Positions 1 to 44,251 of a stretch of 44,251 nucleotides of DNA are shown here, piece after piece. Under the pieces are notes generated by a model, which saw nothing but the letters and a program-made list of their open reading frames with translations, searched no databases and was not told the DNA's origin. Source of the DNA: Alphaproteobacteria bacterium. GTDB taxonomy: Bacteria > Pseudomonadota > Alphaproteobacteria > CAAHEQ01 > UBA3637. The DNA is taken from the NCBI GenBank assembly GCA_028696805.1, contig JAQVGI010000004.1, positions 1-44,251 of the forward strand. Direction: 5' to 3'. Made by a program: the position numbers and the translations under genes. Each line of letters opens with the position of its first letter. Within the stretch, counting starts at the first letter, position 1.

Positions 1-837
1 CTCTTGGATTTTCGGCAGAACGCCGCTGCCGATGATATCGGTCGATTTCTGATTGCCTTCCGCCGCCAAAACGGACAGGAACCGCGCGGACTCCATGTAG
101 GTCGTGTAGTCCGCATCGATGACAGCCTGGAATGCATCGCGCCAGGTTTGGGCGTCATCTATCTGCTGGCTGATTTCCTCGGCTTTTTTCGGGAACGCGT
201 CCGCGGCGTCCAGGTTCTTTTTCGCATAGGTATAAGCCGCTATGGCGCCGTCGCCGGCAGCCGCCTTTTCCGCGGCGCTTTCTTTCGGCGTCGAGGATGT
301 GCCGCCACCGCCGCCGGACGGGCTTGAACCGCCGCCGCTGCCGCCGCCGCTCGCGCCGCTGTCGTCGCTGCCGGATGTTCCCTGGCTGTATGACGGATAA
401 TAAGGCGTGGTGCTGCCGGAATCGTCGTAGCCGGTGCCGCGGATGTCATCCGTGGAAACAGGCTCCGTCGTTTCGCCGGCATCCGATCCTTTGCCGCTGC
501 TGCTTTTGTCTTTGCGCATCGACAGCAGCAGGCCGGCAATCCCAACCGCCAGCCCCATCAGCGTCATGGCATTCTTGCCGAACCATTCCGAAAGCGTGCC
601 GCCGTTTTTGCGCTGTTCGTCCGTCTGAACGTTTTGGCCGGCGCCGCCCGCACGCTGGGTCTGCACGCCGCCCGTTCCCGGTGATCCGCCTTGCAGGGGA
701 TCGCCGTATCGTCCTTGCAGGTCGCCGGAACCCTGATCCAAGCTCCCGTAATTTTGAGCCGCCGACAACGGCAAAGACCCCCACATCAGGCCCGCTGCGA
801 TGACGCTGACAGCCGTTTTTTTGAAGAAGCCGCGCAT
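1..837 (-). CDS. Membrane-anchored Ser/Gly-rich hypothetical protein (3' part missing)
   Basis: The frame is open from an ATG at 837 to the window edge (279 codons, no stop), so the C-terminus is outside. A GGGGAGGA ribosome site precedes the start. Residues 1-25 form a signal peptide-like segment (MRGFFKKTAVSVIAAGLMWG then SLPLSAAQ). A second hydrophobic stretch near residues 88-105 (MTLMGLAVGIAGLLLSM) followed by basic residues looks like a transmembrane anchor. Then comes a low-complexity Ser/Gly/Asp/Thr linker to about residue 195 and an Ala/Lys-rich, probably helical region. I do not recognise the family. It is probably exported and held in the inner membrane, with the linker spanning part of the envelope, but this is inference. 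It is divergent from uvrA and has its own promoter. Confidence 0.75.
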   Translation of the reverse strand, partial: MRGFFKKTAVSVIAAGLMWGSLPLSAAQNYGSLDQGSGDLQGRYGDPLQGGSPGTGGVQTQRAGGAGQNVQTDEQRKNGGTLSEWFGKNAMTLMGLAVGIAGLLLSMRKDKSSSGKGSDAGETTEPVSTDDIRGTGYDDSGSTTPYYPSYSQGTSGSDDSGASGGGSGGGSSPSGGGGGTSSTPKESAAEKAAAGDGAIAAYTYAKKNLDAADAFPKKAEEISQQIDDAQTWRDAFQAVIDADYTTYMESARFLSVLAAEGNQKSTDIIGSGVLPKIQE

Positions 838-870
838 TTTTCCTCCCCTATCGGTTCGCATATCGAGCCC

Positions 871-899
871 ACTTTACACCCAAATGAAAGCGTTGGCAA
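871..899 (-). promoter_or_regulatory. Sigma-70 type promoter of the 1-837 gene
   Basis: On the minus strand, TTGCCA (894-899) and TAAAGT (871-876) are separated by 17 bp. They lie about 35 bp upstream of the start codon at 837. Confidence 0.5.
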
Positions 900-959
900 G
901 TCCTTTTTTCATTTTTTCCACATTTTTGACCGGCCGGCAGCACAGCCTGACTAAAATGC

Positions 960-988
960 TTGAAACGGACGGAAAAAAGTGGTATAAT
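960..988 (+). promoter_or_regulatory. Sigma-70 promoter of uvrA
   Basis: TTGAAA (960-965), a 17-bp spacer and a perfect TATAAT (983-988) lie 30 bp before the uvrA start. No LexA-type box was recognised next to it. Confidence 0.75.
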
Positions 989-1017
989 GCCCCGTTCGTC
1001 AACCGGCAGGGGATTTC

Positions 1018-3807
1018 ATGGAAAAGTTTATCAAGATTCGCGGCGCGCGCGAGCATAACCTGAAAAACATCGATTTGGATTTGCCGCGGGACAAGCTGAT
1101 CGTCATCACGGGCCTGTCCGGGTCGGGGAAATCGTCCCTGGCATTCGACACGATCTACGCCGAGGGCCAGCGGCGGTATGTCGAAAGCCTGTCCGCCTAT
1201 GCCCGCCAGTTTCTGGACCTGATGAAAAAGCCGGACGTCGATTCCATCGAGGGGCTTTCGCCGGCCATTTCCATCGAGCAGAAGACGACCTCCAAGAACC
1301 CGCGCTCGACCGTCGGAACCGTCACGGAGATTTACGATTACATGCGCCTGCTGTGGGCGCGCGTCGGCGTGCCGCATTCGCCGGCGACGGGCCTGCCGAT
1401 CGAAATGCAGACGATATCGCAGATGGTTGACATCGTGATGGCGTATCCCGAGGGGAGTCGGCTGCTGGTCTGCGCGCCGGTCGTCCGCGACCGCAAGGGC
1501 GAGTATCGCAAGGAAATCCAGGAGTGGCAGAAAAAAGGCTTCACGCGCGTCAAGGTGGACGGCGTCATGCACGACATCGACGCGGCGCCGGCGCTGGACA
1601 AGAACAAAAAGCACGCGTTGAGCGTCGTCGTCGACCGGATCGTCGTCAAGGACGGCATTCAGGAGCGGCTGGCCCAGTCGTTCGAAAAGGCGCTCCACCT
1701 GGCCGACGGGCTGGCGGTCGTCGAGAATGCGGCGGACAATTCCGAGCGGCTGTTTTCGTCGAAGTTCGCCTGTCCCGCGTCCGGCTTTACGCTCGGCGAA
1801 TTGGAGCCGCGCCTGTTCTCGTTCAACAACCCGCAGGGGGCCTGTCCGGCGTGCTCCGGGCTGGGGGTCAAGCTGTATGTCGATCCGGAGCTGGTCATTC
1901 CGGACAAGGCCAAAAGCATCAAACAAGGCGCGATCGCGCCCTGGACGGCGCAGAGCGGCGAGATGTTCCAGTGGTATGATGTCGCGCTGAAATCCATGAT
2001 GCGCGCGCTGCAACTGGATCTGGACATGCCGTGGTTCAAGATTCCCGCCGCGACGCAGCAGGCCGTTCTCTACGGCTATCACGCCGGCCGCGTCGATTTC
2101 GAAGGCGTGATTCCGAACATGGAGCGCCGGTTCCTGGAAACGGAATCCGACTGGATGCGCGAGGAGATATCCAAATACCAATCCGGCTCCGCATGCGAGG
2201 CTTGCCATGGCCTGCGCCTGAAACCCGAAGCCCTGTGCGTGAAGGTGAGCGGCAAGAACATCTCTGAAGCGGCGCACGTGTCCATCGCGGGGGCGCTGGA
2301 CTGGTTCGGGAAACTGGCGGGAACGCTGACGCCGCAGAAGCGCGAAATCGCTGACCGGATTTTGAAGGAAATCAACGAGCGCCTGACGTTCTTGCAGAAT
2401 GTGGGCTTGGGATACCTGTCGCTGGACAGGATGAGCGGAACGCTGTCCGGCGGCGAATCCCAGCGCATCCGGCTGGCCAGCCAGATCGGATCCGGCCTGA
2501 CGGGCGTCCTGTATGTGCTGGACGAGCCGTCCATCGGCCTGCATCAGCGCGACAACGACCGGCTGCTCGCGACCTTGACGCGGCTGCGCGATCTGGGCAA
2601 CACGATCATCGTCGTCGAGCACGACGCGGACGCCATCCGGGCGGCGGATTATGTCGTCGACATGGGGCCGACGGCGGGTCGCCACGGCGGGTATGTCATC
2701 GCCCAGGGGCCCCCCGCGGACATTCTGGCGAACCCGGTGTCGGCGACGGGGCAGTTCCTGTCCGGCATGCGGCAGATTATCGTCCCCGGACGGCGTCGCC
2801 CCGGCAGCGGCCAGTTCATTTCCGTGTTCGGAGCGGCGGCCAACAACCTGAAAAACGTGGATGTCAGTATTCCGCTGGAAACCTTCACCTGCGTGACGGG
2901 CGTATCCGGCGGCGGCAAGTCTTCTCTCGTGATTGAAACGTTATATAAGGGGTTGAACCACCTGATTAACAAATCTCGGGAAACACCTGGAAAATATAAG
3001 AAAATACAAGGCATGGGATACATCGATAAAATCATCGACATCGACCAGACGCCGATCGGACGCACGCCGCGATCGAACCCCGCGACCTACACCGGCATGT
3101 TCACGGCCATCCGCGACTGGTATGCCGGCCTGCCGGAATCGCTGGCGCGCGGATACAAGCCGGGGCGGTTCTCGTTCAATGTCAAGGGCGGCCGGTGCGA
3201 AGCGTGCGGCGGGGACGGCGTTCTGAAAATCGAGATGCACTTTCTGCCCGACGTGTATGTGCAGTGCGACGCATGCCGCGGCAAGCGCTACAACCGCGAG
3301 ACGCTGGAAGTCAAATACCGCGACAAATCCATCGCGGACGTTCTGGACATGACCGTCGACGAGGCGGCCGATTTCTTTCAGAACATTCCGTCCCTGCGCG
3401 ACAAGTGCGCCTTGCTGCAGCGCGTCGGGCTGGGGTATATGACGCTGGGGCAGTCGGCGGTGACGCTGTCCGGCGGCGAGGCCCAGCGCATCAAGCTGGC
3501 CAAGGAATTGTCGCGCCGCGCGACCGGGCGGACGCTGTATATCCTGGACGAGCCGACGACCGGGCTGCATTTTGCGGACATCCAGAAGCTGCTGGAAGTG
3601 CTGCACGCGCTGGTCGATCAGGGCAACAGCGTCGTCGTCATCGAGCACAACCTGGATGTGATTAAAACCGCGGATTACATTATCGACATGGGGCCGGAGG
3701 GCGGAGACGGCGGCGGCCGCGTCGTCGCGGCGGGAACGCCGGAGCAGGTGGCCGAAAACCCGGACAGCCACACCGGGCGTTATTTGAAGCGCCTGCTGGC
3801 CCGCTAG
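1018..3807 (+). CDS. uvrA: Excinuclease ABC subunit A (UvrA)
   Basis: UvrA is the damage-recognition ATPase of nucleotide excision repair; it acts as a dimer that loads UvrB. At 929 aa it is near the usual 940. Visible features are Walker A 1 GLSGSGKSS (residues 32-40), an LSGGESQR signature with Walker [12 protein letters not shown], a second Walker [10 protein letters not shown], the C-terminal zinc module (CEACGG... CDACRG) and a second [18 protein letters not shown]. In the first zinc site the usual CPxCG reads CPASG, so one cysteine is missing; I believe this is common in alphaproteobacterial UvrA. The start is supported by AGGGGA just upstream and a consensus promoter. The gene is monocistronic and ends 3 bp from the convergent barrel gene. 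Confidence 0.97.
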
Positions 3808-3810
3808 GGA

Positions 3811-4373
3811 TTAAAATTCATAGGACACGCCCAGGTATCCTTCATGCGCGATCGTTTCGATCGGCGTGTCGAAAACCTCCTGATCGCCGAAATCCACATA
3901 GCGGTATCCGAGGCTGATGGCCCAGTTGGGGGATATCGGAATCGTGAACCCGCCGCCGGCGTTCCACGCGAAGGACGTGTCCGATTCATGCCGGCGGTAC
4001 AGGTATCCGTATTGGTTTTCCACCTGCGCGCTGATGAACGAGAATCCCGCGCCGCCGTTGATGTAGGGGCGTATCCGCGTCCGCAGCGGCAGGTCGACAT
4101 ACGCCTGCAGCATCAGCCGCGTCTGAATCGTGCGCAGCCCGTCCACTTTGGCATTGGAGGTGTTCGTCCCCTCCAATTCGAACCGGAACGCCCGCGACCG
4201 CGCGCCCAGCGCGATGGACGGCGAGAAAGTCGTCGTCGTGTCCTTGGTGATGACGCTCATCTCGTCGCCCCGATTCCCATTTTGGCGTTCAGGTAGAATC
4301 CGCCGCTTTTGTTCAGCGCCGCGGCCGCCGCCGTGGCATGCAAGACCAATATCAGTATCAGGATTTTTTTCAT
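3811..4373 (-). pseudogene. Outer-membrane beta-barrel protein, frameshifted
   Basis: Two frames together encode an opacity/OmpA-like small porin. The first, from the ATG at 4373, gives a signal peptide (MKKILILILVLHATAAAAA) and a first strand (GFYLNAKMGIGAT) before a TGA at 4257-4259. The second frame, open from 4260 to 3811, supplies the rest of the barrel with alternating strands, PYINGGAGFSF, WNAGGGFTIPISPNWAISLGYRYVDFG and a C-terminal aromatic strand (YLGVSYEF) expected for BAM recognition. Adding one base near 4260 would give one protein of about 187 aa. ATG 4260 could start the second frame, but that product would lack any export signal. The gene lies 8 bp behind ppiD. A sequencing error is an alternative to real decay. 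Confidence 0.7.
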
Positions 4374-4381
4374 GGTGCGCC

Positions 4382-6274
4382 TCATTGTGTTTTCAGGTAT
4401 TTCGCAAAGGCTTTTTGAATCGCCTTTTCGTTGACTTCAACCCCCAGTTCCGCCGTATAGTGCGCTTGCAGCGCCCGATACAGCGCCTCTCCCTCGGTTT
4501 GCGCCAGGGCGGTTTTCATCTGCGCGGTCTGCGCCGCGTCCTCTTTCGGCGGCGTTATCCGGCCGACGGCCGTGACAAGGACGCCGATGCCGGGCAGGTC
4601 CGTCAGCTGCGCGTTTGGCAGGCCGGCCTTCTGCTTGAATATGGCCGGAAGCGCCGCAGCGGGCATCTTTCCCGGATTGCCGCGCGTGACGCCCGTGTCG
4701 GACAGAACCTTGAAGTTTCCGAACACGCCCTGGGATTCCAGCGGTTGCCCGCCTTGCGTCCGTTTCAGGACGGCCTGCGCGACATCGGCCAGCTTCTCTT
4801 TCTGCCGGGCTGCGATCCACCGGCGCGTCAGTTCCGGCCGGACATCGTCGAAATCCCGCGCCTTGACCGGCAGGATGTCGTCGACGCGGACGACGACGAA
4901 GCCGTTCCCGTCCTCGACGAACGACGATGTTTCGCCTTTCTGCAGGATGAACGCCTGCTTCATCAACTCGGCGTTTTCAACGGCCTGCTTCCCGGCTTTG
5001 GTTTTGCCGGAGATATCCACCGGCTGGATGGCCTGCGTTTTGAGGCCCAGCGCGGATTCCACCTGTTCCAGTGAGCCGCCGGCGCCCAGGATGTCTTCGG
5101 ACTTGCGGACGGCTTCATACATCGTGTCGTAGGTTTTTCCCTCGGCCAGCCGCTGCCGGATGCGCGCTTTCATTTCTGCGGCCGGCGTCGTCTTGGCCGG
5201 AATCACATCGCGCACCAGCAGGACATGCCACCCCATCGGGCTTTGCACCGGCCCGACGATGGCGCCTTTTTTCGCCCCGAACACCGGCGCGGCCAAATCT
5301 TCCAGCAACTCGTTTTGCGCGACCTGTCCGAAATCCGTCTGATCGTCCGTCTGTCCGGCTTTGGTGCGCGCCGTTTGTCGGAAATTAGCCGGCGTCAGGC
5401 CCGTCATCGCTTTTCGGGCGGCTTCCGCCGTGTCGAAACGCATCTGGTCGACCGCGCGCTTTTCGGGCGTTTCGAAACTGCCCCGCTGCTCGGCGAGGGC
5501 CGCCTCGACCTCTTCGGGCGGCACGGCCACCTTGTCCAGCATCATCGCGGGCGTGACGCGCATCAGGGTCAGCGCGCGCCGCTCCGGCATCATGAAATCC
5601 TCCACATCCGCCTCGTAGTCGTCTTTCAGCTGCTGCTCCGTCGGCCGCTCGGCGACGGCGATTTTATCAGGCTCGATCAACACGGCGGACACATCGCGTT
5701 TTTCGTTCTGATACCGGTGGATGATTTCGACCAGCGCATCCGGCACATAGGCGACGCTCTGGACGCTGTGGCGCAAGTGCTGGGCGGCCAGTTCTTTTTT
5801 CAGTCGGTCGGCCAGCTGGTTTTCATTCGTCCCCGTCTGCATCAGGTAGGCGTAAAACAGGTTCTTGTCGAACGCGCCTGTCGGCCCGGCGAAAGCGGGG
5901 TTGCGCTCGACATATTTTTGAACGGCCGCCGTCGAGGCCGTCAGCCCCAAATCCTTTTCAACGGCGGCGTTGACAAGCTCGGCGACATGCTGGCGAACCA
6001 CTTGATCCAGCAGCCCCATTTCCAGCGCCTGTTCCGGCGAAACATACTTTCCCATCATCTGGCGGGACAGCTGCTGCCGCGCGGCTTCGAACGCGTGCAT
6101 CAGCCTGCTCATCGGGACGGCTTGCCCGCCGACCCTGATCGGATCCTGGCCGAAGCCTTTCTCGGTGCTGACCAGGCCGCCCAGCCCCCAGAACGCGATC
6201 ATGCTCAACGTCAGGATGAACAGGATCATTTTGGAAAGCCAGCTGCCTGCGAACCGGTTGAAAAAACGAATCAT
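4382..6274 (-). CDS. ppiD: PpiD/SurA-type periplasmic folding chaperone (peptidyl-prolyl isomerase)
   Basis: This 630-aa protein has an N-terminal inner-membrane anchor (FNRFAGSWLSKMILFILTLSMIAFWGLGG), a SurA_N-like helical domain up to about residue 230, a parvulin (PPIC-like) domain at about 260-370 (QVAQNELLEDLAAPVFGAKKG then GPVQSPMGWHVLLVRDV) and a long C-terminal helical region. PpiD is tethered to the periplasmic face of the inner membrane and helps outer-membrane proteins leave the Sec translocon. The barrel protein gene immediately downstream in the same direction fits that role. The start at 6274 has a GTGAGGG ribosome site and a near-consensus promoter upstream. The family is clear; the exact ortholog is inferred from the anchor. 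Confidence 0.88.
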   Translation of the reverse strand: MIRFFNRFAGSWLSKMILFILTLSMIAFWGLGGLVSTEKGFGQDPIRVGGQAVPMSRLMHAFEAARQQLSRQMMGKYVSPEQALEMGLLDQVVRQHVAELVNAAVEKDLGLTASTAAVQKYVERNPAFAGPTGAFDKNLFYAYLMQTGTNENQLADRLKKELAAQHLRHSVQSVAYVPDALVEIIHRYQNEKRDVSAVLIEPDKIAVAERPTEQQLKDDYEADVEDFMMPERRALTLMRVTPAMMLDKVAVPPEEVEAALAEQRGSFETPEKRAVDQMRFDTAEAARKAMTGLTPANFRQTARTKAGQTDDQTDFGQVAQNELLEDLAAPVFGAKKGAIVGPVQSPMGWHVLLVRDVIPAKTTPAAEMKARIRQRLAEGKTYDTMYEAVRKSEDILGAGGSLEQVESALGLKTQAIQPVDISGKTKAGKQAVENAELMKQAFILQKGETSSFVEDGNGFVVVRVDDILPVKARDFDDVRPELTRRWIAARQKEKLADVAQAVLKRTQGGQPLESQGVFGNFKVLSDTGVTRGNPGKMPAAALPAIFKQKAGLPNAQLTDLPGIGVLVTAVGRITPPKEDAAQTAQMKTALAQTEGEALYRALQAHYTAELGVEVNEKAIQKAFAKYLKTQ

Positions 6275-6309
6275 CGGATGCCCTCACTTCTCGTTTGAAT
6301 GTTTCCTTG

Positions 6310-6338
6310 GTTATAGCCGAAAAGAATTATTTTTTCAA
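6310..6338 (-). promoter_or_regulatory. Sigma-70 promoter of ppiD
   Basis: On the minus strand, TTGAAA (6333-6338), 17 bp and TATAAC (6310-6315) lie about 35 bp upstream of the ppiD start, just past the topA stop. Confidence 0.65.
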
Positions 6339-6344
6339 GCTGAT

Positions 6345-8828
6345 TTATTTGCTCCGCATTTTGGCCTGCAAAAGGGCGACCGCTTCGTCCAGCGTCGGGA
6401 CGCCTTCTTTCGCGGAAGCCATGATCTTGCGCCATTTGACATACGGCCCGTATTTTCCGGTCTGGTAGGTGATGTCGGCGTCGTCCCAGCGGCCGACGAG
6501 CGTCGCTTTCTTCCTGGCGTCCGCGCCGGCCAGCAGCTCCACCGCGCGCGCCAGCCCGATGGTCAGCACATCGTCCGCGGGTTCCAGCGACTTGTATGTC
6601 CTGTTCATCCGGACATACGGGCCGAATTTGCCGAGGCCCGCCTCGACCGGCTCTTTCGTATCGGGATGGATGCCCAGCGCGCGGGGCAGGGAAAGCAGTC
6701 GGACGGCCTGGCCGATGTCGACGGATTCGGGAGCGGTTCCCTTGGGCAAGCCGGTGCGCTTGGCCTCCTTGCCGGCGCCGGCCTGGGCATACCAGCCGTA
6801 GGGGCCTTTTTTGACGACGACATCCCGGCCGTTTTCATCTTTGCCCAAAGCGTAGGACTTGACCTCGTCGGATGACGCCGCCGGTTCGTCCGCCGTGCCC
6901 GTTGGCGCCGCCAGCGCGAACTGCTTCGTGTAGGTGCATGTCGGATAAGCCGAGCAGCCGATGAACGCGCCGAACCGCCCGACGCGCAGCGAGAGCCGGC
7001 CCGTCTTGCATTCGGGGCACACGCGGCTTTCGTCGGTCGGGAACAGGTGCTTTTCCAGCGATTGTGCGACCCTGTCCAGCACTTCCCCCATCTTGTGCGG
7101 CTCGACGGCTTTCAATGTCGCGGAAAAGGTTTTCCAAAAATCGCTTAAAACATCGCGCCACGCCGTTTCGCCGGCCGTGATGTCGTCCAGCTTGTTTTCC
7201 AGGCCGGCCGTGTAGTCGTATTGGACATAGCGCGTGAAATAAGCCTCCAAAAAGGCGGTGACGATGCGGCCCGTGTCCTCGGGGACGAATCGCTTTTGAA
7301 CCAGCTTGACATAGTCGCGCTCCTGCAATACGGACAGGATTGTCGCGTATGTCGACGGCCGGCCGATGCCCAGCTCTTCCAGGCGTTTGACGAGGCTGGC
7401 CTCCGAAAAGCGCGGCGGCGGCTCGGTGAAATGCTGGTCGGCGTGGACGGCCAGCGTGTCCAATCCCTCGCCGGTGTCCATCGGCGGCAGGACGGCGTTG
7501 TCGTCGTCATCGTCGGCTTCCTTGCTTTTGTCGTCGATGTCTTCCTTGTAGATTTTGATGAATCCTGGGAAGGCGATGGTCTGCCCCGTCGCGCGCAGCT
7601 GCAAGGTATTGTCTGCGGACGGAATGTCGATGCCGACCTTGTCCAGCACCGCGCTGGCCATCTGGCAGGCGACGGCGCGCTTCCAGATCAGGTCGTAGAG
7701 TTTGCGCTGGTCGGCGGTCAGGGCGCCGGCGATTTTGTCGGGATGACGCGCGGCGTTTGTCGGGCGGATGGCCTCGTGCGCTTCCTGGGCGTTTTTGGAG
7801 TTGTTCTTGTAAAACCGCGGCGTTTCGGGGAGGTAATCCTTGCCGTATTCGGTTTCGATAAGGGCGCGGATGGACGCGATGGCTTCCTGCGACAACGCGA
7901 CGCTGTCCGTGCGCATGTAGGTGATCAAGCCGGTCGTTTCGCCGCCGATGTCGACGCCTTCATACAGCTGCTGGGCGACCTGCATCGTTTTTTTGGCGCC
8001 GAATCCCAGCTTGCGGGAGGCCTCCTGCTGCAATGTGGAGGTCGTGAACGCCGGCGCGGGGTTGCGCTTCGTCTGCTTGCGCTCGATGGCGCCGACGGAA
8101 AAGCGCGCGTCCTCGACCCGCTTTTTGACATCCCCGGCGATCGAGCCGTTCATCAGGTCGAACTTGCCGAGCTTTTTGCCGTCCACATGGGTCAGCTTGG
8201 CGTTGAATTGCGCCGCGCGGAGGGTGTTCAGGTCGACATCGATTCCCCAGTATTCCTGCGGCCGGAACGCCGTGATTTCGTCCTCGCGCTCGCAGATCAG
8301 GCGCAGGGCGACCGACTGCACGCGGCCGGCGGATTTCGCGCCGGGCAGTTTGCGCCACAGCACGGGGGAGAGCTGGAACCCGACCAGGTAATCCAGCGCG
8401 CGCCGCGCCAGGTAAGCCTCCACCAGCTTCATGTCGATGTCGTGCGGGTGCGCCATCGCGTCCAGAATTGCGGACTTGGTGATTTCGTGGAAAACGACGC
8501 GATGCACGGGAAAATCCGCGCGCAGTTTTTTGCGGCGCTTTAATTCCTGCACGACATGCCAGGCGATGGCCTCTCCCTCGCGGTCGGGGTCGGACGCCAG
8601 GTAGAGCGCCTCCGCCTTTTCAAGCTGCCTGGCCATTTCTCGGACGACTTTGTCGCCACGCGCCTGCACTTCCCAATCCATCGCGAAATCCGCGTCCGGC
8701 CGCACCGATCCGTCCTTGGCCGGCAAATCCCGGATGTGCCCCATGCTGGCCATCACATGGTAGTCCTTGCCCAGGTATTTGTTGATGGTTTTGGCCTTCG
8801 ACGGCGATTCCACAATCACCAGCTTCAT
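6345..8828 (-). CDS. topA: DNA topoisomerase I (type IA)
   Basis: The 827-aa enzyme relaxes negative supercoils by single-strand passage. It starts MKLVIVESPSKAKT with the Toprim domain (ASDPDREGEAIAWH carries the metal-binding acidic residues). The active-site tyrosine is in YMRTDSVALS. One zinc finger-like module (CPEC... GCSAYPTC) and several Topo_C repeats (GPYGWY, GKYGPYVK) follow. The frame is open upstream to 9230, but ATG 8828 is the start: it has GGAGGA seven bases upstream and overlaps the dprA stop as ATGA, so the two are translationally coupled. topA is last in the plsY-dprA-topA operon. Confidence 0.97.
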   Translation of the reverse strand: MKLVIVESPSKAKTINKYLGKDYHVMASMGHIRDLPAKDGSVRPDADFAMDWEVQARGDKVVREMARQLEKAEALYLASDPDREGEAIAWHVVQELKRRKKLRADFPVHRVVFHEITKSAILDAMAHPHDIDMKLVEAYLARRALDYLVGFQLSPVLWRKLPGAKSAGRVQSVALRLICEREDEITAFRPQEYWGIDVDLNTLRAAQFNAKLTHVDGKKLGKFDLMNGSIAGDVKKRVEDARFSVGAIERKQTKRNPAPAFTTSTLQQEASRKLGFGAKKTMQVAQQLYEGVDIGGETTGLITYMRTDSVALSQEAIASIRALIETEYGKDYLPETPRFYKNNSKNAQEAHEAIRPTNAARHPDKIAGALTADQRKLYDLIWKRAVACQMASAVLDKVGIDIPSADNTLQLRATGQTIAFPGFIKIYKEDIDDKSKEADDDDDNAVLPPMDTGEGLDTLAVHADQHFTEPPPRFSEASLVKRLEELGIGRPSTYATILSVLQERDYVKLVQKRFVPEDTGRIVTAFLEAYFTRYVQYDYTAGLENKLDDITAGETAWRDVLSDFWKTFSATLKAVEPHKMGEVLDRVAQSLEKHLFPTDESRVCPECKTGRLSLRVGRFGAFIGCSAYPTCTYTKQFALAAPTGTADEPAASSDEVKSYALGKDENGRDVVVKKGPYGWYAQAGAGKEAKRTGLPKGTAPESVDIGQAVRLLSLPRALGIHPDTKEPVEAGLGKFGPYVRMNRTYKSLEPADDVLTIGLARAVELLAGADARKKATLVGRWDDADITYQTGKYGPYVKWRKIMASAKEGVPTLDEAVALLQAKMRSK

Positions 8829-9943
8829 ATGTCCTCCAGAGTCATGATCAGCGAAACCCGGCCGCCGTGATACCTTTCCAGCCGGCCGGCCAGTTCCAAT
8901 TCCACCAGGACGATCTGCACCAGCTGCGCCGGCAAATCGCACGCGCGGATCAGCTCGTCGACCGACACGATGTCCGCCCCTAAATTGGATAGGACGACAT
9001 CGTGCGCCGCGGTCATATCCGCATCGTCGGGCGGAGCGGGGCGGTATGCGGCGGCATCCTGCGGCTCCGTCAGGCGGAAATCCGGCGCCTGTTCCAGCAC
9101 GTCCGTGATGTCGTTGATATGCGACACCAGCGTTGCGCCGTCTTTGATGAGTTTGTTGGGGCCTTGGCTGCGCGGATCCACGGGGGATCCGGGAACGGCG
9201 AAAACCTCGCGCCCTTGGTCGGCGGCACAACGCGCCGTGATCAGCGAGCCGGATTTTTCCTGCGCTTCGATGACGAGGACCCCTTGCGCCAGCCCCGAAA
9301 TGATGCGGTTGCGGCGCGGGAAGTTCTTGGGGTTCAGCGGGCTTCCGAACGTCAACTCGGAAACGATGCAGCCTTTTTCGGCGATTTGAGTGTAGAGATC
9401 TTTGTTTTCCGGCGGGTAGATGTCGTCGACGGCGGAGCCCAGGACGGCGATTGTCTTGCCGCCGGCTTCCAGCGCGCCGGCATGCGCTGCCGCGTCGATT
9501 CCTTTAGCCAGGCCCGACACGACGGCATAGCCTTTCCCGGCCAGTTCTTTCGCGAAATGCCGCGCGATGTTTTTGCCGTTCAGCGACGCGTTGCGCGTTC
9601 CGACGATTGCGACGGCCGGCAAGTTCAATGCGTCGATGTCCCCCTTGACGAACAAGACCGGCGGCGCGTCGGACAGCGCCCGCAACACCTGCGGATATTT
9701 CGGCTCGTATGCGCAGACGATTTCGGCGCCACATGCATCCGCCGCTTGGAACTGGCGCTCTACTTCCGCATCGGCGGGCAGGCGTATCGGCTTTTTGCGC
9801 CCACCGGCGGCGGCCAGCTGATTCACATGCCGGACAGCCTCGGCGGCGGAGCCGTAAAAGCCGATCAAATGCCTGAAGCCGACCGGTCCGATGTTTTCAC
9901 CGAACGCCAGGCGCATCCACTCTTTTTTGTCGGCGGGAATCAT
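8825..9943 (-). CDS. dprA: DNA-processing protein DprA
   Basis: DprA binds incoming single-stranded DNA and loads RecA during natural transformation. The 372-aa protein has an N-terminal SAM-like region, the central Rossmann fold (VGTRNAS, VVSGLAKGIDAAAH, FPRRNRIISGL, EKSGSLITAR, VFAVPGS) and a C-terminal winged-helix domain with SVDELIRACDLPAQLV. I start it at 9943 (MIPADKKEW) because this ATG overlaps the plsY stop as ATGA and begins the conserved domain. The gene order plsY-dprA-topA is a familiar bacterial arrangement. Its presence alone does not prove competence. Confidence 0.95.
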   Translation of the reverse strand: MIPADKKEWMRLAFGENIGPVGFRHLIGFYGSAAEAVRHVNQLAAAGGRKKPIRLPADAEVERQFQAADACGAEIVCAYEPKYPQVLRALSDAPPVLFVKGDIDALNLPAVAIVGTRNASLNGKNIARHFAKELAGKGYAVVSGLAKGIDAAAHAGALEAGGKTIAVLGSAVDDIYPPENKDLYTQIAEKGCIVSELTFGSPLNPKNFPRRNRIISGLAQGVLVIEAQEKSGSLITARCAADQGREVFAVPGSPVDPRSQGPNKLIKDGATLVSHINDITDVLEQAPDFRLTEPQDAAAYRPAPPDDADMTAAHDVVLSNLGADIVSVDELIRACDLPAQLVQIVLVELELAGRLERYHGGRVSLIMTLEDI

Positions 9944-10542
9944 CGGGCGTGTTTTTTCCTGAACGAGATTTTGCTTTCCGTCCCATGTATCAGGCGCCTG
10001 ATGTTGCTCCTGTGCCGCCAGATGGACAGCAGGGCCAGCGCCGCATAGCACACGACGGCGGAGGGCGATGCCGCGAAAATCGCGAAAACCGGCGCCAGCG
10101 TCATCGCGACCAGCGCGGACAGCGAGGAGTACTTGAACGCGAACGCGACGACCAGCCATGTCAGCGCCGTTTCGATGCCGACGACCGGCGTCATGCACAG
10201 CATCAGGCCGAGGCTGGACGCGACGCCCTTGCCGCCCTTGAAGCGCAGCCAGACCGGAAAATTATGCCCGATGACGGCCATGAATCCGGCTAAAAACCCG
10301 AGGTTTTTGGACGCCCCCCACCAGAACAGGCCGGCGACGGCGCCCGCCTTGAAAATATCCAGCAGCAGGGTCGCCAGCGCCAGATCCTTGCGCCCGGTGC
10401 GCAGGACATTCGTCGCGCCGATGTTGCCCGATCCGATTTTGCGGATGTCGCCCAAGCCGGCGAAGCGTGTTAAAACCAGCCCCCACGGAACGGATCCGGC
10501 GAGATAACCGACAACGATTGCCAAAACGATTTGAAGATACAT
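9940..10542 (-). CDS. plsY: Glycerol-3-phosphate acyltransferase PlsY
   Basis: PlsY transfers an acyl group from acyl-phosphate to glycerol-3-phosphate, the first step of phospholipid synthesis, in the inner membrane. The 200-aa sequence shows about five membrane spans and the family motifs GSVPWG, GSGNIGATNVLR, GHNFPVWLRFKGGKGVA and a C-terminal WRHRSNIRRLIHGTE. GGGAGG precedes the start. It is first in the operon with dprA and topA. Confidence 0.97.
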   Translation of the reverse strand: MYLQIVLAIVVGYLAGSVPWGLVLTRFAGLGDIRKIGSGNIGATNVLRTGRKDLALATLLLDIFKAGAVAGLFWWGASKNLGFLAGFMAVIGHNFPVWLRFKGGKGVASSLGLMLCMTPVVGIETALTWLVVAFAFKYSSLSALVAMTLAPVFAIFAASPSAVVCYAALALLSIWRHRSNIRRLIHGTESKISFRKKHAR

Positions 10543-10578
10543 GAAGCCTCCCTGTGTGAAAAGTTCCAGACCCTATCC

Positions 10579-10606
10579 ATTATACGAAGTGTCCGCGTAA
10601 AATCAA
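10579..10606 (-). promoter_or_regulatory. Sigma-70 promoter of plsY-dprA-topA
   Basis: On the minus strand, TTGATT (10601-10606), a 16-bp spacer and a perfect TATAAT (10579-10584) lie about 37 bp before the plsY start. Confidence 0.65.
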
Positions 10607-10640
10607 GCGAAAAATAAGGGGCGCGTCCGCCGGCGGATGC
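10607..10640 (-). terminator. Possible terminator after recJ
   Basis: On the minus strand a GC-rich palindrome (TCCGCCGGCGGA, 10626-10637) is followed by CGCGCCCCTTATTTTT. The palindrome has no loop of its own and the T tract is set back by several bases, so this is weak. Confidence 0.3.
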
Positions 10641-10694
10641 CTTTTATATAAATATAAAAGAATTTTTCCCGGATGGGCCGGCGGTTGGGTGCAA

Positions 10695-12458
10695 TCAATC
10701 CGCCGCCATCATATCGATGATTTGAATCTGGATTTTTTCCCGGCCGCGCCACGAATCTTTTTTCAAGGTGCCGAAGATGTGAACCCTTTGGCCTTTCGGG
10801 GCCAGCATCACCCGGCCCATCGGGGTGTCTTCGGCGCGGAACGCGATGCTCTGGATCGTCGCGCCGCCGTCCGCCGCGCTTAAAATGCAGGAAATGTGCC
10901 CGTTTTTCAGCAGGGTCGTCCGGATGATGTTGACATCCTTGACGATGAATTTCGGCTCGGGGTTGGCTTCGCCGAACGGCGCGATTTTGTCGATGTCGGC
11001 CGCCAGCTCCGGCGTGATGCCGTTCATGTGCAGGATGCCGTCCGCTTCCAGGATGCTGGGGGCGGCCCGGCATTTTTCGGGCGTTATCTGCTCGGTCAGA
11101 TACTGCTCGAACGCCGGCAGGTTTTCCTTTTTCAACGTGAATCCGGCCGCCATCGGATGGCCGCCGCCGCGGGACAGGATGCCTTTGCCCAGCGCGTTCA
11201 TGACCAGCGTCCCCAGATCGACGCCCGTGACGGAGCGCGACGAGCCCTTGACCTCGTTTCCGTCGACGCTGAGCGCGAAGACGGGCAGGTTGTATCGTTC
11301 TTTCAGGCGCCCCGCGACGATGCCGACAACGCCTTGGTGCCAGCCGTCGCCCCGGACGACGATGAAGGGGTGCTGCGGCGGGTTTTGCTCGACCTGCGCG
11401 ACGGCGGCCAGGTAGACCTCGCTTTCGATGTCGCGGCGCAGCGCGTTCAAATCCTCCAACTCGCGCGCCAGGATGTCCGCCGTCACGGCGTCCGCGCATG
11501 TCAGCAGCCGCATGCCGGTGTCCGACTTGCCGACGCGGCCGCACGCGTTGATGCGCGGCCCGAATATGTAGCCCAGATGGTAGGTCGTCGGCGGCTCGGA
11601 CAGGTTGACGAGGCGCGCCAGCGCGGCGATGCCCTGGTTCTGGCCCAGCCGCATCTGGTTCAGCCCGGCCTTGACCAGCAGCCGGTTGATGCCCTGCAGC
11701 TTGACGACATCGCAAACCGTCCCCAGCGCCACCAAATCCAGGAACGACATCAGGTTGGGCTCCGTCTTGCCGGCGTAAAAGCCCCGGTTGCGCAGCATCG
11801 TGTTCACCGCGATGACCGCCAGGAACACGACGCCGACGGCGGCCAGGTGCCGGCACGGGTGGCCGGTGTCCTCGTCCAGCCGCTTCGGGTTGACGACGGC
11901 GTAGGCCGGCGGCAGCTTCGCCTCGGCGTCGTGGTGGTCCAGAATCACGACATCCAGTCCGCAGGCGTTGCCGGCCTCCACCGCCTCGAACGAGGTCGTC
12001 CCGCAATCCGCCGTGATGACCAGCGCGCAGCCGGCGGCTTTGAACTCGGCCATTTTTCCGGCGTTGGGGCCGTATCCGTCCTCGCGCTCGGGAATGAAGG
12101 TCAGGACGGGCGCGCCGCATTTTTCCAGGAACAATTTGAGAATGGCCGTCGATGTCGCGCCGTCGACATCGTAATCGCCCATGACGCCGATCGGCCCGCC
12201 GGCGCAGACGGCGTCCGCGATGCGGGCGGCCGCGCGCTCCATGTCCGTCAGGGTCAGCGGGTTGGGCAGGTGGTTCTTCAGCGTCGGATAGAGGAAGGAA
12301 TCGGCGTCGTCGGGCGCGATGCCCCTGCCGACCAGCACGCGCGCGACGATGTCGGACACGCCCAGCCGGGCCGTCAGGCGCTGCACGACCTGCTCGTCCG
12401 GCTCTTTGACGGCCCATGTCAGGCCGCTCAACGAAGTTTGGGAACGGAATGGATTCAT
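10695..12458 (-). CDS. recJ: Single-stranded-DNA-specific exonuclease RecJ
   Basis: RecJ is a 5'-3' exonuclease on single-stranded DNA used in recombination and mismatch repair. The 587-aa protein carries the DHH phosphoesterase motifs: GDYDVDGATS (Asp95, 97, 99), ITADCGTT (Asp151), LDHHDAE (Asp174-His175-His176), a DHHA1 region with SRSVTGVDLG and GGHPMAAGF, and a C-terminal OB-fold ending with a loose acidic tail. The length is typical. It stands alone, divergent from glgA. There is no strong Shine-Dalgarno, only AGGATGGCAGG just before the ATG. Confidence 0.95.
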   Translation of the reverse strand: MNPFRSQTSLSGLTWAVKEPDEQVVQRLTARLGVSDIVARVLVGRGIAPDDADSFLYPTLKNHLPNPLTLTDMERAAARIADAVCAGGPIGVMGDYDVDGATSTAILKLFLEKCGAPVLTFIPEREDGYGPNAGKMAEFKAAGCALVITADCGTTSFEAVEAGNACGLDVVILDHHDAEAKLPPAYAVVNPKRLDEDTGHPCRHLAAVGVVFLAVIAVNTMLRNRGFYAGKTEPNLMSFLDLVALGTVCDVVKLQGINRLLVKAGLNQMRLGQNQGIAALARLVNLSEPPTTYHLGYIFGPRINACGRVGKSDTGMRLLTCADAVTADILARELEDLNALRRDIESEVYLAAVAQVEQNPPQHPFIVVRGDGWHQGVVGIVAGRLKERYNLPVFALSVDGNEVKGSSRSVTGVDLGTLVMNALGKGILSRGGGHPMAAGFTLKKENLPAFEQYLTEQITPEKCRAAPSILEADGILHMNGITPELAADIDKIAPFGEANPEPKFIVKDVNIIRTTLLKNGHISCILSAADGGATIQSIAFRAEDTPMGRVMLAPKGQRVHIFGTLKKDSWRGREKIQIQIIDMMAAD

Positions 12459-12516
12459 CCTGCCATCCTAAACCCGATATGGGCGAAAATCAAGAAAATA
12501 ATTTATAAAATGATGC

Positions 12517-12545
12517 TTGTAAATCCGTTTCGAATGTCTTATACT
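12517..12545 (+). promoter_or_regulatory. Sigma-70 promoter of glgA-ddh
   Basis: TTGTAA (12517-12522), 17 bp and TATACT (12540-12545) lie 21 bp before the glgA start. Confidence 0.6.
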
Positions 12546-12566
12546 GAAGCCAAAAGGAGGGAACCG

Positions 12567-14021
12567 ATGCACAACATCTTATTCATCGCCAGCGAAATGG
12601 TGCCGTTCGTCAAGACCGGCGGGCTGGGGGATGTGGTCGGCGCCCTGCCGAAATCGCTGGTGCGGCAGGATGCGTGCGTCAAGGTCATCATTCCGCTTTA
12701 TTCCGAAATCGATTACGACAAGAACGGCCTGCGTCCGGCGATGGCCGGCAACTGCGTCCAGATGGGCAACTGCCAGGAGTTCTTTTCCGTGCATCGGACT
12801 TCCATTATTCCGGATGTCGAGGTCTTCTTCGTCGAGTTCAACAAGTATTTCCAGCGCAACGGGATATACGACCACAAGAATATCGCTTTCCAGGACAATG
12901 GATACCGGTATGCCTTTTTCTGCCGCGCCGCGCTGCAGGTCGCCAAAGACATCGGGTTCCGCCCGCATGTCGTCCATTGCCACGACTGGCAGACGGCGTT
13001 GGTGCCGTATTACCTGAAAAAAGAAAACGATCCGTTCTTCCGCGGCACGCACAGCCTGCTGACGATACACAACCTGCCGTATCAGGGGCGGTTCGCCCAG
13101 GATGTCGTGCCGTATGCGAAAATCGACCGGGCCGATTTCCATCCGGGCGCTTTCGAGGATTACGGCTGCATCAATTTCCTGAAAGGCGGCATCCGGTTCG
13201 CCGACAAAATCAACACGGTTTCGCCGAATTACGCGCGCGAGATGATGACGCCGGAGTTCGGGGCCGGGCTGGACTTCCTGCTGCGGGAGCGGCGCGCGGA
13301 CGTGCTGGGCATCCTGAACGGCATCGATACGCAGCTGTGGAACCCCGAGCAGGACGGCATCATCGTCAAGCGCTATTCGTATAAGGATTTCCACCTGGGG
13401 AAGGAGCGCAACAAGCAGGAGCTGATCCGTCGGACGGGCCTGGAATCGCCGCGCAAGCCGATTTTCGGCATGGCCGTGCGCCTGGCGGAGCAAAAGGGCA
13501 TCGGCATGCTGGCCAAGTGCATCGAGCCCGTGTTGAACACGATGCAGGCGCAGTTCGTCATCATGGGGCAGGGCGAGCAGTGGGCGCAGGACTATCTGGC
13601 CTCCCTGCCGCGGAAGTATCCCGGGAAAATCGCCGTCCACATCGGCATGAATGCGGATATGGAGCACCTTATCGACGCGGGCGCGGATTTCTCGCTGGTG
13701 CCGTCGCTGTATGAGCCGTGCGGGCTGAAGCAGATGATCAGCCAGACCTACGGCGCGCTGCCGATCGTGCGGGCGACCGGCGGGTTGGAGGACACCGTTT
13801 TGAACTACAACGAATACTACGGCGTCGGGACGGGGTTCAAGTTCCGCGACACGACGTCCGAGGCGCTCTACAACACCATCGGCTGGGCGAACGCGACCTA
13901 CTACGACCGGCCGCGCCATCTGCACCGGCTGCGCTACATGGCGATGAAGCAGAATTACTCGTGGGCGAGCGCGTGCGAGAATTATCAGGATTTGTATAAA
14001 AAAATGTCGGGAGGAAACTGA
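12567..14021 (+). CDS. glgA: Glycogen (starch) synthase, ADP-glucose type, GT5
   Basis: GlgA extends alpha-1,4-glucan chains from ADP-glucose. At 484 aa it has the normal length. The N-terminal Rossmann domain carries ASEMVPFVKTGGLGDVVGALPK with the KTGGL nucleotide-sugar loop. HDWQTALVP and HNLPYQG follow, and the C-terminal domain has VRLAEQKG and SLYEPCGLKQMISQTYGALPIVRATGGLEDTV, which contains the conserved Glu/Cys-Gly element. The frame extends far upstream, but ATG 12567 has AAGGAGG at the right distance and starts the conserved domain. No glgB, glgC or glgP is in the window. The gene overlaps the dehydrogenase downstream by one base (TGATG). Confidence 0.95.
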   Translation: MHNILFIASEMVPFVKTGGLGDVVGALPKSLVRQDACVKVIIPLYSEIDYDKNGLRPAMAGNCVQMGNCQEFFSVHRTSIIPDVEVFFVEFNKYFQRNGIYDHKNIAFQDNGYRYAFFCRAALQVAKDIGFRPHVVHCHDWQTALVPYYLKKENDPFFRGTHSLLTIHNLPYQGRFAQDVVPYAKIDRADFHPGAFEDYGCINFLKGGIRFADKINTVSPNYAREMMTPEFGAGLDFLLRERRADVLGILNGIDTQLWNPEQDGIIVKRYSYKDFHLGKERNKQELIRRTGLESPRKPIFGMAVRLAEQKGIGMLAKCIEPVLNTMQAQFVIMGQGEQWAQDYLASLPRKYPGKIAVHIGMNADMEHLIDAGADFSLVPSLYEPCGLKQMISQTYGALPIVRATGGLEDTVLNYNEYYGVGTGFKFRDTTSEALYNTIGWANATYYDRPRHLHRLRYMAMKQNYSWASACENYQDLYKKMSGGN

Positions 14022-14926
14022 TGCAGAAAATCGCTGTGGCCATCTGCGGGTGGGGGAATGTCGGGCGCGGGTGCAAGCGCGCCGTCGCGGAAACATCGGA
14101 TGTGTATCTGGCGGGCGTTGTCCGGCGGCCGATTTCTTTGATTCAAAAAGATCCCGAGCTGGAAAACGCGCGCGTCGTCGCGGACATCCGCGAGCTGGGC
14201 AAGGTGGATGTCGCGCTGCTGTGCGTGCCGTCCCGCGAGATACCGGCCAAGCTGCGCGAAATGCACGACCTGGGCATCTGCACGGTCGACAGCTATGACG
14301 AGCACGACAAGATCGTCGCCCTGAAAAAGGATGCGGACATTTACGCCAAATCCAAAAAGGCGGTTTCCATCATCGGATCGGGGTGGGATCCGGGGACGGA
14401 TTCCGCGGTGCGGGCGATTATGAAGCTGGTCGCGATCACCGGCCACACGACGACGGTTTTCGGCGGCGAAAAGGGCGGCCGCAGCATGGGGCACACCGTC
14501 GCGGTCAAGGCGGTTCCGGGCGTGAAGGACGCCGTTTCCTTGAGCCTTGCGGACGGCCGCGTGCAGCGGCGCGCCGTTTATGTCGAGCTGCTGACCGGCG
14601 CGGATCCCGACGCGGTGGCGAAGGCGATTCAAAAGGATCCCTATTTCGCGCAGAACAAAACCGAGGTGCATTTCGTCAAGAGCATCGACAAATACAACAC
14701 CCCCCGCCACGGCGCGGACATCGAGCGGACGGGCATGCAGGCCGGCCAGAAATACCTTGTCGAGGGCATCAACGCCGAATTCACCGCGAACGTGATGGTG
14801 TCGTGCGCGCGGGCCGTCGTGTCCGCGCGGGACAAGGGAGAATACGGCGCCTATACGTTCATCGAGCGCCCGCTGGCCGAGTATCTGCCCGGCGCGACGC
14901 TGGACGAGAAATTGGAAGGCTATTGA
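14021..14926 (+). CDS. ddh: meso-Diaminopimelate dehydrogenase (Firmicutes-like form)
   Basis: The enzyme makes meso-diaminopimelate from tetrahydrodipicolinate, ammonia and NADPH in one step, supplying lysine and peptidoglycan. The 301-aa protein has an N-terminal NADP-binding motif GWGNVGRG and then the family hallmarks CVDSYDEH-like TVDSYDEHD, SGWDPGTDS and MGHTVAVKAVPGVKDA. From memory these most resemble short clostridial-type enzymes rather than the longer corynebacterial ones. The start codon overlaps the glgA stop, and GGGAGGAAACTG lies upstream. Ddh is uncommon in Alphaproteobacteria, which suggests transfer, although base use looks like its neighbours. Confidence 0.88.
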   Translation: MQKIAVAICGWGNVGRGCKRAVAETSDVYLAGVVRRPISLIQKDPELENARVVADIRELGKVDVALLCVPSREIPAKLREMHDLGICTVDSYDEHDKIVALKKDADIYAKSKKAVSIIGSGWDPGTDSAVRAIMKLVAITGHTTTVFGGEKGGRSMGHTVAVKAVPGVKDAVSLSLADGRVQRRAVYVELLTGADPDAVAKAIQKDPYFAQNKTEVHFVKSIDKYNTPRHGADIERTGMQAGQKYLVEGINAEFTANVMVSCARAVVSARDKGEYGAYTFIERPLAEYLPGATLDEKLEGY

Positions 14927-14971
14927 GGCGCGCCCGCGGCTGTGCCGGCTGTCCCGGCGGCCGTAACATGT

Positions 14972-14994
14972 TGTCATAAAAATTGTGTATGACA
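14972..14994. promoter_or_regulatory. Inverted repeat upstream of the accB promoter
   Basis: TGTCATA (14972-14978) and TATGACA (14988-14994) form a perfect 7-bp inverted repeat around a 9-nt centre. It lies 13 bp before the accB -35 element and is a possible regulator site. It could equally be a weak terminator hairpin for glgA-ddh. Confidence 0.4.
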
Positions 14995-15007
14995 CTAATG
15001 TGAAAAG

Positions 15008-15036
15008 TTGATTTTTCGCTGGCGTTTTGGTATAAT
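15008..15036 (+). promoter_or_regulatory. Sigma-70 promoter of accBC
   Basis: TTGATT (15008-15013), 17 bp and a perfect TATAAT (15031-15036) lie 37 bp before the accB start. Confidence 0.7.
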
Positions 15037-15040
15037 CTTT

Positions 15041-15056
15041 GGTAAAGTTCTTTACC
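15041..15056. promoter_or_regulatory. Palindromic candidate operator in the accB leader
   Basis: GGTAAAG-TT-CTTTACC is a perfect 7-bp inverted repeat starting four bases after the -10 box, so it covers the expected transcription start. A bound repressor would block initiation. The cognate regulator is unknown. Confidence 0.5.
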
Positions 15057-15073
15057 GCAGGAAAGGAAGTGTC

Positions 15074-15502
15074 ATGGAAGCAGAACAAAAAAAGTTGATC
15101 ACCGATATGGCGAAGCTTTTGCATGCCCAGGAATTAACCGAGGTCGAATACGAGGCGAACGGCGTCCGCGTCCGCGTCGCGTGCCACGGGCAGGGGGGCG
15201 CCGCGCCGCAGGTTGTTCTGCCGCAGCCGGCCGCCGTATCCGCGCCGTCCGCCGCCGCGAAATCCGCCGGCGTCGAAATCGTGTCGCCGATGGTCGGCGT
15301 CGTGTATCTGTCCAAGGACCCGTCCGCGCCGCCGTTCATCAAGGCCGGCGACATCGTGTCGGAGGGGCAGGTCGTCTGCCTGATCGAGGCGATGAAAACC
15401 TTCAACCCGATCAAATCGACGAAAACCGGCAAAATCGCCGCGGTTTTGGTTGAAAACGGCATGCCGGTCGAGTTCAACCAGCCTTTGTTCTCGGTAGAAT
15501 AA
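15074..15502 (+). CDS. accB: Acetyl-CoA carboxylase biotin carboxyl carrier protein
   Basis: AccB carries biotin between the biotin carboxylase and carboxyltransferase halves of acetyl-CoA carboxylase, which makes malonyl-CoA for fatty acids. The 142-aa protein has a short N-terminal helical region, an Ala/Pro hinge (about residues 42-65) and a biotinyl domain. The biotin site is EAMKTF with Lys108; the common form is EAMKMM/LM, so TF is a slight variant. The start at 15074 follows AAAGGAAG. A longer reading from 15008 would overlap the promoter and is rejected. One base separates it from accC. Confidence 0.96.
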   Translation: MEAEQKKLITDMAKLLHAQELTEVEYEANGVRVRVACHGQGGAAPQVVLPQPAAVSAPSAAAKSAGVEIVSPMVGVVYLSKDPSAPPFIKAGDIVSEGQVVCLIEAMKTFNPIKSTKTGKIAAVLVENGMPVEFNQPLFSVE

Positions 15503-15503
15503 G

Positions 15504-16844
15504 ATGTTCGAAAAAGTGCTTATCGCCAATCGGGGTGAGATCGCGCTGCGGATTCATCGCGCGTGCCGCGAGATGGGTATCAAGACCGTGGCCGTCCATT
15601 CGACGATCGACGCGCACGCGATGCATGTCAAGCTGGCGGATGAGGCTGTCTGCATCGGCCCCGCGCCGGCGCGGGATTCCTATTTGAACAAGGCCGCCAT
15701 CATTTCCGCGGCCGTTCTGACCGGCGCGGACGCGATTCACCCGGGATACGGCTTTTTGTCCGAAAACGCCGATTTCGCCGAGATGGTCGAGGCGCACGGG
15801 CTGACATGGATCGGGCCGAGCCCGAAGATGATCCGCCTGATGGGCGACAAGGTGACGGCCAAGCGGATGGCGATTGAAGCCGGCCTGCCGGTCATTCCGG
15901 GGTCGGACGGCGCCGTCGACACGTTGGCGGACGCGCTGGCATGGGGCGAGAAAATCGGCTACCCGGTCATCGTGAAGGCTTCTGCGGGCGGCGGCGGCAA
16001 GGGCATGAAGGTCGCCCACGACGCCGCGGAGATGGAATCCGCTTTCACGCTGGCCAAGAAAGAGGCCGGCAGCGCTTTCGCCAACGATATGGTCTATATC
16101 GAAAAATACCTGCAGAATCCGCGGCATATCGAGATCCAGATTCTGGCCGACACCCACGGGCATGTCGTGCATCTGGGCGAGCGGGACTGCTCGTTGCAGC
16201 GCCGGCACCAAAAGGTGTTGGAGGAATCCCCGTCTCCGGCGCTGAACGCCGAGCAGCGCGACAAAATCGGCGCCGTCGTCGTCCACGCGATGGAAAAAAT
16301 CGGCTATTCCAGCCTGGGAACCGTCGAGTTCCTCTACGAAAACGGGGCGTTTTATTTCTTGGAGATGAACACGCGCGTCCAGGTGGAGCACCCCGTGACC
16401 GAGATGGTGACGGGCATCGACCTGGTGCGCGAGCAGATCCGCGTCGCGACGGGCGCGGAGCTGGGCTATGCGCAGGACGACATCAACTTTTCCGGCTATG
16501 CGATCGAATGCCGCATCAATGCCGAAAATGCAAAGACATTCATTCCCTGTCCGGGCAAAATCACCGACTGGCACGTGCCGGGCGGGCTGGATGTGCGCGT
16601 GGATTCCGGCATGTATGCGGGCTATGTCGTGCCGCCCAGCTACGACAGCCTGGTCGCCAAGCTGATCGTGCGCGGCAAAACGCGCAACGCCGTCCTGATG
16701 CGGCTGCGGCGCGCGCTGGAAGAGTTCGTCATCGAAGGCATCGACACGACGATTCCGTTGCACCAGGACATCATCGCCAACCCCGACTTCATCGACGGGC
16801 AATACAATATCCACTGGCTGGAGCGGTTTCTGGAAAAGCCTTAA
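15504..16844 (+). CDS. accC: Acetyl-CoA carboxylase biotin carboxylase subunit
   Basis: AccC carboxylates the biotin on AccB using ATP and bicarbonate. The 446-aa length matches the family. It has the N-terminal domain (FEKVLIANRGEIALR), the ATP-grasp lid KASAGGGGKGMK, the RDCSLQRRHQKVLEE motif, the metal-binding FLEMNTRVQVEHPVTEMVTG and the C-terminal PGKI domain. It overlaps by three bases with the convergent DUF2065 gene. Confidence 0.97.
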   Translation: MFEKVLIANRGEIALRIHRACREMGIKTVAVHSTIDAHAMHVKLADEAVCIGPAPARDSYLNKAAIISAAVLTGADAIHPGYGFLSENADFAEMVEAHGLTWIGPSPKMIRLMGDKVTAKRMAIEAGLPVIPGSDGAVDTLADALAWGEKIGYPVIVKASAGGGGKGMKVAHDAAEMESAFTLAKKEAGSAFANDMVYIEKYLQNPRHIEIQILADTHGHVVHLGERDCSLQRRHQKVLEESPSPALNAEQRDKIGAVVVHAMEKIGYSSLGTVEFLYENGAFYFLEMNTRVQVEHPVTEMVTGIDLVREQIRVATGAELGYAQDDINFSGYAIECRINAENAKTFIPCPGKITDWHVPGGLDVRVDSGMYAGYVVPPSYDSLVAKLIVRGKTRNAVLMRLRRALEEFVIEGIDTTIPLHQDIIANPDFIDGQYNIHWLERFLEKP

Positions 16845-17035
16845 AAGAAATCGGCGCAGAGCCGCCACGCCGCGAACGCCAGAATCCAAAAGAAAACACC
16901 GAACTGCCGCAGGCGCGATACTGGCGCGTCGATGACGTGTTTCAGCGAGAAATCCTGAATGAGTTTCGGAAAGAAGACATACATCGCCCCCTTGTAGAAC
17001 AACAGGGTCAAAATCGTGTAAAAAAATAGCTTCAT
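16841..17035 (-). CDS. DUF2065 family small membrane protein (YjeT-like)
   Basis: The 64-aa protein has two membrane spans, an N-terminal one (LFFYTILTLLFYKGAMYVFF) and a C-terminal one (FGVFFWILAFAAW), joined by PKLIQDF and SRLRQFG, the pattern of the YjeT/DUF2065 family. Function unknown; in other proteobacteria such genes often lie near hflC or purA, which is not the case here. I start at 17035 because this ATG overlaps the preceding gene's stop as ATGA. It is third in the protease operon and meets accC tail to tail. Confidence 0.8.
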   Translation of the reverse strand: MKLFFYTILTLLFYKGAMYVFFPKLIQDFSLKHVIDAPVSRLRQFGVFFWILAFAAWRLCADFF

Positions 17036-17619
17036 GCGTTTTCCGTCTTGTTTTGGGAATCCGCTTTCGGGCACGTCCTGTCCTCGAAGCCGGGGAAATA
17101 CAGCGGCAGGATGCCCAGCAGCCTTTTCCTCTCCGAACGCGACAGGGGAGAGCAGTCGATGGTGAATCCCGGCGCTCCCAGGAATTTGTTAAGGTGCATC
17201 AAAACGGCCAAGATTTTGGATTTCGACGGGATATACTTCTCCGTGTTCTTGAAACGAATGGTGATCAGGCAGGCGGTCCTGCGATACCGGCCGCTCGGCA
17301 ATGTGTGGTTGTCGGCCCACATGGCGGACACGTCTTTCCATAATATATGCGATTTCTGCCACACGCTTATTTCCGCCGCGGTCAGGAGCAAATATGGCCG
17401 ACGGACAATCAGCAAATATGCGAACACCAGGCTGCCCGCGCCGAAAAGAATAAGGCTCAATCCGAACATCAAGAACTCTCCCCATACCCATGGGCCGCTT
17501 TTATGCACGATGAGAGGGATGGCCAAACCGCAGAAAGACGTGCACAGTATCAGGTAAAAAAACGACTTGACCCTGCTGTAATAAAAAACGGCGGTTTGCT
17601 TTGCGGCGCGCGTGCTCAT
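17032..17619 (-). CDS. STM3941/PH-like membrane protein
   Basis: The 195-aa protein opens FYYSRVKSFFYLILCTSFCGLAIPLIV, a first membrane span, followed by a second (EFLMFGLSLILFGAGSLVFAYLLIV). A cytoplasmic domain follows with the order seen in STM3941 and bacterial PH-like proteins: PYLLLTAAEISVW, ILWKDVSAMW and a run of beta strands, ending in a basic helix (SRSERKRLLGILPLYF). No enzymatic motif was seen. Its start overlaps the calpain-like gene (ATGA) and its stop overlaps the DUF2065 gene (ATGA), so all three are probably translated together. The family call rests on pattern memory. Confidence 0.65.
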   Translation of the reverse strand: MSTRAAKQTAVFYYSRVKSFFYLILCTSFCGLAIPLIVHKSGPWVWGEFLMFGLSLILFGAGSLVFAYLLIVRRPYLLLTAAEISVWQKSHILWKDVSAMWADNHTLPSGRYRRTACLITIRFKNTEKYIPSKSKILAVLMHLNKFLGAPGFTIDCSPLSRSERKRLLGILPLYFPGFEDRTCPKADSQNKTENA

Positions 17620-19028
17620 TGTATTTTCTTTCCGGCAATATCCTGGTTGATCTTTTTGAAATCCGACCGGGATATTGCGATGGGCGTCGTCGCATCATGC
17701 GGATTTTTGATGTAAACAAAATTTTTGTCCGACCCCACGATAGAGTATTCGTGTTCCGTCAAAAGATTGACATTTTGCCCGCTGTTATGATCATAGACTT
17801 GTATTTTGTCCCCCTGGGGCTTGAAGGTGCTTTGATTAGCCGCAATGCCGGTCGTCCGAATCATGCCAGGATCATTGAAGCTGTCCATGATGCGTTCCTG
17901 ATTCCAACCTTGGTTCCACTGCACCTGTTCCATCAGGTTGCCGCCCGTCTTCCCGAGAAGCAAAGATTGCAGGCGCACCAATTCAAAGCCGCTGATGTTT
18001 TCAAAGGATACGCCCCTGTTGTCGAAATACTGCTTGACGGCCAGCTCCAACGCGCGCATGTCCGCGTCGCCGCGCGAGAATTGCCCGCTTGTTTCTGCTG
18101 TCAGCAGATCCGTCGGCATGATATGATATGTTTTGGTCGGATCCCCTTTGAATACGACGTCCACGCTGCCGTCCTCGTTGACGCGCAGGGATTCCTCTAT
18201 GATTTTCTGGCCTTCGGGGGTTTGCAAAATCGCCTCGATGGTTGACAAAGTCCGGCAGTTTCCCGCGGATCCCTGGCAGGTCGGCATTTCCATTTTTCCC
18301 GTCGGCGCTTCGTTCAGGAGCTCGGAAGGAACGAGCGTTTTATAAAATGAATTATACAGGGTTTCGCACAATGTCGACTTTATCGTCGCGCACCCTTCCA
18401 TGCACTTTTCCCCATGATCGCATCGGCAGATATTGCCGCACAGGCCGCCGGAAATGCACTCGTTTTGATAGGCCGCATCGAAGTCGGCCTGAAACTTCGA
18501 CCGGACCTCTTTTTCTTTGCGCGCGATTGAGGCCGACAGATTGAGCGCGCCCGACAGGCTCGGCAAATTCTTCTGTCCCCCTTGCTGTCTCAATTGAGCC
18601 GCATCTTCCGCCATCGATTGCGCCAGGGCCACGGAATAGAGGCAAAACACCTTGATAAGCTGGGAGCATCGGGCATCGCCCTCGTCGCATTTCGATAAGA
18701 GGGCAGGGGCCGCATCCGGCGTCAGGCTATCCACGATCGGCGATACACCGCCGGGGTTCGGAATCGGGGACGGAGACGGATCCAGCGGCCCGTAATACGT
18801 TGGCGCCTCTTCATCTCGCCCCAGGGGCAGATCGATCTGCGGGGTGCGCGGCCCCGGCAGCGGCTCCGGCGTATAGGTTGGAGAACCATACGGAGAAACG
18901 CTGTCCACGATCGGCGACACGCCGCCGGGATTCGGCAGCGGAGAGGCGCTCAACGCATTTGGTCTGAAAAGCGCCGCCTGAAAGACGAGAACGCCCCCCA
19001 TCAGCAAAGCTATCCTTGAACAACGCAT
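17616..19028 (-). CDS. Secreted calpain-like cysteine protease
   Basis: In this 470-aa protein, CQGSAGNCRTLSTIEAIL (251-268) matches the calpain entry QG-x-GDCWLL: Gln252 would be the oxyanion residue and Cys258 the nucleophile. HEYSIVGSDKNFVYIKNP (426-443) matches the H-x-YS... NP block, with His426 and Asn442 completing a triad. Before it are a signal peptide-like start (RIALLMGGVLVFQAALF), a Pro-rich linker in which NPGGVSPIVDS occurs twice (33-43 and 91-101), and a cysteine-rich helical region (114-221). ATG 19028 is chosen over 19052 because AAGGCGGGA precedes it and 19052 would leave almost no leader. It is first in the operon. Activity is predicted, not shown; GNC replaces the usual GDC. 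Confidence 0.72.
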   Translation of the reverse strand: MRCSRIALLMGGVLVFQAALFRPNALSASPLPNPGGVSPIVDSVSPYGSPTYTPEPLPGPRTPQIDLPLGRDEEAPTYYGPLDPSPSPIPNPGGVSPIVDSLTPDAAPALLSKCDEGDARCSQLIKVFCLYSVALAQSMAEDAAQLRQQGGQKNLPSLSGALNLSASIARKEKEVRSKFQADFDAAYQNECISGGLCGNICRCDHGEKCMEGCATIKSTLCETLYNSFYKTLVPSELLNEAPTGKMEMPTCQGSAGNCRTLSTIEAILQTPEGQKIIEESLRVNEDGSVDVVFKGDPTKTYHIMPTDLLTAETSGQFSRGDADMRALELAVKQYFDNRGVSFENISGFELVRLQSLLLGKTGGNLMEQVQWNQGWNQERIMDSFNDPGMIRTTGIAANQSTFKPQGDKIQVYDHNSGQNVNLLTEHEYSIVGSDKNFVYIKNPHDATTPIAISRSDFKKINQDIAGKKIQ

Positions 19029-19073
19029 AAATCCCGCCTTTCTGTTTCCCATGGTTCGAATAAACCCTGTGCT

Positions 19074-19102
19074 ATTATTCCAAAACCCGGGACGGAAGTC
19101 AA
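19074..19102 (-). promoter_or_regulatory. Sigma-70 promoter of the calpain-like operon
   Basis: On the minus strand, TTGACT (19097-19102), 17 bp and AATAAT (19074-19079) fit well. It is back to back with the tRNA-Thr promoter. Confidence 0.6.
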
Positions 19103-19115
19103 TGGGATTTTTCGC

Positions 19116-19144
19116 TTGACAAAAAATAAAAAATTATGTATAAC
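19116..19144 (+). promoter_or_regulatory. Strong sigma-70 promoter of tRNA-Thr
   Basis: Perfect TTGACA (19116-19121), 17 bp and TATAAC (19139-19144) lie 10 bp before the mature tRNA 5' end. Confidence 0.75.
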
Positions 19145-19154
19145 GGAGCCTCTT

Positions 19155-19229
19155 GCCGCAGTAGCGTAGGGGTAGCGCACGTCCTTGGTAAGGACGGGGT
19201 CGTGGGTTCGATTCCCACCTGCGGCACCA
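19155..19229 (+). tRNA. tRNA-Thr (GGT)
   Basis: A full cloverleaf is visible: acceptor GCCGCAG/CTGCGGC, D arm GCGT...GCGC, anticodon stem CGTCC/GGACG with loop TTGGTAA (anticodon GGT), T arm GTGGG-TTCGATT-CCCAC and an encoded CCA. The last 19 bases of the gene (plus the following T) are repeated 186 bp downstream. Confidence 0.97.
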
Positions 19230-19416
19230 TTTAAAAAGAGGCCTGCATGGGCCGTTTTCGAATGGCATCGTTAGATGCGAAGCGAACCCACAGGGGCGTG
19301 TGGTTCGAGGCGATAGTTGCCGAAAACAAGTGCTTTGAACGCCGTTTGAGGCTTACGAGCCGAAAGGGGCCCGTTTTCCTTGAAACGGGAATATCCATTC
19401 CCACCTGCGGCACCAT
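19211..19416 (+). repeat. Direct repeat of the tRNA-Thr 3' end bounding a 186-bp structured unit
   Basis: ATTCCCACCTGCGGCACCAT occurs at 19211-19230 (the tRNA 3' end) and again at 19397-19416. Between the copies are several short perfect stems: GCATC-GTTA-GATGC, CCACA-GGGGCG-TGTGG, GGCT-TACG-AGCC and CCCGTTT-TCCTTG-AAACGGG. The last competes with GGGAAT-ATCC-ATTCCC for the same GGG. Both strands are open for about 60 codons here, but no start or ribosome site convinces. It looks like a small tRNA-targeted element, an integration remnant, or a structured RNA trailing the tRNA. Confidence 0.6.
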
Positions 19417-19425
19417 GTCGGACAA

Positions 19426-19455
19426 CCCGCTCGCGGGCCTTTTCCCTTATTTTAT
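19426..19455 (+). terminator. Probable terminator of the tRNA-Thr transcript
   Basis: CCCGC-TC-GCGGG (19426-19437) is followed by CCTTTTCCCTTATTTT. It stands after the second copy of the tRNA tail, so the repeat unit sits between tRNA and terminator. Confidence 0.5.
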
Positions 19456-20859
19456 CTTCACGACGTGCAGGATGTTCGTGTTGCCGTGCGTCGCCAGCGG
19501 AATGCCGGCCGTCATGATGATCTCGTCCCCGGCGCGCCCCAGCTTGTTCTCCTTGGCATAGGAAACGGCCAGCGGCGTGACATCCGCGATGTTGTTGAGC
19601 TTCTTGGAAATGACGACGGGACGGACGCCCCACGCCAGCGTCAGCCGGTCGGCGATTTTCGGCGTCGTCGTCAGCATGACGATCGGCACCAGCGGCCGCT
19701 CGCGCGCGGTGCGCAGCGTCGTCTGGCCGGAGACGGAGTAGCTGACGATGCAGGCGGTGCGGCCCAGGACTTTGAGCATCTGGCGCATGGACGATGTCAT
19801 CGCGCTGGCGATCGTATTGTCGGGCGGCAGGACCGCGATGTCCATCGCCTGTTTGAAATACACGTCCGTTTCGGCGTGATGGATGATTTTCTTCATCATC
19901 CGGGCCGTTTCGACCGGATATTGCCCGATGGCCGTTTCGGCGGACAGCATCACCGCGTCGGCCCCTTCGTAGACGGCGTTCGCGACGTCGGACACTTCCG
20001 CGCGGGTCGGTATCGGCGCGCTGATCATGCTTTCCAGCATCTGGGTCGCGACGATGACGGGGCGGCCGTGCGCGCGGCAGACGCCGATGATGCGCCGCTG
20101 CAATAAAGGCACGGATTCGATCGGGCACTCCACGCCCAGATCGCCGCGGGCGACCATCACGGCGTCCGACAGCTCGACGATTTCCTTAAGGTGGGCCAGC
20201 GCCGAAGGCTTTTCGATTTTCGCGATGATGCCGGCCTTGTCTCCGATCAGCGCGCGCGCCGCAATGATGTCTGCCGGCTGTTGCACGAACGACAGGCAGA
20301 TCCAATCGACCCCCAGCTTCAAAGCGAACGCCAGGTCTTTCCTGTCTTTTTCGGTCAGCGCCGAAATCGGCAGCACGACATGCGGCAGGTTGATGCCCTT
20401 GTGGTTGGACAGCGCGCCGCCGACAACGACGCGCGTGTTCGCGTAATCCTTGCCGAAAGAAACGACGCGCAGCTGGATGCGGCCGTCGTTCAGCAGCAGC
20501 GTCATGTTCTTTTTCAGCGCCCGGTAGATTTCCGGATGCATCAGCTGCGCCCGCCGCTCGTCCCCGGGCTGCGCGTCCATATCCAGCCGGAAAGCCTGGC
20601 CTTTTTTCAGCAGGGCGGGCGCGATAAACATGCCGACGCGCAGTTTCGGCCCCTGCAAGTCGGCGACGATGCCGATGTGCCTGTCCAGCTTTTGGGCCAG
20701 CCGGCGGATGTTTTGGAATGTCCGGTGATGGGTGGCCTGGTCGCCGTGGCTGAAATTGATCCGGAACACATCGACGCCCGACAGGATCAGTTTTTCGATC
20801 ATGTCCGGCGCCTCGGTGCCGGGGCCCAGTGTCGCGATGATTTTCGTAAAGCTGTGCAT
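19447..20859 (-). CDS. pyk: Pyruvate kinase
   Basis: Pyruvate kinase makes pyruvate and ATP from phosphoenolpyruvate, the last step of glycolysis. The 470-aa length is normal. Motifs are TKIIATLGPGTEAP and FRINFSHG at the N-terminus, DLQGPKLRVG, the catalytic AKIEKPSAL, MVARGDLGVECP and VIVATQMLESMI, followed by the C-terminal allosteric-type domain ending HVVKIK. The start at 20859 follows AAAGGATAATTCC; a longer frame to 21063 runs through the galM-like gene and is rejected. It is last of three minus-strand genes with gaps of 3-4 bp. Confidence 0.96.
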   Translation of the reverse strand: MHSFTKIIATLGPGTEAPDMIEKLILSGVDVFRINFSHGDQATHHRTFQNIRRLAQKLDRHIGIVADLQGPKLRVGMFIAPALLKKGQAFRLDMDAQPGDERRAQLMHPEIYRALKKNMTLLLNDGRIQLRVVSFGKDYANTRVVVGGALSNHKGINLPHVVLPISALTEKDRKDLAFALKLGVDWICLSFVQQPADIIAARALIGDKAGIIAKIEKPSALAHLKEIVELSDAVMVARGDLGVECPIESVPLLQRRIIGVCRAHGRPVIVATQMLESMISAPIPTRAEVSDVANAVYEGADAVMLSAETAIGQYPVETARMMKKIIHHAETDVYFKQAMDIAVLPPDNTIASAMTSSMRQMLKVLGRTACIVSYSVSGQTTLRTARERPLVPIVMLTTTPKIADRLTLAWGVRPVVISKKLNNIADVTPLAVSYAKENKLGRAGDEIIMTAGIPLATHGNTNILHVVKIK

Positions 20860-20863
20860 GGAA

Positions 20864-21733
20864 TTATCCTTTGATTTTGAAAGAAACGCGGCCCGAGATG
20901 CTCTGGCCGGGGCCGATGCTGCGGATACCCGTGCCGATGACGCCGGCGGCGGCCAGGTTGAACGCGTCCGCGGTGGCCGACCACGGCTCCAGGCAGAAGA
21001 AATCCTTGCCTTTCGGCGCAAAGAGCGTGATGTGCCGGAATCCGTCGTCCGTCGTGATTTCAATCAGGGTGTCCCGATCGGGGTAGATGATTTTCGCCGA
21101 CTGCTCGAACCCGCCGAAAACCGTGTTAAACGCGTCTTTCAAGACTTTGCCGCCGCCGAAATCCCATTCGTTCGGCGTGGGGTAGGGCTTGTCGAAAATC
21201 GGGTCGTTTTCGTTGACCCAGACGACGCGCGAGTTGAAATCCAGCACGACATCCTTTGTCTTGGGAAAGAACGGGTGCACGCCCATCGCGCACGGCATCG
21301 GCAGGGGCGACGGGTTGCGGATGGTTATCTCCATGTCCCATCCGGCGTCCGTCAGGGTGTATGTCAGCGTCGCGGCGTAATCGAACGGGAAGCCCTTCGT
21401 CTTGTCATGCGCGTATTCCAAGGCCAGGCGCGCGTCGGTTTGCTCGGCGACCCGCCACGCGCCGACCCAGCCGTCGCCGTGGATCGGGTCTTTGAAATCG
21501 GGGTGCGTCTTGGGCACTTTGCGGATGATCCCCCAGTATGAAAACGCGCCGTTCCGGATGCGCCCGCAATAGGGCAGCATGACGAACAGCGCTGCGTCCG
21601 CCGGGTTCTGGGAGCCCTCTTTCATCGGCCGCAGTATGTCCCGCCCCTTGTATGTCAGGGATGCGACGCTGCCGCCGAGCCGGGGCAGGATCGTCATCTG
21701 CATGTCTTGATTGGATAAAACAACTGGATGCAT
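20864..21733 (-). CDS. Aldose 1-epimerase family protein
   Basis: The 289-aa protein belongs to the galactose mutarotase-like beta-sandwich superfamily. MQMTILPRLGGSVASLTYKG is the N-terminal signature, GRIRNGAF and IHGDGWVGAW hold the first conserved His region, MGVHPFFP contains the catalytic-type His, and FFCLEPWSATADAFNL the conserved Glu-Pro. It probably interconverts anomers of an aldose; the substrate cannot be read. It lies between the GGDEF-like gene and pyk, so the operon may be linked to sugar use. Confidence 0.85.
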   Translation of the reverse strand: MHPVVLSNQDMQMTILPRLGGSVASLTYKGRDILRPMKEGSQNPADAALFVMLPYCGRIRNGAFSYWGIIRKVPKTHPDFKDPIHGDGWVGAWRVAEQTDARLALEYAHDKTKGFPFDYAATLTYTLTDAGWDMEITIRNPSPLPMPCAMGVHPFFPKTKDVVLDFNSRVVWVNENDPIFDKPYPTPNEWDFGGGKVLKDAFNTVFGGFEQSAKIIYPDRDTLIEITTDDGFRHITLFAPKGKDFFCLEPWSATADAFNLAAAGVIGTGIRSIGPGQSISGRVSFKIKG

Positions 21734-21736
21734 TTC

Positions 21737-22798
21737 CTATCCCCTTTTTTTAGAAGCCTTGTCCGTTTTTTTCAGCTTGCCCGCCGCATCCGCCGCGTGC
21801 TGGGCGTCCAGCAGCAGGTCGTCGATGGTGTCGTCGGGCGTTTCCTTGCCGGTGACGCCGAATGTCGCCTCGATGAACGAGCCGTTGGTGGACCGGAGGT
21901 TGTATTCCTGAATTTTTTCCTTCAGCCTGTCCGAGACGAACATGCTGTTTTCCAAAGGCGTTTCGGGCAGGACGATGGCGAATTCGACATCGCCGATGCG
22001 GCCGATGATGTCGGATTCTCGGATGGACGCCCGGCAGATATTGACGATTTGCCGCAGCATGTCGTCCGAAAAGCCCTGCGCCGGCGCGCTGACATTCTGA
22101 TAATGGCTGAACCGCGCGACCATCAGCGACAGCTGGCGAGAGTAGCGGATGGCCCGCTTCAATTCGCGGGCGGCCGTTTCCAAAAACGCCTGGCGGTTCA
22201 GCATGCCGGTCAGCGGGTCGACGGACGCCAGATAGCGCAGCTCTTCCTCCAATTTCTTGCGGCCGGTGATGTCGAACCCGACGGCGTGCACGGCGGACGG
22301 CGCCCCCTTGTCGTCGTAGATGACGCGGTTCGTCCATGAAATCCAGCATTTGTCGCCGTTCTTTTTGATGTTTTCCGCCTCGTATTCCAAATACAGCCGC
22401 GGGTTGGCGATGATGCGGGCGACAAGGGGGAGTTTCGGGTTTTCCTTCGACGCGGCGGCGAAAATAGTGCCGAAAGCGCTTTTGCCGACCAGCTCGCGCC
22501 GGGCGTATCCGAACAATTTCAGGCCGTGGTCGTTGATCTGCGCGATCTTGCCCCGCGCGTCCATGGACAGGATGATGCTTTCCGCCTCCGCGGAAATAAA
22601 GGGATGCAGGCCTTCCTTCTGCTTGCGCACCTCTTCCAATTCCTTGCTCTTGGCGATGAGATCGGTTTTCAGCCGGATGATTTTCCGGCGTGCCCGCACG
22701 GCCCAGACGGACAGGATCAAGGTCGAAAACGCCAGCAGAACCGCCGCCGCTGCGCAAACTCCTGGGATCATGGTCGAATGGACAGCCGGTCCGGTCAT
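21737..22798 (-). CDS. PAS-GGDEF protein with degenerate GGDEF motif
   Basis: The 353-aa protein has one N-terminal membrane span (about residues 11-33, GVCAAAAVLLAFSTLILSVWAV), a short coiled coil, a PAS domain (about 70-182) and a GGDEF domain (from SVDPLTGMLNR, 192-202). The diguanylate cyclase signature GG(D/E)EF reads GDVEF (269-273), and the metal-binding D-x-D-x-F stretch reads MVARFSHYQ (from 226), so both key acidic sites are lost. It is probably not an active cyclase and may act as a receptor or scaffold. The start at 22798 follows AAAGGAGA; the frame reaches 22924 but that part overlaps the sufB promoter region. First gene of the operon with galM-like and pyk. Confidence 0.85.
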   Translation of the reverse strand: MTGPAVHSTMIPGVCAAAAVLLAFSTLILSVWAVRARRKIIRLKTDLIAKSKELEEVRKQKEGLHPFISAEAESIILSMDARGKIAQINDHGLKLFGYARRELVGKSAFGTIFAAASKENPKLPLVARIIANPRLYLEYEAENIKKNGDKCWISWTNRVIYDDKGAPSAVHAVGFDITGRKKLEEELRYLASVDPLTGMLNRQAFLETAARELKRAIRYSRQLSLMVARFSHYQNVSAPAQGFSDDMLRQIVNICRASIRESDIIGRIGDVEFAIVLPETPLENSMFVSDRLKEKIQEYNLRSTNGSFIEATFGVTGKETPDDTIDDLLLDAQHAADAAGKLKKTDKASKKRG

Positions 22799-22932
22799 TG
22801 CAATGTCTCCTTTGGGAATGGTTCGAATTGAGATTATCCTTTTTTTTGCTTCAAAACAAGAGGGCGAACGCTTTTTCTTGACTTTTTTTGAAAAATAGGC
22901 CATCTTATCACCCGATTTCAACAAGGATGCAC

Positions 22933-24369
22933 ATGACGCACAAAAACGCCGGCTATGGATTGGACAGAGAATATCGATACGGATTCGAAACCGACATCGA
23001 TACGGACATGGCGCCGCCCGGCCTGAACGAGGACATCGTCCGGCTGATTTCCGCGAAGAAAGGCGAGCCGGACTGGCTGCTGGATTTCCGGTTGCGCGCC
23101 TATCGCCGCTGGCTGACGATGCGCGAGCCGCACTGGGGGAACATCGATTATCCCCCGATCGACTACCAGGCGCTGTCCTATTACGCGGCGCCGAAGAAAA
23201 AGGCCGGGCCGAAGTCGATGGACGAGGTCGACCCGGAGCTGATTAAAACCTACGACAAGCTGGGGATTCCGCTGGAAGAGCAAAAGGTGCTCGCCGGCGT
23301 GGCGGTGGACGCCATTTTCGACAGCGTGTCCGTCGCGACGACCTATAAGAGCCACCTGGCCGCGCAAGGCATCCTCTTCTGCCCGATATCGGAGGCCGTC
23401 CGCGAATATCCCGATCTGGTTCGGAAATACCTGGGCTCGGTCGTGCCGCCGTCGGATAATTTCTTCGCCTGCCTGAACAGCGCGGTCTTCTCGGACGGGT
23501 CGTTCGTCTATATCCCGAAGGGCGTCAAAAGCCCGCTGGAATTGTCCAGCTATTTCCGCATCAACGCCCGCAATTCCGGCCAGTTCGAACGGACGCTGAT
23601 CATCGCCGAGGAGGGCAGTTATGTCAGCTATCTGGAAGGCTGCACCGCGCCGCAGCGCGACGAGAACCAGCTGCACGCCGCGGTGGTCGAAATCGTCGTG
23701 AGGAACGGGGCCGAGGTCAAATACTCGACGGTTCAAAACTGGTATCCCGGGGACAAGAACGGCAGGGGAGGCATTTACAATTTCGTCACGAAGCGCGGCG
23801 TCTGCCACAACAACGCGACCCTGTCGTGGACGCAGGTGGAGACGGGATCGGCGCTGACATGGAAATACCCGTCGTGCATTTTGAAGGGGGACGGCGCCGT
23901 CGGCGCGTTTTACTCGGTCGCCCTGACGAACAACCATCAGATGGCCGACACGGGGACGCGGATGATTCACCTGGGCAAAAACACGACCTCGACGATTATT
24001 TCCAAAGGCATTTCCGCCGGCCGTTCGTCGCAGACTTACCGCGGGCTGGTCAGAATCGGCGCGGCGGCAGAAAACGCCCGGAACGTGTCGCGGTGCGACA
24101 GCCTGCTGATCGGCGGGCTGTGCGCGGCCCATACGATTCCGGCGCAGGAATGCGCCCATCCGAGCGGCGTCATCGAGCACGAGGCGACGACCAGCAAGAT
24201 TTCGGAGGATCAGCTGTTCTACGCCCAGGCGCGCGGGCTGGATGCCGAGCAGGCGGTCGGCCTGATCGTCAACGGATTCTGCCGGGAGGTGATGCAGAAG
24301 CTGCCGATGGAATTCGCTGTGGAAGCGCAAAAGCTCATCGGCGTTCAACTGGAAGGAAGCGTGGGATAA
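22933..24369 (+). CDS. sufB: Fe-S cluster assembly protein SufB
   Basis: SufB is the scaffold on which the SufBC2D complex builds Fe-S clusters. The 478-aa protein includes [51 protein letters not shown], the C-terminal RCDSLLIG cysteine, and [22 protein letters not shown] choose ATG 22933 (MTHKNAGYG) with AAGGA five bases upstream; ATG 22927 and 22888 are in frame but fit the ribosome site worse. A TTGACT at 22878-22883 may be the -35 element, with a poor -10 after it. No IscR-type gene is adjacent. The stop overlaps the next ATG as TAATG. Confidence 0.97.
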
Positions 24370-24410
24370 TGGATAAAATGGAAAAAATCAAGAAGCGGTT
24401 GGAGGAATAA
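24369..24410 (+). CDS. 13-codon mini-ORF coupling sufB to sufC
   Basis: ATG at 24369 overlaps the sufB stop (TAATG) and encodes [13 protein letters not shown] before a TAA at 24408-24410, which in turn overlaps the sufC ATG (TAATG again). The sufC ribosome site GGAGGA lies in its last codons. The peptide would be a short, charged amphipathic helix. Exact stop-start joins on both sides suggest it is translated, perhaps only to carry ribosomes to sufC, but no function is known. Confidence 0.5.
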   Translation: MDKMEKIKKRLEE

Positions 24411-25153
24411 TGTCGTTGCTGGAAATTAAAAATGTGTGCGCTTCGGTCGGGGACAAAGAGATTCTCCATGATTTTTCGCTGACCATCGGCGCGGGCGAAA
24501 TCCACGCGATCATGGGGCCGAACGGGACGGGGAAAAGCACGTTGTCCTATGTCGTTGCAGGGCATCCCGCGTACCGCGTCAGCGCCGGGTCGATTATGTT
24601 CAAAGGGAAAGACCTGTTGGCGATGACGCCGGACGAGCGCGCGAACGCGGGCGTTTTCCTGGCGTTCCAGCATCCGATCGAACTGCCGGGCGTGACGAAC
24701 GCGCTGTTCTTGAAAACGGCGCTGAACGCCAAGCGCCGGTTCAACGGCGAGCCGGATCTGGACGCCGTCCAATACATGAAGCGCCTGAAAGCCCGCGCGA
24801 CGGCGCTGGGCGTTTCGGACGACATGCTGAAACGGCCGGTCAACGTCGGCTTTTCGGGCGGCGAAAAAAAGAAGATGGAAACTTTCCAGATGGCGTTTTT
24901 GGAACCGGATCTGTGCCTGTTGGACGAAATGGATTCGGGGCTGGATGTCGACGCGTTGAAAATCGTGTCGGACGCCGTGAACATCATGCGCGAAAAGCAC
25001 CGCTCGTTTTTAATCATCACGCACCACGAGCGGATTTTGGAGCATATCGTCCCGGATGTCGTGCATGTGATGATCGGCGGGAAAATCGTCGCGTCGGGGG
25101 ACAAGGCGCTGGCACGGGAAATCGACAAAGGCGGATATGAAAAGTATCGATAA
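24410..25153 (+). CDS. sufC: Fe-S cluster assembly ATPase SufC
   Basis: SufC is the ABC-type ATPase that drives the SufBC2D scaffold; it is cytoplasmic, not a transporter. The 247-aa protein shows Walker A GPNGTGKST, the Q-loop region FLAFQHPIELPGV, a FSGGEKKKMETFQ signature, Walker B LCLLDEMDSGLD typical of SufC, and the switch His in IITHHERIL. GGAGGA lies upstream. It overlaps sufD by 17 bp. Confidence 0.97.
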   Translation: MSLLEIKNVCASVGDKEILHDFSLTIGAGEIHAIMGPNGTGKSTLSYVVAGHPAYRVSAGSIMFKGKDLLAMTPDERANAGVFLAFQHPIELPGVTNALFLKTALNAKRRFNGEPDLDAVQYMKRLKARATALGVSDDMLKRPVNVGFSGGEKKKMETFQMAFLEPDLCLLDEMDSGLDVDALKIVSDAVNIMREKHRSFLIITHHERILEHIVPDVVHVMIGGKIVASGDKALAREIDKGGYEKYR

Positions 25154-25757
25154 CATCGTTTCGCTTTCGAAAAACGGGCGGGTTGTTCCGGTGGAGCCTC
25201 GAGCGGATATTCGGGATATTTCCGTGTCCGAAAACGAGGCTGTTTTGCTGAATATCCTGCATGTGTCGGGGGATGTTCATGTGCGCGTGCGGCTGGCGGG
25301 CGCGGGCGCGAAATGTGTTTTGAACTGCATATATTTATCTAATGAAAACAATATGAATAATATCGTTCTTGAAGTATTGCACGAATCTAAAAACACGCAT
25401 TCCGAGCAAAAAATCAAAGGCGTGGCGACGGACGGGGGGCAAGTTGCCCTGACCGGCGTGATCCGTATCGGAAAAGACGCCGCGCAATCCGTCGGGCTGC
25501 AGCATCACCGCGGGATTTTGTTGTCGGAAAAAGCGCAAATCGCTGCGACGCCGCGGCTTGAAATCCTGACCGACGATGTTCAGTGCGCGCACGGGTCGGC
25601 CATCGGCGCGCTGGACGAGCGCCAGGTGTTTTACATGATGTCGCGCGGCATTCCGGAACAAACGGCGCGCCCCCTCTTGTTAAAAGCGTTTTTACATGAT
25701 ATAGTGCCGGACGATTGGCATGCGGTTATCGATGATTGGATGGCACGGAATGTTTAA
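25137..25757 (+). CDS. sufD: Half-length SufD
   Basis: SufD normally pairs with SufB and is about 420 aa; this one is 206 aa. It keeps the later beta-helix (VRLAGAGAKCVLNCIYLS, HESKNTHSEQKIKGV) and the conserved C-terminal domain (KAQIAATPRLEILTDDVQCAHGSAIGALDERQVFYMMSRGI), but the N-terminal helical half is absent and nothing upstream encodes it, because the start lies inside the sufC end. AAAGGCGG precedes the ATG. The reading frame is intact and tightly packed in the operon, so it looks like a functional short form rather than a wreck. It overlaps sufS by 8 bp. Confidence 0.88.
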   Translation: MKSIDNIVSLSKNGRVVPVEPRADIRDISVSENEAVLLNILHVSGDVHVRVRLAGAGAKCVLNCIYLSNENNMNNIVLEVLHESKNTHSEQKIKGVATDGGQVALTGVIRIGKDAAQSVGLQHHRGILLSEKAQIAATPRLEILTDDVQCAHGSAIGALDERQVFYMMSRGIPEQTARPLLLKAFLHDIVPDDWHAVIDDWMARNV

Positions 25758-26931
25758 GAAAGATTTCCCGATTTTCAAAAAGACGGACATGGTCTACCTG
25801 GATACGGCCGCGTCCGCGCAAAAGCCCGCGGCGGTGCTGCGCGCGATGGATCGCTTTTACAAGACCGCTTATTCCAACGTGCACAGGGGGCAGTGCGCGT
25901 GGGCGGCGGCGGCGACAAAAGCCTATGAGGCCGCGCGGCAAAATGTGGCGGATTTCATCCATGCGGACGCGGCGAATATCGTCTTCACCCGCGGCGCGAC
26001 GGATGCCGTCAACCTGGTCGCGGCCGGGATGGCCCAGACGCTCAAACCCGGAGACGAGGTTCTGATTTCCATTGCTGAGCATCACGCGAATTTCGTGCCG
26101 TGGCAGCAGGCTTGCTTGAAATCCGGCGCAACATTTCAAGTCGCGAACATCCTGCCGTCCGGGGAGCTGGATAGGGCGGATTTCGCCCGCAAGCTGACCC
26201 CGCGCACCAAAGTGGTTGCAATCACGCATCTGTCCAATGTTCTGGGTGTGTTGAACGATGCGGCGGCATTGACGCGGTCGGCGCACGCGGTTGGCGCCCG
26301 CATTTTGATCGACGCCGCGCAAAGCATCGCGCATGTGCCGCTGGATGTGCGCGAAATCGGCTGCGATTTCCTGGTGTTTTCAGGGCACAAATTGTATGGC
26401 CCGACCGGCGTCGGCGTTTTATACGGCCCGGCGGATGCGCTGGCCAACCTGCCGCCCTATCAGTTCGGCGGGGACATGATCCGGCAGGTCGCCGTTTCGG
26501 AAACGACCTTTGCGGACGCGCCCGCCAAGTTCGAAGCCGGTACCCCGATGATTGCCGAAGCCGTCGGCCTGGGCGCCGCCGTCGGCTACCTGAACCGCAT
26601 CGGGTGGGATAAAATCCGCCGACATGAAGAGGAATTGATGGAATATGCCCTGGCCGAATTGGCAAAGATACCCGAGGTGCGGCTGATGGGAACGGCGGAA
26701 AAACAGAGCGTCATCGCCTTCACGCTGGACGGCATCGCCGCGGAGGACATCGGTTTCGTGCTGGGCAAGAAAAACATTTGCGTCCGCGTCGGGCACCATT
26801 GCGCGATGCCGTTGCACGCGCACTTCGGCCGGGCGGCGTCCGCGCGGATTTCTTTCGGCCTGTATAACGACGCGGCGGACATCGACCGGTTCATCGCCGC
26901 TTTGCGGGAAGGGATGCGCTTTTTCAAATGA
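25750..26931 (+). CDS. sufS: Cysteine desulfurase SufS
   Basis: SufS takes sulfur from cysteine with pyridoxal phosphate and passes it to the Suf scaffold. The 393-aa class V aminotransferase has MVYLDTAASAQKP, the PLP-stacking His in EHHANFVPW, DAAQS and the PLP lysine in FSGHKLYGPTG (Lys214), and the persulfide cysteine in GHHCAMPLH (Cys351), as in SufS rather than IscS. I start at MFKKDFPIF (25750), which overlaps the sufD end. No sufE or sufU is found in the window. Confidence 0.96.
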   Translation: MFKKDFPIFKKTDMVYLDTAASAQKPAAVLRAMDRFYKTAYSNVHRGQCAWAAAATKAYEAARQNVADFIHADAANIVFTRGATDAVNLVAAGMAQTLKPGDEVLISIAEHHANFVPWQQACLKSGATFQVANILPSGELDRADFARKLTPRTKVVAITHLSNVLGVLNDAAALTRSAHAVGARILIDAAQSIAHVPLDVREIGCDFLVFSGHKLYGPTGVGVLYGPADALANLPPYQFGGDMIRQVAVSETTFADAPAKFEAGTPMIAEAVGLGAAVGYLNRIGWDKIRRHEEELMEYALAELAKIPEVRLMGTAEKQSVIAFTLDGIAAEDIGFVLGKKNICVRVGHHCAMPLHAHFGRAASARISFGLYNDAADIDRFIAALREGMRFFK

Positions 26932-27329
26932 CAGACGCGGAAAACACCGATATATTCACCGAGCTGACGCACCCGGCCGTCGAGCCGTTCACCGCGTCGG
27001 TGGGGGAGCCTCTGGCGCCCGATGCCCCCAAGGCGACGCGCGACGACATCGTTGCCGCGATTCAATCCGTGCAGGATCCGGAGCTGATGCTGAATGTGTA
27101 TGAGCTCGGCCTGATCTACGATATCGCGCCGCAGGAAAACGGGGATGTCAAAGTCGTGATGACGCTGACCTCGCCGGCGTGCCCGATTGCCGGCGAAATG
27201 CCGTATATGGTCGCGCACGCGGTGTCGTCCGTGCCGGGAGTCGGGGTCGTGTCCGTCGAGCTGACGTTCGATCCGCCGTGGACGACGGACAAGCTGTCCG
27301 ACGAAATCAAGATGGTGATGGGGATTTAA
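26928..27329 (+). CDS. sufT: SufT / DUF59 (MIP18-like) Fe-S assembly protein
   Basis: The 133-aa protein has a variable acidic N-terminus (about 35 aa) followed by a DUF59 domain: IVAAIQSVQDPEL, NVYELGLIYDI, MTLTSPACPIAGEMP with the conserved cysteine, and VELTFDPPW. DUF59 proteins help mature Fe-S proteins and are often last in suf operons, as here. ATGA overlap with sufS. It faces the XRE regulator gene with a 7-bp gap and no visible terminator. Confidence 0.93.
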   Translation: MTDAENTDIFTELTHPAVEPFTASVGEPLAPDAPKATRDDIVAAIQSVQDPELMLNVYELGLIYDIAPQENGDVKVVMTLTSPACPIAGEMPYMVAHAVSSVPGVGVVSVELTFDPPWTTDKLSDEIKMVMGI

Positions 27330-27336
27330 GGGAAAA

Positions 27337-27798
27337 TCACTCTTCCGGCGGGCACAGCGATTTGACCAGATCCAGCACATTCTTGGCGATTTTGGGGTCG
27401 TTGATGCGCGTGTAGTTGCGGATCAGGTCGATGACGTCGCGCCGGTTCAAAATATTGCCGTAGGTTCCGCCGTCCTCGCTCATCTCCATGAAATTGCAGA
27501 TTTTGCGCGGGCTTTTGCTGCGCGTGGAATCGTCCAGGTTGTCGTAGAAGAAATCGACGGACACGCCCAGAACCTGCGCCAGATCCCACAGGCGGCTGGC
27601 GCCGATGCGGTTCAGGCCCTTTTCGTATTTTTGAACCTGCTGGAATGTGATGCCCAGCTCATCGGCGAGACGCTCCTGGCTCATCCCCAGCAAGGTGCGG
27701 CGCACGCGCACGCGGTTGCCGACATGCGTGTCGATCGGGTTGGGCGTGCCGTCTTCCAGCCGCCCGCGAATCGTGCCTTTGCCTTTTCTTACAACCAT
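27337..27798 (-). CDS. XRE-family transcriptional regulator (alphaproteobacterial type)
   Basis: The 153-aa protein has a basic N-terminus, then a helix-turn-helix of the form VGNRVRVRRTLLGMSQERLADELGI and TFQQVQKYEKGLNRIGASRLWDLAQVLGV (about residues 25-85), as in the short cytoplasmic regulators widespread in Alphaproteobacteria, with an alpha-helical tail ending KSLCPPEE. Target genes are unknown. The start at 27798 follows GAGAGGACG. A strong promoter is upstream, and ATGAT...ATCAT copies near the start could be an autoregulatory site. Confidence 0.9.
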   Translation of the reverse strand: MVVRKGKGTIRGRLEDGTPNPIDTHVGNRVRVRRTLLGMSQERLADELGITFQQVQKYEKGLNRIGASRLWDLAQVLGVSVDFFYDNLDDSTRSKSPRKICNFMEMSEDGGTYGNILNRRDVIDLIRNYTRINDPKIAKNVLDLVKSLCPPEE

Positions 27799-27832
27799 GA
27801 TGCGTCCTCTCGATGATACAACTATTAAGGGC

Positions 27833-27861
27833 ATCATACATAAACAGATATGCGTTGTCAA
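27833..27861 (-). promoter_or_regulatory. Sigma-70 promoter of the XRE regulator
   Basis: On the minus strand, perfect TTGACA (27856-27861), 17 bp and TATGAT (27833-27838) lie 35 bp upstream of the start. Confidence 0.7.
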
Positions 27862-27888
27862 ATAAAATCGTATGCACCGGTTGATTTT

Positions 27889-28872
27889 TTACTTTTTGAA
27901 AAGGCACGCCAATTCGATGTGGTTGGAGTAGGTGAACTGGTCGACGGGCGTGGCGTCGGCCAGTGTCCATCCGGCGTCGACGAGCATCCGGCCGTCGCGC
28001 GCCGCCGTCGCCGGGTTGCAGGAGATCATGACGATGGCCGGGATATTGGATTGGGCCAGCTGCTCCGTCTGGGCCCGGGCGCCGGCCCGCGGCGGGTCTA
28101 TCACGGCTAGGTCAATCCCCGCCAGCTCGTCCGGCAGTAGAGGGTTCCGGAACAAATCGCGGACAATGCCCGCGGCACCCAGGCAGGCGACGCTGCGCGC
28201 ATCCGCATCATACCCCATCGTCCTGATTCCCCGCGCTATAAGCGGCTTGGTGAAAGTCCCGGTGCCGCAGAACAAATCGACGGCGGTGCGGGCATTCCCG
28301 GCGTGTCCGATCACAAGCCGGACAAGGGCGTCTTCGCCCGCCTGCGACGGCTGCAAAAAAACATCCGGCGGGAAGGGCAGGGCCGTCGTTTCGAAAATCG
28401 GCTGGCCGTTGAACAAAAGCCGCGCAACGGGGTTGAAACGCCCGAAATCCGCCAGCGCTTCCAGCAGCGGCAAGTCCGGCATGTCTTTGCCGCGCTTGAT
28501 GTGGATGTCGTGTCCGAACGGCGTGTCCAGAACGAAAATGTCGCCGGATCCCGCGATGTGTTGCCGGACAAACGCGCGCAGCGGGGCGATCAGGCCCGAC
28601 AGCGCCGGTGTCAGCATCGGGCAGGCGTCGATGTCGACGACCCGATGGCTTTTGGCGGCATTGAACCCGAGATGCCCGTTATGGAAAGCGAAGCACGCCC
28701 GCCGCCGCGTGCCGACGGGAATGCGCGCGAGCGGGGAAAGCGGAATGTCTATGCCGCGGTCGGCGAACGCGCGCCGGACGAAGTTTTCTTTTTTGGCGAC
28801 ATACGCCTCGTCCGGCAAATCCCAATACAGGCATCCGCCGCAGTTCTTGAAAAAGGGGCATATCCGCGTCAT
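27889..28872 (-). CDS. RlmD/TrmA-family RNA (uracil-5-)-methyltransferase
   Basis: The enzyme methylates C5 of a uridine in rRNA or tRNA using S-adenosylmethionine. The 327-aa protein lacks the N-terminal TRAM domain and starts with an Fe-S cluster motif (Cys5, Cys11, Cys14, with Cys84 as fourth ligand). Then come the Rossmann motif VDLFCGTGTFT, the family NPPR-like VIDPPRAG and the catalytic loop ISCNPATAARD (Cys285), ending with the conserved Glu in SNHIELACLF. The exact target nucleotide cannot be read. It follows the membrane protein gene by 4 bp. Confidence 0.9.
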   Translation of the reverse strand: MTRICPFFKNCGGCLYWDLPDEAYVAKKENFVRRAFADRGIDIPLSPLARIPVGTRRRACFAFHNGHLGFNAAKSHRVVDIDACPMLTPALSGLIAPLRAFVRQHIAGSGDIFVLDTPFGHDIHIKRGKDMPDLPLLEALADFGRFNPVARLLFNGQPIFETTALPFPPDVFLQPSQAGEDALVRLVIGHAGNARTAVDLFCGTGTFTKPLIARGIRTMGYDADARSVACLGAAGIVRDLFRNPLLPDELAGIDLAVIDPPRAGARAQTEQLAQSNIPAIVMISCNPATAARDGRMLVDAGWTLADATPVDQFTYSNHIELACLFKK

Positions 28873-28876
28873 CGGG

Positions 28877-29602
28877 TCAGGTTTCCATGGATCGGCGCAC
28901 CCAGTGGACGGCCTGGCCGATGGTCGTCGGTATCACGTACAGCCCGTAGAGCATCACGAAAATGGATTTGCCCGTCATTCCGGAATGAATCATTCCCCAG
29001 ACCGCGGCCACCCAGAGGGAAATCCAAAACCCCAGGATGAACAAGCGCTCCCACGTCAGGCGCAATGTGTTCATATTGCGGTAAAAGCGCAGCGCTTCGC
29101 GGGGATCCAGCGTCTGGATATAATGGTAGAGGGAGGCCAGCCCGTATCCGATGATGATGGCGAACCCGACGATCAGCAGCGTCAGCGGGATAATCATCAC
29201 CTTTGTTTCGTCGACGGCGATCGGGGCCAGGTATTTGATCATCTCCAACACGGCGAATCCCGCCGCGACCGTCGGCAGCAGGGTCAGGACGAACAGCAGG
29301 TTGGTCGCTCCCGTGAAGATGACTTTCTTGATGTCCGTCAGCTCGAACGGCGGCAGCGGGTTGTCGAAAACGGAAGCCGGCTTGAACGATTGGTTGTAGG
29401 CGTAATTGGCGGCCGCGATGGCGTATCCCATCAGGGTCAGCCCCAGAATCCCCAGAAACAGCGCGGCGTCCAGCGCCAGCGGCAGGACAAGCTGCAGCAG
29501 CGTCGCGCCCAGGAAAAGCACGCCGGCCTCCACCACCAGGATGAAAGGCAGGAAGACGCGGACGGACAACGGGGACAGCAGGCATTGGAACAGGTTGAAC
29601 AT
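28877..29602 (-). CDS. Multi-pass membrane protein of unknown function
   Basis: The 241-aa protein has about six hydrophobic segments, including VFLPFILVVEAGVLFLGATLL, ALFLGILGLTLMGYAIAAA, LLFVLTLLPTVAAGFAVL, IIPLTLLIVGFAIIIGYGL and LFILGFWISLWVAAVWG, with the soluble loop YNQSFKPASVFDNPLPPFELTDI. The overall layout recalls Yip1-type or YIP1-like proteins, but I cannot assign a family. AAAGGAATCC precedes the start. It is cotranscribed with the RNA methyltransferase. Confidence 0.8.
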   Translation of the reverse strand: MFNLFQCLLSPLSVRVFLPFILVVEAGVLFLGATLLQLVLPLALDAALFLGILGLTLMGYAIAAANYAYNQSFKPASVFDNPLPPFELTDIKKVIFTGATNLLFVLTLLPTVAAGFAVLEMIKYLAPIAVDETKVMIIPLTLLIVGFAIIIGYGLASLYHYIQTLDPREALRFYRNMNTLRLTWERLFILGFWISLWVAAVWGMIHSGMTGKSIFVMLYGLYVIPTTIGQAVHWVRRSMET

Positions 29603-29629
29603 GCGGGATTCCTTTTGAATTTTTTTCGC

Positions 29630-29658
29630 ATTCTATTTGTTTTTTTCGGTTCTGTCAA
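29630..29658 (-). promoter_or_regulatory. Sigma-70 promoter of the membrane protein gene
   Basis: On the minus strand, TTGACA (29653-29658), 17 bp and TAGAAT (29630-29635). It is back to back with the lysS promoter. Confidence 0.65.
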
Positions 29659-29669
29659 TCATAAAATGT

Positions 29670-29698
29670 TTGACTTCCGGCAAAAAAGAGGTTAAATT
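29670..29698 (+). promoter_or_regulatory. Promoter of lysS
   Basis: TTGACT (29670-29675) followed after 16-17 bp by TTAAATT (29692-29698), about 30 bp upstream of the start. Confidence 0.5.
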
Positions 29699-29727
29699 AC
29701 CCCTCGGTTAACATTTAAGGAGTCTTC

Positions 29728-31206
29728 ATGGCAGAAAGTCAGAACATCGGGCACGAACAGCGGCAGGTCCGCCTGGACAAGCTGAAAGCGCTGGAAGCGA
29801 AAGGCATCAACGCCTACCCGCATATCTACCGCCCGACCGCGACGGCGGCGTCTTTGGCGGAAAAATACAAGGATCTGCCGAACGACACCCAGACCGCGGA
29901 CATCGTTTCCGTCGCCGGCCGCGTGCGCGCCGTCCGCAACTCCGGGATGTTCGTCGATTTATACGATGCGACCGGCAAGGTTCAGATTTATTCCGCCCTG
30001 GAGCATTTGCCGCCCGCCGAAAAGGATGTGCTCGATTTGGTCGACATCGGCGACATCGTCGGCGTCGAGGGGGCTGTGCGGCGCACCAAGCGCGGCGAGC
30101 TGTCCGTCGCGGCGCAGAAAATCACGATGCTCGCGAAAGCGCTGCTGCCGCTGCCCGAAAAGTTCCACGGCCTGACGGATACCGACACCCGCTACCGCCA
30201 GCGGTATCTGGACATGATCGTCAACCCGGACACGCTGCCGATTCTGGCGAAGCGCAGCAGGATTATCACCGCCGTCCGCCAGATGCTGCTGGACGAGGGG
30301 CTGCTGGAAGTCGAAACGCCGATTTTGCAGGCCGTCAAGGGCGGCGCGACGGCCAAGCCGTTCATCACGCACCACAATGCGCTGGATATGGATTTGTTCC
30401 TGCGCATCGCGCCCGAGCTGTATTTGAAGCGCCTGATCGTCGGGGGGATGCCGGGCGTGTTCGAAATCGGCCGCAACTTCCGCAACGAAGGGATCGACAC
30501 CCGCCACAACCCCGAATTCACGATGATGGAGATCTACCGCGTCTACAACGACTACACGGACATGATGACATTATTCGAGAAAATCGCCGAAACCGCCGCG
30601 CTGGTCGCCAACGGCACGACGAAAATCGCAATCGACGGCGTTGAAATCGACCTGAAAGGGCCGTATCCGCGCCGGCCGATGGCGGATCTGGTCAAGGAGC
30701 ACGCCGGCGTCGACTTCATGGCGATCGCCTCCGACGACGCCGCCCGCGCCGCCGCGGACAAGCTGGGCGTTCATGTGGAAAAGGACGCCGCGTGGGGGGA
30801 TTGCCTGGCCGCCGTTTTCGAAGACAAATGCGAAAAGCACCTGATTCAACCCGTCCATGTGATCGACTATCCGAAATGCATGTCGCCGTTGACCAAAAGC
30901 CACCGCGCGGACGACCGCCTGGTCGAGCGTTTCGAAACCTTCATCAACACCTGGGAGATGGGGAACGCCTACACGGAGCTGACCAACCCGCTGGATCAGC
31001 ACCAGCGCCTGGCCGAGCAGGCCGCCGCGCACGATGCCGGCGACGAGGAGGCCGACATGATGGACGAGGATTTCGTCGCGGCCTTGGAACACGGAATGCC
31101 ACCCACCGGGGGATTGGGTGTCGGGATTGACCGGCTGATCATGGTCGTCTTAGGCGGGCTGTCCATTCGGGACATCATCGCTTTTCCCACAATGCGTAAG
31201 AAATAA
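29728..31206 (+). CDS. lysS: Lysyl-tRNA synthetase, class II
   Basis: The enzyme charges tRNA-Lys. The 492-aa protein has an OB-fold anticodon domain (VAGRVRAVRNSGMFVDLYD) and a class II core: motif 1 around RSRIITAVRQMLLDEGLLEVETP, motif 2 FEIGRNFRNEGIDTRHNPEFTMME shortened here as FRNEG...HNPEFTMME, and motif 3 GLGVGIDRLIM. AAGGAG lies just before the start. Followed by a small membrane protein gene after 12 bp. Confidence 0.97.
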   Translation: MAESQNIGHEQRQVRLDKLKALEAKGINAYPHIYRPTATAASLAEKYKDLPNDTQTADIVSVAGRVRAVRNSGMFVDLYDATGKVQIYSALEHLPPAEKDVLDLVDIGDIVGVEGAVRRTKRGELSVAAQKITMLAKALLPLPEKFHGLTDTDTRYRQRYLDMIVNPDTLPILAKRSRIITAVRQMLLDEGLLEVETPILQAVKGGATAKPFITHHNALDMDLFLRIAPELYLKRLIVGGMPGVFEIGRNFRNEGIDTRHNPEFTMMEIYRVYNDYTDMMTLFEKIAETAALVANGTTKIAIDGVEIDLKGPYPRRPMADLVKEHAGVDFMAIASDDAARAAADKLGVHVEKDAAWGDCLAAVFEDKCEKHLIQPVHVIDYPKCMSPLTKSHRADDRLVERFETFINTWEMGNAYTELTNPLDQHQRLAEQAAAHDAGDEEADMMDEDFVAALEHGMPPTGGLGVGIDRLIMVVLGGLSIRDIIAFPTMRKK

Positions 31207-31218
31207 AAGGAGAAAAAT

Positions 31219-31485
31219 ATGAGCGTTCAATTTTTGAAGGATTTGATCAGGCTGGATAAGCCCGTTTTGAATAAAAAGCTGGCGGAGCACCTGGCGCCGC
31301 GCGTCCACGCGATTTACTACACGCTGCTGTTCATCCTGGGCCTGATGTTCCTGGGGGCGCTGTCGATGCTCTGGACGGCCGGCCTGTCGTGGTTCGTTTT
31401 GTCGCTGGTCTGGAATGTGCTGCTGTTCATCGTCGTCCGGATGTGGTGCGAGTTCCTGGCGTTCGGGCACAAGGCGGACAAGTAG
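31219..31485 (+). CDS. DUF4282-like small membrane protein
   Basis: The 88-aa protein has two membrane spans (IYYTLLFILGLMFLGALSML and WFVLSLVWNVLLFIVV) and ends VRMWCEFLAFGHKADK, which matches the R-x-x-CE-x-L ending of DUF4282. Function unknown. AAAGGAG precedes the start. It sits between lysS and tRNA-Arg. Confidence 0.7.
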   Translation: MSVQFLKDLIRLDKPVLNKKLAEHLAPRVHAIYYTLLFILGLMFLGALSMLWTAGLSWFVLSLVWNVLLFIVVRMWCEFLAFGHKADK

Positions 31486-31494
31486 GGGCGTTTC

Positions 31495-31571
31495 GTTCTC
31501 GTAGCTCAGATGGATAGAGCACAGGATTCCTAATCCTGGGGTCGTGGGTTCGACTCCCGCCGAGAACGCCA
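31495..31571 (+). tRNA. tRNA-Arg (CCT)
   Basis: Acceptor GTTCTCG/CGAGAAC, D arm GCTC...GAGC, anticodon stem CAGGA/TCCTG with loop TTCCTAA (anticodon CCT, reads AGG), T arm GTGGG-TTCGACT-CCCGC, encoded CCA. Only 9 bp follow the DUF4282-like stop, so it may be processed from the lysS transcript. The hprK start is 18 bp beyond. Confidence 0.96.
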
Positions 31572-31588
31572 ACTATTCAGGGGAAGGC

Positions 31589-32128
31589 ATGACACAGAAA
31601 GTCGAAATGTATGCGACGACGATTTGCATCCAGGGCAAGGCGATTGTCATCCGCGGCGCGTCCGGGTCGGGCAAGTCGTCGCTGGCGATGCACCTGATGG
31701 AAACGCGGGAGGCGTGGCTGGCGCATCTGGGCAAGGAGACGCACGAGGCCAACCGCGTCTACCTGGTTTCGGACGACCGCACCATCCTGACGCGCCAATC
31801 GACGCCGGCGGGCGATTGCGTCGTCGCGGCGCCGCTTCCCCACTTCAACGGATACATGGAGGTGCGCGGCGTCGGCATCATCACCGACTTCCCGTGCAAG
31901 AAGGACGTGCCCGTCGCGCTGATCGTCGACCTGCGCCCGCACGAGATGGACCTCGAGCGCATGCCGGACATCCGGACGGAAAATGTGCTGGGCGTGCCGA
32001 TACGCGTGTCCGAGTTCTATGCGGACGATCCGTTCTTGTCGTCGCGCCTGCGCATCGCTTTCAAGGTGGCGACGCACCGGCTGAACATACTGGCTTCCAA
32101 CACTTTGGGACAAAGGAGAGAAAAATGA
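31589..32128 (+). CDS. hprK: HPr kinase/phosphorylase, short alphaproteobacterial form
   Basis: HprK phosphorylates a serine of HPr and reverses it, linking carbon or nitrogen status to the phosphotransferase system. This 179-aa form contains only the C-terminal kinase domain: Walker A GASGSGKSS (23-31), YLVSDDRT, MEVRGVGII and PIRVSEF. The N-terminal domain of Gram-positive HprK is absent, as is normal in Alphaproteobacteria. The start at 31589 follows AGGGGAAGG; a longer frame runs into the tRNA. Overlaps the EIIA gene as ATGA. Family members usually sit beside a sensor kinase gene, not seen here. Confidence 0.92.
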   Translation: MTQKVEMYATTICIQGKAIVIRGASGSGKSSLAMHLMETREAWLAHLGKETHEANRVYLVSDDRTILTRQSTPAGDCVVAAPLPHFNGYMEVRGVGIITDFPCKKDVPVALIVDLRPHEMDLERMPDIRTENVLGVPIRVSEFYADDPFLSSRLRIAFKVATHRLNILASNTLGQRREK

Positions 32129-32529
32129 TCGGAATCGTTTTGGTCGCCCACGGCAACCTGGCGACGGAAATGCGGGCCGTCGCGGAGCATGTCGCCGGGC
32201 CTCAGACCGGCGTGGAGTGCGTGTGCATCGTCCCGACGGACGACTTGGAGCAAAAACGCCATGAAATCCTGGAAAAAACGAACGCCGTGGACACCGGCGA
32301 CGGCGTCGTCGTCGTGACGGACATGTTCGGCGGGACGCCGTCCAACCTGGCGATCTCCATCATGGAGGAGCGGAACATCGAGGTCGTCTCCGGCATGAAC
32401 GTGCCGCTGCTGGTCAAGCTGATGCGCGAGAGGGGCGGCATCCTGGCCGAGGCCGTCGCGGCGGCGCAGGAGGCCGGCCGGCGCTACATCAACATCGCGT
32501 CGCAGTTCCTGAAGCCAGACAACGCATGA
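32125..32529 (+). CDS. PTS EIIA component, mannose family
   Basis: The 134-aa protein is a stand-alone mannose-type EIIA. The phosphorylated histidine is His9 in VLVAHGN, and DMFGGTPSNLA and SGMNVPLLVKLM are family motifs. With no EIIB, EIIC or EIID nearby it is probably part of a regulatory phosphorelay that does not transport sugar. ATGA overlaps join it to hprK and to the HPr gene. Confidence 0.93.
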   Translation: MIGIVLVAHGNLATEMRAVAEHVAGPQTGVECVCIVPTDDLEQKRHEILEKTNAVDTGDGVVVVTDMFGGTPSNLAISIMEERNIEVVSGMNVPLLVKLMRERGGILAEAVAAAQEAGRRYINIASQFLKPDNA

Positions 32530-32804
32530 CCAGGATCGTCCGGGAAATCAGGATTCAAAACCTCAAAGGGCTGCACGCGCGCGCGACGGCGGCCTTTGTC
32601 AAGACGGCCGAAAAGTTCAAAAGCCGCGTCGCCGTCGAGAAAACGGGCGAGATGTCCGTCTCCGGCAAGTCCATCATGGGGCTGCTGATGCTGGCGGTGC
32701 CGCTGGGGGGAGCGATTACGATAACCGCCGACGGGCCGGACGCCGAAAAGGCGATGAAGGCGCTGGTCGATTTGGTCGAGGATAAATTCGGCGAAGGGGA
32801 GTAA
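32526..32804 (+). CDS. Phosphocarrier protein HPr
   Basis: The 92-aa HPr carries phosphate from enzyme I to EIIA. His17 in GLHARA is the phosphorylation site, and Ser49 in SGKSIMGLL is the HprK target. Length and fold pattern are normal. It ends the hprK-EIIA-HPr operon. The enzyme I gene that often follows in Alphaproteobacteria is not present; tRNA-Val and the AT-rich island come next. Confidence 0.95.
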   Translation: MTRIVREIRIQNLKGLHARATAAFVKTAEKFKSRVAVEKTGEMSVSGKSIMGLLMLAVPLGGAITITADGPDAEKAMKALVDLVEDKFGEGE

Positions 32805-32839
32805 CTGAACGGGGCGCAAAAAATAATTGCAGATTTTGC

Positions 32840-32868
32840 TTGCTTTTTGCCGAAAGTTTGGTTAAAAT
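32840..32868 (+). promoter_or_regulatory. Sigma-70 promoter of tRNA-Val
   Basis: TTGCTT (32840-32845), 17 bp and TAAAAT (32863-32868) lie 19 bp before the tRNA. Confidence 0.55.
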
Positions 32869-32887
32869 GCACTCACTTTTCGGTTCG

Positions 32888-32964
32888 GGGCGTGTAGCTC
32901 AGTTGGTTAGAGCATTACGTTGACATCGTAAAGGTCGTTAGTTCGAGTCTAATCACGCCCACCA
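32888..32964 (+). tRNA. tRNA-Val (GAC)
   Basis: Acceptor GGGCGTG/CACGCCC, D arm GCTC...GAGC, anticodon stem TTACG/CGTAA with loop TTGACAT (anticodon GAC), T arm GTTAG-TTCGAGT-CTAAT, discriminator A and encoded CCA. Its 3' end marks the start of the AT-rich island and is partly repeated at 41384-41395. Confidence 0.96.
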
Positions 32965-32966
32965 TT
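32955..32966 (+). repeat. Candidate attL in the tRNA-Val 3' end
   Basis: ACGCCCACCATT spans the last acceptor bases, CCA and two bases beyond. The identical 12 bases occur at 41384-41395. The position in a tRNA 3' end is classical for integration. Confidence 0.55.
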
Positions 32967-32969
32967 TAT

Positions 32970-33007
32970 AAAATCGGAAAGTTATACTTCCGATTTTTAT
33001 TTTTTTC
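32970..33007 (+). terminator. Terminator after tRNA-Val
   Basis: AAAATCGGAA and TTCCGATTTT pair around an 8-nt loop (AGTTATAC) and are followed by TATTTTTTT. Good intrinsic terminator. Confidence 0.8.
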
Positions 33008-33327
33008 TGAATGTTTTATCCTTCCTACAAAATACGCACTGTTGTTGTTTTACATGTGTGACTTGGAAAGTGCGACATGTTTTACTGTACTAGGGCTATT
33101 TTTACCCAAAATCCCCCAAATGTATACATTCTGGTTGTGACCCTATATTTTTAAGTCACAATCCGATATCCCTTTATTTTCGCTGTTTTTAATTTTTCTA
33201 TATTCTTAAATTTTCGATGTAGCTTTTCCATAGGATATACGACATAGAATTAAATATTTTTCACTTTTTTTCATTTTTTGAGAACGATTTTTTTATTTTT
33301 TGACTTGTTCTGTTTTGGAGGTTGAAA
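33008..33327. other. AT-rich gap without a recognisable gene
   Basis: No credible open frame was seen. An inverted repeat TTGTGAC...GTCACAA (33135-33141 and 33155-33161, 13-nt centre) is the only clear structure. A TTGACT at 33299-33304 is too close to the next gene's ribosome site to be its -35. Confidence 0.5.
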
Positions 33328-33480
33328 ATGACTGAAATAGAAAAGTTTGTAAAATTGATATTGCCAGAATTTATTGTTTTTATAAAAGAGCAAGAAAATG
33401 AGGAAGATGTACAGAAAGAACTGGATAAATCTAAAAATCCAAGCATTCATTGTGTTCAGAAAGGAATTGAAAATGATTGA
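33328..33480 (+). CDS. Small hypothetical protein (50 aa)
   Basis: ATG 33328 is preceded at six bases by GGAGG and encodes 50 residues, starting MTEIEKFVKLILPEFIVFIK and ending GIEND, with a hydrophobic N-terminal part and a charged tail. The stop lies 8 bases inside the start of a second small frame (ATG 33473), as in a real operon. It reads antisense to the open extension of the glycosyltransferase fragment, whose sequence there makes no sense as protein. No family recognised. Confidence 0.5.
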   Translation: MTEIEKFVKLILPEFIVFIKEQENEEDVQKELDKSKNPSIHCVQKGIEND

Positions 33481-33514
33481 AGATGATTTGAAAGCTCTTG
33501 CCACAATGACATTA
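33473..33514 (+). pseudogene. Start of a second small gene, cut off at a junction
   Basis: ATG 33473 follows AAAGGAATTGAAA and overlaps the previous stop. Its first 14 codons (MIEDDLKALATMTL) look like genuine protein; the frame then runs on antisense to the GT2 fragment. The join near 33510 suggests a rearrangement. Confidence 0.35.
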
Positions 33515-33747
33515 GCTTCTTTTAAGCCTGCATTTCTGGCAGATGCTAAACCTCCATTTTGTTTATTAATAATTTTTATTCGTGTATCTTTTTTGGAATA
33601 CTCATTTAAAATATTTAGTGAATTATCCTCACTTCCATCATTTACGCAAATAATTTGCAAATCTTTGTAGCTTTGGTTGCAAATACTATCCAAACATCTA
33701 TTTAAAGTTTTTTCTCTATTATAAATAGGAACAATTATACTAATCAT
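33514..33747 (-). pseudogene. N-terminal fragment of a GT2 glycosyltransferase
   Basis: From ATG 33747 (GGGAGGATC ribosome site, ATGA overlap with the licD end) the frame encodes a GT-A start, MISIIVPIYNREKTLNRCLD, VNDGSEDNS and GGLASARNAGLKEA (to about residue 78). In intact GT2 proteins GEYI-x-F-x-DSDD follows; here the sequence instead turns into an unrelated, low-complexity stretch to 33271. The donor-binding DxD and the acceptor half are missing, so it cannot be a working transferase. Confidence 0.8.
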
Positions 33748-34662
33748 AAAAGATCCTCCCAATCAGTTGAATTAAATGTAAAACAAATTTTCTTTTCTGG
33801 CAATTTTGCCATCAACGATTGAACTTTTTCTTTCGAATAATTGGCTTTAGCAATTTCCGATAAAATCAAAGCAATATCATGCAATGTATCATCATTCCAA
33901 TTATAGCGTGAAATTTCTTGTAATCCTAAACGAATACCATATTCCATAAAAAAGGAATCCATTATCAACAGATTCTTTTCCGTTGAATAATTTTGTTTTT
34001 TGTTTTAGAGCTTTACAAATATCATCAAAAGAACAAACAGGCTGTTGTAATGGAAGATTTGTATGAAAATCACATTTGATGGAGGCTTTTATATTGTTCA
34101 AATGAACGATAAATTGTTCTTTTTCAGTACCAGTTAAGGGGTCTTTTTGAAAACCGATGTCAATTGGGAAAATATCCACTTGGGCTGGTGTGTTTTTATA
34201 ATATAAGCGCGTAATTTCACTACGGGCATATTTAAAACCATTTTGGGAAAATTCGTCATCTAATATGTTGAATAGTTTTTCATAATCATCTCGCATCATG
34301 CAAATATCGATATCATCATCCCAAGGAATAAAGCCATTATGTCTGATATGACCAATTAATGTTCCAGAATCTATCCAATATGTAATATTGTGTTTTTTAC
34401 AGATTTGATCAAAATAATTCAATAAGGCTACAGAACAATCTTGAACCATTTTTAAGTTTCCTGTCGCAGGTGGCATCTTTGTGATATCAACAGTTAAACA
34501 CTGCATTCTTTTGATGGCTTCTAAATTGCATTGTATCTCCTGTAACAAAAGGGGATTTTTGCTAAAAGAAAATTGTTTTGAGCCATATTTTTTTCTAAAA
34601 TGATGGCGATTTTTCTTTTTGGGAATAAAGAAACATATTAAATTACATAAAGTTTTATTCAC
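33744..34662 (-). pseudogene. LicD-family protein, frameshifted
   Basis: LicD proteins transfer phosphocholine or similar groups to surface glycans. The frame from 34662 has the family core TYWIDSGTLIGHIRHNGFIPWDDDIDICMMRDDY, cited here as DSGTLIGHIRH and WDDDIDI, then QVDIFPIDIGF, and runs out of frame at about 33950. A second frame (33968-33744) continues with MEYGIRLGLQEI and a helical C-terminus ending DWEDLL. The two join at a run of six A (33948-33953 on the plus strand). Together they would make about 305 aa. Either decay, an assembly error in the homopolymer, or slippage could explain it. Overlaps the GT2 gene by 8 bp. Confidence 0.75.
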
Positions 34663-35776
34663 TTTTTCCTCCTATTCTAAATTTAATCCAAGCTGGACGT
34701 TCAAATTTTCTTCCTTTACTTATTTGAACACCTAAAAGTTGAATTAACCACGATCCGGAACAGATATGAATAGAAAACAAAAAACGTCGTAGGAGTTTGT
34801 TTGAATAAAGGCTTCTAATTAGATTCTTTCGGGCAATATGAATACAATTTTTTAATCGAACTTTACCAAAATAACCTTTTTTTAGATTATAAATGTCGTC
34901 TAAATTGAAAATTTCTGAAAAAGCATTCAAATATTCCTTTTTATGTTTCCAATAAATGTTTTTATAAAAACCACTACAGGCCAAATAAGAATGATAATAA
35001 AATTCCTCTTTTAGGTCTTCAAACAGGCCATATTTTTGTAAAATCTTCTTCCCTTCTAAGCACTGCTTCGGCATCAAAATTAATCGTTCATCTCGACGAA
35101 TAGTGGATGAATTTTGTCCATCTTCCATACGATAATGAACAAGTGGTTCTTTGACAACGGCAATACGATTAGCACGACACATTACCTCAATCATAAACGG
35201 AAAATCTTGATAACTGGCCGAGCGTGTTTCAATTAACGGAATTTGCTTTACAAAATCAGCTTTATACAAAGATGACCAAATACTGGCGTGAAATGCAATA
35301 ATTAGAGGATATTCTTTCACGGTAAAGGGGGTATCAGGAGCATCATTTAAATCTTGATAACGAGATTTCCAAACTTTATTTTGGCGTTCTTTTGCCAAGA
35401 AAGAATTGTATATATAAAATCCACCTTTTATTATATCGGCATTTGTAGCAAGGGCTTTCTCATACAATTTTTCATACATCGTTGGTTCGATCCAATCATC
35501 GGATTCAATAATTCCAATGTATTCACCTTTGGCCAGTTCTATGCCGTGGTTGACGGCCCGACCATAGCCACCATTAGGTTGGTGAACAGCAACAATGCGC
35601 GGGTCTTTTTTGGCATATTCGTCCACGATTTCGGGGCATTTATCCTTCGAACCGTCATCAACCAAGATAATCTCAATATCTTTAAGAGTCTGAGCTAAAA
35701 TACTGTCTACACATTGATGTAAATATTTTTCGACACCATAAATCGGGACGACTACGGATACTTTGGGTTTATTCAT
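34655..35776 (-). CDS. GT2-family glycosyltransferase
   Basis: The 373-aa protein is an intact GT-A fold transferase: VSVVVPIYGVEKYL, LVDDGSKDKCPEI, NGGYGRAVNHGIELAKGEYIGIIESDDW with the metal-binding region, and a C-terminal helical half typical of transferases that add sugars to surface polysaccharide on a lipid carrier. No membrane span is evident. The first 120 residues are closely similar to the transferase at 36466-37470. The sugar and acceptor cannot be read. The gene starts 3 bp after the glf remnant. Confidence 0.9.
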   Translation of the reverse strand: MNKPKVSVVVPIYGVEKYLHQCVDSILAQTLKDIEIILVDDGSKDKCPEIVDEYAKKDPRIVAVHQPNGGYGRAVNHGIELAKGEYIGIIESDDWIEPTMYEKLYEKALATNADIIKGGFYIYNSFLAKERQNKVWKSRYQDLNDAPDTPFTVKEYPLIIAFHASIWSSLYKADFVKQIPLIETRSASYQDFPFMIEVMCRANRIAVVKEPLVHYRMEDGQNSSTIRRDERLILMPKQCLEGKKILQKYGLFEDLKEEFYYHSYLACSGFYKNIYWKHKKEYLNAFSEIFNLDDIYNLKKGYFGKVRLKNCIHIARKNLIRSLYSNKLLRRFLFSIHICSGSWLIQLLGVQISKGRKFERPAWIKFRIGGKSE

Positions 35777-35779
35777 TCT

Positions 35780-36376
35780 TTAACCTTGCAAAGGAATACC
35801 TTGATATTTATCTTGGAAATATCGGTCATCTCGGCTGATATACACCGGCACACGCCCTGTAACGGCAGGGTCCAAATCTTCCGGTTTCATCCCCCATTGT
35901 TTTAAAGTGTAATATAAAAAGATTTTTTCGTAAATATAATCAGCCAAAAATTCCAAATCCTTATCGCCAGTCCCACGCAATTGTAAAATAGGAACCTTGA
36001 CATTAAAACCGAATTTTTCAATTAACTTTGTTTCTAATTTATCAGCGATGGATTTGGGAAAAACCTGATGAATGGAATTGAGGTTAAAGGGAATAGGCAC
36101 CAACTGACCGTCAATCAGGCCTTTAACCGTATGCATATACGGATTCCATTTGGTGAACTGAGACACAAAATCCCAAACATTTTTCAAGTTCGTATGAAAA
36201 ATATGTGTGCCGTATTGATGAATGCAAATACCGTTATGATCATAGTAATCATAACAATTGCCGCCAATGTGATTTTTTGCATCAATAACAACGACTTCTT
36301 CGTTCAATTCTGTTGCAATTTTATGGGCAAGGGTCGCACCTGAAAAACCACAACCGACAATTAAATTTTTAACCAT
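35780..36376 (-). pseudogene. glf: UDP-galactopyranose mutase, N-terminal half only
   Basis: The enzyme converts UDP-galactopyranose to UDP-galactofuranose with FAD. MVKNLIVGCGFSGATLAHKIA and DAKNHIGGNCYD are the FAD-binding start, followed by GTHIFHTN and the substrate-region LKQWGMKPEDLDPAVTGRVPVY. The frame ends at residue 198 in YFQDKYQGIPLQG, exactly where intact proteins (about 370 aa) continue with GYT. The missing half contains the arginine and other FAD/substrate residues, so activity is unlikely. The truncation is at the junction to the GT2 gene, which suggests a deletion. Confidence 0.85.
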
Positions 36377-36465
36377 TATATTAGTATCCTTTTTGATTTT
36401 TTTATTTATGTTCTGATGTTATTCTTGTTCCACGAAAAAGGGACAATGCCTTTATTTACAAGATA

Positions 36466-37470
36466 TTATCTTTTGATTCTCTTCAATAATCTATTTGGAA
36501 AATGTTTTAATTTATACAGAAATAGAAATCCGATAGGATGAAACATAATAGACATAAGTCGTTTATAGTTCTTTTTCTTGAAACAATCTTTTTTTATGAG
36601 TCCTTGATTATAAAGTTCTTTAAACTCTTCGGAAAAGCGCTTTAAAAATTGTCTTTGTATTTTTCCAGATAATCTCTTAAAATTCCACATATATGTGTTA
36701 AATCTTAAAGCACAAAGTAATCCGGAAACAGAATTAAAAATGCCTTGCTCTTCTGCCCATTTAAAAATGCTTTGCCATTCATCACAAACGCAGAAGATTT
36801 TTTTCGTATCTTTGACGGAAGAACCCGCATTATCCGTTCTATAGTGGTACAGGGGTTTATCTGTAAAATAAGTTTTTTCTGAAGCCAACAGTGTTTTAAA
36901 ATGAAAGCCTGTATCCTGATAAGATGCCCCAGGCGTTTCTAACAATTGGATATTATTTTTAATTAGGAACTCTTTTTTATACAATCCTGTCCAAATTGAG
37001 GGGCCAATGTTCATTGCCAAAAGATTGTTTGTTGGTTTTATAGTGGAATTGGCAATATCGGAAGGAATAATATCTGCTTTTTGGTTTTTATTTTTAAGCC
37101 CTTGATATTTAAAAAAGTCAGATTTTACGAAATCTGCACCGCTTTTTACGGCATGTTGATAGAGAGTTTCAAACATGTCTGTTTCTATCCAATCATCTGA
37201 ATCGATAATACCGATATATTCTGCTTGTGCTTTTTCTATTCCGATATTAATAGAATGTCCATAACCTGAATTTTCTTTGTGAATGACGGTGATTCGAGAA
37301 TCCTTCTTCGCATATTCATCACAAATTTCAGGACATTTATCCTTAGAACCATCGTCAACCAAGATAATCTCAATATCTTGAAGTGTTTGAGATAAAATAC
37401 TATCAACGCATTGACATAAATATTTTTCTACACCATAAATGGGCATAACGATAGATACTTTAGGCATCAT
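36466..37470 (-). CDS. GT2-family glycosyltransferase (paralogue)
   Basis: The 334-aa protein has the same GT-A start as the gene at 34655-35776 (VSIVMPIYGVEKYLCQCVDS, LVDDGSKDKCPEICDEYAKKD, YIGIIDSDDW), and a different C-terminal half. AAGGAG lies before the ATGATG start. It is probably the first gene of the polysaccharide cluster. Product unknown, but the cluster with licD and glf points to a decorated galactofuranose-type surface glycan. Confidence 0.9.
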   Translation of the reverse strand: MMPKVSIVMPIYGVEKYLCQCVDSILSQTLQDIEIILVDDGSKDKCPEICDEYAKKDSRITVIHKENSGYGHSINIGIEKAQAEYIGIIDSDDWIETDMFETLYQHAVKSGADFVKSDFFKYQGLKNKNQKADIIPSDIANSTIKPTNNLLAMNIGPSIWTGLYKKEFLIKNNIQLLETPGASYQDTGFHFKTLLASEKTYFTDKPLYHYRTDNAGSSVKDTKKIFCVCDEWQSIFKWAEEQGIFNSVSGLLCALRFNTYMWNFKRLSGKIQRQFLKRFSEEFKELYNQGLIKKDCFKKKNYKRLMSIMFHPIGFLFLYKLKHFPNRLLKRIKR

Positions 37471-37542
37471 AAATCTCCTTATAGATTGGATTTTTTCATG
37501 AAGAGATTATATATGAACTTATTTCAAATAGCAACATAAAAT

Positions 37543-38535
37543 TTACTTCTCGTTTAAAACGCCTTTTTTGACTAATATCCGGTATCTGCCAGCAATTGCA
37601 TTCTCTTTTATTCCCAAAATTTTACTCATTTCATGAAATGTTAATCCTTGAGCACGCAATTCTAGAATTTTATTTGTTTTTCCATATGTTGCAGAATCAC
37701 AGCGCTCAATTCGTGGACCTTTTATTAAATTCAGTTGTCGTATTTTATCCATCATGGTTGATGGGTGGACTCTAAATATCTCTGCAATCTGAATATAGGT
37801 AAATCCATCATTGAACAATTTTTCTATTTTTTCTTTATGTTTATCTAGTTGGCTTACCTGTCGAGGCGTTTTTCTTGTAAGCCCCATCTTTTTTATTTTT
37901 CTTGAAAGTGTATCTGAGTGGCATTTTAATTCAAGAGCCATGTTTTCGAAAGACATCCCTGCATTAAAAAGACGAATGATCTTTTCTTCTTTTCCATCTA
38001 ATTTTCGAGAGACAGGAATATTTATCTTTTTTAAATATAAAAATCTCCAAAGTGTAGACAGTGCAACGTTGAATTTTCTGGCAATTTTTATTTTTGACAT
38101 ACCTGAATTTAATAATTTTTCGATTTCTTTCGAGTGTTTGGTTAGACAGCTGGAAGAATCAATGGGAAATGATAGAATGTTAGGTTTACTTTGATGATTT
38201 GGTACATTTTTATAACGAAGACTATCATAGCTTTCCCAATCATAAATGCCCAAATTTCTTCTCCTAGAAAGGAGCGTGCCTGGATGAACATTTAATTTTT
38301 CGGCAATTTTTGAATATGAAAGTCCGGATTTTTTTAATTCTAATATTTTATAAGCGCTTATAAATTTATAGTGAACCCTAGGCAGTCGTTTTAAATTAAG
38401 ACGATGAATTTCACGATACAAAAGGCTTTTAGATATATTTAATTTTTTGCAAATTTGCCGAAGAGTTTTGTCAGAGTGAAAAAGTTTTTTTAATTTTTTA
38501 TCAAATTTTTCATCTGGTATGAATTTTTTATTCAT
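37543..38535 (-). CDS. Protein of six tandem helix-turn-helix units
   Basis: The 330-aa protein is almost wholly made of units of 38-42 residues of the form I-x-x-L-x3-G-x-S/T-x3-IA-x-x-L-x-V-x3-TL-x3-I-x-x-L-x-L. Approximate positions are 11-51, 61-97, 133-171, 180-218, 230-268 and 283-325. Examples are GLSYSKIAEKLNVHPGTL, GMSKIKIARKFNVALSTL and GFTYIQIAEIFRVHPSTM. Each resembles the resolvase or sigma-like trihelical HTH. It is very basic. Such an array should bind a long or repeated DNA site; no catalytic domain is visible. It is last in the recombinase/ParB/RepB-like operon and coupled to it by ATGA. Confidence 0.8.
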   Translation of the reverse strand: MNKKFIPDEKFDKKLKKLFHSDKTLRQICKKLNISKSLLYREIHRLNLKRLPRVHYKFISAYKILELKKSGLSYSKIAEKLNVHPGTLLSRRRNLGIYDWESYDSLRYKNVPNHQSKPNILSFPIDSSSCLTKHSKEIEKLLNSGMSKIKIARKFNVALSTLWRFLYLKKINIPVSRKLDGKEEKIIRLFNAGMSFENMALELKCHSDTLSRKIKKMGLTRKTPRQVSQLDKHKEKIEKLFNDGFTYIQIAEIFRVHPSTMMDKIRQLNLIKGPRIERCDSATYGKTNKILELRAQGLTFHEMSKILGIKENAIAGRYRILVKKGVLNEK

Positions 38536-39395
38536 AAGAGGCTATCCATTTCTACAATTCGTTCAAAACGTTGGTATATATCTGTCTCATTTTCTTTAAT
38601 AAATTTATTAATTTCAGCATTTTGAAAAAGCTGATGCAAATATGCTTTGATGACGGTTAGATCACCGACATTTTTACCATAGTCATCCTCCATTAGATGG
38701 TATTCCTTTTGCAATCGTGAAACTTCGTTTTCTAATTTAGATGTTTCTTCTGTGCTGGTTTGTCTTGCTTTGCGAATAGGATTAATTAATTGATTATCCG
38801 AACTGCCAAGCCAAATAGCCCGTGCAAATTTTGCCGAGTAATCAGAGCTACTGGCCATATAGCTTAGAGCCTCTATTTGGCGTTCAGGAGTCATACGCTT
38901 TAAGTAATCAAAAACTTGTTTATTAATTACTTTATCTTTTAATAATTCTATAGCGGCTGGGCAAATACCATCAAGAAGAGATTTTTTTCTGATAATGCTT
39001 GATACCTCGATATTTAATGCTTTTGCAATTTTTTCTGCTGAAGCTCCTTTTTCAATAGCCTTCATAATCATTCGATGTTCCTGAACGTTGGCCATTCGAT
39101 TGATGTGCTTATTATATGTAAATGTTTCATCATCTTTTGCCAATAAACATTGAACGGTTGTTTCTCCTAATATTTTTAGAGCTTCAACCCTTAGATGGCC
39201 GTCAACCAAAGTGTAAATCCCTTCATTTTCATATACCATGGGAGGTTCAATAATTCCAACCGATTTGATAGATTCTAAAATAACCTTAAATTTACTATTT
39301 AAATTTATTGTTTCTAAAATTTTCTTACTGTATTGAATTTGACTAATGGGAAGTTCAATAATTTGATTTTTAAATGCAACTTTTAAATTACTCAT
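38532..39395 (-). CDS. ParB N-terminal/RepB C-terminal-like DNA-binding protein
   Basis: The 287-aa protein has a ParB/Sulfiredoxin-like N-terminal domain (LESIKSVGIIEPPMVYENEGIYTLVDGHLRVEALKILGE, cited as IIEPPMV and LVDGHLRVEALK), a KorB-type HTH (GASAEKIAKALNIEVSSIIRK) and a C-terminal part like plasmid RepB (RMTPERQIEAL... FARAIWLGS) with a coiled coil (220-245). Plasmid ParB binds centromere sites, but there is no parA here. I start it at MSNLKVAFK (39395), overlapping the previous stop by 8 bp. Family assignment is from pattern memory. Confidence 0.75.
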   Translation of the reverse strand: MSNLKVAFKNQIIELPISQIQYSKKILETINLNSKFKVILESIKSVGIIEPPMVYENEGIYTLVDGHLRVEALKILGETTVQCLLAKDDETFTYNKHINRMANVQEHRMIMKAIEKGASAEKIAKALNIEVSSIIRKKSLLDGICPAAIELLKDKVINKQVFDYLKRMTPERQIEALSYMASSSDYSAKFARAIWLGSSDNQLINPIRKARQTSTEETSKLENEVSRLQKEYHLMEDDYGKNVGDLTVIKAYLHQLFQNAEINKFIKENETDIYQRFERIVEMDSLL

Positions 39396-40257
39396 TGTTT
39401 TCGATCCTATCAATTAAACATTTTGGAATTGCTTCTAATTTTTCAGCTCGTAAAAGTGTCCGGAAGTTATTATTTCTGTATAAAACCTTGAATCCATGAA
39501 CTAGGGAAACAAGAGCTTGTTGGGCATTGTTGGCTTTATTAATAAGAAGTTTTCTTTTTTCAATTTCTTTTTGAAAAATTTTGTTTAAGTCGGTAACTGA
39601 AAGTTTTTTGCCGCCGCGGCTAGTTAAAGATTTTCCATTGCGCTTTCGGAGTTCTATTAATTTTTGCATAAAACTTAAATTTTTTCCTCTCAGAATATTT
39701 CGTTCATAGGCATCTTGAAGTATTTCACGAATCTCTGTATCGCTTGCTTGTGCTATTTTTATAGCGGTATTAATTGGAATTTTTTGTTTTTCAACCGCAT
39801 CAATTAATCTTGTCTCACCTTTATCCAATAAAATACCTATTTGAGCTGTATATTCTCTACTTAGTCCTGTTTTTTCTGAAATTTCTTGGGTTGTGTAACC
39901 ATGATCCTTTAGGCGTTTAATTCCTTGAAGTAATTCGGCTGGATTATAGTGACGCCTAGCTATATTTTCAACTAAACTCATAATCAAAGCATCTTCTTGG
40001 GTAACATTTGTTATAATGGCTGGAATTTCTTTTTCTCCGTTGGCCAAATAAGCCTCTAGTCGGCCTTGTCCACACACAAGGTCGTATTCGTATCCATCAA
40101 CAGGTTTTTCTTTTTTGCAAACCGTGATAGGACGTTTAAGTCCTACTTCCTCTATGTTTTGCGTGATTTCTCTTCTAATGAGTTCATTTCGATCTCGTGG
40201 ATTTAAAATGAATATTTTTGATGTTTCAATCATTTGTAATTCTTTTGTTTGAGACAT
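39388..40257 (-). CDS. ParB/RepB-like partition-type protein
   Basis: The 289-aa protein shows a ParB N-terminal domain: IFILNPRDRN, NIEEVGLKRPITV, YDLVCGQGRLEAYLANGEKEIPAII and the ENIARRHYNPAELLQGI arginine motif, followed by an HTH (GYTTQEISEKTGLSREYT) and a basic C-terminal region (SLTSRGGKKLSVTDLNKIF). The canonical GERR box reads GQGR. Start at 40257 follows GGGAGGTAGC. With the next gene it forms a ParB pair of the kind seen beside serine recombinases in mobile elements. No parA homologue is present. Confidence 0.8.
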   Translation of the reverse strand: MSQTKELQMIETSKIFILNPRDRNELIRREITQNIEEVGLKRPITVCKKEKPVDGYEYDLVCGQGRLEAYLANGEKEIPAIITNVTQEDALIMSLVENIARRHYNPAELLQGIKRLKDHGYTTQEISEKTGLSREYTAQIGILLDKGETRLIDAVEKQKIPINTAIKIAQASDTEIREILQDAYERNILRGKNLSFMQKLIELRKRNGKSLTSRGGKKLSVTDLNKIFQKEIEKRKLLINKANNAQQALVSLVHGFKVLYRNNNFRTLLRAEKLEAIPKCLIDRIENNE

Positions 40258-40260
40258 TAT

Positions 40261-40603
40261 CTATGCTACCTCCCTTAATTGAATAATTTTAGATAATTCT
40301 AATAGATAATTTAAATTGTCATACCGATAGGAGTCTATCAGGTCTTGATTGCTTTCTTTCAGTTTTAAATCATTCGTTTTAAAATCCAAAGAGGGAAGTA
40401 GATAGTAGTCATAAGCCGTTTTATTTACGCTGTCCATTCTGACGGCTACTGTAATATCAGGATTTAATGAGGTATCAAAACGAACTTTCCACATAGACTC
40501 GAATTGCCGCCATTTGATTTTCTGGAGAGTATTTTTGGTGTTCTGTGGACATACGGATGTAAACCGCCGCCTTTTTTTTACCATTTTTGTTGAACAAGTC
40601 CAT
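40261..40603 (-). pseudogene. Serine recombinase with large internal deletion
   Basis: From ATG 40603 (AAAGGAG upstream) the frame reads KKAAVYIRMSTEHQKYSPENQMAAI, here cited as VYIRMSTEHQKYS, which is the start of the resolvase catalytic domain with Ser in RMSTEHQ. It stops after RVYVESSF. An overlapping frame resumes near 40500 with FDTSLNPDITVAVRMDSVN, DYYLLPSLDF and RYDNLNYLLELSKI, a conserved C-terminal tail of the same recombinase type. About 400 residues, including the rest of the catalytic core, are gone. It heads the operon of ParB/RepB-like and multi-HTH genes. Confidence 0.75.
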
Positions 40604-40729
40604 AATTTCTCCTTTATTTTCAATAATCCGACTTATTAACTTGCTATTCCTGTTTATAAATTGAATATGCAATTGCGTGTGTTCTAAACCCGCAAGTCTT
40701 ATTGATAATTATAACAAAGGAAAAATTAA

Positions 40730-41230
40730 ATGTCGAATACATATATGTACCCAGATTGGGACCCAAAAGATGCTGATAATTCAGGTTTAAATAACGATCA
40801 AAAATTAACTAAACAGGTGTTGAAAATGCTACGAATTGAACATCCAATTAGCACAAGTAAATATATTGCAATTACTTTGGGCTTGAAAAATCATTATAAA
40901 CCTAAACATTGGCTTTATCGTAAAAGTGTGATTAATGCCTATGAATTCTTACAAATATTGACATCTTATGATAGAATAAGATGCTATTTTGGATTTAAAA
41001 AAATCCCAAATTCTAGGAATCCATTTATCCGGAAAAAAAATACGGAAGAAATTCAAAAAAAAATATTGCAGATTGTTGAAAAAAGTCCTAATCTAAGTCT
41101 TAGAAGCTTAAGTCATGCGCTGGGTGTGTCGGTCAAAGCAACAGAGTATTCGCTCCAATTATTAAAGGAAAAAGGGGAAATCATCCGGATTGGGAGTAAG
41201 CGAGGAGGTGCTTGGCAAATAAAAAAATAG
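40730..41230 (+). CDS. Winged-helix DNA-binding protein, divergent from the recombinase operon
   Basis: The 166-aa protein has a C-terminal winged helix (about 108-166): EIQKKILQIVEKSPNLSLRSLSHALGVSVKATEYSLQLLKEKGEIIRIGSKRGGAWQI, cited as LSLRSLSHALGVSVKAT and GEIIRIGSKRGG, much like the C-terminal HTH of AlbA/RecG-like ATP-binding regulators. The N-terminal half (QVLKMLRIEHPISTSKYIAITLGL) may hold a second HTH. AAAGGAAAA precedes the start. Divergent placement suggests it regulates the operon, but this is inference. Confidence 0.7.
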   Translation: MSNTYMYPDWDPKDADNSGLNNDQKLTKQVLKMLRIEHPISTSKYIAITLGLKNHYKPKHWLYRKSVINAYEFLQILTSYDRIRCYFGFKKIPNSRNPFIRKKNTEEIQKKILQIVEKSPNLSLRSLSHALGVSVKATEYSLQLLKEKGEIIRIGSKRGGAWQIKK

Positions 41231-41260
41231 CGCGTGGAAGAGTTATTACAATAAAGGATG

Positions 41261-41292
41261 GAGCCTGTGTCGGCTCTGTTCTTTTGGTTTTT
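41261..41292 (+). terminator. Terminator after the winged-helix gene
   Basis: GAGCC-TGTGTC-GGCTC (41261-41276, with one extra base) followed by TGTTCTTTTGGTTTTT. Confidence 0.6.
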
Positions 41293-41312
41293 CAATAAGA
41301 TGTGTGTATAAT
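41284..41312 (+). promoter_or_regulatory. Candidate promoter upstream of the pilin/VWA gene
   Basis: TTGGTT (41284-41289), 17 bp and a perfect TATAAT (41307-41312). The start codon is about 185 bp away, giving a long leader that contains the putative attR. Confidence 0.45.
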
Positions 41313-41383
41313 AGGGAGCACGATTATGGAGATTTGAGGTATGAACCCCCGTTTTGTATATCCATTTCGAGTTTTGCAAAGAA

Positions 41384-41395
41384 ACGCCCACCATT
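41384..41395 (+). repeat. Candidate attR, copy of the tRNA-Val 3' end
   Basis: ACGCCCACCATT repeats 32955-32966 exactly. A TTCGAGT as in the tRNA T loop also lies nearby (41367-41373), at different spacing. The GC-rich base composition resumes right after. Confidence 0.5.
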
Positions 41396-41423
41396 CCTCC
41401 CGCCTGACGCGCTTCCCATTTTT

Positions 41424-41449
41424 TTTCAAAAAACCCTTGATTTTTGAAA
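41424..41449. repeat. Inverted repeat at the island edge
   Basis: TTTCAAAAA (41424-41432) and TTTTTGAAA (41441-41449) form a 9-bp stem. It may have served as a terminator of the original tRNA-Val transcript before the island entered. Confidence 0.35.
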
Positions 41450-41497
41450 TCGAACGGCATAGGATAGGGAATATCTTAATTGCGAGGGGGCTGTTCC

Positions 41498-44251
41498 ATG
41501 TCCATGTCATTCCATCATCGGTTTTCTTGTCGGGCGCGGCGGTCATTCGAATCCGGGCGGACGATGTTCGAGATATTCAGCGTCCTGGCGATTATGGCGT
41601 TTTTGTCCATCCTGACGCTTCTGGGCTATCGGTATGCGGTCCAGTATCATCATGCGACCGAAATCATCGGGACGGCCAATGTCGAGCGGACGTCCGCGCT
41701 GGTGTCATGGGAGACGAACAAAACCTTTACGGATGCGAGCGGCAAAATCCTGGATTACGGCTGGGTCCGCAGCCGGCTGTCGGACGACACGGGGTTCTAT
41801 GTGACGGTCGAGAATATTCCGGGAGATGTGTGCGCGCAGATTTTAAAGCGCCGCTGGGACGCGCCGGATCAGTATGTCGTCGATGAGAAAATCGTCAATA
41901 ACTTCGATACAAGCGTTTGCTACGATGAAAATGACAAGCCGCGCCAGATAACAATGAGCTTCGTGTTCGGATGGGCGGAGGGTTCTTCTTTTATTCCTTC
42001 CAGCGAATGCGATTTGACCGAGCCGTGCTACTATGACTATGAGAATAAAAGGGAAAGCGAGCAGTTCCGCGTTCTCGAAGACAACGGATTATGCACCTGC
42101 AAATGCCCCGAGCCCAACAGCATGTATGACAGCGCGACGGGAAAATGCGAGTGCGAGCCGCCGCAGTCCGAATTGACGGCCGGCGCATGCGTCTGTCCGT
42201 CGCCGAAGACATATCATGACGAAGCGAAGAACGAATGTGTCTGCGATCCCGACACAACGCCGACAGGCGCGGATCCGGACACCTGCGCATGCCCGGCAGT
42301 CCCGCATGTCTACCTGACCTCGGGGAATAAATGCATCACATGCGCCGATCCGAAAATTGTTTGGGACGCGGCGAATGAAAAGTGCGTGTGCGACCCGGGC
42401 ATAACATGCCCTGCGGACAAGAAAAAGAATGCGGACTGCGATTGCGTCTGCGATCCGCCCGTTACCTGTTCGGAGGATCAGATAGAGGGGGGCGATTGCG
42501 ATTGTGTTTGCGACCCAGCTGTCGTCTGCCCGGGAAATTTGCAAAAAGATGCGGCTTGCAAATGCCGGTGCCTGCTGGATTGTTCGAAGAACACCGACGG
42601 CAAGACGTTTTTGGATGCGGCGAAATGCGCGTGCGCGTGCGATCCGGAGATCGAATGTCCGGAAGGCCGGAAAAAAGATGAAAACTGCCAATGCTCGGGA
42701 TGTTCTTTGAGCTGCGCCAACCGCGCGGACGGCAAAACGCGGCTGGATAGCGGTAGCTGCGCGTGCGTGTGTCCGGTCGACATGAAGCCGTCCGAGGCGG
42801 GCGTCTGCTGTCCCGTGGATGCGCAGGGGAATATCGTGATGGGCGCCGAGCCGGCAACCTTGGCGGCGCGGTGCTGCCGTGCGGACGAAGAGGCTGTTGC
42901 CCGGGCGGATGGAAACAAGGTTTGCTGTGCGAAGGTTTCCGGTATTCCGAACGCGAACTATTACGACGAAGCAAATCGCCGGTGCGTGCCGCTCGGCTAC
43001 TGCGAGCATAAATATGACGGCGTTGCGTTCATCATCGATAACTCCGGATCAATGTCGCAGAGCGGGAAGTTGACGAAAGTCAAAAATGCCATCAAAGGCG
43101 CTCTTGCCAAGTTGCCGGCAAAGATGAAAGTGGGGGTTTATGCTTTCACGGATTCGGCATCCACCAAGCTCTCCTATGGAAATCATTCTGTTCTTGAGAT
43201 TGAACAAGCTGTCAGTGGAATGGGCCACTACGGAGTTACCTGCATTTCCTGCGGGCTGGATGTGGCGTGGAGCAATACATACGCACAGGGGCACAGACCT
43301 ATTCTGATCGTTTTTTCGGATGGTTTGGAAAACAGGGGAGATGCCCGCAGCAAGATGGTTTGGATGAAATCCCAGTGCGGCAACCTGAGAGCTTATAGTG
43401 TCGGATTATCTAAAAACCCGATATTGGGCTTTATCGCGACCGGAGGCGGCTACTTTACGCAAACCAGCGCGGACGGCGTCTCCGGTATTTTCAGTCGCCA
43501 TGTTGACAATGACTTGAACTGCCTGCCGCAGCCGAACAGGATGATCTGCGACAGCACGAGCATAACGAACGTTTCATGCGGCGCAGGATTCTACCAGCAG
43601 AATGGCGTTTGCACGACATGTCCGTCCCATTCGACATGCAATGGCATCGTGTTCGCCTGCGATACCGAATATTACAAGGATAGCAATACCTCCTGCCGCA
43701 AGTGCCCGTCCGGCGCGACGTGTACTGCGGTCTCGTTTACCTGCAATCCCGGATATTACAAGGATAGCAATACCTCCTGCGACAACTGCCCGTCCAACGC
43801 GACGTGTACTGCGGTCTCGTTTACCTGCAATCCCGGATATTATACCAATACGGCCGAAACGGGATGCACGAAGTGCCAAGCGGGATACGCCTGTCCGGGC
43901 GGCTCGACGCGGACGCAATGCACCGCCGGGTATTATGCGGCGTCCGGGGCCTCTTCTTGCACGCCTTGTCCGGGCGGCAAGTGGCAGAAGGATGCGAGGC
44001 AGAGCTCCTGCGACAACTGTCCGTCCAATGCAACCTGCGCCGGAACCGGAAATACGACTTTCGTTTGCAATAGCGGGTATTACAGGGCCAGCGCGACGGC
44101 GACGGCATGCACGAGATGCCAAACGGGATACGCCTGCCCGGGCGGATCCGCGAAGACGCAATGCACGGCGGGATATTATGCGGCGGCCGGGTCGTCTTCC
44201 TGCACGGCTTGCCCAAGCGGAAAATGGCAGAAGGACGCGGGTCAGGGCTCT
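41498..44251 (+). CDS. Prepilin-like, VWA-domain, cysteine-rich surface protein (3' part missing)
   Basis: The frame is open for 918 codons to the window edge. ATG 41498 has GAGGGGG seven bases upstream. The first residues resemble a type IV prepilin: a basic leader ending in Gly20, then RTMFEIFSVLAIMAFLSILTLLGY with Glu25 at position +5 and a hydrophobic helix. A pilin-like head follows (to about 165), then a region very rich in CDP/CxC motifs (about 166-505). A von Willebrand A domain (about 508-680) has the MIDAS motif DNSGSMS (Asp514) and VFSDG. From about 690, GCC2/GCC3 (ephrin-receptor-like) repeats such as CTAGYYAASGASSCTPCPGGKW run on, cited as GYYAASGASSCTPC. Probably an assembled surface adhesin; disulfides would form outside the cytoplasm. 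Partial. Confidence 0.85.
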   Translation, partial: MSMSFHHRFSCRARRSFESGRTMFEIFSVLAIMAFLSILTLLGYRYAVQYHHATEIIGTANVERTSALVSWETNKTFTDASGKILDYGWVRSRLSDDTGFYVTVENIPGDVCAQILKRRWDAPDQYVVDEKIVNNFDTSVCYDENDKPRQITMSFVFGWAEGSSFIPSSECDLTEPCYYDYENKRESEQFRVLEDNGLCTCKCPEPNSMYDSATGKCECEPPQSELTAGACVCPSPKTYHDEAKNECVCDPDTTPTGADPDTCACPAVPHVYLTSGNKCITCADPKIVWDAANEKCVCDPGITCPADKKKNADCDCVCDPPVTCSEDQIEGGDCDCVCDPAVVCPGNLQKDAACKCRCLLDCSKNTDGKTFLDAAKCACACDPEIECPEGRKKDENCQCSGCSLSCANRADGKTRLDSGSCACVCPVDMKPSEAGVCCPVDAQGNIVMGAEPATLAARCCRADEEAVARADGNKVCCAKVSGIPNANYYDEANRRCVPLGYCEHKYDGVAFIIDNSGSMSQSGKLTKVKNAIKGALAKLPAKMKVGVYAFTDSASTKLSYGNHSVLEIEQAVSGMGHYGVTCISCGLDVAWSNTYAQGHRPILIVFSDGLENRGDARSKMVWMKSQCGNLRAYSVGLSKNPILGFIATGGGYFTQTSADGVSGIFSRHVDNDLNCLPQPNRMICDSTSITNVSCGAGFYQQNGVCTTCPSHSTCNGIVFACDTEYYKDSNTSCRKCPSGATCTAVSFTCNPGYYKDSNTSCDNCPSNATCTAVSFTCNPGYYTNTAETGCTKCQAGYACPGGSTRTQCTAGYYAASGASSCTPCPGGKWQKDARQSSCDNCPSNATCAGTGNTTFVCNSGYYRASATATACTRCQTGYACPGGSAKTQCTAGYYAAAGSSSCTACPSGKWQKDAGQGS
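43670..43837 (+). repeat. Tandem 84-bp repeat in the surface protein gene
   Basis: Two nearly identical 84-bp units (43670-43753 and 43754-43837), each encoding YYKDSNTSC... CPS-A-TCTAVSFTCNPG. The differences are few and clustered. Confidence 0.85.
43865..44251 (+). repeat. 243-bp repeat in the surface protein gene (second copy incomplete)
   Basis: The unit starting TGCACGAAGTGCCAA at 43865 recurs from 44108, 243 bp (81 codons) later. It encodes CT-x-CQ-x-GYACPGGS, QCTAGYYAA, and ACPSGKWQKDA-type segments. The second copy runs off the window, so the array probably continues. Confidence 0.8.

Follow-up and report, generated by a model that had tools for sequence, protein, structure and literature searches.

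The window analysed here, 44,251 nucleotides of contig JAQVGI010000004.1 from an Alphaproteobacteria bacterium (assembly GCA_028696805.1), carries four genes lying head to tail on the minus strand at 37543-40603: a frame-shifted and internally deleted serine recombinase (rec), ParB, RepB and a six-HTH protein (mHTH). Do these genes form one coupled operon, as the initial annotation held? At a probability of about 80%, the stretch is instead a place where two independent modules meet, within an island that was acquired horizontally, inserted at tRNA-Val and is now decaying: module A, a recombinase element, and module B, a surface-polysaccharide operon headed by mHTH. Module A (38532-41230) would comprise a divergent HTH regulator, the recombinase (dead here), ParB and RepB, and module B would span 33901-38535. 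The features around the junction are as follows.

40730-41230, plus strand: divergent HTH gene, 37.5% identical over 168 aa to its positional counterpart in locus L063; fourth gene of the recombinase element
40708-40736, minus strand: sigma-70-like promoter match TCGACA-17-TATAAT, 11 of 12 positions, with TG, facing the rec remnants, ParB, RepB and mHTH
40475-40603, minus strand: rec 5' remnant, 42 aa; Resolvase PF00239, E=2e-5; RMSTE motif
40261-40479, minus strand: rec 3' remnant, in another frame than the 5' remnant; 43-60% aa identity (58% for one) to the C-termini of intact homologues
39388-40257, minus strand: ParB; TIGR00180 65.6 bits (above its cut-off), PF07506 54.7 bits
38532-39395, minus strand: RepB; PF07506 92 bits; last gene of the recombinase element
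37543-38535, minus strand: six-HTH protein mHTH, 330 aa; six tri-helical units; full-length relatives in five other genomes; profile match to 2lvs

Profile matches and coordinates bear out the gene identities, their order and overlaps on the minus strand, and the loss of the recombinase as first described. Measured against the intact 517-aa homologue in L063 (faecal record MT837206), rec has lost about 400 of 517 codons and carries a frameshift; its 5' remnant retains 81% aa identity to the L063 protein over 31 residues. ParB starts 3 bp past the rec stop, the first ATG of RepB (39395) gives an 8-bp overlap with ParB, and the RepB stop lies over the mHTH start in a 4-bp overlap (ATGA). ParB and RepB are near full length, with a RepB tail shorter than in L063. 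At 32% GC, three open frames of about 290-330 codons each are not due to chance. The promoter at 40708-40736 is the joint best of 21 matches; shuffled sequence averages 17.5, so it is treated as a match only. The gene at 40730-41230 and the polysaccharide genes behind mHTH had been overlooked in the initial annotation. PADLOC returned only weak matches on the window and no defence system.

The first three genes recur without the fourth. Using profiles built in this analysis, we found Rec-ParB-RepB as a stand-alone unit in 18 other loci of three phyla (Geobacterales, Erythrobacter, Verrucomicrobia, other Alphaproteobacteria, plasmids, a viral contig and the faecal record; two of them, L007 and L014, are broken or cut by a contig end), and mHTH is present at none. 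The earlier remark that ParB-like genes accompany serine recombinases in mobile elements is well founded. A divergent HTH gene lies upstream of rec in 13 of the 18 loci, namely L063 and 12 further by profile match; the profile was made from five sequences including the window's own, and the matches in L003-L006, L009, L056-L058 and L067 are independent of it. The window has the same layout, with remnants of a large serine recombinase directly before ParB and RepB on the same strand, overlapping or nearly so, and upstream of rec the gene at 40730-41230, which is the counterpart of the divergent HTH gene. Genes past RepB differ among loci (Fic, a UvrD-like helicase, hypothetical proteins, a metallophosphoesterase-like frame). 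DNA similarity among seven Geobacterales copies stops at the RepB stop or within about 30 bp of it, and the end of RepB is therefore taken as the edge of the element. Given the deletion and frameshift in rec, the window element is a decayed copy, not an active or mobile one. No ParA ATPase gene lies beside ParB in the window, and none is listed next to the triplet at the annotated plasmid loci; ParB and RepB are probably DNA-binding helpers of the recombinase. A limited search of the open-access literature found no description of this four-gene recombinase/ParB/RepB/HTH element of three phyla.

The junction lies inside an AT-rich island of 8.4 kb (32955-41395), with GC of about 32% inside and about 60% outside. 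Its remaining features are these.

32955-32966, plus strand: attL-like 12-bp repeat ACGCCCACCATT, at the 3' end of tRNA-Val (32888-32964)
33300-33520, plus strand: remnant of sequence that once preceded a large serine integrase, now lost; similar to locus L086
33901-34662, minus strand: putative LicD-like gene, probably truncated, 253 aa versus 323 aa in a relative; 40% over 162 aa to L048 3181-4152
34655-35776, minus strand: glycosyltransferase, 44% to L048 4155-5240
35780-36376, minus strand: glf, putatively UDP-galactopyranose-mutase-like, 3' half deleted; 198 of 373 aa; 96-97% aa and 86% DNA identity to L047/L048
36466-37470, minus strand: glycosyltransferase directly downstream of mHTH, 46% to its positional equivalent in L047/L048
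41384-41395, plus strand: attR-like copy of ACGCCCACCATT, an exact direct repeat of the attL-like copy

By our arithmetic, a 12-bp match tied to both a tRNA end and the GC transition is expected far less than once per hundred such searches. Window positions 32887-33517 are 81% identical to the tRNA-Lys/integrase locus L086 of a relative (G021), where a 566-aa serine integrase follows the matched region; that integrase is gone from the window. Together with the loss of the 3' half of glf and the short LicD-like gene, this indicates that the island is decaying, and it is most likely a horizontally acquired insertion at tRNA-Val. Relatives carry a serine integrase of 560-580 aa adjoining tRNA-Lys or tRNA-Pro. 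Outside the island, a large GC-rich open frame (41480-44251) continues past the end of the window; over 77 aa, its N-terminus shares 32% identity with the gene at 7603-9144 of locus L054, which stands there beside an inverted-repeat pair.

The neighbourhoods of mHTH are of a different kind from those of the recombinase element. The family, defined here by full-length similarity and six HTH units, includes the window protein and seven full-length relatives in five other genomes of the window's order, and ParB or RepB occurs at none of the seven loci. The loci are few and come from draft genomes, and the count leaves out the short HTH-array proteins of G019 and G020. The class of the host was deduced from GcrA-like matches and from the relatives. 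Within the order, 6 of 43 genomes bear mHTH, the window's own included; none was found outside the order in a class-wide sample of 337 genomes, and none in phage and plasmid records. The operon behind mHTH in the window is a surface-polysaccharide one, reading glycosyltransferase, glf fragment, glycosyltransferase and LicD-like gene. At L047 and L048 mHTH is followed by the same glycosyltransferase and glf genes, and at L049, L050 and L052 by other polysaccharide or glycosyltransferase genes; at L051 and L053 it comes after an autotransporter or YadA-like adhesin gene and not at the head of a polysaccharide operon. The number of units varies among relatives: a 176-aa form (L055 10194-10724), which heads a polysaccharide operon, matches units 1-2 and the last unit only.

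These companions bear on the idea that the recombinase element recently picked up mHTH as cargo, with mHTH now moving along with it and regulated by the divergent HTH protein. The junction does fall at the RepB stop, and a joint best-scoring promoter match at the element's divergent region faces mHTH. However, the polysaccharide genes behind mHTH are its companions elsewhere, which places it in its native operon, while no other copy of the element carries it and the recombinase here is dead. We regard recent capture as improbable.

Still less probable is the reading of the initial annotation, in which ParB, RepB and mHTH work as one functional module, for silencing, maintenance or site recognition, and have stayed under selection since the recombinase was lost. 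A survey of mHTH neighbours, which had been proposed as the check on this module, shows no ParB/RepB company elsewhere, the outcome that the initial annotation had itself named as refuting; the two parties are never together in 18 + 7 loci, and the neighbourhoods largely refute the idea. The triplet spans three phyla, whereas mHTH was not found outside the window's order in the 337-genome sample of the class. The tight overlaps, the intact frames and the common AT-rich composition speak for one module, but an identical ATGA overlap joins mHTH to an unrelated Xre gene at L047 and L048, and the decay of rec and glf is recent. Because the window mHTH begins with ATGA, a frame running into it from upstream in the appropriate register will always stop there. 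Fusion here would therefore look coupled without coupling, and the RepB/mHTH overlap is best read as a junction formed by insertion or fusion, not as conserved coupling. No mHTH operon like the window's turned up with an empty site for module A beside it, which leaves insertion, deletion and recombination indistinguishable as origins of the junction. Genes packed tightly enough to look like an 'operon' may still be a chimera of two modules, and a start/stop overlap is no evidence of partnership.

The initial annotation had also taken the survival of three frames beside a lost recombinase to suggest that they are still selected. This argument is weak. The glf fragment has a dN/dS of about 0.02 against both relatives (L047 and L048), a value like the one obtained for the two intact copies against each other; for the rec 5' remnant it is 0.065, on only 31 codons. 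Since strongly purified codon patterns persist in both remnants, the breakage of rec and glf looks recent; the intact neighbouring frames therefore needed no selection to have survived, and their survival is no evidence of function. For ParB, RepB and the divergent HTH gene the same comparison gave no estimate, as third positions have reached saturation relative to the nearest relative, and the window mHTH is too divergent from L047 for a trustworthy value. Two mHTH pairs among the relatives gave dN/dS of 0.15 and 0.13, indicating constraint there.

The surroundings of mHTH in the relatives show signs of invertible switches. At six of the seven loci mHTH has a serine invertase (about 200 aa) no more than about 3.5 kb away, the seventh locus being near a contig end. 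With one to eight resolvase matches per genome, we calculate a chance of a few percent per locus for such a neighbour. Three invertases tested against the Mpi model scored 225-264 bits, below its cut-off of 272. Immediately following mHTH in L049 (12733-13305), a resolvase-like protein of 190 aa lacks the customary YxRVST motif and may be an invertase that has lost catalysis. Neither the window nor its genome has an invertase gene, and no other resolvase was found in that genome.

Evidence of promoter inversion comes from L049 and L050, which are paralogues within a single genome. On both flanks their intergenic DNA is collinear, and the middle segment (about 14408-14552 in L049 and about 9513-9658 in L050), bounded by AACTAATATT (AACTAATGTT in L050) and AATATTAGTT and lying between 10-bp inverted repeats, has ends that match in opposite orientation. 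In L049 a promoter, TTGACT-17-TACAAT, faces mHTH, with its -35 inside the segment and its -10 outside; in L050 the TTGACT end is directed away, so that this promoter faces mHTH only in L049. L052 has inverted AAACCTTGGTTT/TAACCAAGGTTT sites (segment 9323-9458) and the promoter layout of L049. At L054, before a short HTH-array gene, repeats match at 22 and 21 of 24 positions, with a shuffle maximum of 19. The two pairs there (9155-9328 and 9527-9702) have AAACGTNCGTTT-like cores and resemble two invertible promoters; they lie between a large divergent gene and the 184-aa HTH-array gene, which is followed by ABC-exporter-like genes. Inverted repeats are weak at L051 and L053, and none were found at L055. 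Upstream of mHTH at L047 and L048, the closest operon relatives, we saw no clear invertible promoter, and the Xre gene is located there. A 127-bp perfect inverted repeat with a 131-bp spacer covers the start of the Xre gene at the contig end of L048 (8552-8936); it could be a real inversion or an assembly artefact, and was set aside as evidence of inversion. In the window, no inverted repeats rose above shuffles at 37400-41600, and matches to the Mpi-like site AAACGTNCGTTT were at chance level and were rejected.

An AlphaFold2 model of mHTH shows six tri-helical units (residues 9-45, 61-95, 132-168, 183-216, 231-267 and 287-323) arranged as beads on a string, with a pTM of 0.24. Owing to this arrangement, Foldseek gave no significant match to the model (best E 0.1); 2lvs ranked third, with a probability of 0.96. 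By profile, the CRISPR-repeat-binding protein 2lvs is the best match among solved structures (E=1e-10), and invertases are matched at about 1e-7 to 1e-10. Unit 3 aligns to invertase HTHs with scores of 81 and 80, compared with at most 73 to its sister units. Taken with the Cbp1-type match and the invertible-operon setting, this likeness makes a DNA-binding regulator or competitor at switch regions our best bet. On sequence grounds the protein would be built from invertase-type HTHs, and a regulatory role by itself stands at roughly even odds.

A competing proposal is that mHTH is an accessory of the invertase, acting in synapsis or as a competitor for its sites, which holds the switch in one orientation and does not regulate transcription. 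The closeness of unit 3 to invertase HTHs, the invertase at six of seven mHTH loci, and the resolvase-like gene lacking the usual catalytic motif that follows mHTH in L049 are all consistent with it. Against this, the window genome has mHTH and no invertase, though mHTH there may be a relic. We hold this role to be unlikely, and it is a variant of the module B mechanism that leaves the two-module verdict unchanged. Equally tentative is the broader suggestion that mHTH represents a new class of trans-acting regulator in small-genome alphaproteobacteria, whose members, made from phase-variable surface operons, would be HTH domains of invertase origin arrayed in tandem. By binding switch regions they might fix their own orientation or keep sister loci silent, an UpxZ-like role for an unrelated protein.

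In the two-module reading, such operons in related bacteria would be turned on and off by promoter inversion, carried out by an Mpi-type invertase. The likeliest action of mHTH is to bind DNA in the switch regions or close to them through its invertase-type HTH units, and it would control how its own operon or sister surface operons are expressed. The window has lost the invertible promoter, module A standing in its place, and the operon has for this reason most likely lost its switch; it would be readable only from the element's promoter or an internal one.

Several known systems resemble parts of this arrangement. Plasmids of Agrobacterium (pAt), Sphingobium, Aminobacter and Rhizobium carry an annotated serine recombinase with two RepB-C-terminal-domain proteins, sharing with the window the gene order, the near or true overlaps and the divergent HTH gene, with RepB about 39-42% identical; they differ in that the window recombinase is deleted and the downstream genes are others. 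Residues 25-165 of the window ParB align to the ParB/Noc CTPase-type partition protein Spo0J (1vz0, E=4e-15), with similar GxxR and EN-R-NP-E stretches. Unlike those proteins, it has no ParA gene in its module and a recombinase as operon partner. Cbp1 (2lvs; NF040595), which binds CRISPR repeats and tunes transcription there (PMC10883916), shares with mHTH an architecture of tandem HTH domains. We do not count mHTH as a Cbp1 member: it scores 70 bits against NF040595, where the cut-off is 140, has six units and not three, and is bacterial, with no CRISPR setting seen.

The closest parallel to the mHTH loci is found in the capsule loci of Bacteroides, which are controlled by Mpi and begin with UpxY/UpxZ leader genes (reviewed in PMC12632263). 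Both have an Mpi-like serine invertase, inverted repeats flanking a sigma-70 promoter, surface-polysaccharide operons and regulatory gene(s) at the operon start. The mHTH relatives differ in being alphaproteobacterial, in having invertase genes at the loci and repeat sequences that vary between loci, and in including adhesin operons; the window copy differs further, with neither invertase nor inverted repeats. A limited search of the open-access literature found no description of phase-variable surface operons with a tandem-HTH protein. The six-HTH gene thus leads to surface operons that are phase-variable, carrying invertible promoters and Mpi-like invertases, in small-genome alphaproteobacteria of one order, where a tandem-HTH protein, not UpxY/UpxZ, sits in the leader position that Bacteroides gives to those two.
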